Position numbers and translations under genes: made by a program
Shown here: piece by piece, positions 1 through 64,000 of the stretch
How positions within the stretch are numbered: position 1 is the stretch's first letter
How the letters are laid out: the number at the start of each line of letters is the position of its first letter
Assembly (NCBI RefSeq): GCF_000787575.1
Contig: NW_012236527.1
Coordinates: 1 to 64,000, forward strand
Length of the DNA: 64,000 nt
Source of the DNA: Acytostelium subglobosum LB1
Lineage: Eukaryota; Evosea; Eumycetozoa; Acytosteliales; Acytosteliaceae
Reading direction: 5' to 3'
The notes under the pieces: model-generated
The model's database searches: none
What the model was told of the DNA's origin: nothing
What the model saw: the letters and a program-made list of their open reading frames with translations, nothing else

Positions 1-743
1 ACATTCATTGCCTTTAAACCAATCTAAAAGTGCTTGTCAAAGACATCCAGCACCTGTTGGCAACACCAGATCCCACCAACAACAAACAAAGTTCAACTAT
101 TATACATCATCAGACTCGGCTCATCAAGATGAAGCTGCATACTACATTCATTTCTGTTGGAGTAATCTACATCAACTTGTAGTTGCAACCATGAAGGATG
201 TTTGCAGGGTGACCACCCTCACTGATGGAGCTCCACCCTCACACAAGTTGTGCGGGAGTTGAAATGCTCAAGCAGAAGTAGATTGTGCGTGAGCATGAGG
301 CCAAGCAGACTGTTCAGCTGAAAACTTTGCACCTGGCGACATTACTGGAGTCACTCCTGGCGTGCACGCATGCACGATTCGGTTGCTCATTGTCGACCTA
401 GCACTAACAGCAGCATCTTGCAACTCGAGAGGACTGAACAGCAACACATCTTGCTGTCACGACCACTAAAGATGACACTGCACTTTTTACATCACGTGAG
501 TGCAGGACAACAGCATCAAGACAGCAACATGGCAGCGATCAGTAGAAGTACTCATAAATGAACAAGCACATTGTATCCAAACAACCAACAGCAGGCTCTT
601 GTTTATATGTATGATCTCGTTCCATGGCAGCTCTCTTGTTCGTCTATATCTATTATCTACATCCATTGATAGCATGTCAGTGAGCATGTCTGGTCCCACA
701 TGGAATAGCAGGGCGAGACAGTACCAATACCAGATCAGGTTCG
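1..743. other. No supported gene; degenerate-looking sequence
   Basis: I see no gene I can support here. Short open stretches occur on both strands, but none exceeds about 120 codons and none resembles a family I know. A plus-strand stretch near 250-360 reads like Lys/Glu-rich coding sequence interrupted by a stop, which suggests decayed coding sequence rather than a promoter. Composition is closer to coding (about half G+C in places) than to the AT-rich spacers found between intact genes further along the window. Confidence 0.4.
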
Positions 744-1198
744 ATGCTGGACCGGCAACAGAGAGACATACAAGCCAAAGTGGAGGATGATGTTGTGAAA
801 GTGCGTCCGGCGACCATTCAAGAGCTGAGGAGTCTATACGACAATGGTTCGTCACTACGCAGGATCGTGCTCAAGGGAGACATCGCCAAGCATTTGAGGT
901 GCACAGTGACGTCATTCAATGGAAGAGCGAAGATGGATGTCCGATTCGATGGATTGGGTATCGACCATGTGACTCAATCCAAGATCCTGGGGGATGTGAA
1001 AGAGGAGCTCGGCGATTTGATCGATGACCTGAACGACACAATTACAGGTGGCAATGGCGGCGCAGAGGACGATGATGCAATGGAGGAGTACCAACAATAC
1101 TACAATATGTCGGTGCAGTTGAGACAAGAGCTAGATGCACGAGTGAGCGATGGCGCCCAGAGCCTAGAACAAGACTTCTACACAAGTGTCCTTGCCAG
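744..1198 (+). pseudogene. Orphan coding fragment, unknown function
   Basis: An open stretch of about 150 codons ends at a good donor site (GTATGT at about 1199) and follows a plausible acceptor near 743, so it looks like one internal exon. The product is acidic and hydrophilic, with a predicted helical region rich in Asp and Glu (about residues 85-125 of the fragment). No domain was recognised. No convincing upstream or downstream partner exon could be found, and the next kilobase is better open on the other strand. It may be a remnant of a gene whose other exons have decayed. An alternative is chance openness opposite the minus-strand element. Confidence 0.25.
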
Positions 1199-2243
1199 TA
1201 TGTTCCTCTGTCTCTATTGTATGATCTGACCATCACTTTGTCGCCAATGGAATGCTTGGCCTGCATCCGCATGTCGACCTGGGCACCAGTGTTGTCACCA
1301 ATGTTGTCGTCGCCATTGTTGTTGTCGCCAGTGTTGTCACCAGTGTTACCGCCACTGTCTTGGTCTCCATCACTGTCGCTGACGGACCCTCCAGCATTGT
1401 CATAAATATCCATGCCCTCGCTAATGTCGTCCTCTCGATCGTCGTCCACTCGATTGTCGTCCTCGTGATGGTCTTCCACTCCATGGTCCTCGCCATTGTC
1501 GTCCTCGCCATTGTCGTCCTCGCCAATGTAGTCCTCGTCGCTGAATGCGAACGTGTCGCTCTGCATGGTCTTGTGGTAAGTGATGTCTTGAGGATGGTGG
1601 ACCTCTCTCATCAAGTTAAGAAGGCGGTGTGGCGCGCGCAGGATGTTGGCCGACGTGTCAAAGGTGACAAGTGCTTGATCAAAGGCTTGGGACAAGCTGA
1701 CCATCTTTCCCTTCTTGTTCAGACCATCATTCAGGTACACCTGGAACTCAGACTTGAATATGTTCTTGACATGCTGCTGGAAGTGAGGGCTCTTGGTCTG
1801 GAAGCACTCCAGTAGCTTCTTGACCAACGACTTGGTGACAGCAGAAGGTGGAGCAGACCAGGAACGATGCGCCGCAGGTCCAAGTCGATCAAAGGAGTGT
1901 GCTAACGTTGTGAGTGTAAGTTTATATATATATATATATATATATATTTATTTATGTTGACATAAACATTACTAACCTTCATGCCTTCGTTTAGATGTGG
2001 ATGAGCTGGGTGGTCATTACCATGCCGCTTCATGTGCTTGATGGGCCTGTCGATGCTGGTGTTGTTGATGTTTGCGCTTGTTACCAAACACCAGCAGCAA
2101 CGGTACAGAGAATTGGTCTGGTAAACGTTGTATAGACCAAGGGCTTTGCCAAGGACCTGAGGAAGCTGTTGAACGGGAGGAAGAAGTTCAGCATGACCGT
2201 GCCAACTGGGCAGGACGACAAGCAGCTTCAGCATGCAGGACAT
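1042..2243 (-). mobile_element. Unclassified element-like fossil with acidic repeat tract
   Basis: The minus strand carries two open segments, about 2243-1975 and 1900-1220, separated by a (TA)n-bearing spacer with splice-like ends. The first contains a Cys-x-Cys ... His-x3-His pattern that could be a zinc finger. The second has a helical, basic region, then a long Asp/Glu/Asn/Gly tract built from tandem copies of a short Gly-Glu-Asp-Asp-Asn unit, then a short basic region containing IGDKVMV. The last motif recalls the tail of integrase proteins of LTR-type elements, but this resemblance is weak. No terminal repeats were found in the window. It is best treated as a broken fossil of uncertain family. 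A decayed host gene is equally possible. Confidence 0.25.
1924..1947. repeat. (TA)n microsatellite
   Basis: About twelve TA dinucleotides in a row lie inside the putative intron-like spacer of the element-like block. Confidence 0.9.
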
Positions 2244-2412
2244 ATCGAAGCATCCAACTAGTGTGATGTGTAGATGGGATCACCATTGTCTGTACCGTTG
2301 TGTATATTCCACCGTCAAGGGCAGCCTTCAGCAGAATGTCCTAAATATTAACATATGTATATACATTAGCATCACAGCAACAGCAATAGCAACAGCAACA
2401 GTAGCCAGCCGG

Positions 2413-3097
2413 TTAATGATCACACATTGACACCGTGGTCCACTGGTCGGCAAAACAGAGATCGGCAGAGACATGACAGTTCTTGGCCTTGGATCGCGGA
2501 GTGATGTGCTTGGCCACGGACTGCAGCATCGAGGTCTTGTACTGGATGTGCCTGGTCCACCTCAAACACAGTCGTGTCAGAACCCAGAGGCAGTCTGAGT
2601 GCGCGAGTGTCCATTCCCGCGCCAAGCAGAACGATCTGCTTGATCGACTTCTCGTTCTCCATGATCACTTCATCGATGTACTTGGTTCGCATGTATATCC
2701 TATCAGCAGTCGATGGTGTTCCTAAGGTGCGAACAAGAGTGTAAGCATGCATCCGATGTCATTCTTGAACATCATCCACCATGCATACCCAGAGGAAGGC
2801 AGGAGAGCGACCTTCGAATGTTTGAATCAGCTCATCCTGTGATGTGATATGGCCCATGCCTGCATCGAACAGCCTGCTCCGGACGATCGGGTGGTTAAAG
2901 AGACCGGCATGGCGGAGGACATGGCCTGGATGGATTGGACAACCAGCTCTTTGGCCCTCTGGTGTGGTGCAGAAGAAGGGGTCGTAGATGATGGTGGCGA
3001 TCAACCTGAATGCCGCCACATAGATCGATGTCCGGGCCACGCCATGGTTAATGAATAATGTGCAGTGTGAAGGACTTGTTGGCCAAGAAGGCCTCAT
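2413..3097 (-). pseudogene. Decayed leucine-carboxyl-methyltransferase-family gene
   Basis: Minus-strand pieces match the order of the LCM family (SAM-dependent methyltransferases related to protein phosphatase methyltransferase and numerous in dictyostelids). The upstream piece has the N-terminal motif TSIYVAAFRLIAT. The next has the central block RTKYIDEVIMEN, the SAM-binding loop VLLGAGMDTRALRL, and FEVDQ, the acidic residue after strand beta2. Beyond FEVDQ the family-like sequence (HIQYKTSMLQ ... KNCHVSADL) continues in a different frame, and the N-terminal and central blocks are also not in one frame. At least two frame breaks plus absence of the C-terminal half mark it as non-functional. 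Known family members are about 300-350 residues; about 200 are represented here. It lies in the same decayed zone as the DNase II-like remnant. Confidence 0.7.
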
Positions 3098-3110
3098 TTA
3101 GACGGCTTTA

Positions 3111-3490
3111 TTTCCGTTTCTTGCTCTCTCTCTTCATCTCAGACTTGTAGTCATCCCAGCTGGCATTCATATCATCATCTCCTGGTCGTCGTCATCATTG
3201 TTGTCTGGGTCCGGTGTGGTCACGTCTCTGGGCGATGACATGAATGACAATTTGAATGGGTTCATTAGAGAACCTGGAGAGCTGCCGCCATCATTGGATG
3301 CGGAAAGTCGCCCACGCTTGCCAAGAACTGTGTTGCTTCCAGGGAAGTGAGATGATGTATGAGGGGAGCTTCGAGGAGATGACATTGGCGAGGAATGAGG
3401 AGTGGAACCAGGTGTGGTGCCAGGTGATGACATTGGAGAGGAATGAGGAGTGGAACTACGGGAGGAGCCAGGAGAGGTAACAGGAGTGTA
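3111..3490 (-). pseudogene. Ser/Pro-rich coding fragment
   Basis: The minus strand encodes a Ser/Pro/Thr-rich run with imperfect repeats of the type SSPMSSPGTTPGSTPH, then a basic patch (GKRGRL) and an acidic run (DNNDDDD). A short conserved-looking tail, DDYKSEMKRESKKRK, follows in a different frame and ends at about 3111. Many SP and TP pairs suggest a disordered, proline-directed kinase substrate in the ancestor. Upstream, the reading frame merges with the end of the DNase II-like remnant, so it may be that gene's tail or a separate gene's fragment. The frame change between the repeat tract and the basic tail argues for decay. Function unknown. Confidence 0.35.
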
Positions 3491-3503
3491 GGGAATGTCT
3501 AAC

Positions 3504-5405
3504 TCATAAGGAGCAATGTTTGGCCATGGGAGACCCTGATGGTAGGGTGCATACAATCTGGCTTGGAACTTGGCAACTTCTCGTGCCATGATGCCTTGTG
3601 CCAGGGGTGTATTTCCAGAATGGCTTGCTTGTAGCTCCAAAAAGTTGGTTTGGTGTAACAAAGCATACGACCCCTTCTTTCTCTACCCAACTTTGAGGCT
3701 TGGAAGTAGGTGCCAAAGTCTGTGCCTGGGTGTTTAATGGCACATGTTGATGGCCTTCGTTGTCCTCATTATTATTCGCCCATGTGGATTCATGCATTCT
3801 TTGCCAGAGTTTGCCAAATCCTGCTCAGCAATGCAAGGCTCTGGGACTCCTTGGCAACTTGGCCGGAAGATCTTACTCCATATGTCCCGTTTTCTCTCGT
3901 ACAGTTGGGAGTACACCATTATAAAGAATGGATTTCCGGATGGAAACGCCAGTTGGAGAGAAAGAGCTGGAGGGTTGGGCAGTGGGAGGTCCTGTGGAAT
4001 CAGTGTCACAGGATTGAGAACTTGGAAGAAATTAAAGGTATTGCCATGGGTCCTGCTGTAGAACTTGGTGCTTGTCCTTACGAGCATATTGGTCAGGAGT
4101 TGAAATAGTTGTCTCACTTGGGACAGGTATGGGTTGGGTCAGAGTATTGAAATGGTGGTTGTATCGATTGTGCAACAACTTACCATTGACATAAACATCG
4201 TGGGCCAGACTGGGATTTTGTGGTGCCATGATGGTAGTGCAAAGCATAAGTTGGGAGAACCGATTGTTTTCTCTTATGTTTGCGTTCTGTGCCCTCCCTT
4301 GGTATCTCGGAGGAAAGTCATTGTTCAGTTGGACCGTACTTGTTACCTTTGGATTACCACAACTGAGTGGAAGTGCTTCTCTGTAGTCTCTGTGACCATA
4401 AAAGGTCAGACGGAGAAAGTCCAATGTTCCTTCAGGGAACAAAGATACGTCCTGATTGAAGAGATCAAAGTCATTATTGGCATATCGATCGTAGATGAGA
4501 AACTTAGAAATAAAATGTTAAATCCACATGCCCTCTCCATTGGCATCCTGGTGTGTAAGACAACGATTATTAGATTAATAGTGGCTCATTTGACATGGGG
4601 TGATTGAGAGCTTACCTACCCAAAGTACAATGCCCTTCTCATGAGGAGAGACAAAAACGTCGTTTCCATTGTAGTTTGGTACTGTATCGGAGCCAGGTGG
4701 CTGAGTCCCCTTGTTTCGAAAGTCGTTGTTGTAGGCGACAAAGTTTTGGATCTCCTGGTTGTTGGTACGCAACAGGTGTTGGGCTTACACAATTATATAT
4801 ATATGGATAGATGACACGCGTTGAGCTGGCATCTAATAGAATTGAGTTCCAAAGCCAAGACTGTATATATGGCGTGAGTCTCCATCATAATGGCGAGAGT
4901 CATCATGATAGCGGAGACAACCGACTACACTAATCACACGTACGCTCATGGATGACCGTACACAATAAATACCCGGGACTGTTAGTCACTACTGGACAAC
5001 AATTACCCTTACCCCCTATTATCTGTCTATATTATTACTATCCACGCCATAACTATACACTAAAGTCTTACAACAGGGGGACGACCTTTCCAAAGGAGCT
5101 TCGGCTGGATAGATGATACTTTCCAGTCTTGATTGGAGGAGTGTTTTTAGTTGACAGGATTCCAAGTGTTGAAGCTAATGGAAGATTGGTAGTTGACATA
5201 CCTTGAACAACGGCTCGGTCATATCAGAGTCATAATATAAATATAAATCACTGTAATGGGGCATCTTGAAGATGAGCCACCAATCCACATTATGTTGGTC
5301 CTGTTCGCTTTGGAAGATTGCAGTGTCCCTCTGGCACCTGATCGAATGAGTGTTACCAAAGAAGAACAAGGTGATAAACACCAACACAAATATGTACTTG
5401 TGCAT
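3504..5405 (-). pseudogene. DNase II-like gene, probably broken
   Basis: The first exon (about 5405-5205) starts with a clear signal peptide (Met-His-Lys, then a Phe/Leu/Val core ending FGNTHS). The DNase II opening follows, DNVDWW-like (NVDWWLIFKMPHYSDLYLYYDSD). Further blocks follow in order on the minus strand. One around 4860 contains IYSLGFGTQFY. One at 4772-4610 contains NFVAYNND and the family block before VLWVGK, where the first HxK motif of DNase II would be expected near SPHEKG (an H-E-K). A block at 4442-4180 contains RFSQLMLCTTI. A block at 4070-3740 contains RDIWSKI, and the last, at about 3800-3600, has KEGVVCFVTPNQL, equivalent to the GGGxLC end of the family. The second HxK appears as H-Q-H. 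The blocks need several frame changes not explained by good splice sites, so it is probably a pseudogene. DNase II is an acid lysosomal endonuclease. Compare the intact DNase II domain at about 25.1-26.5 kb. Confidence 0.6.
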
Positions 5406-6071
5406 AGTTGAGTAAGTGACAGAATAATAACGGCTTCAATGGATAGTTGTTACTTATAAGAGATGAACTTCATTAACAAGAATTTATTATTGAGATTAGA
5501 TTCAGTGCTCTCAAAATGCCTTCCACGCTACCTGAGTAAAACTTCTCTCAGTGGGCACTCTGGTTCATCTACTTGTTGTCTCACACCTTATATACATGTC
5601 TCTCCCAGACAAAGAAGAGTCGTTGGTCATTTGGTGGATCACTATCCTCACATATTCTTGGCAGCATCTCGCTCGAAAGTGCTCTCAAAATGCCTTCCAT
5701 ATTACGTCCTGGTCAACTCGTCTTGGCTTCGATACGTCTTGGACGCAATCAAGTTTGAAGTTTCCGATTATTGGCTTGCTATAGAACATGTCATCATTTC
5801 AGCCGACTGTATTGGCCAGTTGCAATGGCTGCGCAAGAAACGAATGTGGAGAGCTACTAGTCTCCATCACCACTCGTTGATTGCCCAACCACACTCATAA
5901 TCATCAACATAGAGATAAAGTTTACTGTACAGGAGTTGTCCATCAGTGTCGAATGGATACATCTCTGGCAGTGGCTCCACAGGTCAATGGATTTGTATTT
6001 CTCCTATGAACTGTGGGTCCAACTCCACAAGCAACTGAGATTCAGTTTATTACACAAGTTTGCCCAATAGT
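5406..6071. other. Gene-poor spacer with a decayed minus-strand fragment
   Basis: No intact gene is supported. On the minus strand, near 5960-5860, about 35 codons read as plausible protein (it includes QLLYSKLYLYVDDYE) and end in a stop, but no family was recognised and no start or neighbouring exon was found. The plus strand has a 145-codon open stretch (5463-5900) lacking protein-like composition. A 22-base direct repeat is noted separately. Confidence 0.4.
5504..5699. repeat. Pair of 22-base direct repeats, 174 bases apart
   Basis: The string beginning AGTGCTCTCAAAATGCC and ending TTCCA occurs identically at 5504-5525 and 5678-5699. The sequence between is unique. It looks like a relic of a short tandem duplication in the decayed zone. 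Confidence 0.8.
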
Positions 6072-8029
6072 TTAGTTGTCGCCCTTATCCTTGTTACCAG
6101 CAACGCGATCAAAATACACCAATGGGCTGTTCAAGAAGTTGCCAACATCAGTTGGGGCAATGTAGATAGTTGCACCCTTCAAGGCCTTGGCCTTGATCTT
6201 GGCCATCTCGATCTCTAGGAGTGCTGGGAACTTTGCAAACAACTCTCCTTGCATTTCAGACGCCTTCCTCTGTGCATCGGCAGCCACCAACAGAGCTTCG
6301 GCATCACGTTGTGCTGACTGTAGCTTGGCCTGAGCCTCGGCAATGACAGCCTGGTTCTTTTGAGCCAGAGCAATGTTGTCAGTCTCAGCCTTTAACCTAG
6401 CCTCTGTGGTCTTGATGTCATACTCCTTGACAAGAGTGGCCTGCTTGGTGGTGAACTCGGCAGATGTGACAGACTGACCGGCCAACTTCTTTGCAATTTC
6501 GGCATCCAGAACTTTAATTGTCTCGATCTGGAGACGAGCCAACTCGATACCATACTCGCTTAGGTCCTGAGCAAGATGGTCTAAAGATATAAGAAGTATT
6601 AGTAATCGTTTATAACAACCCTTTGAAATAAATATATATATATGTATACTTACACTTGACACGATCTTGAATGGTCTGGACACTCTCGTCAATCTTTTGA
6701 CCTGGCTTGGTGGAGTTGAAATACATGACCTCTTGGAGGGTGGACAATTGGATGGCCTTGCCCATGTCAGCGAACGACACATTTTCAATGTGTGGGATGA
6801 TTCCCTCTTTGCCTAACTTGGTGATGGCCATCTCGGGGTCGACGATCTTAAAGGCAACAACCAAGACAACTCCAACGCGGAGGGAGTCTCTTGTTTGGAA
6901 GATCTTAAGGTTGACCTCATCGGAAGATGCATTCTTATTGTCCAGCAAGGCCTGTTGCTTGGTCTCCTTGCTTGGGAAAAGGCAGGTCTGGAGGGAGGTG
7001 GCAACGAATCCATCAAAGTTGTGAGTTGGGGAGTCGATAACCACTGGCTTTCCATCCTTTGGTGGTGGGATGATGGTCAAGATACCATTGTTGTAGGTGA
7101 TGGCCACCTCTCCAGTGTGAGGGATGATACGCTTGATTGATCCATGCTCGACGTAGGTATCAGTGGCGGCAAAGTAGAGGTGTGCCTTGTTACCCTTCTC
7201 CTTTTGAACGAGATTGAACTGGGCATCGACGTAGACGTATGGCTCACGTCTAGACTCCAAGATCACTGGCTGAGTACCGATCCAGACCTTGGCCAACTTT
7301 CCGGCTGGAACACGCAAGATGTTGATGGTGCTGTGCTCAATGTATGGCTCGTTCTGGCTCACAAAACCAGTGCGCTCATCAAACTCGAACGTTGGGTCGA
7401 TGATGACGTGTGGACCCTCACCATAGAGAACTGGTCTGTTCTTGGAGAAACCCTTGGCGTAGTGACCAGCTGGGACGTTGATAACATGCTTTCCATAGGC
7501 ACCAAAGTAGTGGTCAGTCTTGTTGACTGGTCCAATGTACTTAATAGTCACTGTTGGGTCTGGAGTGTAGACAGTAGAGAATCTTTTGCCTCTTGGGTCT
7601 GTGTTTTAAGGAAGGAAGATTGAGAGAGAAATAAAAGAAGGGGGAGTAAGAATGTGTGTGGTGTGAAGCTAGAAGTTATAATCTATGATGAATAAAACAC
7701 ATACCAAACAATTCTGCAACTTGGTTACGGTGTCCAAGGACATACTGGCTAACATCGACACGTGAAAGACCTCTACCAAGAAGTGGATTGTCAGTGAAGG
7801 CACTCTTGTCCACGTTGCTGTTGAAACGTTCCAAAATGATTCTTGAGGTCTCCTCGGCTGAGGCATTGGCAAAGTCCGAACGGATTACAATGTGGGACAC
7901 GGTGAGCTCCTCCTGAGGCGAAGATGATGAGTAGTCGTGGTCATGCTCCGAAGTGAAGGTGGCTGCCTCCAGATTCTTTCTCTTGTCTCCTGTTGCTGCT
8001 GGGTTTGGTGATGTATCTCCAGAGTTCAT
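6072..8029 (-). CDS. Vacuolin (SPFH/prohibitin-like endosomal protein)
   Basis: Three exons (8029-7705, 7598-6654, 6580-6072) close in frame to 592 residues, the usual size of dictyostelid vacuolins. These peripheral, oligomerising proteins coat late, neutral post-lysosomes before exocytosis. The N-terminal about 100 residues are polar and variable. The conserved body begins near [20 protein letters not shown] and includes [40 protein letters not shown] and an SPFH/PHB-like block around [20 protein letters not shown]. An Ala/Glu/Lys/Gln-rich coiled coil of about 120 residues follows, then a hydrophobic C-terminal patch. There is no signal peptide and no obvious transmembrane segment. Dictyostelium has several vacuolin paralogues; I cannot say which this is, so no symbol is given. 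It lies 254 bases downstream of the myosin I gene on the same strand. Confidence 0.9.
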
Positions 8030-8283
8030 TATTGTTATTATTATAGTTTATATGTTTGATGATATAATTGTACAATGAGTTGTTCACAATATAAATAAAG
8101 TGAAATTTATGATTAGGTTGAACCAAAAAAAACAGATATTTGTCAAAAATAAATTAAAATAATCATTTGTGAACCGTTAGTTTTTTTGTGACGTCACCCC
8201 AGGTCTGAAGCTTGATTTAGAGTTGTACAACGAGCTTGGGACCCAAAGATGACAACACCGATCTTATTTTATTATTATTATTA
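8030..8283. promoter_or_regulatory. Spacer/promoter upstream of vacuolin
   Basis: A 254-base AT-rich spacer holds the vacuolin promoter and the 3' end of the myosin I gene (both minus strand). A TTATTATTATTATT run sits right after the myosin stop. An A-run (AACCAAAAAAAACAG, near 8118-8132) and a TTTTTTTG run (near 8180) are typical of dictyostelid promoters. No specific factor site is claimed. Confidence 0.5.
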
Positions 8284-11200
8284 TTATTTGTATTGAACTG
8301 TGGCTTGATTGGATTTACCCTTCTTAAACGCCGAGCCGTTAAGTTTTGGATCGGTCGACGCCTGGAACGTTAGCATCGTATCAGCACCCTTTGGACGGGC
8401 ATTGTTATAGGTGATCGATTGAGTGAATTGCACCTTCAACCTCACACCAGTAAGTCTCTGAACTTGTTGGACGAGAACTGTGACAATCTCAGAGACAGCT
8501 TCATATCCGTTGATGCCCAGGTCGAGGACAAAGTCACGCTGGGGTGGCTTGCAGTGGATCACAAGGAAAGTATCACGATTGGGTGACACTGATATGGAAG
8601 TGATATCGACCAGAGGTGTGCCATACTTCTTGACCTTATAGTTCTTGGGGTCATGCTTGTAGATGTTGGCATTGGTGACCACGATACCTCTCTTTTGTGG
8701 TGTGCCCTTTGGATTCACCTTGATGACATAGTCGGCAAACAGTACCTCTGTGTCACCGTAGGTCTGGAACAGTGACTGCATCGCTGCCACGTATTTGGCC
8801 TGATATGGATTGGTGGTCTTCTCCAGGTAGTCGGCATCAAATACTCGCGAGCAACTCCAAGGCTTGTTGCCTCGGAATAGATCGAGGGCCAGAACCTTCT
8901 GACGCATAGCAGGAGCACCACCACCCAAGGAGAGGACCATCTTCTCTGCACGCCAAGTGTTGTGTACTTTGTGTAGGAGCTCTACGGCACGGTTGAGAAC
9001 AGTGGGATGCTTTGGCCACAAGATGTTCTTGCCCCACTTGGGATCTGCTTTGACGCCAGTCATGACGCGGTTCAACTCACGGAACCACTTCTTGAAGCGA
9101 TAACCACGATAGAACAGTTGTATCTTAATGGCTGCCTTGCGTTGGTTCCACTTACTACGTGCCACGTAACCTCTCCATGTCTTTTGGATCAAAGTGGCGA
9201 TCCTTGGTAGCTCGGCCTCACGTTTCTCCTCAAAGAAGAAGAGTGTGGTAGGATTCCTAATAAAGACCTTTGTCTTTCCCAAGCGATACTCCTCCTTGGA
9301 GATGTTGTGCGCTGCAAGAATGGCCTCAACCGCTTGCTTGGCAGAGCCCTTGAAGGTGGGCCACGTGCTCTTTGATGTCATCTTGTAGCGTTGTGAGAAA
9401 CGCTCGTATGTCTGACGGTTGGCAAATCCGGCACGGCGCACTCTGACATTCTCTAGGAGACCCAAGTATCTGACCTGATGGCGGACTCGCTCCTCATCAA
9501 TGACACCAGGCTGTTTGTTATCATTGGATTTGATGCATCGGACATAGTGAGGTGAGCATGCCAAAAGTGTGGCGATCAGGGCATTCATGGCGGTCCTAAA
9601 CTGTGAACCTGCTGTCTCTGGTCTCTTCTTTGAGTCTTCTGGCTTGGGTGATGGGAAGATGCTCCTCACAAGTGGATCGGATGATGTTTGCATTGCGTTG
9701 ATCAGATCCATAAACAAGGTGTCCTTGTTCTTGTCCAAGAAGCCAGTGACATCATAGGTGACATCACCTGCATAATGCTTAAGTCTAAAGCAGTTCTCTC
9801 CAATCGATCGATCCCTTGTGCTCTGATAGCTCTGAAAGTGTGCATTCTTTTCGAATGTACTTTGGATATTTGAGATGATGAAATGTTAGTGCATTCATTC
9901 AGTTGGAGTACTAGGGTAATAACATTATAATAAACATACCTTTCTATTTGGTTGAGGAACGTTTGGTCCGTTGACTTGGCAATTAGACATGATTCATCCA
10001 ACAATGAAAACATACCCATGACCTTCTTCTCGATGAGCTCACAGATTGGTTTGTTGTTGAAGTACTCGATATTCTTCCACTCGATACCCTCTCTGATATA
10101 CTCCTCCTGCTCACTCTTGAGTGTCAACTCGATAAAGAGTTGTTGGAGCTTCTCATTACAGTAGTTGATATTCAATTGTTCGAAGCTGTTTTTCTGTTTG
10201 ATGAACGTATAATATACAATAGTTAGTATTGTGTTGATCAGCTGGCCACTGTTAGTGTTGCTGCGGAGTAGTACTACTTACATCAAACACCTCGAAACCA
10301 TAAATATCAAGGATGCCAATGACCAATCCTTTCTCATTACAGTTGATCTCATGATTGATCCTGGACACGAGCCATTGGAACAAACGTTCGTAGAGAGCCT
10401 TGGCCAAGGCATCACGTGAGAACACTGCCTGTGCATTGTCCAGTGGCACAGCAATCACAGAGTATCGCTTTCCAACACCAGTGTTGATCGAACGATAAGT
10501 GAGTGCACGTGACAGAAATTGTTGATCCACCTTTAGACAGCTGGCAGCCGCTGCCAAAGACTTGGTGTCTGAGACACCGACATGGTTCTGTCCAACCTTT
10601 TGTTCGGGTAGGTCGGCAAAAGTGATGTTTCCAATGTGTAGGATAGCTGCCAGAGATCTCCAAATAGATATCTGCTCATTCTCCTTCAGACCAAGTGTGT
10701 CCATCGCTCTCTAGTAGGAGATATTGATGATTAATATGTATGTATTGTTGGTTGAGGAGTGCTACTTCAACCTACCAAGACAGCTTTGAAGTCAGCAACA
10801 TCATCGATCGTATTGACATCGACACAGTTGCTCACTTTCAGATAGTTATAGGCTTGTGCATTTGAGGTGAGTCCTAGTTCAGACAACTTGTTCTGTGGTA
10901 ATCCTTTGAGCAATTGATAGAAGCTATATATGATGATGACTATTAGTTGTTTGAAAGATATCTATCTATTTGATGGAGGGATAGTTACATATGGAAACTC
11001 CTTTCGCCATTGGCTCGACCAACAACTCTGGACTTCTCCAATAAGTCTATTGTGGTGGATTTGTCAGCACTGTGATATGTATTTGTTTTGTCGTTTGATG
11101 AACCTTACAGTTTGTGATCTTTCCACCAGTTGGTACACCAGCTTGATTGAATTGCATCTCCATATATTTGCCGAAACGAGAGCTGTTGTCGTTTCTCAAT

Positions 11201-11790
11201 GTCTTTGCATTGCCAAATGCCTCCAACAAGGGATTGGACTCTAACAACATCTTTGTGATCCTGTCTCCCTCCAAAGTTGCTTTGTTGCTTACAAAGGCCA
11301 AGAACTGCATGATTTTCTGTTTGATCATTGTCAGAAAAGGTAATGAATGAATGAATGAATGAATGAATGAATGAACAGATAGTTTACCTTGCTTGCCTCT
11401 GTCTTTCCAGCACCAGACTCTCCACTGATAATGACACATTGTTTCTCCTGGTTCTGCTTCATTGATCTATAGGCATCGTTTGCCAATGCATAACTAGATA
11501 GATAAAGGTAAAAGGCACACTGTTGGTGATAATACTGATACTTCTTCTAACTAATTAATGTCTTACATATGTGGAGGCATTTCATATTTGTATCGTCCAT
11601 TGTATGACTTTATGTCGCTATCGTTATAGATGTTCATCTTCTTGAAAGGATTGGATGAGATGACTACATCGCCAATGTATGTGTAGATTTGGTCAGCCTT
11701 GTGACGTGTGATGAGATTCTCTATGAACTCATTCTCGGTGATCTGGTTCATCAGGACAAAGTCCGGAACACCTTCACCTTTCTTGTACAT
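8284..11790 (-). CDS. Short-tailed class I myosin heavy chain
   Basis: Eight exons (11790-11567, 11493-11388, 11316-11109, 11046-10989, 10923-10776, 10710-10282, 10193-9940, 9859-8284) close in frame to about 1,000 residues. The motor contains the P-loop [12 protein letters not shown], switch I (NDNSSRFGK), switch II (DIYGFEVFD) and the actin-binding block [11 protein letters not shown]. The TEDS-rule position, 16 residues before DALAK, is a serine (RYSVIAVPL), so activation by a PAK/MIHCK-type kinase is expected. One or two IQ-like motifs follow ([24 protein letters not shown]). A basic TH1 membrane-binding tail comes next, and the protein ends with [13 protein letters not shown]. The GPA-rich TH2 and SH3 regions of long-tailed myosins are absent. 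This fits the Dictyostelium MyoA/MyoE/MyoF group, which act in endocytosis, cortical tension and membrane ruffling. The exact orthologue was not resolved. Confidence 0.93.
11342..11376. repeat. (AATG)n microsatellite in a myosin intron
   Basis: Nearly nine tandem AATG units lie in the second intron of the myosin I gene (plus-strand sense; CATT on the coding strand). Confidence 0.95.
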
Positions 11791-11994
11791 CTTGTTGTTG
11801 TTGCTACTATTATTAAAGAGAGAAATAAATAAATGTACAAATAATCGATTGATTGATTGATAGGTATTAGGTTGGTCGGTTTGTGTAGATTTATAGTTAG
11901 ATATTGGTTTTGGTACAAAGGACAAATAGTTTTAGCCAATTTATTTGAATCAAATTTGACCCACCCAACCTTTGTTGGGTTGTCTTTTGGATCA

Positions 11995-12656
11995 TCACTG
12001 ACTAGCTGTTGTTCTGTTGATTGGCACCCACTGTTTTGTCATTGTTGTGATGTTGTGAGTAAACCAAGTATGTCTGGACATTAAAAAGGGACTTACCTTT
12101 GGAGCGTCTGTAAAGAGTCGCATCGCATGGACAGCCCTGGTCTCTGTCAATGTAAACCTATGATACATTAGTGCCGGCTGAGAATGTCCTCATAAGTGTT
12201 AATACTTGTTATAACAAATCAACTATCATATCACACTTACGACGATAATCAGATCACCTCTTTCAACACGGATTCTTATCCATTTGTCTTGGGTGTCTCG
12301 AACATCAAAGAAGCCACTACCATCAAGAATGAACCTGATCTCTTCGTCATCATGCAAATGTCTGGAGTTTGGCAAGCGATGTTGGTGTGAGTGGCTTCCA
12401 TTGCAACACGTCATCATCATCATCAGTCGTCTTATTAATAATACTCTTCAAAGAATATCTTTAACTTGTCATCAAGACCTGGAGTGTCATTGTTCAGCTT
12501 GACCTCGTCTCTGTTCTTGTAGCCACGCTCCTGACATATAGAGGCCAACTTGTTGGTGTAGTCATCCATTGGCATCGGATAGTAGTGGATTTTGATGGCA
12601 TTCAATTGCTCCACTGATACATTGCTTGATGGATCATCAAAGTAATAACTCCTCAT
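11995..12656 (-). CDS. adi1: Acireductone dioxygenase (methionine salvage)
   Basis: Four exons (12656-12445, 12361-12241, 12177-12097, 12030-11995) close in frame to 149 residues. The product is a cupin metalloenzyme that oxidises acireductone to 2-keto-4-methylthiobutyrate plus formate in the methionine salvage pathway. The family start MRSYYFDD, the metal-ligand motif [14 protein letters not shown] (His, His, Glu of the HxHx4E type) and the fourth ligand in [19 protein letters not shown] are all present. The conserved PAG before the last ligand reads PAL. The protein ends soon after the TDAPKW block and lacks the last 20-30 residues of animal and plant enzymes, so the C-terminus is short or a further exon is missed. 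The symbol is by homology to human ADI1. The gene is divergent from the TPR/EF-hand gene, sharing a 191-base spacer. Confidence 0.9.
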
Positions 12657-12847
12657 TATTATTGTTGTTTTTGTTAATATGTGTATGTTTGTGTGTGATG
12701 AGTAAATAACTAATGAATGGTAAATAACTACTGAAGTGGGAAAGTGGGAATCAGACTTTGTTTTTGTCGTTCGTCTTTTGCTTTCAACTCACCCAATATC
12801 ATACATATATAAATAATACAAATAATATATATAAATATAATTAATCA
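12657..12847. promoter_or_regulatory. Shared divergent promoter region
   Basis: 191 AT-rich bases separate the starts of the acireductone dioxygenase gene (minus) and the TPR/EF-hand gene (plus), so both promoters must lie here. TATA-like strings and T- and A-runs flank each start (for example ATATATAAATA near 12825). No factor site was identified. Confidence 0.5.
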
Positions 12848-13902
12848 ATGCCAAATAGTAGTAAATCATCATCCTCCACTCACTCGATGGATGCTCAAGA
12901 GAGGGCCCTTTTGATATGTGGACGTGCCAACGACCTTTTAAGCTTGATCGGGGGAGGAAATAACCATCCAGATATCGATGCTTGTCACATCACTACAGAG
13001 GACCATCAACACACAGAGCATTGTAGTCATCATCATCAATCAACTAATGAAGCCGTGGACCATCATCAGCACACAGAGCATTGCAACCATGATGATGACG
13101 ACAAAATAGAACATTCATCGCTGCAAAAGGAGGATGAAGATGAAGAGGAAGGCTTGGAAGCAGCTGACGACGAAGATCAGATCATTGATGAAGCCAAATC
13201 ATTATTTAATCAAGCATTGTCAATCGATCAAGGTTGTATCGATGCACTCATTGGTCTCTCCTTCATTGCTGGTCTGGACAACGATGATAAGCACTCTGAA
13301 GACCTCTTGAACAGGGCAGAGGCCCTTGCACCTGGCGATCAACGAATCCATGCCCTCAGAGATGCCCTTAAAGAAAAGATTGAGAGGGCTGAGCGTTTAC
13401 AGAGACAATCTGAGGAGCAAGAATCTGGCAATGGTGGTGATGATCTTGAAGGTGTCCTAGAGGTGGGCAATGTGAAGGATGTTCCATTCTTGTTCCACGT
13501 AAGATCTGATAATGGCTGTTGAGGAGATAAGGAAGGGGATTACTAGGAAGCACAATATGTGAATGACTTACTGATTGACACAACGTTGACCTACCACAGA
13601 AAGGATCTGCAACCAAGAAATTCATTGTTACTCTGCGACAGATATTCGACAGATTCGATGCAAACAAGGACAACTCGCTGAGTCTAAAGGAGTTGCAAGC
13701 CTACTCGATGGCAGTCAATGGACAACAACTAGACAAACAGACTGTCCAGTTCTTGTTGCACACATACAACTCTGACAAGAGAGGTCTAACATTCACAGGT
13801 TTTGTCGAACTCTACATTAATCAAACAATAGAGGACCCTTCTGAAACCTTTAAGGATCTATCTACGCTTGGATTCGATGCAACTCTGAGTAAGAAGTTGT
13901 GA
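12848..13902 (+). CDS. TPR-like protein with EF-hand and His-rich repeat
   Basis: Two exons (12848-13498 and 13600-13902) close in frame to 317 residues. Residues about 50-85 carry two imperfect copies of a His-rich unit (DHQHTEHCSHHH and DHHQHTEHCNHDD), a likely Zn/Ni/Cu-binding stretch. An acidic run (EDEDEEEGLEAADDED) follows. Next is a TPR-like helical pair (AKSLFNQALSIDQGCIDALI, then HSEDLLNRAEALAPGDQR), a charged helix, and at the C-terminus an EF-hand (FDANKDNSLSLKEL, with Asp, Asn, Asp and Glu at ligand positions). A second, weaker EF-hand-like segment is HTYNSDKRGLTFTGFVELY. No signal peptide is present. It recalls plant and protist TPR/EF-hand proteins, but I do not know its function. 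The metal-binding role is inferred from composition only. Confidence 0.8.
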
Positions 13903-13916
13903 GTATAATTAAAGAG

Positions 13917-13918
<2 letters not shown>

Positions 13919-13947
<29 letters not shown>
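13919..13947. repeat. (TTG)n microsatellite between convergent genes
   Basis: About nine TTG units occur in the 77-base gap between the 3' ends of the TPR/EF-hand gene and the next minus-strand gene. Confidence 0.9.
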
Positions 13948-13979
13948 CATGTTCAACATCATCAACATCATCATCATTG

Positions 13980-14612
13980 TTAGGCAGTGATAACATTACT
14001 ACTATCACTACTATTGTTATTATTATTATTATTACTACTGCTGATTGTAGTTGAAGGGTTTGGATCATAGTCATAATGATTGTAGAATGTCCTGACGATT
14101 GCAGAGTCCTTCTCTTTGGAATTGAGTCCATAGATATTAACAGGGATTGGTACTTTGATCTGCTGCTGCTGCTGATCACGTTTGAAGTTTACAAAGACAT
14201 TCATACAGGACATGTTGAGCCAATACTGTACAGGCAAACCTTGAGCCTGCTCCAGTGAATGCTTGAGTGATTGGCATTGTAGACTTTGATGTGTTTGTTC
14301 ACCGACCACTTGAGTGGCAAGAGAGATAGAATTGCTTTCAGAGTTGTATAACTCTACAAGTATTTGTTGGGATCATTACCATTTTATGTATATTAGTGAT
14401 CCACCAATAGTCTATTAAACATCTTGCTTCTTCTGATTACCTACCAACTCTATGATTCAGTGAGGCAATGTCAACGATCAGCTCAACTACAAAGGTGACA
14501 TTCTCGACAGGTACCTTTGTAGTGAACACTAGATCAATGGTGAAGTGTGTGTCTATGGGAGTATCAAGTTGGTTTGGTGATATTGTCACATTGTCAATGC
14601 TTATACAATCCA

Positions 14613-14613
<1 letters not shown>
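13980..14613 (-). CDS. Hypothetical protein, 180 residues
   Basis: Two exons (14613-14445 and 14353-13980) join in phase 1 to give 180 residues. The N-terminal half (MDCISIDNVTISPNQLDTP, then alternating Val/Thr/Ile strands and EN-VTFVVELIVDIAS) reads as a beta-sandwich-like fold. The middle has LPVQYWLNMSCMNVFVNFKR followed by a Gln run, then VPIPVNIYGLNSKE, and the C-terminus is Ser/Asn-rich and disordered. No signal peptide or membrane segment. I did not recognise the family; the pattern resembles small beta-sandwich (C2- or ASF1-like) proteins, but that is only an impression. Alternation of hydrophobic residues and clean splice phases make a real gene likely. Confidence 0.6.
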
Positions 14614-14649
<36 letters not shown>

Positions 14650-14747
14650 TACTTGTTATGAACAACAACAATGAAAAGCTGATGAAAAAAACGAACGAGT
14701 AATTATTGTTAACAAAGACACACTTACAACAAATACAGATACACAAA

Positions 14748-17418
14748 ATGGACGACGACGACGACGGAATAGAGTTAAACCTATCATTTACTGTACCTAA
14801 ACCAAAGATACAACCTAATGTCGTAGATCATGTTGTTAAAGTTAATAATAACAACAACAATAACAATAATAACAAAAGCAACAACAATTTATACCTGTCA
14901 ACTGAGACGTCTACCAAGGTAGACAAACGATCAAATGGTGATAAACCAACAACAAAGACATCCAAGACAAAAACAACAACAAGTACAACTTCAACAACAG
15001 CACCAGCTAAACATATTAGATATAAAGTGGATGATGGCGAACAGGTCAATCATTACTCGTCAGAGGTCAACAAGTATAGACAGTTGGAGAAGGGCAAACG
15101 AATGGACCTCAACTACAAGCCCAACCTTCCCAACATTGAACCAAAGCTCAAGGAGATTGACAGTTCAGAGGTGTTTAGCAAGGGACACTTTGGTGACTTG
15201 GAGCTCTGTGCCGCTCTTACCGACAACTTGACCGGTCACATGCAGCTGAAGCAACCGACACACATCCAATCAGCATCCATCCCACACATCCTCAAGAAGA
15301 AAGATGTCATGGTCAAAGCTCAAACAGGCAGTGGCAAGACACTTGCCTATATGATACCCGTGGTACAGGAACTCTCCATCAGACCTCAGCGTATATCTCG
15401 AGCTGAGGGCTGCTACTGCATTATTGTGGCACCCACACGCGAGCTTGCATTGCAGATCTTTGAAGTGCTACAGAAGCTCTTGAAGCCTTTCCATTGGATA
15501 GTACCTGGTCTGATCATGGGTGGTGAGAGTAGGGACAGCGAGAAGGCAAGGCTAAGGAAGGGCATCTCGATATTGGTCGCCACGCCTGGACGTCTACTGG
15601 ACCATCTCAAGATGACACAGAGCTTCATGGTGCAGAATGCTCAATGGCTGGTATTGGACGAAGCGGACCGTCTCTTGGATCTTGGCTTTGAAAAGTCAAT
15701 CAATGATATCATAACCATCATGAACCAGAAACAACAGACAAGAGACAAACGACAGAACATATTGGTGTCTGCAACGTTGAGTGAAGGAATCAATCGTCTG
15801 GCATCTCTGAGTCTTGTTGACCCAGTCTATGTTAGTGTCGAAGGTCAATTGCACACTGATGAAAATGGACAGCTCAAAGAGGAGGGCTACGTCGCACCCA
15901 AACAACTGGATCAGTACTATGTCGAGGTGGAGTCAAAGGAGAGACTGGTGTCCTTAGTGGCTTTCTTAAAGTGGAAGACAACTAGTTCATTGATGTATGT
16001 AGACAATACATCACTCATACACACAAATATCAATCCCAAGTACTGACGATTAACATATAGGTCTGGAGGAGCATCAAAGATTATCATTTTCTTCTCATCA
16101 TGTGATTCGGTTGAGTTTCATCACTACCTCTTCTCCAATGTTAAGCTGGATGCAGATCGATCTGGACAGAATGCACAAAAGGCCAACTCCATCTTTAAGG
16201 ATGGTGGAACGGTTGTCGACAAGGATGGAACAGTCAAGAAGGATGAGATCAAGAAACTGCCATTGTTTGCTGCTACTCTCTACAAACTGCATGGTGATAT
16301 CGAACAGAAGCAGAGAACAGATACCTTTTTGAACTTTAAGAAGGCCAAAGAGGGAATACTCTTGACAACTGATGTTGGTATGTTGTTGTTATTATTGTTA
16401 TTGTTGTTGTTCTGTTATCAATGTCATTATTATTAACTCTTTATCTACTATAACATTTAACATTGACAACAATAGCTGCACGTGGACTTGATTTGCCAGA
16501 GGTCAATTGGATTGTCCAGTATGATCCATGTTCAGATACCAAGGAATACATTCACAGAATAGGAAGAACAGCAAGGCTAGGTCATACTGGCTCTGCTCTC
16601 ATATTCCTTACACCGAGTGAGAGGAAGTATATAATGCACTTGAATAAGTACAATGTAAGTTATGACCACTTCCTTCGATTGATGGACTTGTTCATCTGAC
16701 ACCCCACACAACAACCCGTTGTACAACCACAATAGATCGAGCCAACAGAGATGAATGTTACAACTATTCTACAGAGTCTTTACCATACGACCGAGGGTCA
16801 ACTCAAGAAGACCATCAAGTCCACTCAACTTGAATCTCAAGTTCATGATTTACAACTTACAATGGAGCGATACGTTCTGGAAGATGAAAAGGTATTGTGT
16901 TTGTTGGATTGAGTGATCAACCTATATTAACTCACCTCTCTCTATACACATTTTCATAATAGGGTACTGAGTTGGCCAGGTCAGCATACCAGTCATCTCT
17001 GCGAGCATACGCCACACACAAGACACTACTGAAAAGTGTGTTCCACATTGGATCACTGCATCTTGGTCATGTGTCCAAGAGTTTTGCCCTTAGAGAGACA
17101 CCTTCAGAATTGGTATGTTATCATCAAATGACAATCAATACACACTTCTGATGGCAACTTACTGACTGACAACTATGATCTCCAATATCACTGTAGAACA
17201 AAATAACAGCAAAGCAAGACAAGGTAGCAAAGAAGGAGGACGACTTGAAGAAGTTGCAAAAGACAACAGACTTCAAGATGAAGAACTACTTCCAGACCAA
17301 TGAGTTTGGAAATGGACTTGGTGCCAACATGGCAAACTCTACCAACAAGAAGAGAACGTTTGTGGATCACACTCACACCACCAGTGGCGCCAATAAAAAG
17401 GTTAGATCTGACCTTTGA
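14748..17418 (+). CDS. ddx31: DEAD-box RNA helicase, DDX31/Dbp7 type
   Basis: Six exons (14748-15994, 16061-16377, 16476-16654, 16736-16891, 16963-17112, 17197-17418) close in frame to 756 residues. The N-terminus is acidic with Asn and Lys/Thr runs. Helicase motifs follow in order: AQTGSGKT (Walker A), [22 protein letters not shown] (a Dbp7/DDX31 signature), [16 protein letters not shown] (DEAD), [18 protein letters not shown] and [11 protein letters not shown] helical C-terminal extension (about 200 residues) ends in KKVRSDL. Dbp7/DDX31 acts in nucleolar 60S ribosome-subunit assembly, so nucleolar location is expected. ATG 14748 was chosen because it is the first ATG and follows an AT-rich leader. 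Confidence 0.93.
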
Positions 17419-18240
17419 ACCAGATTTATCTTGTCCTTGTTTATTGAGTTTAACACTTCACTTGAAGTTCGCAAAACAAATAAAATTGTAAATTTAATGA
17501 AAAACAAATAAAATTTAATTGGGTTGGTTTGGTGGGTTGAGAGGGAACCAACAACAAACCACCTCAACTCCACATCTCCTCAGCAACACATTCAAGAACT
17601 AAACTTCTACCTACTGAGACCTACAAACAAATAACAAACAAATAACTAAACTACAGTACTACTGTACCCTTGACCTTGGAACTACCTTACCTTTCTACTT
17701 TGATTGAACTGACCAAACAAACAAATTAATTAAACATAACAAAAAAACTTGACTTGACATACTTGTGACGCTGTCTTTGACTATTTACCTGACCTTACTT
17801 ACTTCTTACTTACTTTGAACAATATATTGACCTACTCTTGTTGTCTATCTCTTTGATTGATTTACTAGTGTATACTGAGCCTATCTACCTCATCCTCTAC
17901 AACCTATTATTACCCACAAACAAACAAGGTAAATTAATTTGGAGGGAATTGTATTTGCTTTATTGAACGTTGCTAATAGTCTCACCCTTTCTTTCTCCTC
18001 AATTCTATTCTCTTCTTCCATTTCTTATCTCTCCATCTCTTCTCCTTTATCTCTTCTCCTTTCTATTCTCCATTTCTTATCTCTATTTCCCCTCTCTCCT
18101 TTACCAACTTTTTTTTGTTTTATGGCGGCAACTTTTGAACTTGACCACTGATGATCATCAAACCCCCTTTGATTGTCGTTTTCAAGTGTCAACAAGCCTA
18201 TTACCATCATCACCATCATCTTCATCATCATTGACATATA
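17419..18240. other. Intergenic, 3' end of ddx31 and promoter of exportin-1
   Basis: 822 bases without a supported gene. AATAAA-type signals occur within about 100 bases of the ddx31 stop (two copies near 17480-17515). A long CT-rich stretch (17980-18110) lies upstream of the exportin-1 start and may be its promoter or 5' leader. A string ACCCACAA at about 17914 resembles the upstream element of Dictyostelium small RNAs, but I see no RNA body behind it. Confidence 0.5.
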
Positions 18241-21200
18241 ATGGAGCAAATACTCAACTTTAACGAGCAGCTTGACATTAAGCTCCTGGATAGTGTCGTC
18301 CGTGTAATGTACTATTCGACCAGTGTACCTGAGGTATGTAAACACAACCCATTTCATCTGTTTGGCCCGTGATCGTTGCATCATACTGATCGGATCCTCT
18401 TAATGTCTTCACCACTCACAGAGAGAAACGGCACAGAAGGTCCTCGGTCAATTCCAAGAGCATCCCGACTCTTGGACCAAAGTTGACAGTATCCTCGAGT
18501 ACTCACAGTCTCCTGAGACCAAGTTCTACGCCCTCTTGATCTTGGAGAGCTTGATCAAGTACAAATGGAAAGCTCTCCCAAGGGAGCAGTGCGAGGGCAT
18601 CAAGAACTACATTGTTAGCTTGATCATCCGTCTAAGCTCTGATCCCCAGTCCTTTGCTCGCGAGAGACAGTTCCTGAACAAGTTGAACATCATCTTTGTT
18701 CAAGTAAGTACACTGACTAACAAACAAGCAATTGATCCTATTGAAATATTAACTGTTTGTTCCACCCCCAATCATAGATACTTAAGAAAGAATGGCCCAA
18801 CCATTGGTCCTCATTCATTCCAGAGATTGTAAATAGCAGCCGTACCAATGAGTCCCTCTGTGAGAACAATATGAACATCCTCAAGGTGTTGAGTGAGGAG
18901 ATCTTCACATACTCTGAGGAGCAAATGACTCAGGCAAAGATACAAAGCCTTAAGATTAGCTTTGAAAAGGTATGTCTACAGTTGGTCCTTACTATTCTTT
19001 CAATAGCTTCTAACATCATCATCATCGTATCACTCAGGAATTCTCATTGATCAATGAGCTTTGCCAGTTCATTTTAGAGAATGCAACAAGACCCTCGTTG
19101 ATCAAGGCCACGCTGGACACCCTCCAGCGATTCCTCAACTGGATTCCCTTGCACTACATCATCGAGACCCACCCACAACCTGAGCCGTCCAAGCTGGTCA
19201 AACTACTGCTCCTGAAGTTCTTCCCAGAGCCACAGTTCAGGAACGCCACACTCAAATGCTTGGTTGAGATTGCTTCTTTGAGCTTGGGACCAGAGTATGA
19301 CCAAGTGTTCGTCTTTATCATTGACCAATTCATGAACACACTCAAGTTCTACAAGCCCGATCCAGGTATGTACACAACAGCAGCAGCAACAACAACACCA
19401 CCTATCCTTTATCATACACTAACACACACATTGATTGATCACCAACAACTTTAGCCAAGATACCAAGTGACTATGAGGATGGAGATCAATCCGAGACTGA
19501 CTTTATCCACTCACTGACGTTCTTCTTGACAACGTTCTTCAAGGCACATCTTAAGATCATGGAGAACACCATGAACGTACCATATCTCGCACTTGGACAC
19601 GAGATACTCATCCAATGCTCCAATGTCGAGGACTTGGAGATATTCAAGATATGCCTCGAGTACTGGAACTACTTGGCATCGAATCTCTACAGCGAGACGT
19701 CTGCCTACACATTCATGGCTGTGCCACCTCGTCTGAGCCTCTACAAGTCCATCATGAGCAAGGTCAGAGTGGTCCTCATCTCACACATGGCCAAGCCCGA
19801 GGAGGTCATCGTCGTGGAGGATGAGAACGGTTGCATTGTCCGTGAGCAAACCAAGGACACAGACTCGCTTACCCTCTACGAGTCAATGCGTGAGACCTTG
19901 ATCTTCCTCACCAACCTTGACCCTGAGAACACTCAGAACATCATGCTTGACAAGCTGAACCGCTTGATCTCCAACGAGGAGTGGTCCTTCCAGAAGATCA
20001 ACACTCTTTGTTGGGCCATCGGTTCCATCAGTGGAGCACAGAACAAGGACCAGGAGAAGAAGTTCTTGGTCACCGTCATCAAGGAGCTACTGGAACTTTG
20101 CCAAGTCAAGCGTGGCAAAGACAACAAGGCTGTGGTTGCCAGTGACATCATGTACATCGTTGGCCAGTATCCTCGCTTCCTCAAGGACCACTGGAAGTTC
20201 CTAAAGACTGTTGTCAACAAGCTCTTTGAATTCATGCACGAGCCACACCCTGGTGTTCAAGACATGGCCTGTGACACATTCCTCAAGATCGCCAAGCAGT
20301 GCAAGAGAAAGTTTGTCATCCTACAGATGGAGGAGTCTCAGCCATTCATCAACGAGCTCTTGACCAACCTGCCAAACTACATATCCGACCTGGAGCCTGG
20401 CCAAGTGCACACGTTCTATGAGTCTGTCGGCTACATGATCAGCTCATTCACCGATCCACCAGCTCGTGATCGTCTTGTGGTCAAGTTCATGGAGCTACCC
20501 AACCAGTCATGGACTCAAATCATGGCCAAGGCTGCTTCCAACGTCGACTCCATCCTGAATATTGAGATGACGCGTAACATTGTCAACATTCTCAAGACCA
20601 ACTGCCGCGCTGCTTCATCGTTGGGCTCATGCTACCTCGTCCAAATCACCAAGATCTATCTTGACTTGCTCAACGTCTACCGTACCTACAGTGACTTCAT
20701 CTCAAAGAACCCAGATCAAATCCGCTCTTCGCTCAGTCTTGGCATGAAGGCAGTCAAGAAGGAAACTCTCAAGCTGTTGGAGATATTCATCGAGAAGTCC
20801 GACGACAAGATGATGGTGTACAAGAACTTTATTCCACCCATGCTGGAGGCTGTTCTGGGCGACTACAAGACCAACATCCCAGAGGCCCGCGACCCAGAGG
20901 TACTCTCCCTCATGTCGGTAGTGGTCACCTCTCTCAAGCAGTTCATTCCACCCGATGTTCCCAAGATCTTGGAGGCCGTGTTCGAGTGCACCCTTGGCAT
21001 GATCACCAAGAACTTTGAGGACTTCCCAACGCACAGGATCAACTTCTTTAATTTGATCAGAGCAATCAACTCCAACACGTTCACCGGTAAGTGTCTCAAC
21101 ACAACAACAACCAACTACAACTCTCTGACATTATCATGTATACTTACATTGTATTCCAATAGTTTTCCACAACTTGTCCGCTCAACAGTTCAAACTGCTA

Positions 21201-21875
21201 ATCGATTGTGTCGTTTGGGCATTCAAGCACACAGAGAGGAACATATCAGAGACTGGACTCAACATCCTAAAGGAGCTTATTGAGAACGTGTCAAAGAGCC
21301 AGGAGGTGTCCAATGCCTTCTTCAAGACCTATTTGGTTCCATTGCTCACCGATATATTGTACATTCTGACTGATTCATTCCATAAGTCTGGTATGTATTT
21401 GATAACCTGTACCAGTAACTGCCAATAATCACGGCTAGGTTACTAACACGCATTCAATCATTGATTAGGATTTAATTTACAATGTGACATTATCAAGATG
21501 ATGTTCCAGGTGGTTGAGAATGGAATGGTCAAGGTGCCAATATGGGACCAGGCCACCACACCACAACCTGCAGGCATGACCAACTCACAGTATGTCCGTG
21601 AAATCATTGTCATGTACCTGTCGTCTTCCCCCAACGTAACGAAGAACCATGTCTTAGCCATGACCCAGAAGCTGTTCTCGCTGGCCAACGTCAACAGCAA
21701 CGAGTTTAAGATATCCGTTCGCGATTTCCTCATCACCCTCAAGGAGTTCCAAAGCTCAGACAATGTCGAGTTGTACAGCGAAGAGAAGGCTGCCGAGAGA
21801 GAGGCCCTGCTCAAGAAGAACTTGGCCATCCCAGGTATGGTCAGACCAAGTGAGAACGAAGAGATGTTGGATTGA
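18241..21875 (+). CDS. xpo1: Exportin-1 (CRM1)
   Basis: Seven exons (18241-18333, 18422-18703, 18778-18969, 19038-19365, 19455-21086, 21163-21390, 21469-21875) close in frame to 1,053 residues, the normal CRM1 length. This RanGTP-dependent karyopherin carries leucine-rich NES cargo out of the nucleus. It aligns with human CRM1 throughout by eye: importin-beta N-terminal block ([29 protein letters not shown]), the central [40 protein letters not shown], and C-terminal [11 protein letters not shown]. The reactive cysteine of the NES groove is present ([11 protein letters not shown], about Cys514, matching human Cys528), so leptomycin B sensitivity is predicted. Codons are notably C-ending, consistent with high expression. 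Confidence 0.97.
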
Positions 21876-22464
21876 TCTTGGCATCCAACTCTCCTGCCAC
21901 CAGTCTGTCAGACCAAGACTAAACAATACGCATTGTCTCATAAACTCTCCCTCACCCATTTCCATTGATCACTGATCTTGGCCATCGAGAACCACAGCTG
22001 ATTTTTTCAGTGTGGACAGACTACACACCGATGAATCTTGCCCTACACAGGTGAGTGGGGTTGCCTCATGGTTTGCCCATGCACAAGGTGTCTTGCCTGA
22101 AAAGACACATTGATTTTGATAGGAGGAGGCAAATTCTCCACCTAAAATAGAGTGGTTGATGATGATGACAGTGATCGCACACCTCTTGATGTAATGGTGA
22201 ACAGACGAGTCCCTAGATTTCGACCGCACAAAATTAATTAATTGGGTAAAAGAGATGATGACTTCTGACTCGCTTGCCCATTATTACTACAGTCGTCATA
22301 ACTATTCACATGGCACAACGATTTAGACGACCGTTTTTGTTTATATTGTAATCATACCTAATCATATCAAATTAAAGTAATAATAATTAACTAGTAATAA
22401 CTACCATTACAACATTGAACTTTACAGAATCAAGTATTCAATTTAATACCATACCTCTCAAGGA
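21876..22464. other. Intergenic region upstream of the TIG-DNase II gene
   Basis: 589 bases without a supported gene. The first 350 bases are not especially AT-rich and contain short inverted segments, and a TGATGATGATGA string occurs near 22156. The last 200 bases are AT-rich (TAATAATAATTAACTAG) and are the likely promoter of the next gene. Confidence 0.5.
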
Positions 22465-25400
22465 ATGGCCAACTACTACCACCAACACAATAATGGTTGG
22501 CACTTGCTATCGGGTGGTGGAACAACAACAACATCAACATCAACATCTAAATCACTCCTACTACTGGTGATATTGTTATTGAGCTGTTGTGCTCTAACCA
22601 CCCATGCCCAGGTGATCAACAGCATGTCTCCTAGATTCTCATATGTAGGAGGAGGAACTACATTTCTCATTGACGGCACAGGATTTTTATCTGCACCAAT
22701 AGTTCAAGTTACCTCACCTTCTGGCACTGTGGCAGTATTTGCTTTGACCCTCCACTTTGGTGACCTCTACTCGTATACTGTACCTCCTGAACCATCCAAC
22801 GCCAGCAAGAAGAGACCATTGAATAATGATATTCAATTCGATGTTATCTACAATGGTGGTGCAATATTCACCAATACCTTTGAGTATCTAAGTATGTTGA
22901 AATAACTACATCAAGAACAATCTACTTTTATTATTCTAACCAAAAACATCGACACATTATACACAACAGCACCCAAGATCAAAGATATATTGCCAATGGA
23001 TTATTACCCAATCACCAACAATAAGCCTCTAATCATTAATGGTGACCACTTAAGACTGTCGGATTCGGATGTTACACCAGTAGTCTCAGTTGGAGGTGTA
23101 AATTGTCATGTGATTGACTTTAAACCAAATGAAATCAAATGTACACTTGGAAATGCACCTGGTGCAGGAGCCGCCCAAGTTCAAGTTACCTTATACAGTG
23201 GACTTACTATAACCTCACCTGATCAATTGACCTTTCACCGTGAGTAATCTCAAAAAACAACAAACATCTGATCATTCTGATCATTACTCACACAAATATA
23301 CGTACACATACAAACAACAGTGCCTGTGGTCAACAACATTGTGCCCAGTAGGATCACAGCAGGACGAACACAGATCATTACCCTAAATGGACTATATCTC
23401 TATGACGATAAGAGTAGACCTGCTTCAGTCATTACCTTTGGAGGTGAAGACTGTACCAACATTGTCATAGTCAGTGACACACAGATCACGTGTGAGTCAC
23501 CACTTGTTGACGTGGCCGCAGGCAACTTTGTCAATGAAGCACTGGCCATCTCTATCGGAGCTCAACCCGTACTGTCTGCCATCAACCTGGAGGTATATAG
23601 TAAGTAATCGATTACTTCTTTTTGTAATATTGTTGTTGTTGTTGTTGCATGTCACTTGTTACTAACATCGGCCTGCCTTCAATAGCCCCACAAATATTGA
23701 CGATCCTTCCACAGTCTGGTCTTGCAGCTGGTGGTACCACAGTCAGAGTGACTGGATTGTTCCTCAGGGAGGTCACCGCTGCTACGATTGGTGGATCAGC
23801 ATGTGTCATCGTTGTAGCCTCAATCGCTGACAACCAATTTGATTGTGTTACTTCGGCATACAATCTTGGAGGTGCCTCCGAGGCAACCTTTATCTTGGTG
23901 GCAACAATCGATGGACAAACATATGACTCACCAAATACCGAGCAATTCACCTACTTTGGTATGTATATCAAACCACTGATGACGATGATGCTGTACTCAA
24001 ACTAACAAACTTTTGATCTCTGTTGTTAGTTCCCGTTATCCAATCATTGGTGCCCGTCAACACTATCACCAAGGGTACCTTCCCACTTGAGATCAAGGGA
24101 AAGAACTTCTTTGGTGTAACTGCTATTCAGGTCGGAACTCAAACCATCAATACGTTCAAGATCACAAGTGATGAGAACGCACAGTTTATCGACATTGATG
24201 CTTCTTTGCTTGCCGTAGGAGACAACAATGTCATCGTTCAGATTGGCACCACTTCATCCAACACTGCCACCTTTGTCATTGTTTCACCATCCCTACAGGC
24301 ACCTACCCCTGCAGATGGCTTCATGCACGTCGTCACACCAATCTCCATTCCATTCACCAACTTCCCAACACCACCCACCGTCAACCCTCTGACCGACTAC
24401 ACCAAGATCTTCATCAACGGACTAGAGTGTACAGGCTTGGCAATGCCAGATGCCTCTCACTTTTCTTGCAATGCACCCGTTTCCGCAGCGGCTGGTGCAT
24501 TCCCAATCACGTTCAAGATCTATGAGCAGGATTACGATCCAGCAATCACCTTCACCTACTATGATCTGACAATCACTGGTCAAGGACAAACAACTAACAT
24601 TCCAGCTGGAGGTGGTGTGCTCACCATTGATGGAACACATCTTGACGTCGTAAACATTGTGAACATCAACAACGTTCTCGTAGTTGGTTGCACATTGACT
24701 GCAGCACAGATCAGCTGTCCAATCCCACCCAATGTACCAGGAAACTACCCAGTCACAGTGATTGCAGCCGGTGTCACCTACCCCACCACTGGAACCATCA
24801 GCTATGTTGGACCAAATCTCGACCTTGTCACACCAAGACAGGGTAATGCCAGGCGAACCGTAGCCATCACATGTGTGGGTAATAGCTTTGGTGCCGTAGC
24901 AGCAAGTATTACTATCACTGTTGGAGGTGTCAATTGTCCAGGCGTTGCTGTCCTTCCACAAGTAGCAGGCAAGGACCGTGCCAGTTGTAACCTAGCCCCA
25001 GTTGCTAACGGTGCATATCCTGTTGTTATAAGTGTCGTTCCTGGTGGAGGTGGCCCTCCAGTGTCATCTATTAACGTAGTGCAATACACTGGCAATGGAC
25101 TCTCTTGTATGGGACCACCACTTCCCGACCAATCCAACAGTCCCGTCAATTGGTGGTTCACCTACAAGATCCGTCAGACCGATAACTACCTTTACCTCGA
25201 CGACACCCGTGATCAATTGGTCAGATTGGATCGTCTCTCTGATGTCAACCAAGCACCATACAGTGCCTTGGCCGCAACATTTGATCAATACCGAGATTAC
25301 TTCTACATGTTCTTCAACGATCAGATTGGATCACGTGACAACGCTGGTAAGAGATGTAATATGGTGAACCCTACACACGGACATGGTCATCTCAAAGGAT

Positions 25401-28400
25401 TCTTAATCTTTGAACAGGACCCAGTCACTCTACTCTACTCTGGTATCCACGTGATGCACTCCAATCCAGTGTTCCCAGCGATCAGTGGTGGAGGCTACTA
25501 CAACATCAATCAAGGCATCAGATGGTTGGGTGCAGCCGACTACAATCAACACTTCTTCTGTTACCAATGGAATGGACTTGAACAACCATTCAACTATCTG
25601 ATCCATAATGACGCTGTGTTGATAGATCATGCCTACAACATTCCCAACCTCTTGTTATGGAACCAGGTCATGCAGAACACCTATCCATTCTTCTACGACT
25701 ACATGACACTCTGGGAGCGACTTCCAGCTCGTGTTCCAAATGGTGGTGCACCAGCTCAGTGCACCCAGGCATGTTTCTCAGCGGCCTGCCTGGCGGCGAT
25801 TGCAGTCAACCCCAATGTCCAAAACATCTGTTACTGGCAATCTGGTGCATTCAATGTTGGTGCAATGACAGCCAACTACTTTATGAAGACCACAATTGAT
25901 CCAGACAATGCAGGTTTCCCAGCAGTGGCGGCCATCCATCCACCCGCACTCAGTCGCTTCATTGTGGTGAACGATCGTCGTAATACCTATGACGGTATTG
26001 ACATTTGGACAGTGATTGCCAACACCTACCAGAGAATGATGTTCATTGAGATGTTCTATGCTATTGGTGCAACTCAAACAAAACCAAACAGTGCTGTCAT
26101 CAACGTTGGTTATCTTCGTATGTACACCATTCCATCTGGAGTATAGAAAATCAACTTATTAACAACTCGTTCGACTTTCTCTAGACTTCCCTCCAAACCT
26201 CAACGTCCGTGTATTCGATATACCTACGGGCACATGGATATACTCTCATTATGAGTACACTGGCAAGAAGAATGAGCACGCCAAGATGGGTATCCCAATG
26301 TACCCTGTAGTTGGTGCCAATGCTTTGAATGCCAATGAGAACATGTTCTGTGTCGGTGACTCTAACAGACACAATGGTCAAGTATGTTGTTTGAAACATT
26401 ATTATACTTGTTGGAGGATAACAACTATTAACACAATCAATCTCACATCCATGAATTATTATTAGGGTGCCAGAGGAGGTGGAGCACTATGCTTCCAAAG
26501 CCCATTGCTATCATATCAATTCAATCGCATGGTTAGATCATATAACTCAATTGTAAGTTGTTATTATTTTCTCTATTGAATCATACACTTACATTTAATC
26601 TTATTTCACAACAATAGGAAGTTGGAACACTGACAGTCCAAAAACCAGCTATCAATTCGATGTACTTCTATGAGTCTATCATCCAGCCTCTAAAGATTGC
26701 AAGGGGTGCATGGGCCAATGATATCAACTTTGAGATCATGGATGCCATGAATGGTGTCGTCACCTCCAAGAATCCCAAGATGTTTGGTGTCGTAACAGCA
26801 GCCACACTTCCCAATGCTCAGGATATCAACCCAGAGTTTCCTTCACTCAGGACATCAATGGCCAACGCAGACAGTGGTACTGGAGCAATCAACCTTGGTA
26901 ACATTGGAGCAGATCCAAGTATCAGTGCCTATGTCTCTGATGACACGTTTGCCCTGGAGTACATTGCAGTCGATGTCACCATTGCCTCCATTTGTGACTT
27001 TGTTGTTGGAATGTTCCCTGCCAATCCATGCAACGACCAGAATGCCCGTAGAACTCGAATGACAGAGGCCTTGCCATTGCCTCCACCCGTTGTCTTCCCC
27101 AATGCCTACAACCAAGCATACCTTGCGACAATGGCTTTGAGAACCTTTGACGTGTTGGCCATCAATGACTTCCTGGTGATTGCCTACACACAAGAAATGA
27201 GGGGTCGCCTCCATATGAACCCAGCCACCCTGCCACCAGTCCAATACATCATTGAGCCAGCGCTCCAGGTACCATCAGTTGAAGGTCGCTTCACCCTCCG
27301 AAAGCTTGCCCCAATCTGTGAAGAAGAGCTATCCTACGACGTTGTGTTGGGCTTTGCACTCCAACAATCCAACTATGCTCCACAGGCCCAACTGATCTAC
27401 AACATTGACAACAATCTTCCAAACTGGGCCAATGGTGTTTTATATGCCATTGCCAAGTATATCTACAATGTAAGTAATCGAACGAGACAAACTATCCATT
27501 ATCCATCTTGTACATTCTGAACTAACACCCATATCTTATTCATTCTAGCAAATACCGCCAATAGCTACCAAGGATGGATCCTTGAATGCCTGCGTGCAAC
27601 AATACTTCCCTGCAATGAACAACATTGGCACGTACACAGAGGCTAAGCCAGTTGACGTCAAGACACCCACCCAGTGGCAACTGTTCTACAGAACTGCCGC
27701 TGCCACTTGGGACATGATGAATCCTTCTATTGCCAATGGAAATGGAGGCAGGACAAACAGACTCAACAATGCTGACATTATCACCTGGCAACAACTTCTT
27801 AACAAGGTGATCACACTTCGTCAGGCAGATGGAGTGACATCATTGGAGCAGCTCATTATTTCGTTGAACAATCCAGCCTTCTTGACCCCAACCAACAAGG
27901 AGTCACTCGAGAACAACTACCTGATCGAGAAGCCAGTAGTGGTAGTTGTCAAGTCCCTCGTGCATACTCTGTTCAAGTCGGCCAACTCTCTTAAGCATCA
28001 GAGCATTCCAAAGTTTAAGCTGTCGGCCAGCATGGCAATTGAGGATCAACAACAGCAATTGGTCAACAACTCAATCCTGTTGGATGAGTTTTACAATGGA
28101 TTGACGCCACTGGACATTGACTCAATGTACCTTGAGTCACCGATCCAACAGCTCTTGGCAACCACCTCAAAGGCATTCAACAACACTCAAGTGACCATGC
28201 TTAGCAATGCTAATCTTCACTCATTGGCACTAGCAATGAGCAAGTGGACCACCATCACTGGAGTCAATCAGGCAATCCAAGTGCTGTTGACCAATACTTT
28301 GTCAGAGACTCAGAGTCAGCCCATCGAATTCATTTCAGAACTCAACCGTGACCAAGTTGGAGGTCTCATCGAACTGTGCTACCAGTACATCGATGTGGAG

Positions 28401-31400
28401 AACTCATTGATCGCCATTTGCACTCCAATGTCAATGGTCTCTATGACATTCTTTATTGAGAGTGCAATTGTATCAGAGGTAACCTCACAGGTTCAGTTTG
28501 GTGACTTCAATGCCTACTTCCTACCCAAGCCACCCAACTACAATGGTTCAATCTCCAGTGAATATGATGGCATGGCCATTGCCACGATCAACTCCAAGAT
28601 CTGTGACATCCAAATGATGAGCACCAGTGACTTCCAAGCTCATAATTTCGATGGTCTGTGCACTGGCATTGGCCCTGTCGTGGTCAATATCACCAACATG
28701 GCCGGACCCACCGAGAGTGGATCCACATCAACAATCAACGGATTCAGATTCAACTCCTCAATTGACATCCAAATTGGAAACTATCCAATTGTCAATCCTC
28801 AGTACATCTCATCAACCCAGATCGTCTTCAACACACCTGCCGGAGTTGGAACCAACCTTGACTTTTATTTCCTCAGCTCAACAACATTGTTTAATCTCCA
28901 GAGAACCAAGTTCTACTTCTCCTTTGATGCACCAACCGTCACTGGCGTCTCACCCAGTACCCTTGACAGTCAAGGCAGTACAGTACTCACCTTGACTGGA
29001 ACCAACTTTGGTACCGATCCCTACTCTGCCAAGGTCACGGTCGACGAGTCTACACCTTGCTACCCAATCCTCGGCATCACATCCACAATGTTGGCCTGTT
29101 TCTCTCCATCTGGAATTGGTCAAGACAAGACAGTGCAGGTTGAAGTGGGAGGACAGACATCGACATTCACACTGGAAACAATCCCACAAGTATCATTCGA
29201 CTATGAAGCGCCCCAACTATCCGACTTCATTCCCCCAGCTGGTGATCCAGGTGATATCATTGTAATTCACGGAGATGGCTTTGGCACAATGGGCGATGGA
29301 AACGCTCCACCCATGGTGTTCCTAGGAGACGAATTGCTACAAGTGGTAGAGTACAGCAACACCTATATCAAGGTACTATTGGATGAAGGTGTCGGCAGTA
29401 ACCAGAGCATCACGATTCAAGCCGGAGACCAAACATCGCCATTCTACACCGAGTTTGGTTATCTGCCACCGGTGATCTCATCTGTGATCCAATCCAATCC
29501 TCTGTCCACATCAGGAGGATCACTTCAAATCAATGGTGAAGGATGGGGACTGTCACCAACAGAGATCGACTATGTCTATGCTGGACCCAATCAACTCTAC
29601 TATTGTAGTCCATTTGAAACATTCATCGAGTGTTTTGTTCCACCAGGAATTGGTGCACATCTAGTGATCAATGCCTCAGTGGGCGGCCAAGCAGCAATTG
29701 ATCAAGCGCCAATCAACTACATATCCTACACACCTCCATCGATCTCTTCATACAAATTGGTCACTGTAGGTGGTACCAACGTTATCCAGATCAGTGGTAC
29801 CAACTTTGTGCCTGTCGGTGTCAACTGGACCCCTGATACATCGTACATAAGCATCAACTATGTTGACAATAGCAACGTTCAGTGTCTTGGATTCATCAAT
29901 CATACATTTGCCCAATGTAATGTCACCAACAATATTGCATGGATGGTAATGTCTGTTGGTGGTCAGCTATCGCAAGAGATCTACATCACACCCAACCAGG
30001 TCAATCTCCAACTCTTTGTATTCAATGACACTAGCAACAATGGACTATACACACCAGGCAGTGAGAACCCCATCAGCGGTGTGTCGATCAATCTCACCGA
30101 CTCGACTGGTCATGTCACGACCTACACCACTGACACCACTGGTTACATCAACATCATGATCAATCAGAATGAGTACACCATTGTTGTTGTTGGAGGCCTC
30201 AACCAAAGTATGAACTTTGCCTCAATCAACAACATCGTCGTTGATCTCACCCAATCAAAGAACATCAGCATCCCTGTTGGAAGCACTTCCATCTATGGCT
30301 GTATAGGAACACTGACCGCAAGCAAGGCAACAATGACGGTGAGATGGGGAACTACACAAATCTCCAATTGGGGATTCTGTCAACCAAATAACCAAACTGC
30401 TTGTCAGTACATGGTTATAAGTGAAAGTGTAAGTTAACATTTAACTTGTATTGACTATGATAGTCGACTAACGCCATACACCTTTCAACCAATAGTTCCC
30501 ATTAGGATGTGTTCCATTGTTTGGACTCACAGAGGTTAATGTTAGATACAGTACAACATTGACACTCTATGCCTACATGGACAACAACGTCACAGGACAG
30601 TACACTGGCATTGCACCACCCCAAACAGACTACAACTTTATGTACACTTTCTACTTTAATGGCCGTGGCTGGTCTATGAGCAACACACCCTACCCCAATG
30701 GAATCTACTCGGCCATCAATGTTCCACCAGGTGATGTGACGGTTACGTTCTGGTCTCAAAGCGCATCACTCATACCAATTATGAATAGGGCTACATTCAA
30801 CCTGCCAGCCAGCAAGGAGACCACCATCCACAATGTCTACTATGGATTCTACAATGCCACTTCACCATACAATGGAAACCTCTACCCAGCATCTACGTTC
30901 TCCAATCAGGACTATTCAAATGGTGCCCAAATGAGCTTGCCACTGGGCAAGTACGACACATCGTTCCTGTCCACCTACAACTTTGTCAACAGTACCAGGT
31001 CGTACTGGGCTAGCAGCGCCTACTACAATGTCTACCTTTATTCCAATTCAACCTACAGTGTGATCACTGGAATCCCAACCAATGGTGGATACAATCTGGT
31101 AAACAACAGTGATCCAGCTGTTGGTGCACAGTTTGAAATCTCCTCCTCCACATTGTTCAGCTTCCTCAACTCCACTGGACCACTTTCTGCAAGTGGACAG
31201 AACGTCACCTTCCCAACGCCATACGTATATGAACAACCGGTCTACTCAATTGATGGTATGTAATTATCATGATGATACCATATTGCCAGACTAACTAACT
31301 AAACATCTTTTCTGCCCATCCAGTCTCTGGAGTGATACAGGTTATTCCATGTATCACTGGCTCAACACAATGGACGTCATGCCAGTTCCCTGCCAACAGT

Positions 31401-31481
31401 GCTGGTATCCACACCATCTATCTAACATGGAGAGGACAGAGTCTATACCAAACTTACAACGTTTGGTATGCCTCATCATGA
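22465..31481 (+). CDS. Giant secreted IPT/TIG-repeat protein with embedded DNase II domain
   Basis: Eleven exons (22465-22891, 22970-23239, 23321-23599, 23686-23958, 24030-26117, 26185-26381, 26466-26552, 26618-27469, 27549-30428, 30496-31255, 31324-31481) close in frame to about 2,756 residues. A signal peptide follows a 28-residue polar lead (LLLLVILLLSCCALTTHAQ). About eight IPT/TIG-like beta-sandwich repeats come first (for example INSMSPRFSYVGGGTTFLI, ILTILPQSGLAAGGTTVRV). Next is a full DNase II domain (about 25.14-26.54 kb) and roughly 600 residues I do not recognise. Four to five more TIG repeats follow (VTGVSPSTLDSQGSTVLTL), then a Cna-B/SdrD-like stalk domain (FNDTSNNGLYTPGSENPISG) and a Cys-containing beta-rich end. 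There is no C-terminal membrane anchor or evident GPI signal, so release to the vacuole lumen or medium is likely. TIG proteins in dictyostelids often serve in surface recognition; that role here is inference. Confidence 0.88.
25141..26540 (+). other. DNase II-like domain inside the TIG protein
   Basis: This sub-gene domain spans exons 5-7. It opens with VNWWFTYKIRQTDNYLYLDD (DNase II start), continues with DYFYMFFNDQIG, and then the first catalytic motif in GHGHLKGFLIFEQD (H-L-K). After NQHFFCYQWNG and DGIDIWTVIANTYQ comes the second motif in NEHAKMGIP (H-A-K), then MFCVGDSNRH and ARGGGALCFQSPLL. These correspond one by one to the human DNase II blocks around HTKG, TLLCVSF, DHSKW, CVGDMNR and RGGGTLC. 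Both HxK motifs needed for the PLD-like active site are intact, so phosphodiesterase activity is plausible at acidic pH. The spacing is longer than in the stand-alone enzyme, with an insertion of about 60-80 residues carrying Cys pairs (QCTQACFSAACL). Confidence 0.85.
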
Positions 31482-31612
31482 TCCAATATAAACAACAACA
31501 ACTTACCTGTAATAGCTTCAGGTCACCAATAATCTTTAACAATATATATAGCTTACGCTATTCACAAAACCTCTTATGTTTATTGTGATGATGATTACCT
31601 TGGTCGTTACTA

Positions 31613-32287
31613 CTAATGCTGCCCATGATGTTGTTGATGTTGTTGTTGTTGCTGATGTTGTGGATTAGCCAGTGGCCTCAATCCATACTTTTGTCTAACT
31701 CTGTCTATATGTGCCAGTCTCAAAGTATTGTTGATGCCAGAGTAGAGTGAACCTGGTTGTGTTTGATCGGTTGTCTTGTAGTCGACAGTTGTCGATGTCG
31801 CCGGTGTGATTGCTCGAGCATCATCAGACACCATTGGCGATATGTGTATGTTTGATATTGATTGATAGAGACTGTCCCTATTCAATGTCTGTTGATGTTG
31901 AATGTAGATATGATACTGTTTCTTTACATTCTCATCAACAACAACACTAGAATCACTCCTCATATTATCATCATCATCTATTTGTTGTTGTTGATGCTGT
32001 TGATGATAGAATGTACCAGCGGTGGTGCCATGTTGTTGTTGCTGAGTATTGTAAAGAGGTAGTCGATCATGTAGATGTAGTTGTTGTTGTTGTTGTTGCT
32101 GATGATTCAACAAATGTAGAGCATTTATATTATTATTATCAATGTATAGTCGTCTAATCTTTATCTTCACCTCATTGGCACCTTCATCATCGTCATCATC
32201 GACGTCGTCGTCATTATCGTCCTCCATCTCGTCATTATTGTTGTTGTTGTCATCATCCTCTTCCAATCTCTTTCGTTTCGTAAGCAT
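31613..32287 (-). CDS. Asp/Gln-rich hypothetical protein
   Basis: A single open frame of 224 residues starts MLTKRKRLEEDDD. It is very low in complexity: an Asp/Asn/Glu tract, two Gln runs and a His/Gln-rich end. Two stretches look more ordered, VKIKIRRLYIDNNN and LRLAHIDRVRQKYGLRP, and may be short helical or nuclear-localisation-like motifs. The basic start KRKR followed by acid suggests a nuclear protein, but this is inference. It lies tail-to-tail with the TIG gene (131-base gap) and is divergent from the LRR gene. A C-terminal exon cannot be excluded. Confidence 0.55.
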   Translation of the reverse strand: MLTKRKRLEEDDDNNNNNDEMEDDNDDDVDDDDDEGANEVKIKIRRLYIDNNNINALHLLNHQQQQQQQLHLHDRLPLYNTQQQQHGTTAGTFYHQQHQQQQIDDDDNMRSDSSVVVDENVKKQYHIYIQHQQTLNRDSLYQSISNIHISPMVSDDARAITPATSTTVDYKTTDQTQPGSLYSGINNTLRLAHIDRVRQKYGLRPLANPQHQQQQQHQQHHGQH

Positions 32288-32577
32288 GGCATTCCAGTAT
32301 ATATAAAGATATATTCATCAGGTTGTATGTTATGAATGTTATTTGAGGAGGCTATACAGAATGAGAACTCACATGTGATATCTTGATGAGATATGGTCAC
32401 ATAATTATACCATAGTATTTAATTTATGGAAATGAAGTTCAATAAATTATTGGCGCCAAAATTTATAGGCATTGTTTCATGTGGACAATGAATTAGAGGT
32501 TAGGAGTAACACTTACAACTAGAGATGAGGCCATTCATATGCAACAACTACAACAACAACAACAATAGCAATAACAA

Positions 32578-34477
32578 ATGGATCAACAATGCACACTACT
32601 ACATTTATGTATTGACCAAGTAGATAGATTATTGGCTTCTACGACATCATCCTCTATACTTTACCAGCTTGTACAGTCATCCTCACACCACAACAGCAAC
32701 AACACCATTAACAACAATAGCAATGCTACAAGTCCAAACTCTAATAATATAAGAGTCGTTGATATTTATAGTAAATTGTTTAACACAATAGTTGGTGCCA
32801 ATCGTCTATCAATCAGTCTCCTGCATCACTACTCTCTCTCATTGCCTCTCGACTTTATCACTCACTTGGACTTCAAATCATGCCATGACCTTACAAACTC
32901 TGTCTTACTGGCCGTCAGTCGTAAGTAGTTATTATTGTCACTCTACAATCATGAATAGTATTTATTTACAATATCATGACCTCCTAGAGATTCGCACCAT
33001 ACGATCATTGGTACTGTCCAATTGCAAGAGGATTGGCTCTGATGGAATACTGCCATTGAAGAGTATGTGATAAATAGAATACTTATGTGTATTATATATA
33101 CTAACATTATGTTATCTCTCTTTTTTTAGACCTACCAAAACTACTATCATTGGACCTATCATCGACCAACATTGATAACGATGCTCTGTCTGTGATCAAA
33201 GAGATGCCACGTATTGAGATATTGAACATTAGTGGAGTGCGCAACATCTCTGATCAAGGACTAGTGCACCTTTCGGCATGCACCACACTCACCAAGCTCA
33301 TTGCCAAGTCCACTCCATTCACCGATGACTCACTGGTCTTCACCTCCAACTATATTAAGAACCTGAACAAGCGTGCAGGATTCCTATCTCTTCACACTCT
33401 GATCCTGTCAGACACGTTGGTCACTGATCAGTGTCTTCCATATTGTCTGGATCTACCCACGGTTGCTCACATTGACTTCTCCAACACACAATGTACTGCA
33501 TCAGCACTGGAACGTCTATGCAACCAATTCAAACTACAACAAGGTGTTCAGGAATCAACTCACAAGTCACTAAAGATTAGTATGTTTAATTACTCTTGTC
33601 CTTTACCATCACTCCAACCTTACTAACATCCCATCACCACATAGATATTCAAAGACAGAACCAATCATTAAGAGAGCCAGATCTTGTCATTGGCAATAAT
33701 CAACGATGGCCCATTGATCGTATCAAACAATACCTACATAGTATGTCTGTTGTTGTTAGAGTTAGCTAGCTACCATCTCTCGTTCGTTACTAACACATAT
33801 TTAATGGACACTCAGGCTTGAACGTTCCCACTCTAGAGAACCATTCTCTACTCAACACTTCCAATATATCCACTGACGATGAATCAAACTCTAGCTTTGA
33901 AATAGACTCTAGCCTTTATCTGCCACCTCAAGTTGACGACTCATCAAGGCCCTCAAACGGAATACTTGGTATTAACTTGTTTAAGGATCCATTCTCAACT
34001 TCACCAACAAAACGTTCACCTGGAATGGTTGGCTGGATGCACCTATCTCTAGCATCATCGCCATCATCCTCTTCTTTGTCTGCACCACCCACTCCATCAA
34101 TTAACTCCCCAACCAAGAACACTCAAAAAGCCAATGACACCAACCTATTCATCACTCCAATCAAGAGAGAACCAACCAAACATCAACAACAACAACAACA
34201 ACAAAAGACGCCTCTAAATAATTACCTTTATCAACTACTTCGCTCACCAAAGAGGACGCCAAACATTGCATCACCAATAATATCACCAAAGTCCAATAAG
34301 AAACGATTCCAATATGGACAATACGAACTACTCTCTCCAACAAAGACCAATGCTGGCCGCTCCTATCCCACCTCTCCAGCCAAGATGTCTGATGGTCGCT
34401 CAACCAAACGATCAAAGCAACACCAAACAATTGACGACCAAGACAATGTAGTAAAGAAATTGTTTGTAGAGTGTTGA
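32578..34477 (+). CDS. Leucine-rich-repeat protein with SP-rich tail
   Basis: Five exons (32578-32920, 32988-33062, 33130-33579, 33645-33740, 33816-34477) close in frame to 541 residues, and every intron is phase 1. The N-terminus has a Ser/Asn run. LRRs of the cysteine-containing/AMN1-like kind follow: THLDFKSCHDLTNSVLLAV, IRSLVLSNCKRIGSDGILP, LLSLDLSSTNIDNDALSVI, IEILNISGVRNISDQGLVHL, LHTLILSDTLVTDQCLP. The last 220 residues are disordered, rich in SP/TP sites (STSPTKRSP, RSPKRTP, LLSPTKT) and basic clusters, with one Gln run, which suggests a CDK-type substrate and nuclear location. No F-box was seen. The ligand or partner is unknown. Confidence 0.8.
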
Positions 34478-34542
34478 TCACTAATAGTATTATTTAAAAC
34501 GCGGATAATCGAGGACTTTGGACACGTAAATGACCAAGTCTT

Positions 34543-35154
34543 TTATTTCTTCTTCCTTTTGTTGGACTTGTCCTGCTTAACTTTTGGCTCATCCTCCAAC
34601 TCCTCATTCTCTGTTGATTGTTGTGGTGGAGGTGGCACAATTTCCTCGCCACTGCAGTTGAGTATCTTTCTCAGACTGTGCCTCTCCTTGGCCAACATTG
34701 CTTGCTTATTCTTCTTGATATACTTTAGGCCACAAGCATTGCAGAGGTCTATACCGTTCTCACCTTTCCTCCACTCTGGTGTATAACGTTTATGACATCT
34801 TTGGCACTCCTCAGGTTTGACTCCTGCTGGTCGACCTTTCTTCTTGGCCGACGATGGAAGTGGTTGTACATAGGTAGAGGTTGGTGACACGGGTGGTGAG
34901 GATGAAGATGATGATTCGCTTAGAATTGGAGATTGATTGGTGGTGGAACTTGGTGATACAACATTACTCTGAGAAAAGAGAAATGATATGGATGTAGTTG
35001 GTGATTCAGGTGATGTAGGACTGATGAATGTTGATGTCGTGGAGGTGAGCAGAGGAGGTGACTTTGGTGAATATGGCATGGGAACATACAGGGGAGGGCT
35101 ATTGCAATTGGACATTGATGAAAAGTTAGTAATGGGAGACGGCGACGTGGTCAT
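34543..35154 (-). CDS. GATA-type zinc-finger transcription factor
   Basis: Single exon of about 203 residues from ATG 35154. A Ser/Pro/Thr-rich, probably activating N-terminus leads to one GATA finger of the Cx2Cx17Cx2C type near residues 117-145 (CQRCHKRYTPEWRKG ... LCNACGLKY), preceded by an AT-hook-like KKKGRPAGVKP. A basic helix follows (KNKQAMLAKERHSLRKIL), and the C-terminus is acidic then basic (KSNKRKKK). This is the standard layout of dictyostelid gta-type DNA-binding proteins. It is tail-to-tail with the LRR gene (65-base gap). An in-frame stop lies shortly upstream of the ATG, supporting this start unless an unseen 5' exon splices in. Confidence 0.88.
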   Translation of the reverse strand: MTTSPSPITNFSSMSNCNSPPLYVPMPYSPKSPPLLTSTTSTFISPTSPESPTTSISFLFSQSNVVSPSSTTNQSPILSESSSSSSPPVSPTSTYVQPLPSSAKKKGRPAGVKPEECQRCHKRYTPEWRKGENGIDLCNACGLKYIKKNKQAMLAKERHSLRKILNCSGEEIVPPPPQQSTENEELEDEPKVKQDKSNKRKKK

Positions 35155-35684
35155 TATCACTAGTGATAATTATTAATAGATAAAATAGAATGTACCTTTG
35201 AATCCTGGGTGGTGTATTTAAACTTTGGTGAACCTAAATTTGGGAAAGATTAAATAATTAATTAATTGATTGATTAAATCAACACAAATTGAAGTTGATT
35301 GAGTCACTGACGTACCGGAGGTTCCATAAAGGACGGTGATGAGGTTGACTCTACATATTTAATTATCTCTCCAATATCATGAAGAAACTCTTGGACACTC
35401 GATGGATTCGGTGAAGACAATATGTTCTTTTGAACTTTGATTTGTATCTGTAATAGCTTGTTCAAAACCTAGGAAATTGGGCTGCAGTATTAGAATTGGA
35501 TCAAAAAAATAATAAACTTGGAAGTATAATTTCTTACATTGTCCCACATCATTGATTGTCTTTGGAAATGAAGATCACCAAATGGCGAGGCTTGTCCACC
35601 CGTATGTCTGTCAACCAAATCACCACCACCTGCCATTCTTTGTTGTAGTTGTAATTGTTGTTCTTTGTTCTGGCTCCCGTCCAT
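35127..35684 (-). CDS. Small hypothetical protein, Gln-rich N-terminus
   Basis: Exons 35684-35538 and 35468-35316 splice in phase 0 and read MDGSQNKEQQLQLQQRMAGG, then MMWDNVLNKLLQIQIKVQKN and VQEFLHDIGEIIKYVESTSS, an amphipathic helical pair. A third exon beginning at 35233 (SLNTPPRIQR) runs to a stop near 35127, overlapping the first codons of the GATA gene in another frame. The 3' end is therefore uncertain: this could be a separate small gene with a shorter true end, or the 5' exons of the GATA gene with a junction I could not resolve (phases do not match). It is coiled-coil-like, with a flavour of Mediator or BLOC subunits, but no family is recognised. Confidence 0.4.
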
Positions 35685-35696
35685 GTCAATTTTTTT

Positions 35697-36063
35697 AAAG
35701 AGTGTTTCCAAAGCTACACAGAGTGTCGATTGGCCTGATCAGCTGACACACCAATGACGATCACAATGTGCTCAATCACCAGGCAGGACAAGAGCAGAAG
35801 CAGCAGAATTGGCAGACGGTGAATTCCTGGAAATGTTTCCTGGAAAATGAGATATAACCTTGTGAAATCCAAATTGATTGAATCTCAAGAGAAAGAAATT
35901 GATTCTCAATAAATCAATCTCGAGACCTCCTCGTTTGCACTGGTCGATCGCAGGAAAACCTATTGAACTCGTTCCCGCAACATATTTGTCATTCAATTGA
36001 TGGGTTTATGGTCAACACTTGATTCTGTTGTTGTTGTTGTCGTCCAATCTGTTTCTGTTGTTA
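35697..36063. other. Spacer with a possible short hydrophobic ORF
   Basis: Between the small hypothetical and TIM50. On the minus strand near 35840-35725, about 40 codons after an acceptor-like TTTTCCAG encode a strongly hydrophobic segment (RLPILLLLLLSCLVIEHIVI) ending in a stop. No start exon with good phase was found, so I do not call a gene. The rest has no feature I can support apart from a (GTT)n run near 36025. Confidence 0.35.
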
Positions 36064-36540
36064 TCACTTTTTCTGTTGGGTAGCTTTCCTGCCAGAGGTG
36101 GCGGGAGTGACAGGTGCTGGATGAGCAGCCATGTACTCATCTAGTCTGGTGTTCATATCCTTGGATTTGTCCTGTAGTACAACAATATCCTTGCGCACGT
36201 CTTCTGACTTTCGTTGACCAATGTCAGTGAGAACAGGGACCAACTTGATCAAAGATGTATCCTTTTGAGTCGGACGGAAGCGACCAATGTTGATGACGTT
36301 GGAGTGCTCATAGTCTGCAGCACTCTCGATGAATATCACTTTGGATGGATCTCTATTGAGCTTGGCAAAGGTCTATTGGATATGAACATGTCAGTGGATT
36401 GGTAGCAAAGAACAACAACAACAAATACGATACATACTGAAGTGAACTTGCCCTTCTCCTTGAGTCCAGAATCAAAGTACAATTGACCAGAGAAGTATGC
36501 GTTGGCTGGATCCAGCTTAACAAAGAGTTGTTCTGATTTC

Positions 36541-36571
<31 letters not shown>

Positions 36572-37655
36572 AATTAGATCCAGACTTTGAATGATGGCCA
36601 TCATCACACACTTCTCACAAACAACAGGTTGGGAAGTATACTTACAACTGATGGGAAATCAGGAGAATACAAGAAGATTTCGTATTGTGTTGACAGGTTG
36701 GCGAGGAAGTAGTCCAAACCGGCTCTCTTGAACATGTGTGTTTGTTTCTTTTGTTGTTGGCATGAGGATCGTGTAAGTAAGTACATTATTGGCGTAGCTA
36801 TGATCGATGTAATTAAAGACCTACGTCACGTGTAATCTCAGTTATGGCATTGAGATCAATGATCAATGTATAGTCCTTGCCAGTACCTTTTGGTAGTGGT
36901 TCTGGGAGTACTGGATGGATTTCCGCTGGACCAAACAGCTGTTGATGTGTGTATACGCCAATGGTGTTAGTTGAATGGATGATAACATGTTTGTTGTTGG
37001 TAATACGTACTGCCTCGAATGCATTATATTTCCTGAGACTCTGGAAAGTTGAATCAAAGTATTCTCTGAATGGTTGAGCATAGCTGTCATAGATCCATTT
37101 CTCATTGTCTGTCAGCTTGTTCTTCTCTTCTTGGCTGATGCCCTTCTTGTATTGATATACTATATGTGTATGACAGAGTGTGCGTGTGTGGAGTGAGTAT
37201 GCTTGGTGATCAACTGGATGAGTATGTACCATGAACATACGAGCGTATCCAGTGGTAGAAAAGATAATGGTCGAACCCATAAACACAGCTGATATTGATG
37301 TGATGATGTTCTTTGCTCTGTTGAATCTTTCATTGGTTCCTTGTTTCTGGTCTTGTTTCTGATCTTGCTTCTGATCCTGTTGTGTTTGCTCCTGCTTCTT
37401 CTCCTCCTGTTGCTCCTGCTTTTTCTCCTGCTGTTGTTGTTGTTGGTCACCTGTTGCCGATGAGAACTGTTGCTGTTGGGCTGAGAACCTTTGAGCAATG
37501 AGTGGCGATCCCAACAAGAGCGAGGACTTTGAATGGTTCAAACGACCTTGATTAATGTATTCGTTTGAATGATCGTAATGTAAGTGTGTGTCACTTGATC
37601 AATCACTTGGATATCTTGATGAGCTCCATTACATACAGTAGATTCTCGATATCAT
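36064..37655 (-). CDS. timm50: TIM50-like mitochondrial import receptor
   Basis: About seven exons. I place the start at 37655: a six-codon first exon (MISRIY), then exon 2 from 37546, giving a basic, Ser/Leu-rich presequence typical of mitochondrial targeting. Then follow a Gln/Lys-rich linker, a membrane segment (IITSISAVFMGSTIIFS), LPEPLPKGTGKDYTLIIDLN, FKRAGLDYFLANLSTQYEIF, KLDPANAYFSGQLYFDSG and AKLNRDPSKVIFIES: the FCP1/CTD-phosphatase-like domain of TIM50 in order. The catalytic DxDx(T/V) appears as DLNAI, so phosphatase activity is not expected, as in other TIM50s. It acts as the TIM23-complex presequence receptor in the inner membrane. The 72-base stretch from GTACGT near 37008 is probably an intron although it is open in frame. 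A (CAA)n tract abuts the acceptor at about 36540. Confidence 0.85.
36541..36571. repeat. (TTG)n microsatellite next to a TIM50 splice acceptor
   Basis: About ten TTG units on the plus strand, (CAA)n on the coding strand, with the last CAG serving as the 3' splice site of the TIM50 intron. Confidence 0.9.
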
Positions 37656-37705
37656 GATGATGAAGTTGTATGTATTTGATGTTGTTGATGATGTTCTATC
37701 CTCTT

Positions 37706-38613
37706 TTACTGATATTCTGTTAGTGTTTGAGGTCCCAAAGAGGTGAAAGAGTGACGAAGAAAAAAAAACTTCGTCATTATTACTTTGCAAATACCATGAG
37801 AATCATTTATTATTATTTGATCTTGTTGATGCTCGAAGAGATACTCAACACACCTGAATGAATCAATGGATATGTCAATATGGAGATTGTCAGTCATTAT
37901 ATCTGGGACATAGGAACCACTCATATATACTTACAAATTGATGCAGATGCGGAATCATCATACTCTGACCAATCATTGCTAGTGTTAAAAGGTTACAATA
38001 TGGTTAATCACAATCCAATCTAGATTGGTCACACAACAAAAGGAATGATTTATCTTACCTAAGATCTGCATCATGGAACTCCTTTCCAGAAGTTGTTACA
38101 ACAGTCCATTGATCCCTTGGATCAAACTCCTCGAGTTCAATGCCACGACAATCGAATCTAGCCATTTCGAGTTGTATGTTATTCTCGCCTGATTGATCAC
38201 GATCCTTAATAGGTGGCATTTGTTCAATAGATACTGTATTCTCACGAGTGCAACTCTTGCACTTCACTATAGTTGATTTGAGATAGGTGAGTGTGATTAG
38301 AGAGAGGGCAAGGTTAGTGAGTGAGTGAGAGTAACTGAGTCATTTTAGTCCCTACTCAAAAGGTTCACTGTGCTATTCCTTTGCTCTATCTTCTCCTGAA
38401 AGTTTGAATAGTAATGCATTAGACATGTTGTATGAAGGTGTACCTTACTCCCACTCCATGTACACTCACCTCTGGGTCGATGCCGACAAAGTTCTCAGAG
38501 ACTGTTAGACAGTTTGAGCATTTCAGCTTAAAGAACCATATCTTGTCTGAACTGGGATAAATGTTCTTGACCTCTTCAACCTCTGCACTTAGTGTCACTG
38601 ATAGTCTGACCAT
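37706..38613 (-). CDS. CZIB / UPF0587 zinc-binding protein
   Basis: Start MVRLSVTLSAEVEEV at 38613. The exons read in order: IWFFKLKCSNCLTVSENFVG (first CxxC), EKIEQRNSTVNLL, MKCKSCTRENTVSIE (second CxxC), then MARFDCRGIELEEFDPRDQW, GKEFHDADL and NDWSEYDDSASASI. These match human CZIB (C1orf123) block by block, including the two CxxC pairs that bind zinc. The cellular role of the family is unclear; it is cytosolic. The last exon, from the acceptor near 37894, gives CVEYLFEHQQDQ and then an unusual extension of about 40 residues to a stop at 37706. That end is uncertain, since the family normally stops within a few residues. An AATAAA-like signal falls inside the extension. Only 50 bases separate this stop from the TIM50 start. 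Confidence 0.8.
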
Positions 38614-38830
38614 GTTCTCAAATATTTGTATGAGCAAAGGAGGGAATGTATATATGAATGAATGAAAATGAACAAGAACTGAACACTAGTATCACTTGAT
38701 GGTTGAGGTGCGCAACCTCAAGACAGATAGCAGCAGAGCACTCGACAAAGAGTTCTAATTTCTGATGGTTAACAAGATCATTTATTATCACAAAAGTATA
38801 CTGTGTACGAAGCAACTATTTGGTTGTAGT

Positions 38831-39279
38831 TTAAGCATACTTGGACTGCAACACCTTGACCAAGTCGACGTACTCTTGGTAGCAGGTCTCGCAAGCCTTG
38901 TCCTTCTCAGCGGTCCAGGCGTCATGCTTGGCACAGGCCTCGAGTTGAACAGCCCATGGACGTGCTAAAGATAAGAGTTATTGATTGAGTGAGTGAATGT
39001 GTTTGATAAGTTACAACATGTATTGTGGCGCGATAGAGGGCTATCAAAGCATTGAAATACATACAAGCAGTGTTGTTTCCAGCGGTGGCCTGCTTGTAGA
39101 GACCGTACAGCTTCAACTTCTCCTCGTTGGATGGGCTCTTGGTCAACTTCTTGACATCCTCAGCAGCTTGTTCGAATTGGGCCTATGATTATTTTAGTGA
39201 TAATGATGTTTGACATATGTTAACAATTGAATGACATCAGTCTAGTCTATATTGCATAATAACCCACCTTAGTGCTCAT
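38831..39279 (-). CDS. acbp: Acyl-CoA-binding protein
   Basis: Three exons (39279-39268, 39182-39065, 38964-38831) close in frame to 87 residues, the canonical ACBP size. The first exon encodes only MSTK. Family landmarks are QFEQAAEDVKKLTKSPSNEE, LKLYGLYKQATAGNN (YGLYKQAT), RPWAVQLEA and KHDAWTAEK (the KWDAW equivalent), with C-terminal YVDLVKVLQSKYA. It binds medium- to long-chain acyl-CoA esters in the cytosol and buffers their pool; in Dictyostelium ACBP also yields the secreted SDF-2 peptide precursor. Codons are strongly C-ending, fitting high expression. Confidence 0.95.
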
Positions 39280-39440
39280 GTTTATGTAATGTATGTATTT
39301 GTTGTTTGTTAGTTTGGATAATTGAATGAATAAATTGTTGGACACTAGTGTTGAACAAACAACGGAAATTTAGTTTTGAGGTATCACCAAAAAAGGAGTT
39401 GTTGGTCCAACAACACTAGTTGGGGGTATCGTTATTATTA

Positions 39441-40767
39441 CTAAAGGTCCATCTTGTTAAACAGAACTTTAAATTGCTCCCAGAATACTAATGTCTAACA
39501 AATTATGATCGATAATAGTTTGTTAGTTAGATAATATTATCTTGAGTGGTAGAATCACTGCTTGTTCAAACAAACAAACAAATACATACAAGTACAGTGT
39601 GTGGTCCAAGTCGTAGATAGTGTGCAAGGAATCCTTTGTACAGGGCGAGGAATCCTTCCACCTTCACCGTCTTAATAATACAATCGGCCAAACTCTTATA
39701 CTTCTCGCCATGTGTGTTGCCTTGACCTTGGTAATAGAGACGTGTACGTGCAACATCGAATGGGTTCATGCCAATCGTCACAAACAGGCCTGCCACCATA
39801 CTCGACAACAGGTGTGCTGTCAGATTGTCATCCAGACCTGTGTTTCGCATGACGAATCGTTTCGTCTCAAAGTAAGTCGACAACTGTATTGATGATCCAA
39901 CTGCTGTTCTTTGAGCCGATGTTGCCATGCCCTTTATGTGTGATTGATGATGATGATTAGTAATTGTTGATGTTCAAACCAAGACGACTTTCCACCACTC
40001 ACTCTTGTCAGTCCTCTCAGACCCTCTGTGGCTATAATATGTCTAAATGCTCTTGCGGTGGATGTGTACTCCTTGAACTGTGGATCATTTGGAAACATTC
40101 TTGCTGCCTGCATTCTGACTTTGACCAAATCGAATGGTGAACCCATGGATGCACCGAATGCACCAGCCATGGCACCTGAAATCAGATTCTTGATAAAGTA
40201 GTTGCTCTTGTCAGGGTCTGCTCCGACGATCCATTTGATCGAATCGTATGATCCAAGTCTGCATCCATTGAGTGTACCTTGTGCCAAATATGCAGGGAAC
40301 AATCTAAAGTGAAATCAATGTTAATGATTGATTGAGTGATTGATTGATTCCACACACAACATCATCATACCCTCTTTGCAAACCAAGCAGTCCCTCAGCC
40401 TTCCATATCTTGACAAAGGCATCACCGATGCCAGTGTAGACTCGAGCCGACATTTTCAATTCACCCTGCAGTTGTAGCCTTGTCTTTACTAATTCGATTG
40501 GATTGGTAACTGTGTGTGGTGCATCATCATAATCGTAGAGAGTTAGATCGATCGAAAGGTTTGTCCTTCAACTTGTTGGCAATAACAACAAACACACGTA
40601 CATGTTGTAGCAGTGACAGAGGCCAGTCCACCCGACAAGAAACCAGTAAACACCTTCATGTTTGATGAAGATGGTGTATTGTTCTCATTATTGTTGTTTG
40701 TTGGCAGCTTGTTGGTGATCACATCCACCTGCTGTTCCTTGTCACTTGAAAGCTTGGAGCCGTACAT
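39441..40767 (-). CDS. Mitochondrial carrier, SLC25A34/35 (OAC1) type
   Basis: Five exons on the minus strand from ATG 40767 to the stop at 39441. The last exon encodes TLVFWEQFKVLFNKMDL after GPHTVL. Three carrier repeats show the signature Px[D/E]xx[K/R]: NPIELVKTR, SPFDLVKVR, NPFDVARTR. Other diagnostic blocks are GLFPAYLAQGTLNGCRLGSYD, ISGAMAGAFGASMGSP, RGMATSAQRTAVGSSIQLSTY and LSSMVAGLFVTIGMNP. The closest families I know are yeast oxaloacetate carrier Oac1 and human SLC25A34/35, so a dicarboxylate or oxaloacetate substrate is inferred. The N-terminal about 35 residues form a polar, Asn-rich extension. Inner mitochondrial membrane, six transmembrane helices. Confidence 0.9.
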
Positions 40768-41324
40768 AATAATGATGACGATGATATTTGTAATACAAAG
40801 ATAGTTATAAAATTAATGACCAGTTTTGTGATTGTGCTTCGTCTTTTCAGTTGTTGTTTTTTTGATTGTTCCCAATCCCATCACTTGAAATAAAAATGAT
40901 ATTTGCTATTTATTACACTTAAGTTGTAAATTTCCCATTCGAAACTGAGCCCACCTTTCCTTTTTAGGACAACCGAAACAAAACCACTTCATCTGAACTT
41001 CATAGATTTAATGTTGTTTTCAAACACCACTACGTGTCAACCCCTTTTGTTCAACAGAACTCTACAAACAACCAAGTATCATTATTAATTCTGTTGACTC
41101 AAAAAGACAACTACAAAGTCATCAGATACATACATACACACATATACACACACACACGCACATACATCTGTTTGGAGTAATAGCATTCATTCATTCAATC
41201 ACAATATTGTTGAGAAATTGTATGTCTAGATATGGTTCAGTCAGTGATGACATATTTACTGATTACTGTCCAACCTTTTTTTTTGTTTAGCTGTCACCTG
41301 TTAGGTTAGTGGCGAGTCATCAAC
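40768..41324. promoter_or_regulatory. Divergent promoter region, SLC25 carrier / SEC16
   Basis: 557 AT-rich bases between divergent starts, with poly-T/poly-A runs, a CACACA/CATACA tract (about 41125-41165) and a T-run just before the SEC16 start. No RNA gene or specific site was seen. Confidence 0.5.
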
Positions 41325-41503
41325 ATGGAGAATGGACTCGAGTTGAAATTCGATGTCGGTGCTGAAGATAGCTTCTTTGATTCATTCTCAAGTGAGCAAC
41401 AACAACAACAGCACGATCACCAGCAAAATCTGCAAGACCAGCAACATCAACATGAGCAGCAGCAGCAACAGCAACAACAACAACAACAACATGACCAGCC
41501 TGA

Positions 41504-41549
<46 letters not shown>

Positions 41550-44500
41550 GAGGAGCAGCAACAACAAAATCAAATGACTGATACAAATGGAGATACTTCA
41601 ACAACACCCACTGACGTTGATGAAGTTAAGGAACCAGTAAAAGAAGAGGCAAATACTGAGCCCACTTTGCCCAACACTGATGAGAGTTCAGATCACTCTA
41701 GCATCCAAAGCAATGTTACAGCACAGCAACAGGAGATCCAGCAACAAACTCCCCCACCATCCTCTCCTCCAATTGTTGAGGAGCAACAGCAGCAGGAGCA
41801 AAGAATAGAGAATGAACAACCTCAACAACCAGAGCAGTCCACAGATGAAAAGGATTGTGCATCTTTCTTTGGAAGCGATTCAAATACACAGGTTGATGAG
41901 TTTGCTTCATTCTTTGGCAACAAGTTGAGCGTCTCGGACATTACCACAAATCAAACAGCAGCAGAGGTGAACCAGCCAGCCTCGTCTTCAACTAGCAACA
42001 ATAGCTCTGCGACTGCACCACAGGCAGCTCATGCTGAGCAGCCACACGCCAAGCAGCAAACAGTTCAGGAGAAAGAGCTGTCCTCTTTCTTTGGAGCCAG
42101 TGACGAGGGCAGTGACTTCTTCTCGACAGCGTCGTCCGATGATGCTAGCACTATGTTCTTTGACTCTCTGAGTAGGCAAGAGGAGCGTCAGGCTCAACAG
42201 CCACAGACACAACAGCAACAACTATTTAATGCTCAGCAACAACAATATCAACAACAGTTCCAACAGCAGCCCTACCAACAACAGCCCTACCAGCAGCAGC
42301 AACCAATGTTCCAGCAACAACCACCCCAGCAACAGTTCCAGCAGCATTTCTCGGTGCCACAACAACAGCAGTTCCAACAACAACAACAACAGCAGTTCCA
42401 GCAATATCCACCACAGCAACAGCAGTTCCAGCAACAACCATTTGCTCAACCATACCAACAACAACCGCTGCAGCAACAACCGCCTCAACAACATAATCAA
42501 TATTCTGCCTATCAACCTCAGCAGCAACAACAGCAGTACAACTCCTACAATGTTCAACCAACCCCAGCTGTTGTGACTCAACCGTACCAAATGAGTCAGC
42601 CAACGCCAGTGAATCAGGGATACTTCCCCAACACTCCTGTTTCTGTTCCGCTCTCAACAGGCCCAGTACCAATACCAATATCTGCTCAGCCAATCGTTGG
42701 AGTACAGGCCCGTTCTTTTGAACAAACACCAGTTGTCCATCCGCATCCACCTGTGGTTGCCGCCCACCCCCTTCCTGCGTCTCCATCACCCTCACCGTAC
42801 ACAACGTCACCACCAGTGACACCATATCAGCAGACGTCACCTGCATCGACCTACACCAATCAATCATCCTCTGTGACGTCCTCTTCCTTCCCCTACACAA
42901 GTGGCAGTGGTAGCGTCAGCGCATCCACCCCTGGTGGCATTCACAGTATGAGTCAGTCCGCTGGATCAGTTCCCCTTCACCCACCAGTCACACCTACCCA
43001 CAACAACAATAAGCCCAACGACTTCAACTCTATGTTACAACAACAGTCAAACCAAAAGACGCCATCCGTTGCCACTTTTGACACTCGTCCACCATCGTCG
43101 TTCACAGCAACAACTTCACCAAGCTCCTCAGTTGTTAATCCACAACAAATGACGCCTTCAATGCCCATACCAAATCCATCGTTTGTTGCCACAAACCCAG
43201 TCCAGCCCCAACAACAACAACCACCTCTGTACCAACAGATGCAACAAAATCATATTCCTCGCAATGTATCAATGCCCGACTTTACACATCAATCATCATC
43301 GACACCTTCGAGCTATGGCGCATTTTTCCCACCCCAGCCTCAGCCTGGCATGATGCACTCTATGGATCAGATGCAACAAATGTATTCAAACCAGGGCCAG
43401 CCAATGCAGCAGCAACAACAACAGCAACAACAGCAACAGCAACAGCAACATTTCCATGCTCGCTCTACTTCTTGGGGTGGCAGTGGTGTAGCACAGCGAG
43501 CAGATACACTACTATTCTCAAGACCACATCCTGTTATTTCGTTTGGATTTGGAGGCAAGCTAGCGATGCTCAGACCAATACCTGGTGCTCCACGCAACTC
43601 CACAATCCAAACCATTGGCATCAAGAATCTGGTGAAACAATCAGCACTATACAACAATGTATCAACATTCCCTGGTCCGCTCTCCAACGCATCAAAGGAC
43701 AACGTCAACAAGTGGATTGGTGAGAGAATTGTCGATATTGGTGCTGGTAGACTGGACGACCTCTGCTCAAAGGATAGAGAGGCCTCTGTCCTGTTGTGGG
43801 AGATACTACGTGTGATGGTCAACAATGACGGTCAGGTCTCTGACAATGAAAAGAACTTTGATAAGAATGTTCAGCGATTGTTGTTGGACAACCAGCAGCA
43901 GCACGCCAGCCAGGTGACCTTCCCCGCCCAAGTGATTCACTCGGACCAGAACATGCACTTCCTGTTGAACGAGATGCAGACCATGCTCATCCACGGCAAT
44001 CTGCAAGGTGCCCACAAGTTTTGCATGGACAACCAGCTCTGGACACACGCAATGATACTCTCCCACTACCTTGGACCAGAGGCGTACAATCACACACTGA
44101 TGGCATTTGCAAGCGCCAACTTCCCAGCTGGTTCTCCCCTGCGTACCGTCTACAGCCTGTTCTCCAACAGCACACGCGAGCTGCTACGAGAGTTGACTGC
44201 ACCCAATGCATCACCGGCCTTCCTGGACAACTGGAAAGAGAACATTGCCACTCTGTTGTTCAACGGCAAGTCGTCGGGACTAAAGGCAATTGGAGAGATT
44301 GGAGACTGCATCTGGGCAATCAAGAGACGCACAGAGGCGGCACACGTCTGTTACCTGCTCTCGGACTATCAGTTTGGATCGTACGACAATCCCAACTCGC
44401 GAATTGTACTTCTAGGCGGAGATCACAAGGTCTCCAAGAGCTATATCACAAGTGAGTCGCTTCAACGATCAGAGATCTACGAGTTTTGCAAGACACTGGG

Positions 44501-45879
44501 CAACTCTCAGTACTCTCTGGCCAACATCCTGGCTTACAAGTTTGTCTACGCCACACTGTTGTGTGATCTTGGTCTAATCGACCAATCCTCAAAGTATGTT
44601 GTTAACAACATCTATCCCCAAAGCTGACCGACATAGACACTTACTCTCCACCAATCATACAATATAGATATATCACAAGCATCAAGAATACAATGAAGAA
44701 TCAAAAGATCAATCATCCATGTTTCGTGTATCAACTTGATACGTTTGCTGAGCGAATAACAACATTCTCATCGTCTGCCAAGTAAGTCACAGAGGCGTCG
44801 GTTCATAACAAGATATGGCTCATCATTCTAACCTACAATCCATCTTTAGGACTGGATCGGGAGGCTCATGGATCCCATCAATCTTTAAGGGCTTTGGCTT
44901 TAGTGGCGGAGCATCTCCATCCAACAAGAAGTACAACACCTCTCCTCTTCCTGCCTCAACCGCTCATCAACAGCAACAGCAACAGCAGCAGCCACAGACT
45001 CTACAGCAGCAGCAACCTCCAATAGCAAGCCCTGTTAGAGATACTATTGCTCCAGTTAGCAGGAGTACACCTTCACAACAGAAGGATGACGATGAGGACC
45101 TCTACAGCTCCTTCTCGACCAAGCCAAAGGCAAACACTAACCAAGCACCGATTGCTGCGGCGGTTGAGAGCACTCCAACCTCCATGGATCAGGAGCCAAT
45201 CCAAGGCAGTCCCTCAGATGATGGCAAGGACAAGCAGGGTGGTGTCAAGTCATGGTGGCCATTCAGGAGAAGCAAGAGCAACAGCAACAATGGTCAATCA
45301 AAGGAGATGTTGTTGAACGACGAGAACAGCTTTGTCTACAACGAGGAGCTGGGACAATGGGTGGAGAAAGGAAAGCCATTGCCCAAGCCAGCGGAGCCCA
45401 CTCCTCCACCACCCATGATGGGAACATCTTCCCCACCCGGCTCGCCAGCCATGTCAACACCACCTGGTGCCTCTTCAATGATGATGATGGCATCTCCACT
45501 TGGTGATGAGCCACCCTCATCACCTGCTGGTGTCAACAAATACGTGTCACCGACTCCAGGAGGCAAGAGAAGACCTCGCTACCTGGACACATTCAACCAA
45601 CAGGTTTATACAGGATCGTCTGGCAGCAACATACCATTGGTCAACTCGAGCGAGGGATTGAGTGCTATGAAACCAGCGATGCCCATGCCACTCGAGGCAT
45701 CAACCCCAGGCAGCTTCCAGCCATCCATCCCTGTAGCGCCAGCAGTCGTAGGTGGAGTTGATCAGTTCAACAACCAACAACCACCACCAACTGGAATGGC
45801 ACCACCAACTGGAATGGCACCTCCAATGATGAATGGCAGTGGTAGTGGCTTCCCTACGTTTCCACCCCCTTCCAACTAA
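41325..45879 (+). CDS. sec16: SEC16 scaffold of ER exit sites
   Basis: Three exons (41325-44593, 44668-44781, 44850-45879) close in frame to 1,470 residues. The first 700 residues are disordered and extremely Gln/Pro-rich, with repeated [D/E]FASFFG- and SSFFGAS-type short motifs (ASFFGSD, FASFFGN, LSSFFGAS) that look like repeated peptide ligands. The central conserved domain begins at HARSTSWGG, PHPVISFGFGGKLAMLRP, and continues through an ACE1-like helical block (LLWEILRVMVNNDGQ, NLQGAHKFCMDNQLWTHAMIL, HVCYLLSDYQFG). That block binds SEC13 and organises COPII budding. The C-terminal domain has KSWWPFRRSK, FVYNEELGQWVEKGKPLP and a Pro-rich end. Peripheral on ER exit sites. Confidence 0.93.
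41458..41568 (+). repeat. CAG/CAA tracts coding poly-Gln in SEC16
   Basis: Mixed CAG/CAA glutamine codons are followed at 41508-41547 by an uninterrupted run of about 13 CAG triplets, flanked on both sides by CCTGAGGAG-type units. All other Gln runs in the gene are interrupted by CAA. Confidence 0.95.
43406..43449 (+). repeat. Second Gln-codon tract in SEC16
   Basis: Fourteen to fifteen consecutive CAG and CAA codons (mixed) lie just before the central conserved domain of SEC16. Confidence 0.95.
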
Positions 45880-46339
45880 TAGTCCACATCCTTTTCGTAC
45901 AGCAGCAGAAGAATAAACAACCATAATTCAATGAGGACCACCCCACATGTCAGACATTGATTGATCAAGGGAGGTAGTACACAGCATGGTACCGACATTG
46001 AGCACTCTCAGAACACGAAACATTGGAGTCATCGTGGTGCTGCAGTGCATTGATAAAAATGCATCAACTATATCTGTTAAAGGTATTGTTATGACTCGAT
46101 CTTAATATCTATTTTGGGAAGGTTTCGTTTTTTTGGTCAATTTTTTATTTGAATTTTTGGTGGTTTGTCCTTTTACAATTGTTTTTCCCATGCTTGTATG
46201 AATAGAGGAACAGAGTATGGTTATTAATTAACTTTAGTCACAACGAATTAACTCGTCCTCCTATTTGTACTCGATTAGTATATCTTTCTCTATCTCTGTA
46301 TTTATCACTTAGTATCTACTAATTATAATAATAATAATA
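45880..46339. other. Intergenic, SEC16 3' end and bZIP promoter
   Basis: 460 bases with no supported gene. It includes T-runs (46128-46160, TTTTTTGGTCAATTTTTTATT) typical of dictyostelid promoters and an AATAATAATAATAATA run right before the bZIP ATG. Confidence 0.5.
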
Positions 46340-48554
46340 ATGGAAGAGTTTGAATCATTTTTTACAAACTTAATTACACCACCTGAACAAGATATACTCT
46401 ATTTGTCTCAGAATCAACAACCACAACAACATCTCAATCAACAACAACAACAACAACAACAAACTCAACAACAATACAATCCATGGCCAATCCAACATAG
46501 TTTAAATTCACCAGTTTCAAACTTCAACAACAATGGAACTAGCCCATCTGACAATCTGCAACATGCCAACTTTTTAAACATGTCTGGAACATATGCATCA
46601 TTCCCAACTTCTCAATATGATAAAGATCAACAAGGTGTCTACTATCAAGACTATCAGAAACAACATAATCAATTCATAAAGTTGCAACAAGAGTATCTTC
46701 AACAACAACATCAACAACAACCATCACAACCTCATCTTCAACAACAACAACAACAACAACATTACTCTAGTAATAATAACATACAACTACCATCCATACC
46801 ATCATATATTGAATCAAACTCTACTGTTCCTCAATATGCTCAACAACAACCATTACAATCCAATGAATCATTACCTTCATTCCATTCACATATCCATTCC
46901 TATCCCGAATCAATAGAGGCATCACTTGCCAAGAACAACAAGCAATCCAATAATGCCAAAAACAACAACATATCTACAACATCATCATCATCATCGGGAG
47001 ATAGTGGATCATTCAATTCATTCGAGAAGGAGTTTGGTCTTGATGATATGGATGAGGCAAAGTTCTCCACCAGCAGAGTGAATCAGAATATTGCCAGTCG
47101 AAACTACCGTCAAAGGAAGAAGGAGTACATCAAGGAGATCGAGACAAAGATGGCTGCTCTAACAATGGAGAACAATCAACTAAAGAGAGAGAATGAAGTA
47201 CTAAAGGTATGTTTGTAATTCAAGTACTAGATCAGAGAGGTAACATCTACTAATATGATGATTAATATAGGAGTCTGGTGGAGTTGATTTCATGAGACCT
47301 GAACCTGAATTGATATCAATGATCATGGAGGGCAAGCAAATCATTATCCAAATGAATGAAGCTATCAAGAAGAATGACGAGAGAACTCTGGCCTACTTAT
47401 TACATCTCTTCCATGGTGCAATTGCCAAGAGACATCAGATTATTGAGAGAGAAGTCGACAAGATGGTACATCCCTATACACAGTCCAAGTTGGCTTCGAT
47501 GGGCTACGTTCCAAAGAGTGATCGACCTCTGTGGAATGTTGTTGGACCGGCTAGCGAGGGTTGGTACTCGATCTTTAAGAGAGAGGCCAACCTTTCAGAC
47601 CTTCAGAGTCAGAAGCTGGAAGCATTAAGGAGGGAGCATGATAGACAGGACCAAGTACTTCGTTTGGAGAGAGATCAGTTGGATCAACAGATCAAGAAGT
47701 TCTTCTTCACCAAGATCCTTGTGTTGCCCAACAATCCAGATGTTGACTCGCCCAATGTATTTGAACCATCGATCATGTACAACAACTACTTTAGCAATCC
47801 AACAATGTTACAATACTCCAACAAGCCACTTCCACTCAACAACAGTACCAACCAGTCATCACTGGACGACTACAACATTGTCAACTCATCACCACTTGAT
47901 ATCAAAGAGGTGATGGATTTTACACGAGTTCTTCAAGCCATGAAGAAGAATTTCATTCAACAGAGAATAATCATGATCGACACTATATCGTCACTCAGCA
48001 CTATACTCACACCGAGACAAGAGTCAATGTTGTTGGTACGCATACACTTCAACACCACGTACGACCTTGCACAGATGGAGCTACTCAAGGATGTCTGGGC
48101 AAACACAGTCAACAACACAAGGACCAAGGGACCAAAGAACTTTGCTGAGGCTTTGGCCAAGTTCTCTGTCAATGAGTCTGCCAATGCCAATCCAACTGTT
48201 GAGCAGATTGTCAAACCTCCTCAATTCCATGAATATGTTCCAAACAGGTCAAAGAAGGAGAAGTCATTGGTGGATGGTGGTGGATACAACGACGACCTCA
48301 ACATCAACAACAAAGACAAGAAAAAGAAGAATGGCAGTAACAAAGACAAGGAGAAGAAGAACAACACCAACAAGTCAAGTTCTAAATCGAAAAAGTCAAC
48401 ATCCCCAACCACAACAACAACAACTTCTCCAACAGCGACATCAAAATTATCCGATCAAACCAACAAAGCATCGCTGCCACTACCACCTCCAGAGATATTA
48501 CCATATCCAGCCAACAATGACAAGAAGTATCAATGGATAGAATACCAGAAGTAA
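46340..48554 (+). CDS. bZIP transcription factor
   Basis: Two exons (46340-47206, 47271-48554) close in frame to 716 residues. A Gln/Asn/Ser-rich activation-like region of about 230 residues precedes the basic region [20 protein letters not shown] (NxxxSRxxRxRK pattern). A short leucine zipper ([18 protein letters not shown]) is interrupted by the intron at its end. A conserved-looking helical domain of about 250 residues follows ([60 protein letters not shown]), with a Lys/Asn/Thr-rich tail. The layout resembles Dictyostelium DimA/DimB-like bZIP proteins with a long C-terminal domain; exact orthology is not claimed. Nuclear. Confidence 0.85.
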
Positions 48555-48618
48555 TAAATTAATTATTGATCTATGTTAACGATTCAGTTCTTAACCCTTA
48601 AAGCGCAAACTATAATAA

Positions 48619-48637
48619 TATATATATATATATATAA
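48619..48637. repeat. (TA)n microsatellite
   Basis: Short TA run in the 3' spacer after the bZIP gene. Confidence 0.85.
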
Positions 48638-48782
48638 ATTGGAATAACAATATGATATTTAAATTTATTTGTTTTGAGAGTTTGTCGGTCGTTTTTTTGG
48701 TGTCACATTCTGATCGATTCGTTGAGCACTTTAGATTCAAGTACACATATCCCCAACAAATACAATAACATATAATAATATA

Positions 48783-50043
48783 ATGGGTTCAAAGTTTCCT
48801 TTGGTATCACTTGGATTCATCGAGACAACATTCGATGAGCATGAACTGAAATCTGATTACTTCCCTGATAAGATTGGCGGTAAGCCTGTATGTCATCAAT
48901 CACTTTAATTAATCGATCACCTTGTTACTAACATCAAGGTGGATACAGGCATGGCTCGACTTAGGTAATATACCCTCACATAAAGATTTAGAATGCTCAA
49001 GATGCAACCAACAGATGTCATTCTTGATGCAGATATATGCACCATGGGAGGAACACAAACACTCCTATCATCGTTCACTGTTCTTGTTCTGTTGCAACAA
49101 GGGTTCATGTGGACAGTACAGAGTGTTCAGATCACAGTTGCCACAGATCAATCCATACTATGAGAGCGATCAGGAGGAGTCATGTTACGACAGTGACTTC
49201 AAGGTTAGCGAGAATAAGTTATCGGCACGTGTCACTCAATGCACCTTTTGTGCCTTCAAGGCACCCAATCACTGTGGCAAGTGCAAGATGGTGCACTATT
49301 GTTGTCGCGATCATCAGACCACCGATTGGGATCTCGGACATCGAGAGCAGTGTAACAAGAAGGACATGTCAATTCCCAAGCGCAAGTCAGAGCATCACTA
49401 CAAGGAGATGATGATCGTCAGGGAGGAGAAGGTGTTGCGACCAATTCAGATAAAGGCAAAGATTGCCGAGAAGACCAACACAGAGGACAGTGACAGCGAC
49501 GATGAAGATGAGGACGACTATGAAGACGACAAGGCTCAGACAGACAAGGTGTCAGAGATCGATTGTAAAGCACTGGCCATCGCAGATAACTCTGCAGAGA
49601 TACCAGTCGACCACCAGACTCTAGACAACTACCATGACTACATCAACCAGACTGGAAAGAGCGACGAGTACACCGAGAAGACATTCACCAACCTGAAGGA
49701 TCGCCAGCTGGCCATATTCAACAGCGCAATACGTTCAGACAATGACCAGGTTATGAGATACTGTCGAGAGAGTAACTACCAGGTGTTGTGGATTTCGGAT
49801 AAGAACGTACCATCCGAAGAGCAGATACCCGTCTGTCCTCTTTGTAACTCGACGAGACATGTCGAGCTTCAGGTGATGCCACAGCTACTACACTTTTTGG
49901 ACGTTGACAGCACACAGATTCAAGCGATCACCTCCATCGACTTTGGCATACTGACAGTGTACACATGCAGCAACAGCTGCACATTTAACTCGGCCAATGG
50001 TCTACAAGAGGAGTTTGTTTGGAAACAAGACTTTAGTAAATAG
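48783..50043 (+). CDS. pdcd2: PDCD2 homologue with MYND finger
   Basis: Two exons: 48783-48887 (ending KIGGKP, phase 0) and 48949-50043 (starting AWLDLG after TACAG). This gives about 399 residues and the family junction GGKPAWLDLG. Landmarks are CSRCNQQMSFLMQIYAP, FLFCCNKGSCG, a MYND zinc finger (CTFCAFKAPNHCGKCK, HYCCRDHQ, HREQC), an acidic linker (DSDSDDEDEDDYEDD), and the C-terminal PDCD2 block (VLWISDKNVPSEEQIPVCPL, LHFLDVD, LTVYTCSNSC). PDCD2 is a chaperone for ribosomal protein uS5 (RPS2) during 40S assembly, cytosolic and nuclear. An alternative acceptor upstream breaks the frame, so this one is preferred. Confidence 0.93.
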
Positions 50044-50121
50044 TTATTAATGTCCATCCAATCCTTCATTTGTTTTATAACCTTGAACTAGCCGACGACT
50101 ATATCCATCTTCAAATAAGTA

Positions 50122-51018
50122 ATGTCTAGAGAAGTATCTGGTAGATATACATTGACTTGGAGTCAGTTTGAACAACAAGCTAAAGATCTAGAGTCAAAGG
50201 CTGCCAAACAACATACAACTACAGTAGATAAAGATGATGATGGCAACAGCTCTTGGTATTGGACGACTGTTGACCAAGTTGGAGGTATCAACAACAAACA
50301 AGGTTGTCTTGTATTAAAGTCTAATAGATTAATATCGAATCAAAGTAGTAGTAGTAGTAATCAATCAGCTATCCAGTTGGATGAGCAACAGACGAATGAT
50401 CTTGTAAATGACCCTATTGAGGAGTATGATGATAAACAAACTATAAAGATACTAGAAAAGACCCAGCAGCTGACAACTACACTTGATACAATGTGTCAGT
50501 TTGAATATCACATCGTGTACAGTACAACATACCAAGTGCCAGTCATGTATCTGAATCTTTATAATAGAGGTAATGAACAACAACATCAGCCAACCACAAT
50601 ACATCTCTAACAAACATAACATTAGACTCATCATTCATGAAATGGGATGATATATGGACACTGTTACCTCTTTCTAGTTATGATAAGAGTACAACATCAT
50701 CAATATTGCCATGGATATCTCAGGTGGTATGTTGTTGTACAGTGACAACAATCTGTGTGTAAGCAGTTTCTAATCAATCCAATGTTTGTTGTTGTTTAGG
50801 AACATCCTCTGTTAGGTGTACCATTCTATCAATTGCACCCTTGTGAAACGGCTAATCTCATGAAACAGGTGTTTAATGTTACGCCAGACTCTGACGATGA
50901 CTCGGTCAGCGTCACAGGTGACGACCATCACATCAAACATCACTACCTGTTGAGTTGGTTGTCCATTGTCGGTCCGCTGGTGGGCATCAAGGTTCCAAAG
51001 GAGTTGATGACTGGATAG
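50122..51018 (+). CDS. atg10: ATG10-like E2 enzyme for ATG12 conjugation
   Basis: Three exons (50122-50569, 50626-50723, 50800-51018) close in frame to 254 residues. The product is an autophagy E2-like enzyme that transfers ATG12 to ATG5. The catalytic region reads EHPLLGVPFYQLHPCETANL, with the expected active-site Cys in HPC, followed by YLLSWLSIVGPLVGIKVP, a family hallmark (SWLSxVGPxV). Upstream blocks QFEYHIVYSTTYQVPVMYL and MKWDDIWTLL match the E2 fold strands. The N-terminal half has an extra Gln/Ser/Asp-rich insertion of about 60 residues. It starts 78 bases after the PDCD2 stop and ends 31 bases from the CNOT2 stop on the other strand. Confidence 0.9.
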
Positions 51019-51049
51019 GTGTGGTTGGTACGATGGATGTTGTTGGTCC

Positions 51050-52227
51050 CTATTGGTTATTCTCGCTGAGCAGCATCAACAGATACTCCTTGGTCTCCAA
51101 CGTTTCGTGGTACACAATAAAGTTGTTGACGGTGACGATCTCCCATTGGTTGGCATCGAACAGGGCAAAGGTGCCTGCCTCATACTGGTTGGTGACGGTC
51201 GACTCTGAATCGTTGTCCTTTTTCAGCCAGACCTTGCCGTCTCTGTGGTACTTCCAGTCGCGATGATACAGCTCCAGCGCTGCGCATATCTGCAGGATGT
51301 CCTTGGGCATCGAGTAGAAGATGTAGAACAGTGTCTCTATCGTGAACAGTGACATCTTGAACGATGGGGACTCGAGTCCCGGCGTTGAGTAACATGTCGG
51401 AAGGTAATACTCTGGTTTCCTTGGTACAGGTACGTCATACCATGGTGATCCAAATTGTATACTCAGATCACTATATTGTTATGAAGATGAATGTTAATAA
51501 TAGGACATAGAGAGATGAAGAAGTATGGAGTTTGATAGTTACGAAGCAGAGTTTAAGTTGAGTCCTAGACATGTCAGATCAATACCAATAGTGAGCGTAC
51601 TGACGTCAACATCCTGCGTCTTGATGGTACTCAGCAGTCCCAGTAGTCCATACTTGTGGTTGGGCTAGTAGATGGAATGTATTAGACATTTGATATGATC
51701 GTACGTTTAAGATACAACTTACATCTTTCAACAGTAGCTTGTTACTGTCATCCTTTGGACCAGATGTCGTTAGGTTCCTTTGTTGTTGCTGTTGTTGTTG
51801 TTGTGTAAGAGTCTGTTGTGGTTGTATCTGTTGTTGTTGTTGAACGCCCTGTTGTGACTTTTGATAGAGATCTTTCTGGTCCTCTGATTGGTGTAGTTGT
51901 TGCTGCTGTTGATGATGCTGTTGCTGTTGCTGATGCTGTTGCTTTTGATGCACCTTGGATCCGCCCAGTGCGGGGAACTCGTTGAGGTTGTCGTACAGGT
52001 CGTCGGGTTTAATGTTCATTCCCTTTGGTGGTTGAGATTGACCAGCCGCGCCAAAGGACTGTGAAGAGTATGATGGAGGGATCAGCTGTTGTGGCATGCC
52101 CGCTCGGCTAGCCATTTGGTTCAGACTCTGTAGTTGGGCTGACATTGTCATTGGTGTGTTCTGTAGTGGTGTGTTGAGTCCGCGTGCCTGTTGCTGCTGA
52201 GGAGCAGCGCCGCCACGAATCACATTC

Positions 52228-52260
<33 letters not shown>

Positions 52261-52749
52261 GGTGGGATGTTGCCTCTCATCTGTGGCATCATGTTGTGAG
52301 GTTGTACATTGGCTTGTGGTTGTTGCTGTTGTTGATTGCCCATTCCCATCTGTGACATTGCATTCATCATCGATGCCATACTCATTTGAGGTGGCATATT
52401 AGGCATGTTTGACAGTGATGGTGGTATGTTTGGCATATTCATTGGCATCATATTGCCAGCAGGCCCTGAGGAACGGACGTTCTGTGACAGTCCTGGCTGT
52501 CCTGGTGCACCCGTTGGTGCTTGTTGTGGAGCAAAGCGATTCATTTGTTGTAGACCGCCTGGAGGAGGAGCAAGTACACCAGGTGGAGGTGCCATACCTA
52601 GGTGATATATATTCAAGTCGTCATATAAATATATATATCGTCAGCTGATAAATACTGTGACATCAACGATGATGATGAATGACAGATGATCATCAATACA
52701 TACCTGATCTGACATTCATATTTACATTAGTGTTATAAGGAGAAGACAT
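51050..52749 (-). CDS. not2: CNOT2 / NOT2 subunit of the CCR4-NOT complex
   Basis: Four exons (52749-52704, 52597-51723, 51664-51543, 51470-51050) close in frame to 487 residues. The N-terminal 270 residues are Met/Pro/Gln-rich and disordered, with one block FPALGGSK that matches the NAR-like SLiM (NEFPALG) seen in NOT2. The C-terminal NOT box domain is clear: KYGLLGLLSTIKTQDVDVST, FGSPWYDVP, TPGLESPSFKMSLFTIETLF, YIFYSMPKDILQICAALELY and FDANQWEIVTVNNFIVYHET. CCR4-NOT is the main cytoplasmic deadenylase; NOT2 pairs with NOT3/5 on NOT1. Confidence 0.92.
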
Positions 52750-53323
52750 CGCTGTACTTTCCCTTTTGTGTTATCGCGATATTGTTAACTGTTGTTGATT
52801 GTTGTTTTGACTCTGTTGTATCTATCTCTATCAATGTAATTCTGTTGTTGCTCAATCTATGCTGTATCTGTTCATAAAGTGAAGTGAAGTCAACTCAAAG
52901 AAAAACAGCAAGTTTTGACTCAAACCACAATGGGTTGTTTGTGATCAAGAGTGAAGTCTGATGACATTGTAACTGATGACACAGTTCCTTTCTCTGTCGT
53001 TGTTGACTTGTAGTAATTAGACTCTGGATAACTATTAGTTTGGACCCTAAGACAATAATACTTATTACAATATTTTAGGGAATGATGATGCTTGACGAAA
53101 ATTGATAAAGGAAATCAGAACGATAGCTATTAAAGATTGATGACGATGATTGGATGTTCTCCAGTCACAGACAGTTGACATTCTATGGTCTTCCAACAAA
53201 TTCGATAGAACACAATCGAAAGTGATAATTAGTTGGACTCCAACTTCCAAGAATTGTGTCTTTGTGTTTGAGAGGTGTGATAAACAAACTGTTTTGTTTT
53301 CCACTGTCATCATTCCAACGACT
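52750..53323. promoter_or_regulatory. Divergent promoter region, NOT2 / Tag glycosylase
   Basis: 574 bases between divergent genes. A plus-strand frame is open from about 53150 into the glycosylase but lacks an ATG before 53324, so it is taken as 5' leader. No specific element was recognised. Confidence 0.45.
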
Positions 53324-54244
53324 ATGTTAACACAACTGTTTAGATCATTCCAAACAAGACTTATACCAAAGATCATCGCAATGGACTCAATATCATTCAC
53401 TTCAACTACATCAACCACAACAACAACAAATATCAAACCAAAACCAGAGATTGATAGTACGACTATAAACGTTGCTGATCGATGTCCTTGGCTTGGCAAA
53501 ACTCCAGATCCACTCTATCTTAAATACCACGACACGGAATGGGGATATCCAGAGAGAGACCCTATCAAATTGTTTGAGAAGATCTGTCTCGAGGGCCAAC
53601 AATGTGGATTGTCTTGGTTCACCATACTCAAGAAGCGAGAGGAATACAGACGCTCATTCCACAACTTTAACCCTGTGGTGCTTGCCAATTTCACCGAGTC
53701 TGATGTTGATCGTCTAATGAAGAATGAAGGCATCATCAGGAATCGAAGCAAGATCAACGCCATCATCAAGAATGCCAAGGCCTTCAATGTCATGCGGGAC
53801 AGTGGCGAGGACTTCTCAAAGTTCATATGGTCCTTTGTCAATGACAAACCAATAGACAGTCATCGCTCCGGTGCCAATGGATGCAGTGGATGGCCTACAC
53901 GCAGTGAACACTCTGATGCCATGGCAGTGTCACTCAAGAAGAAAGGATTCGTCTTTATCGGTACTACTACATGCTATGCATTCATGCAGTCAAATGGATT
54001 GATTAATGATCATGCTATTGAATGTCATCGTCATCCTTCCTACAAGATTGGTAACCGTTCATCGTTGAAGACGATCAAACAACCTGTTGATCAAGCTGAC
54101 CAAATCGATGTGTTGTCAAGTGATGACGATGAACAAGATGATATAGTTGTTGTTGTTGAGGATGTCAAGCCAAAGAGGAAGGTGCCAGTCAAGAAGGAGT
54201 CACCAAAGCAACAGACCAAGAAGAAGAGTAATAAGAAGAATTGA
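53324..54244 (+). CDS. DNA-3-methyladenine glycosylase I (Tag family)
   Basis: Intronless. From ATG 53324 there are 306 residues; a second in-frame ATG at 53381 would give 287. The segment between (MLTQLFRSFQTRLIPKIIA) is basic and amphipathic and could be a mitochondrial targeting sequence. The Tag domain follows: RCPWLGKTPDPLYLKYHDTE, EGQQCGLSWFTILKKREEYR, GTTTCYAFMQSNGLINDH and AIECHRHP, with the four Zn ligands (Cys, His, His, Cys) all present. The family, bacterial in origin, excises 3-methyladenine in base-excision repair. The tail is eukaryote-like: an acidic Val-rich segment (DDIVVVVEDV, SUMO-interacting-motif-like) and a Lys-rich end (KPKRKVPVKKESPK), likely nuclear targeting. Confidence 0.92.
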   Translation: MLTQLFRSFQTRLIPKIIAMDSISFTSTTSTTTTTNIKPKPEIDSTTINVADRCPWLGKTPDPLYLKYHDTEWGYPERDPIKLFEKICLEGQQCGLSWFTILKKREEYRRSFHNFNPVVLANFTESDVDRLMKNEGIIRNRSKINAIIKNAKAFNVMRDSGEDFSKFIWSFVNDKPIDSHRSGANGCSGWPTRSEHSDAMAVSLKKKGFVFIGTTTCYAFMQSNGLINDHAIECHRHPSYKIGNRSSLKTIKQPVDQADQIDVLSSDDDEQDDIVVVVEDVKPKRKVPVKKESPKQQTKKKSNKKN

Positions 54245-54360
54245 TGACTTGGTTGTTGTCAAACAATTAATAAACTGTGTAGTGTGTAGATTTTTGATGA
54301 TCATTATCATTGACGACAAAAAACAGATAAAGAGATACTGTTTATATATAAACATTCAAT

Positions 54361-54809
54361 ATGACAACAGTATGTAGATGTTGAGTAACAATGAATGATT
54401 GATTGAATGAATGAATGAATGAAGAATGAATAACAAACTTACACGATAACTCCAGGACAAAGGCAGCACCACACAACCAACAAACAGTGCTGAACAGTTC
54501 TCTGTAGAGGATGTATTAGGCATCCTGAAGGAGGCAGTTGAAACAACCATCCAGAATGCTCAGTATCAACACAGCAAGGTACCACAGTGGACAGCAAGCG
54601 TAATAGAGACATCTCTCAAGAAACTACAAGAGCTCAACAAGCCCTACAAATATATCGTCACCTGCACCATACTACAAAAGGTTGGAGCAGGATTCCACAC
54701 TGCGAGCTCATGTCTATGGGATAGTAACACGGACAACAATAGCTCATTCAGATGGGAGAACAAATCAATGTTCTGTATTGCAACTGTATTTGGATGTATG
54801 ATTAATTAG
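54361..54809 (+). CDS. Tctex-type dynein light chain (DYNLT)
   Basis: Two exons: a nine-base first exon (Met-Thr-Thr, 54361-54369) and 54456-54809, closing in frame to 120 residues. The second exon reads FSVEDVLGILKEAVETTIQN, YQHSKVPQWTASVIETSLKK, YKYIVTCTILQKVGAGFHTA and SSCLWDSNTDNNSSFRWENK, ending in SMFCIATVFGCMIN. This is Tctex1/DYNLT1-3 from end to end. The light chain is a dimeric cargo-adaptor subunit of cytoplasmic dynein. An (AATG)n run lies in its intron (about 54393-54425). It is easily missed because the start exon is only nine bases. Confidence 0.93.
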
Positions 54810-55460
54810 ATAGAGATAGAGATAGATAGAGTTAGAGAAGGAGCGACGCACGTACACAAGGGCCATCAACAAATAGCCAGCCAGCCAGTAGCAAAAAACA
54901 ACATAGACACCAATGTCATCATCATCAACAGTAGATTGTTGAATGACCAATAATGACAATTACCAACAAAGAAAGAAGACAGTAATGTAATCACGTCACA
55001 ACATCATCATATATATAATCCCAGATACTCTTGATCATGGCATGTTGGTACCTCTACTACCTACTACTACTAGTGAATAAAGCTAACGGTGCCCACCCTG
55101 ACACATTATTATGCAACTAATACAATCATCATTGCGCATCTACAACTTTAATAATAATAATACTTGGACATTGGTCAACAGACAGAGAGTGTCATTATCT
55201 CGCCAGGGTTACAGCACAGTGCTGATCCCCCAACAAGCCAAGGAATCAATCTATTGGTGGGTGGTGGGTGAAGCATCGATTCAAAAGACAGAGTCTCTTG
55301 ACCTCCAATGTAACTGGTTACACTTGTCTTTCAAGTTCAAAGTAGTTGTGTTGATCATTACTATTAATAATCATTCATGCAGCAATCAATAATACAAATC
55401 AATCTTATCAATTATAAATATAATTATAACAATAATTAACATATACAATAACTAATCATA
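54810..55460. other. Spacer; weak plus-strand ORF only
   Basis: 651 bases without a supported gene. A 93-codon plus-strand ORF (55111-55392) contains WTLVNRQRVSLSRQGY and SIYWWVVGEA, faintly like one kelch blade, but it has no partner blades and a poor end, so I do not call it. The last 80 bases are AT-rich and probably hold the PLGRKT-like promoter. Confidence 0.4.
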
Positions 55461-55959
55461 ATGGGAAACATTAGCTCTATACCAGACAGAATGGCTGCCA
55501 ACCAGAAGGAGATGCAGGCAGAGATGCAGTCTAAACAGGTATTTATCACTTACTCATTGTGTACATTAGTTGTAATCATACTAATTAATAAATAATTTGA
55601 ACGTCATCATTCATGAATAGTTGGCAAACCAATTGAAACTTCAAGATAGGATGATGAAGAAACAGATCGCTCTTCAAGTCGCCATTACCAAAGAGAGAAC
55701 ATACTGGTTTGCTGGTGTGTGCGCACTGGGATACCTGGGTCTGATTGCTGCAAAGCTCAGAGGTAAGCCGGTACCAGAGGCTGCCATCCCTCCATTGGTT
55801 GGCCTGACCACGGTGACCGCCTATCAATATGACATGGCTTTTGGCGATAAGATGAATCGTGTAAAGAAGATGGCCGAAGAGATCGAAGCAGACCCATCCT
55901 ATTGGTTCAATCCAATTGAAGATCCATCAATAATGTCACAAATAAATCAACAAAAGTAG
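55461..55959 (+). CDS. PLGRKT-like membrane protein
   Basis: Two exons (55461-55538, 55621-55959) close in frame to 138 residues. The start MGNISSIPDRM resembles an N-myristoylation signal (MGxxxS). A helical QM/K-rich stretch follows (LANQLKLQDRMMKKQIALQV), then a conserved ITKERTYW, two membrane segments (FAGVCALGYLGLIAA and AAIPPLVGLTTVTA) around a short basic loop, and the family hallmark YQYDMAFGDKMNRVKKMAEE. It matches human PLGRKT (C9orf46), a plasminogen receptor in vertebrates and a mitochondrial-associated protein in other reports; its role in amoebae is unknown. Confidence 0.85.
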
Positions 55960-56329
55960 GTCATTGTGTGTATTTGTTTCTTATCTCTCTCGCTTGTTGT
56001 TCGATGTGTTCTTGAACATACCCTGGCCTGGGCACTTATAACATCGGATGTATGAATGAATTCGGGCGAGACCTTCGGATGATGGTGAAAAGTTGGCGTT
56101 CCCGTGGGTGGGGAGGCATCACTAGAGTCCAAATGTGGGTTGGCCGCGCCCCAATCATACAATTGCACCATTTAAATGTTTGTTTGGCCAAGATATCGAA
56201 GAACTGTTGCGTTAATTATGATCACTTTCAATTCCTCGGTGTCGCTGGTATCAGGATGAGGTGTAGTGTATAATACGCTTTATACATATAATATTATATA
56301 TAACTTATATATATAGGTTGAATGGAAAG
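55960..56329. other. Intergenic, no gene seen
   Basis: 370 bases. The first 200 are relatively GC-rich (GGGTGGGGAGG near 56107), with overlapping short frames but no family. The last 60 bases are (TA)-rich and directly precede the transporter start. Confidence 0.45.
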
Positions 56330-58345
56330 ATGGACATAATATCAATCGTACTGACGGTATTTGGTAGGTGATCGTCATGTGCCCTCTGATCAAAACGACA
56401 ATACACTGGGAAGACGACACTGACAGACGGACACACACACACACATACAGTAATATTGCTGATTATAGCATGTATTCTTGTGGACATACTGAGGAACAAC
56501 CCACAGAGACCACTGAGTCTGAAATATAGGGTGCGTCGATTTGCAAACTGGTTCTCATTGGGACTGTCCTACTCGGCAATGTACATTGGAAGATATAACG
56601 TAGGCAACATCATTCATCATCACCCATGACGTCACCACGGACATGGAATGCTGATCACCTCTACGTACCTCATTAGTTCTATTTGCTACTAGAGGCCAAA
56701 CAATCCAATGGCACAGAGTTCATTACAAAGGTGGAGTATGGTTGGATTATGACCATCGGCTACTGGACCTACGCCCTGTTCAGCCCTTTCACAGGTTCTC
56801 TTGGCGACTACTTTGGTCCAAAGCCTTGCGTGGTGCTTGGTGTCCTCGGCTCTGGCATCACCAACGTCACACTTGGACTGGCTTTGATCGGACACGACAG
56901 CCCCATACTCAAGACTGTACCACCGACCCTACTCTTTGGTTTCATGAACGGTCTAAACTTTTTGATGCAGTCATTCGCCACTGGATCAGTGAGTAAGATC
57001 AACTCGACATGGTACAGGAGATCAGAGCTTGGCGTATTCGGAGGTATATTCAGCGCAGTGCTCGCCACGGCCTACTTCTTTACACTGAACGTTGGAGGTG
57101 GTATTCTGGCATCACCCCTGCCGTGGAACTCCCTGTTCATCCTACCAGGTATCCTGTTGGTTATATCTGGCATGGCATCCTTCTTTATTGTCCAAGAGAC
57201 ACCGGCCAAGGCTGGATGGGTCAGTATCGATCTGACAGAGTCTGAGCACATGGTAACCCATGTCCATGACTTGCAGTCGTCCAACAGCAAGGTCACCATA
57301 CATGATGACACACACGATGGCTCTGATGAGCATCACAACAACTCAGAATTGGGTTATATGGATCAAGATGACCACCATGACGAACTAGAGGTAGGAGTTG
57401 TGTTGAGCGACTATGGAAACATCCAGGATATCGATGGCGCGGACGATGGTGCATCCACTCCAAAGGTCAGGAGAACATTCAAATCAGTGTTTAAAGAGAT
57501 GGCAAGTGAGGTCTTAAAGAAGGAGAACCTTCAGCCAATACTAAGCAAAGAGAACATCCTAAACTCTGCATCACTCTTTTGCATTGGATGGATAAAGGAG
57601 GGAATAATATCATGGTACATCCCATTCCTGAAAGTTGTAAGTACCATTGAGTGGAGAAGGAGCTACCTTGATAGGCATCGATACTGACCCAAAGTCACTA
57701 CTACCATCAACAGAAATTTGGAGATAATGTCAGTGATGCTTTGTTGGCTATATGTACTGCAGGTGTATCGATTGGAGCCATGACAGGAGGTATATTCTGT
57801 GGCATCTTATCAGACTATGTGTTTAACTCGAAGCGTGCACCATCTCTTCTGATATTCTTCATGCTTATGAATGTCCTAATCGTATCAGTCTATTTTGCAA
57901 CCAACCCTGCCTTCATCGTCATCATCCTCTACTCCCTAATGATCATCATGTTTGGAACAAACAATGTCCTGAGTACGTAGTCTGAAGACGTCTAAACTTG
58001 CCCACAGAGAGACTAACACGTCCAACCATTCAAACAACAGGTATCACAGCATTACTTGATATGGGTGCAACTAGAAACGCAGCACTGATGGCAGGATTGC
58101 TAACAATGTTCCAGTACGTGGCCAGTGGATTCTCTGGCTTCTTCTTGGGATTCGCAGTGGAGAAGTGGGGATATGGAGTATGGATCCTCTCAATGATACC
58201 CTTCAGTCTTGCCGCAATGGTTATGATGGGTGTCAGTGGTATTAGCGATCTACTCTTCTGGAAGAAATGGACAAAGCTTGGCGATCACAAGGCAACTCCT
58301 TCTCACCATTCTGAACATCAGATTGAGTTCAGTGGTCAGCATTAA
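56330..58345 (+). CDS. OPA-family (GlpT/SLC37-like) transporter
   Basis: Five exons (56330-56363, 56469-56599, 56677-57636, 57714-57972, 58041-58345) close in frame to 562 residues with about 12 membrane helices. Landmarks include RFANWFSLGLSYSAMYIGRY, VEYGWIMTIGYWTYALFSPF, GSLGDYFGPKP (loop 2-3 of MFS), FMNGLNFLMQSFATGSVSKI, FGGIFSAVLATAYF and, in the C-terminal half, GAMTGGIFCGILSDYVF and GATRNAALMAGLLTMFQYVA. This is the organophosphate:phosphate antiporter family (bacterial GlpT/UhpT, eukaryotic SLC37). The substrate is probably a sugar phosphate or glycerol 3-phosphate. A polar, His/Asp-rich loop of about 90 residues sits between helices 6 and 7 (HDDTHDGSDEHHNN). Confidence 0.85.
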
Positions 58346-58534
58346 ACAACAACAACAACGAAGTGGTCGACACTTAATCACATCATAATCATCATTCCTT
58401 TCTATATCATAATTATTTATTTGGTGTTGTAGTTGTTTCATTCAATCTATTATATATTTGTTTGGTGTGTCCATCAACTGATGGACCATGAGTGTTGGGT
58501 ATACTACTCTGCTGCTATATGCTGTTGGTTTGGT

Positions 58535-58655
58535 GGTGGAGCGGGGGGAAAAGGGGAGTGGCTGGGAAGACGGCCTGCCGGTGGGCGCTGATGGTAAAAA
58601 GGGGGAGTGATGGGATCGGATCGGTGGGGAGCTGGGGAGGGGATTGAAGGGACAG
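58535..58655 (+). repeat. G-rich island with G-quadruplex-like runs
   Basis: The plus strand has at least seven runs of three or more G in about 120 bases (GCGGGGGGAAAAGGGGAGTG at its start, GGTGGGGAGCTGGGGAGGGG near its end), far from the AT-rich norm of spacers here. It lies in the shared 3' region of two convergent genes. Confidence 0.8.
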
Positions 58656-58661
58656 GGTCGA

Positions 58662-59438
58662 TCAAGACTGTTGAGAGATAGCGTCAATCAACATCTTGCT
58701 TCTGTTCCATGGGTTGGTGTCATTGATTCTGTACAGATGAGCATTAGAGGGGAGCAAGGAAGGGAATTCCCTGTCAAGGCGGAAGTAGGGAGTAGTGATG
58801 AGATTCACCAAGTTTGACGATGATTCATCGACCAACTCCCAACATTCGATATCGGTAGAGTTGAGCTCGCTGTTCTTGTGGTGGATGACCGACTGTTCAC
58901 TTGGCTCTTCGCAAAAGACAAAGTCCTCCTCCATCTCTTGGACCACCTTGTCCACTGGAGCGGTGGACTGGACAATGTCCTTGATTGACTCTTCGATGGC
59001 CATTTGGATCTCGAATCTCTCCTGTGGGTTAAAGGAGAGGAGGACATCATCTTGGAATCCATTCTTGGTCTGCTTACAGGAGAAGATCTCCTCAGCGTTG
59101 GCATCCTCATTCTCATCAAAGTCCTGGCTCTGGGGAGTGAAGGCAGCACGGTCAATGTCATTGCCATAGACAAGGGATGGTTTGGCATGGAGAAGCGTAG
59201 CCTTGGCCGTGGCGGTCGTTGGTACAGGTTGTTTCTTCTCTTCCTTGACAGGTTGCTTCTTAAGTCTCTTCTCTTCTTCCTTTCTCGCCTTCTCGTTGAT
59301 GACCTGTTGTTTGATTTTTATCTGTTCCTTCAACTTCCTGGTGTTGACATCCTTTCCAGCCTTTGGTCTTGATTCCAATCCGAATCTTGGGGGTTCATTA
59401 ATGATGAGTTGGTTGTTGTCGCAAGTGTTGTTGTCCAT
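58662..59438 (-). CDS. Hypothetical coiled-coil protein, 258 residues
   Basis: A single open frame starts MDNNTCDNNQLIINEPPRFG. A charged helix (RKLKEQIKIKQQVINEKARK, then EEEKRLKKQPVKEEKKQPVP) forms a predicted coiled coil. The middle is acidic (DFDENEDANAEEIFS), followed by FNPQERFEIQMAIEESIKDI, which resembles a ubiquitin-interacting motif (acidic patch, then ALA-x-x-S-like MAIEES). The C-terminus (WELVDESSS, FPSLLPSNAHLYRINDTNPW) looks conserved. EFPSLLPSN and WELVDE recall LIR-type peptides. No enzyme domain; function unknown. Confidence 0.7.
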   Translation of the reverse strand: MDNNTCDNNQLIINEPPRFGLESRPKAGKDVNTRKLKEQIKIKQQVINEKARKEEEKRLKKQPVKEEKKQPVPTTATAKATLLHAKPSLVYGNDIDRAAFTPQSQDFDENEDANAEEIFSCKQTKNGFQDDVLLSFNPQERFEIQMAIEESIKDIVQSTAPVDKVVQEMEEDFVFCEEPSEQSVIHHKNSELNSTDIECWELVDESSSNLVNLITTPYFRLDREFPSLLPSNAHLYRINDTNPWNRSKMLIDAISQQS

Positions 59439-60500
59439 GTTTTGTGTTTGGGTTTAATAGAGTAGTATATTTATATATATTATATTATTATTATTATTAC
59501 AAACTAAGATTGTTTGTCAGTGTATGTATTTATGTACAAAGATAGGTAAATGATACAAATAATTAATTATATACAAATATAGAAAGAGTATTTACAATGT
59601 TATATATATATATATAAATAAAGGTTGATTATTCTATTTCTAAGTTGTGTGCTTACTATAGTTGTTGATGTTGTTGGATTGTTATTTGTTCTATTATGTG
59701 TATTACTGACTGGATCAAAGTAGTAATATCCAGGACAGGTAGAGAGAAGAAGGTGAGAACGGTGTTTGTTAGCAGGGTAATTTAAATTGGTTGAGGGTGG
59801 TGGGTTGGATTGATGGTTGGTTGGCTGAATAAAGGAGCGCGCGCATTAATCAGTATGGTGGTGATGATGATGTCGATTGTGTTAATGGTAGTGGTGGTTG
59901 TGATGAGTGAGTGATTGAATGTATTAGTGATCAAATGAGTGATTGAGTGAGCGATTTAGTGAGAATGTGTGTTATGTGTGAGCAGAGTTGTTGCGAAATG
60001 ATATGATAATAGCTCCTGTGGATTTATCTCTTTAAACACATGCGTTGGAAATTTCCATTCAAGTGTATGTTACTGAGCTTGTTGTTGGTGTTGTGGTGTT
60101 GCTGTGCTGCTCTTATTGACCCAAGGTACTATGTTTAAAAGGAAGTGGAGTGGATTGATTGTAGTAAGGGAAAGAAAAGGTGGGTATTGATTTGAATCAA
60201 TGGAGGGAAAATATTATTGATTGTTGTTGGTGTATGTGGTGTGATGGGACAAACTACAAAGTAACGGTACTGTGTGTCTATGTCTAACTATCTTTTTAAA
60301 ATACATACAAATTATTATTATTATTAATATTTACAGTTAATGTTAATTGTTATTATTGTGGTCTAATTATTGATTGTAGTAAATGAGTGATTTGTTTTGA
60401 AACTACTATCTTAACTTATTGTCTCCTTTCAAACCCAACAACATTGTTGGTTCTTCTCTGAGTGTAACTGTCACACATCTAAGTGTTTCTGTGTCTATGA

Positions 60501-60531
<31 letters not shown>

Positions 60532-60589
60532 AAGTTGTGTCTGTGCACCCATTCACCAGATTCCCTGGGATCTTGCAGCATCAGCCCCC
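59439..60589. other. Long intergenic stretch, no gene supported
   Basis: About 1.15 kb of AT- and GT-rich sequence with no frame longer than 60 codons. It contains TA, ATT and GT microsatellites (GT run at about 60500-60522), a short GCGCGCGC at about 59837, and many TGTTGTTG strings. I saw no tRNA, rRNA or snRNA signature. It is the largest gap among the intact genes and may hold an unannotated non-coding RNA or 5' exon. Confidence 0.5.
60499..60524. repeat. (GT)n microsatellite
   Basis: Roughly eleven GT dinucleotides in the intergenic stretch. Confidence 0.9.
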
Positions 60590-61131
60590 TCAATCGCCTT
60601 TGACCCACTCACCTTGAAATTGAATGGATAAATCAATTTAAATTAATTCTTATTCATTTAACTTTACCTTATATACAAAGATATTCCATATTCAGACACA
60701 ATCCAAAGTAATAATTATGTAATGTTGTTCATTGTTGTTTTATACCTGTGTCGTCATCCTGTGAAATAATATTATTATTAATGGAATGTTGTTGATGTTA
60801 TTTAAAGTTAGTGTTGTTGGACAACAACAGGCGGCAGTGCTTTTGTGATACTTACAAAGCTTAGCTTGACAGGGGCAGTCCTCTTTCCTTTTGGCTTTGG
60901 CTTGAACTCCTTCTTATAGCCTAACAACTCTCTGACAAACTCATACTTTGATAGATACATCTTCCACATTACAAACCATCCTAGTTGTTGTTGTTGTCAA
61001 AAGGGATATGATACGAATCAGTTGAATTGAACTCTTGACCTCTATTGTCTAGAGACTGTTCAATACTTACCAAAGCTCATCAATGCCAGCACCATTGCAA
61101 CCGCAAGTAATGTTTGAAATATGCTGTTCAT
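60590..61131 (-). CDS. SMIM13-like single-pass micro-membrane protein
   Basis: Four small exons (61131-61071, 60980-60856, 60758-60746, 60612-60590) close exactly in frame to 73 residues. The sequence begins MNSIFQTLLAVAMVLALMSF, a membrane segment, then GWFVMWKMYLSKYEFVRELL, matching the human SMIM13/UPF0766 core (GWYFVWHLFLSKFKFLREL), then a Lys-rich stretch (KKEFKPKPKGKRTAPVK) and DDDTGEWVKGD. The third exon is only 13 bases. A single N-terminal transmembrane helix with a basic cytosolic tail is expected; the function of the family is unknown. The last two exons are less certain than the first two. Confidence 0.75.
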
Positions 61132-61416
61132 TGTTCTCTTTCTTTATATATATTTAGCCGCTATAATATATGATAATTGAAAAGATGTCTGAAGTGTAAT
61201 ATATGTAAATATATGTATTGTATGTTTATGACTTTATTATTAGTAGTACAACTACAGTGTGATGGTGTTCATGTTCAGATAATAATAATGTTTGATCGTG
61301 AATGTGAAATAGATTAGTTCTGTTTCAAGTTGACAATATTTTGTCTCTGAAGCAACGAATCCAATAATATAGAGATAATGAGTGACTGCAAGCAACTGTA
61401 GTACTTTTAGAGACAA

Positions 61417-62271
61417 ATGGGAAATGTAGAGTCGGGTATATCAGATGAGTATAAACGAGTCAATAAGAATGATAAGTCATATATAGTATGTATTATGTTG
61501 TTGTTGTTGACACCACCAATGACCTTGTCACTTACTGACTGACTGAACTTGACTGCAGGTACTGGATGAACTTCTAGAGATGCAACCACCTAGAGAATGT
61601 ACGATCGATACCAGCCATCTGGGGACTTTGTTTGCGATTGATCGTCGTCTGACGGGGAGGTTCTACGAGTGCGATATATTAGAGTTCACAAGGCTGTACG
61701 CCACACAGCTACAACAGAATGGTGGCAAGGATGACTTTCAATCAAAGTTCCAAGCCTATTGTACCCTAAAGATGTGGAATGAGATATCAAAGCCAGAGGG
61801 TTCCGATGTCTTTGTTGAATGGTTCTCCAAACTGTTCACAGAGAATCCAAGCTACATCCAATCATTCAAACATCATCCAGACACATTATTCTTGACAAGT
61901 GATGCAATCAAGAAAATGTACCAAGTAAGTAGTGGTCAATATTACATATTAACATCACTCTTACTAACAACATTATGTCATCAATCAAGATATTGTCAAT
62001 TAAGAACTATTATGGTGGAGACTTTAGAAGTTTCTTTGATTTGATGCAACGATCGGCTGAGGAACAAGGCTTTATGAAGTTGGATGAGGATGAGTTGGAC
62101 GATGTTATACCCTTGGTCATCCTCAAGCACTTTTCAAAGGACTTTATCACTGGATTTGTAAAGCTAATGGTAATTACTGTAATCCAAATATTCCATCAAC
62201 AACAGAGTGATCACTAACATCACCTCCCAATCCAGTCCGAACTTGGATTCCAACCAGATATGCTTATTTAG
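61417..62271 (+). CDS. Predicted N-myristoylated protein, unknown function
   Basis: Four exons (61417-61485, 61559-61924, 61990-62169, 62236-62271) close in frame to 216 residues. The N-terminus MGNVESGISDEYKRV fits an N-myristoylation signal (Gly2, Ser6) with basic residues for membrane binding. The rest is globular and helical: IDTSHLGTLFAIDRRLTGRF (EF-hand-like turn without a clear Ca ligand set), ILEFTRLYATQL, VFVEWFSKLF, NYYGGDFRSFFDLMQRSAEE, KLDEDELDDVIPLVILKHF and SELGFQPDMLI. The alternation of helix pairs suggests a degenerate calcium-sensor (recoverin- or CBL-like) fold, but I did not recognise the family. It is tail-to-tail with the Ca2+-ATPase gene (46-base gap). Confidence 0.75.
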
Positions 62272-62317
62272 TGTAACATTATAAATTGATCAATTGATTG
62301 ATCATACCATCTTTACT

Positions 62318-64000
62318 TTACTCTCGCTTTGCTCTTGATGATGAGCTGTGAAGAAAAAACTGGGTCAATGACTTTCGGAGGAGATCAAAGGGGATGATGA
62401 GTAGAGAGGCAAAGATGATGGTGGCCCACTCGGTCAGGTTGAGGCCAACCGTACGTAGAACACGTCCGCCAATGTAGGTAAAGACTATCTGAACAACAAA
62501 GATAAAGACCACCACGAATATGAAGCCCTTATTCTCTAGCAGGTTCTCAAAGAGATTCATACGGTGTGTCCTCACGTTGAATGCATTGATCACTGCCAAG
62601 AAGATAAAGAATGCAAAGAATGCCGTCAGGAACACTGGCTCTGATGGTACTCCTTCGCGTGTAAAGAATGCTTCCACATTATCATTCGTCAAGAATAGTA
62701 TCGACATTGCCCAAATGAATGGACCACCACTTAGGATTGATGTCCACATTCTGGAAGAGGTGATTATTAGAGTAAGTATGTATGATTGGGGGGGAAATGA
62801 CTGCCTACTGAACAACTCACCTTGGTGTAATGATATTCTGATCTCTCTTGATTGGTCTATCCTTCATGTATCTATCGAGTGCGGGTTCACCTCCAAATGC
62901 TAGAGCGGCAAGAGTGTCCATCACAAGGTTGACCCATAGCAATTGGATCAGTGTGAGTGGGAAGTCAATTCCCATGAATGGTCCAAGGAATACGATTAGT
63001 GTCGATGCAACATTGATGGTAGATTGGAAGACAATGAACTTTTGGATCGACTTGTAGATCGTTCGGCCATAGAGCACGGCCTGTGTGATTGATGCAAAGT
63101 TGTCGTCCAAGATAACAATGTCAGCGGCCTCCTTGGAGACCTCGCTGCCACTGCCCATGGCGAATCCAACATCGGCATGCTTGAGTGCTGCACTGTCATT
63201 GACACCGTCACCAGTCATACCGACCACCTTGTGAAGAGATTGAGCTACGTTGACGAATCGGGTCTTGTCGCGAGGCAGTGCTCTAGCCACCACACGCAGA
63301 TGTGGAATCATCTCCTTCAGTCGATCGTCAGACACGTGCTGTAGGTCGAGTGATGTGATAACCGCGCCAGGGATATGTTCCTCGCCAGGGGCAATCAAAC
63401 CAATCTGGTGTGCCACTGCAATGGCAGTCTCTCGCTTGTCTCCAGTGATCATCACCACTTGAATGCCAGCACGTGTGGCCATGGCGATGGCTGGTCGCGA
63501 CTCCTCACGTATCTCGTCGTATACACCAACGACACCGACCAGAATCAAGTTGTTTGGCAACTTCTCTGTCTCTGTCAGCGGCTCCTTTGAAACAGCCACA
63601 GCGATCACTCTGATTCCCTGCTCTGAGAGTCTGTTGATCTCCAACAAGAATCCGTCAATGTTTGGAATTGGTTCAATATTTCCATCCTGATTAAAGTGCA
63701 TCTTGCAATGATTGATGACGATCTCTGGTGCACCCTTTAGACATGTGATCTCAAATTGCTCATTGGCTTTTGAAGAGCATCTGTTAATGTGCAGTGGTCG
63801 TGGTTAATTCCAATGTGTTCAAAGGGTACACTTTGCCAACAACCAAACATACCTAAGAATACCAGTTGGAGGCTTACCAGATCGTCCACCTTGGAATGGT
63901 ACACGGAGATGTGCAGCAGAGTATTTGCGCTCTGAATGGAAGAGCACCTCCTTGATGATCTCCACACCAAAGTCCTTCATCAATGATGGCTTGTCCAAGA
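62318..64000 (-). CDS. P-type Ca2+-ATPase (PMCA/P2B-like), 3' part
   Basis: Only the C-terminal part lies in the window; it runs off the right edge. Exons are 64000-63853 (partial), 63780-62821 and 62750-62318. It starts inside the nucleotide-binding domain and has KGAPE, then VVMITGDKRETAIAVAHQIG, the hinge TGDGVNDSAALKHADVGFAM, SEVSKEAADIVILDDNFASI and the membrane region (QLLWVNLVMDTLAALAFGGE with the M6 Ca-site residues). The P-domain DKTGT lies beyond the window. Segments such as FQSTINVASTLIVFLGPFMG favour the P2B (PMCA/vacuolar PMC1-like) class. The tail after the last helix is short (FFLHSSSSRAKRE), with no long C-terminal calmodulin-binding region. In Dictyostelium a P2B pump (PAT1) loads the contractile vacuole and acidosomes with Ca2+; orthology is not claimed. 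Confidence 0.9.

What the first reader, a model, noticed from the sequence alone, without database searches (positions are those of the whole stretch)
22465..31481. Fusion of IPT/TIG repeats with a complete DNase II domain in one giant secreted protein
The splice-phase-consistent model joins a signal peptide, about eight TIG-like repeats, a DNase II domain with both HxK motifs (GHGHLKG and NEHAKMG), a 600-residue unrecognised region, four to five further TIG repeats and a Cna-B-like stalk. DNase II is known to me as a stand-alone lysosomal enzyme of about 350-400 residues. I know of no described TIG-DNase II fusion. A secreted, surface-recognising nuclease could act on extracellular or bacterial DNA (prey digestion, biofilm or DNA-trap breakdown). 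All exon phases close without a stop, so a mis-joined pair of genes is unlikely.
Basis: partly seen in the sequence, partly recalled or inferred. Interest (0 to 1): 0.92.

Follow-up and report, generated by a model that had tools for sequence, protein, structure and literature searches.

The report
Giant secreted TIG-repeat DNase II protein
A social-amoeba gene joins adhesion-type repeats to a DNA-cutting enzyme domain in one very large, probably secreted protein; it belongs to a family of such genes, some of which sit back to back with relatives whose cutting residues are gone.

Summary
The gene at 22465-31481 (+) has 11 exons, 10 GT-AG introns and 2756 aa. Pfam finds TIG on both sides of DNase_II (1.5e-23). 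TIG and DNase_II share one uninterrupted frame, so the fusion needs no splice call. Both HxK motifs align with DNase II structure 5i3e.

It is one of 11 TIG-DNase II genes in this genome, beside two stand-alone DNase II genes and one fragment. Two paralogues share the whole layout at 57-61% identity. Seven of 11 keep both HxK motifs; 4 of 11 lost the histidine of both. The two sets separate in a tree. Three intact genes each lie head-to-head with a dead gene, 0.9-1.7 kb apart. Each of the 11 has a signal-like start, 3 of them not yet joined to my gene model.

Best reading: a secreted, probably active nuclease on an adhesive Ig-like scaffold; site and substrate are inferred. DNase II expansion in dictyostelids is in print as a GO term (PMC8535579 passages); my searches found no account of the fusion or the active/dead pairs.

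The parts
22465..31481 (+). Whole TIG-DNase II gene, start codon to stop codon, 11 exons, 2756 aa
   Evidence: same protein from the gene finder; paralogues with the same layout
22465..22608 (+). Signal-peptide-like N-terminus (aa 1-48, hydrophobic core about aa 30-48)
   Evidence: Most hydrophobic 19-residue window of the protein, 2.18, starts at aa 30; cleavage site judged by eye
22609..25090 (+). N-terminal TIG array (aa 49-770), introns included; 7 Pfam TIG stretches
   Evidence: PF01833 2.4e-45; genome matches at 22972, 23323, 23688 and 24590
24032..26116 (+). Uninterrupted coding frame of exon 5 that holds both TIG and the N-terminal half of DNase_II
   Evidence: PF01833 3.9e-15 and PF03265 1.3e-15 in one 695-aa frame
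25091..26552 (+). DNase II domain (aa 771-1207, exons 5-7, introns included)
   Evidence: PF03265 1.5e-23; family profile hits DNase II structure 5i3e at 3.8e-24
25388..25396 (+). N-terminal HxK motif (H870-L-K872)
   Evidence: Invariant H100/K102 of alignment A2; aligned with GHTKG of 5i3e
25457..25459 (+). His893, taken as the counterpart of His132, the third essential histidine of porcine DNase II
   Evidence: Invariant H123 in A1 and A2; His132 named in a reference title of PMC11430429; the correspondence rests on the HSxPxFP motif and is inferred
26277..26285 (+). C-terminal HxK motif (H1144-A-K1146)
   Evidence: Invariant H374/K376 of A2; aligned with DHAK of 5i3e
26618..28700 (+). Tail domain (aa 1208-1875, exon 8 and first part of exon 9), without a Pfam match or a credible PDB match
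   Evidence: Found in the 7 intact paralogues only; a diverged form in the dead ones
28701..29990 (+). Second TIG array (aa 1876-2305), 3 Pfam TIG stretches
30015..30191 (+). Weak SdrD_B (Cna-B-like) match (aa 2314-2372)
   Evidence: PF17210 25 bits, below its cut-off of 29.7
30192..31481 (+). C-terminal region (end of exon 9, exons 10-11), unrecognised; aa 2306-2756 match C47 and C51b at 53% identity

Best explanation
This is a secreted giant nuclease. A signal sequence sends it into the secretory route. The two TIG arrays form an Ig-like, adhesive or spacer scaffold. The DNase II domain between them cuts nucleic acid by the DNase II mechanism, with the two HxK histidines. It most likely works outside the cell or in an acid food vacuole, on DNA of prey bacteria or biofilm, or on the DNA traps that dictyostelid sentinel cells release. 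Shown by sequence: the gene, the fusion, the motifs, the family, and constraint on the protein. Inferred: secretion, activity, the role of the TIG arrays, substrate and place.
For: The gene closes over 2756 aa and paralogues C47 and C51b match all five segments of it in order. TIG and DNase_II pass their Pfam cut-offs in one uninterrupted frame in 7 of 8 frames scanned, from 8 of the 11 genes. Both HxK motifs are invariant in the 5 giant and 1 stand-alone sequences of A2 and align with 5i3e. 7 of 7 genes of the intact group have both motifs in their DNA. Window v. C47 in the DNase domain: dN 0.24, dS 1.64, dN/dS about 0.15, with dS near saturation. A signal-like start was found for 11 of 11 genes. 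Two separate stand-alone DNase II genes exist that could serve the ordinary lysosomal role.
Against: No transcript, protein or activity data were available. DNase II of the known kind is an acid enzyme, which fits a lysosome better than open soil water. The C-terminal motif reads HAKM where canonical enzymes have HSKW. Both structure predictions failed (mean pLDDT 27.9 and 32.8), so the fold was not confirmed that way. Four of 11 relatives lost both HxK histidines, so the scaffold is kept without catalysis in part of the family. Sequons are scarce in the parts nearest the enzyme (1 in aa 1-770, 0 in the DNase domain, 22 in the rest), a weak point for a secreted glycoprotein.
Confidence: 0.6

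Rival explanations
1. Two-part recognition system: intact and dead TIG-DNase II proteins are expressed together from head-to-head genes and bind each other, as the TIG proteins TgrB1 and TgrC1 do in D. discoideum. The DNase II fold then serves mainly as a binding or regulatory module.
For: 3 of 4 dead genes lie head-to-head with an intact gene, with 868, 971 and 1687 bp between start codons. Intact and dead sets are each one side of a 100/99 branch, so the pairing is older than the pair duplications or arose repeatedly. TIG domains of Tgr proteins mediate cell-cell binding (passages of PMC12324515).
Against: 4 of 7 intact genes, the window gene among them, and 1 of 4 dead genes (C45a) have no opposite-type PF03265 match near them in the 17 matches. 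The window protein has no hydrophobic C-terminus. Binding was not tested. The C45 pair has a 100-N assembly gap inside the intact gene. The head-to-head layout of tgrB1/tgrC1 is recalled; two searches gave no passage for it and the source paper is not held.
Confidence: 0.2
2. Phagosomal digestion: the protein goes to the food vacuole, where the TIG arrays hold bacteria or wall fragments and DNase II digests their DNA.
For: Signal-like start, a nuclease family with acid enzymes, a bacterivorous host (established knowledge of dictyostelids).
Against: Two stand-alone DNase II genes are already present. Sorting signals were not tested.
Confidence: 0.17
3. Annotation artefact: two neighbouring genes joined by mistake.
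For: No RNA evidence either way.
Against: TIG and DNase_II in one intron-free frame in 7 of 8 frames scanned; paralogues with the same layout and mostly the same intron sites.
Confidence: 0.02

Closest known systems
DNase II (PF03265; solved structures 5i3e and 5unb, by recall from Burkholderia)
   Same: Profile match, both HxK motifs, HSxPxFP histidine, GDxNR..Q..RGGG region
   Different: The stand-alone enzymes seen here are 360, about 416 and 381 aa; here the domain is about 437 aa, longer in its middle part, inside a 2756-aa protein
Tgr (tiger) proteins of D. discoideum
   Same: Secretory-route proteins with extracellular TIG repeats; a head-to-head pair layout in part of this family, compared with tgrB1/tgrC1 by recall
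   Different: Tgr proteins are transmembrane (PMC12324515 passages); the window protein has no hydrophobic C-terminus, and the passages read name no DNase II part
DNase II-like family of Trichinella spiralis
   Same: Large family with members whose active histidine is replaced; TsDNase II-7 is found in excretory-secretory products and has no DNase activity (PMC10249883 passages)
   Different: The passages read mention no TIG repeats; a worm family
Colossins / Cna-B proteins of dictyostelids
   Same: One weak SdrD_B match near the C-terminus
   Different: Below the curated cut-off and a single copy; the core is TIG plus DNase II

Membership tests
DNase II (PF03265) | Curated profile score | tested here: met
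   83.9 bits v. cut-off 23
DNase II (PF03265) | Two HxK catalytic motifs | tested here: met
   H870/K872 and H1144/K1146, aligned with 5i3e
DNase II (PF03265) | Third essential histidine (porcine His132) | tested here: met
   H893, invariant in A1 and A2; its equivalence to His132 is inferred from the motif, no porcine sequence was aligned
DNase II (PF03265) | DNase II fold | tested here: inconclusive
   Structure prediction of the exon 5 part failed, pLDDT 27.9
DNase II (PF03265) | Metal-independent acid nuclease activity | not testable with these tools
   Needs protein
IPT/TIG domain proteins (PF01833) | Curated profile score | tested here: met
   152.9 and 93.3 bits v. cut-off 20.9
Tgr family | Transmembrane segment after the extracellular TIG domains | tested here: inconclusive
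   By hydropathy alone: best window in the last 100 aa is 1.24; outside the signal region the best are 2.0 at aa 355, in the TIG array, and 1.77 at aa 1322, in the tail domain
Colossin / SdrD_B | SdrD_B domain above cut-off | tested here: not met
   25 bits v. 29.7

The most novel reading that the evidence does not exclude
An old two-gene unit: a divergently transcribed pair in which one giant TIG protein carries an active DNase II and the other a dead one. The pair acts outside the cell as an enzyme plus a dedicated dead partner that binds, targets or restrains it. The window gene descends from the active half, which later multiplied on its own.
Probability: 0.28. Interest if true: 0.82.

Novelty: new variant of a known kind. 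Interest (0 to 1): 0.64.

Why it matters
DNase II is known mainly as a small lysosomal enzyme. A family of giant, probably secreted versions on an Ig-like scaffold, with active and dead members partly in back-to-back pairs, would link nuclease biology to the adhesion and recognition proteins of social amoebae. It gives concrete genes with which to test how bacterivores handle prey DNA, biofilm or their own DNA traps, and enzyme/dead-enzyme pairs to study.

Tried and rejected
Mis-joined genes: rejected. A TIG-DNase II fusion borrowed from bacteria or viruses: one scan of genome contigs confirmed 1 of 66 candidate stretches, a stand-alone 381-aa DNase II of Puia dinghuensis; one scan of viral contigs confirmed 0 of 55. 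Both scans look for short degenerate patterns, so they are not exhaustive. Tail domain of known fold: the only PDB match up to E 1 was a ribosomal protein at 0.027, not credible; none in Pfam. Structure prediction: two jobs, both useless (pLDDT 27.9 with 2 rows, 32.8 with 1 row); no fold search was run on them. Joint duplication of the pairs as shown by the tree: intact and dead trees are compatible (C37 and C45b apart from C49 in both), but with three pairs and open forks this proves little. Tree caveats: C37_dead has a long branch, C37_dead and the bacterial row have odd composition, and the C36 fragment was left out. My first gene finder gave poor models and was replaced. Several paralogue models stay rough: C44 stops inside the tail domain, C47 skips its C-terminal HxK exon part, and the C37 models run on. 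One search was a submission in the wrong format.

Full report
What is there. The window is part of contig C51 of a 30.7-Mb genome in 56 contigs. The gene at 22465-31481 (+) reads through 11 exons to 2756 aa, with 10 GT-AG introns of 65-86 nt. A simple gene finder that I wrote returned the identical protein; its training set included this gene, so this is weak support. Better support comes from two paralogues, C47 (C47:82.6-91.4 kb, +) and C51b (C51:305.3-314.2 kb, -). All five segments of the window protein match both of them in order. Overall identity is 61% (1613 of 2646 aligned residues) and 57% (1522 of 2690). Of 7 introns in each model, 7 of 7 (C47) and 6 of 7 (C51b) start in the same aligned column and phase as a window intron; 3 of the 10 window introns have no counterpart. 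The paralogue models come from the same gene finder, and the C47 model takes a late acceptor after one shared donor.

Domains. Pfam gives TIG with 7 stretches in aa 1-1200 (2.4e-45), DNase_II in the same piece (1.5e-23, 83.9 bits, cut-off 23, 2 stretches), TIG with 3 stretches in aa 1201-2400 (9.5e-27) and one SdrD_B match under its cut-off (25 v. 29.7 bits); the last 356 aa have no match. In the frame 24032-26116, without any intron, TIG and DNase_II both pass. I scanned 8 uninterrupted frames, from 8 of the 11 genes (not C51b, C37-, C45b-): 7 of 8 hold both families over their cut-offs; the eighth (C37+) holds DNase_II over positions 1-324 of 326, its TIG matches lying in other frames. So the fusion does not rest on splice calls.

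Catalytic residues. In an alignment of 5 giant and 1 stand-alone sequence both HxK pairs are invariant. A profile from it finds the DNase II structure 5i3e at 3.8e-24 and lines up both motifs; the window domain alone finds 5i3e only at 0.0007. Window residues are H870/K872 and H1144/K1146. H893 is taken as the third essential histidine of the porcine enzyme by motif; the porcine histidines are named in a passage and a reference title of PMC11430429.

The family. PF03265 has 17 matches in the genome. Fourteen fall in 11 genes that also have TIG matches in the same frame or gene model (the TIG search scored 150 of 397 candidates). Two are stand-alone genes, C41 and C55, with HAKG/HSKG and HSKW. 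One, on C36, is a C-terminal match with no TIG match on that contig. For C37- and C45b- the link between DNase_II and TIG depends on my gene models and on the tail region that bridges them.

Intact and dead members. Seven of 11 have both HxK motifs: window, C51b, C47, C44, C49+, C45b+, C37+ (the C47 C-terminal motif was found by hand). Four of 11 lost the histidine of both: C49-, C45a, C37-, C45b-. Their N motifs read LGKG, ISKG, GPRG, AARG and their C motifs DRSR, DRSI, DQSH, DEAQ, in that order; C49- and C45a were placed by multiple alignment, the other two by pairwise alignment and eye. C6, W21, D77 and H123 remain in the two dead rows of A1. A tree of 14 DNase domains puts the 7 intact (100/99), the 4 dead (100/99) and 3 stand-alone sequences, one bacterial (98/96), each on one side of a branch. 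One branch is long (C37_dead) and two rows have odd composition; the C36 fragment was not included.

Head-to-head pairs. On C37, C45 and C49 an intact gene and a dead gene are divergently oriented with 971, 868 and 1687 bp between their signal-bearing start codons. The longest stop-free stretch between them is 90, 76 and 111 codons. The fetched C37 and C49 stretches hold no N; on C45 a 100-N gap (316157-316256) lies inside the intact gene, between its start and its DNase domain, so that pair rests on the assembly's join. The window gene has no such neighbour: the gene upstream, on the same strand, is a CRM1 exportin. C47, C51b, C44 and the dead C45a also have no second PF03265 match nearby.

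The 600-residue region. It is a conserved tail domain. A single-sequence search finds it in the 7 intact genes and nowhere else in the genome at E 0.001 (13 matches, all inside those genes). It does not match the 4 dead gene models by BLAST at 1e-4. Dead C45a does match the end of three intact tails weakly (E about 1e-4 to 4e-4), and the other three dead genes align with C45a or C49- there. No Pfam family, no credible PDB match.

Constraint and secretion. Nei-Gojobori dN/dS between window and C47 is about 0.15 in the DNase domain (dN 0.24, dS 1.64); dS is near saturation in most segments and could not be computed in one (tail, window v. C51b). For 11 of 11 genes there is a start codon followed by a strongly hydrophobic stretch, judged by hydropathy, not by a trained predictor; for C49-, C44 and C45b- this stretch is not joined to the gene model. 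In the window protein the signal region is the most hydrophobic (2.18); the next are 2.0 at aa 355, in the TIG array, and 1.77 at aa 1322; the last 100 aa reach 1.24. Sequons: 1 in the first TIG array, 0 in the DNase domain, 4, 6 and 12 in the three later parts.

Which organism. There are 35 Endotoxin_N matches, some being two parts of one gene. PMC4334915, Table 2 (section 7 read) gives 27 such genes in Acytostelium subglobosum and 4-6 in three other species, so an Acytostelium-like species is likely, not proven.

What is known. PMC8535579 (passages) lists deoxyribonuclease II activity among enriched GO terms of lineage-specific gene expansions shared among dictyostelid species; five were studied, A. 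subglobosum not among them. PMC4148230 (passages) puts DNase II of D. discoideum and D. fasciculatum in its tree. PMC4334915 reports an IPT/TIG family of 9, 43, 35 and 50 members in four species, and PMC4931340 counts 55-110 TIG proteins in three dictyostelids (passages). Trichinella has a large DNase II-like family; TsDNase II-7 is secreted and inactive (PMC10249883 passages). Searches listed no title or abstract start on a TIG-DNase II fusion (12 of 15 hits shown in 73, the others in full). The library lacks most subscription papers, and InterPro and the dictyostelid proteomes could not be searched, so an automatic annotation of this architecture may exist.

How it probably works. Secretion, then an Ig-like scaffold with a DNase II in its middle, cutting DNA through the two HxK histidines. 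Likely substrates are DNA of prey or biofilm, or the DNA traps that sentinel cells of D. discoideum release (PMC5758549 passages). This last step is inference. The pairs suggest that part of the family works as an active/dead duo.

Noticed in passing
own genome: C37:315525-316497, C45:314841-315710, C49:856046-857734: Three intergenic regions each separate a divergently oriented intact and dead TIG-DNase II gene; possible shared promoters.
   Followed up: partly
L025 (C44:771.5-776.2 kb, +): Paralogue C44 keeps both HxK motifs but its frame ends inside the tail domain, with no TIG match after it; a shortened or decaying gene.
   Followed up: partly
L027, C36:353446-353646 (-): A DNase_II C-terminal match (28.1 bits) with an H-E-K motif and no TIG match on that contig; perhaps a third, diverged stand-alone gene.
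   Followed up: no
own genome, 35 places: Endotoxin_N (PF03945) has 35 matches, in line with the expansion reported for Acytostelium subglobosum in PMC4334915.
   Followed up: partly
L021:197-2830 (C47:79197-81830, +): A gene-finder model with TIG-like sequence and a hydrophobic segment near its C-terminus lies just upstream of paralogue C47; judged by eye, no Pfam scan.
   Followed up: no
window 53150-54244 (+): Methyladenine glycosylase frame (PF03352, 1.9e-69); by recall mostly a bacterial family, so a possible old transfer.
   Followed up: no
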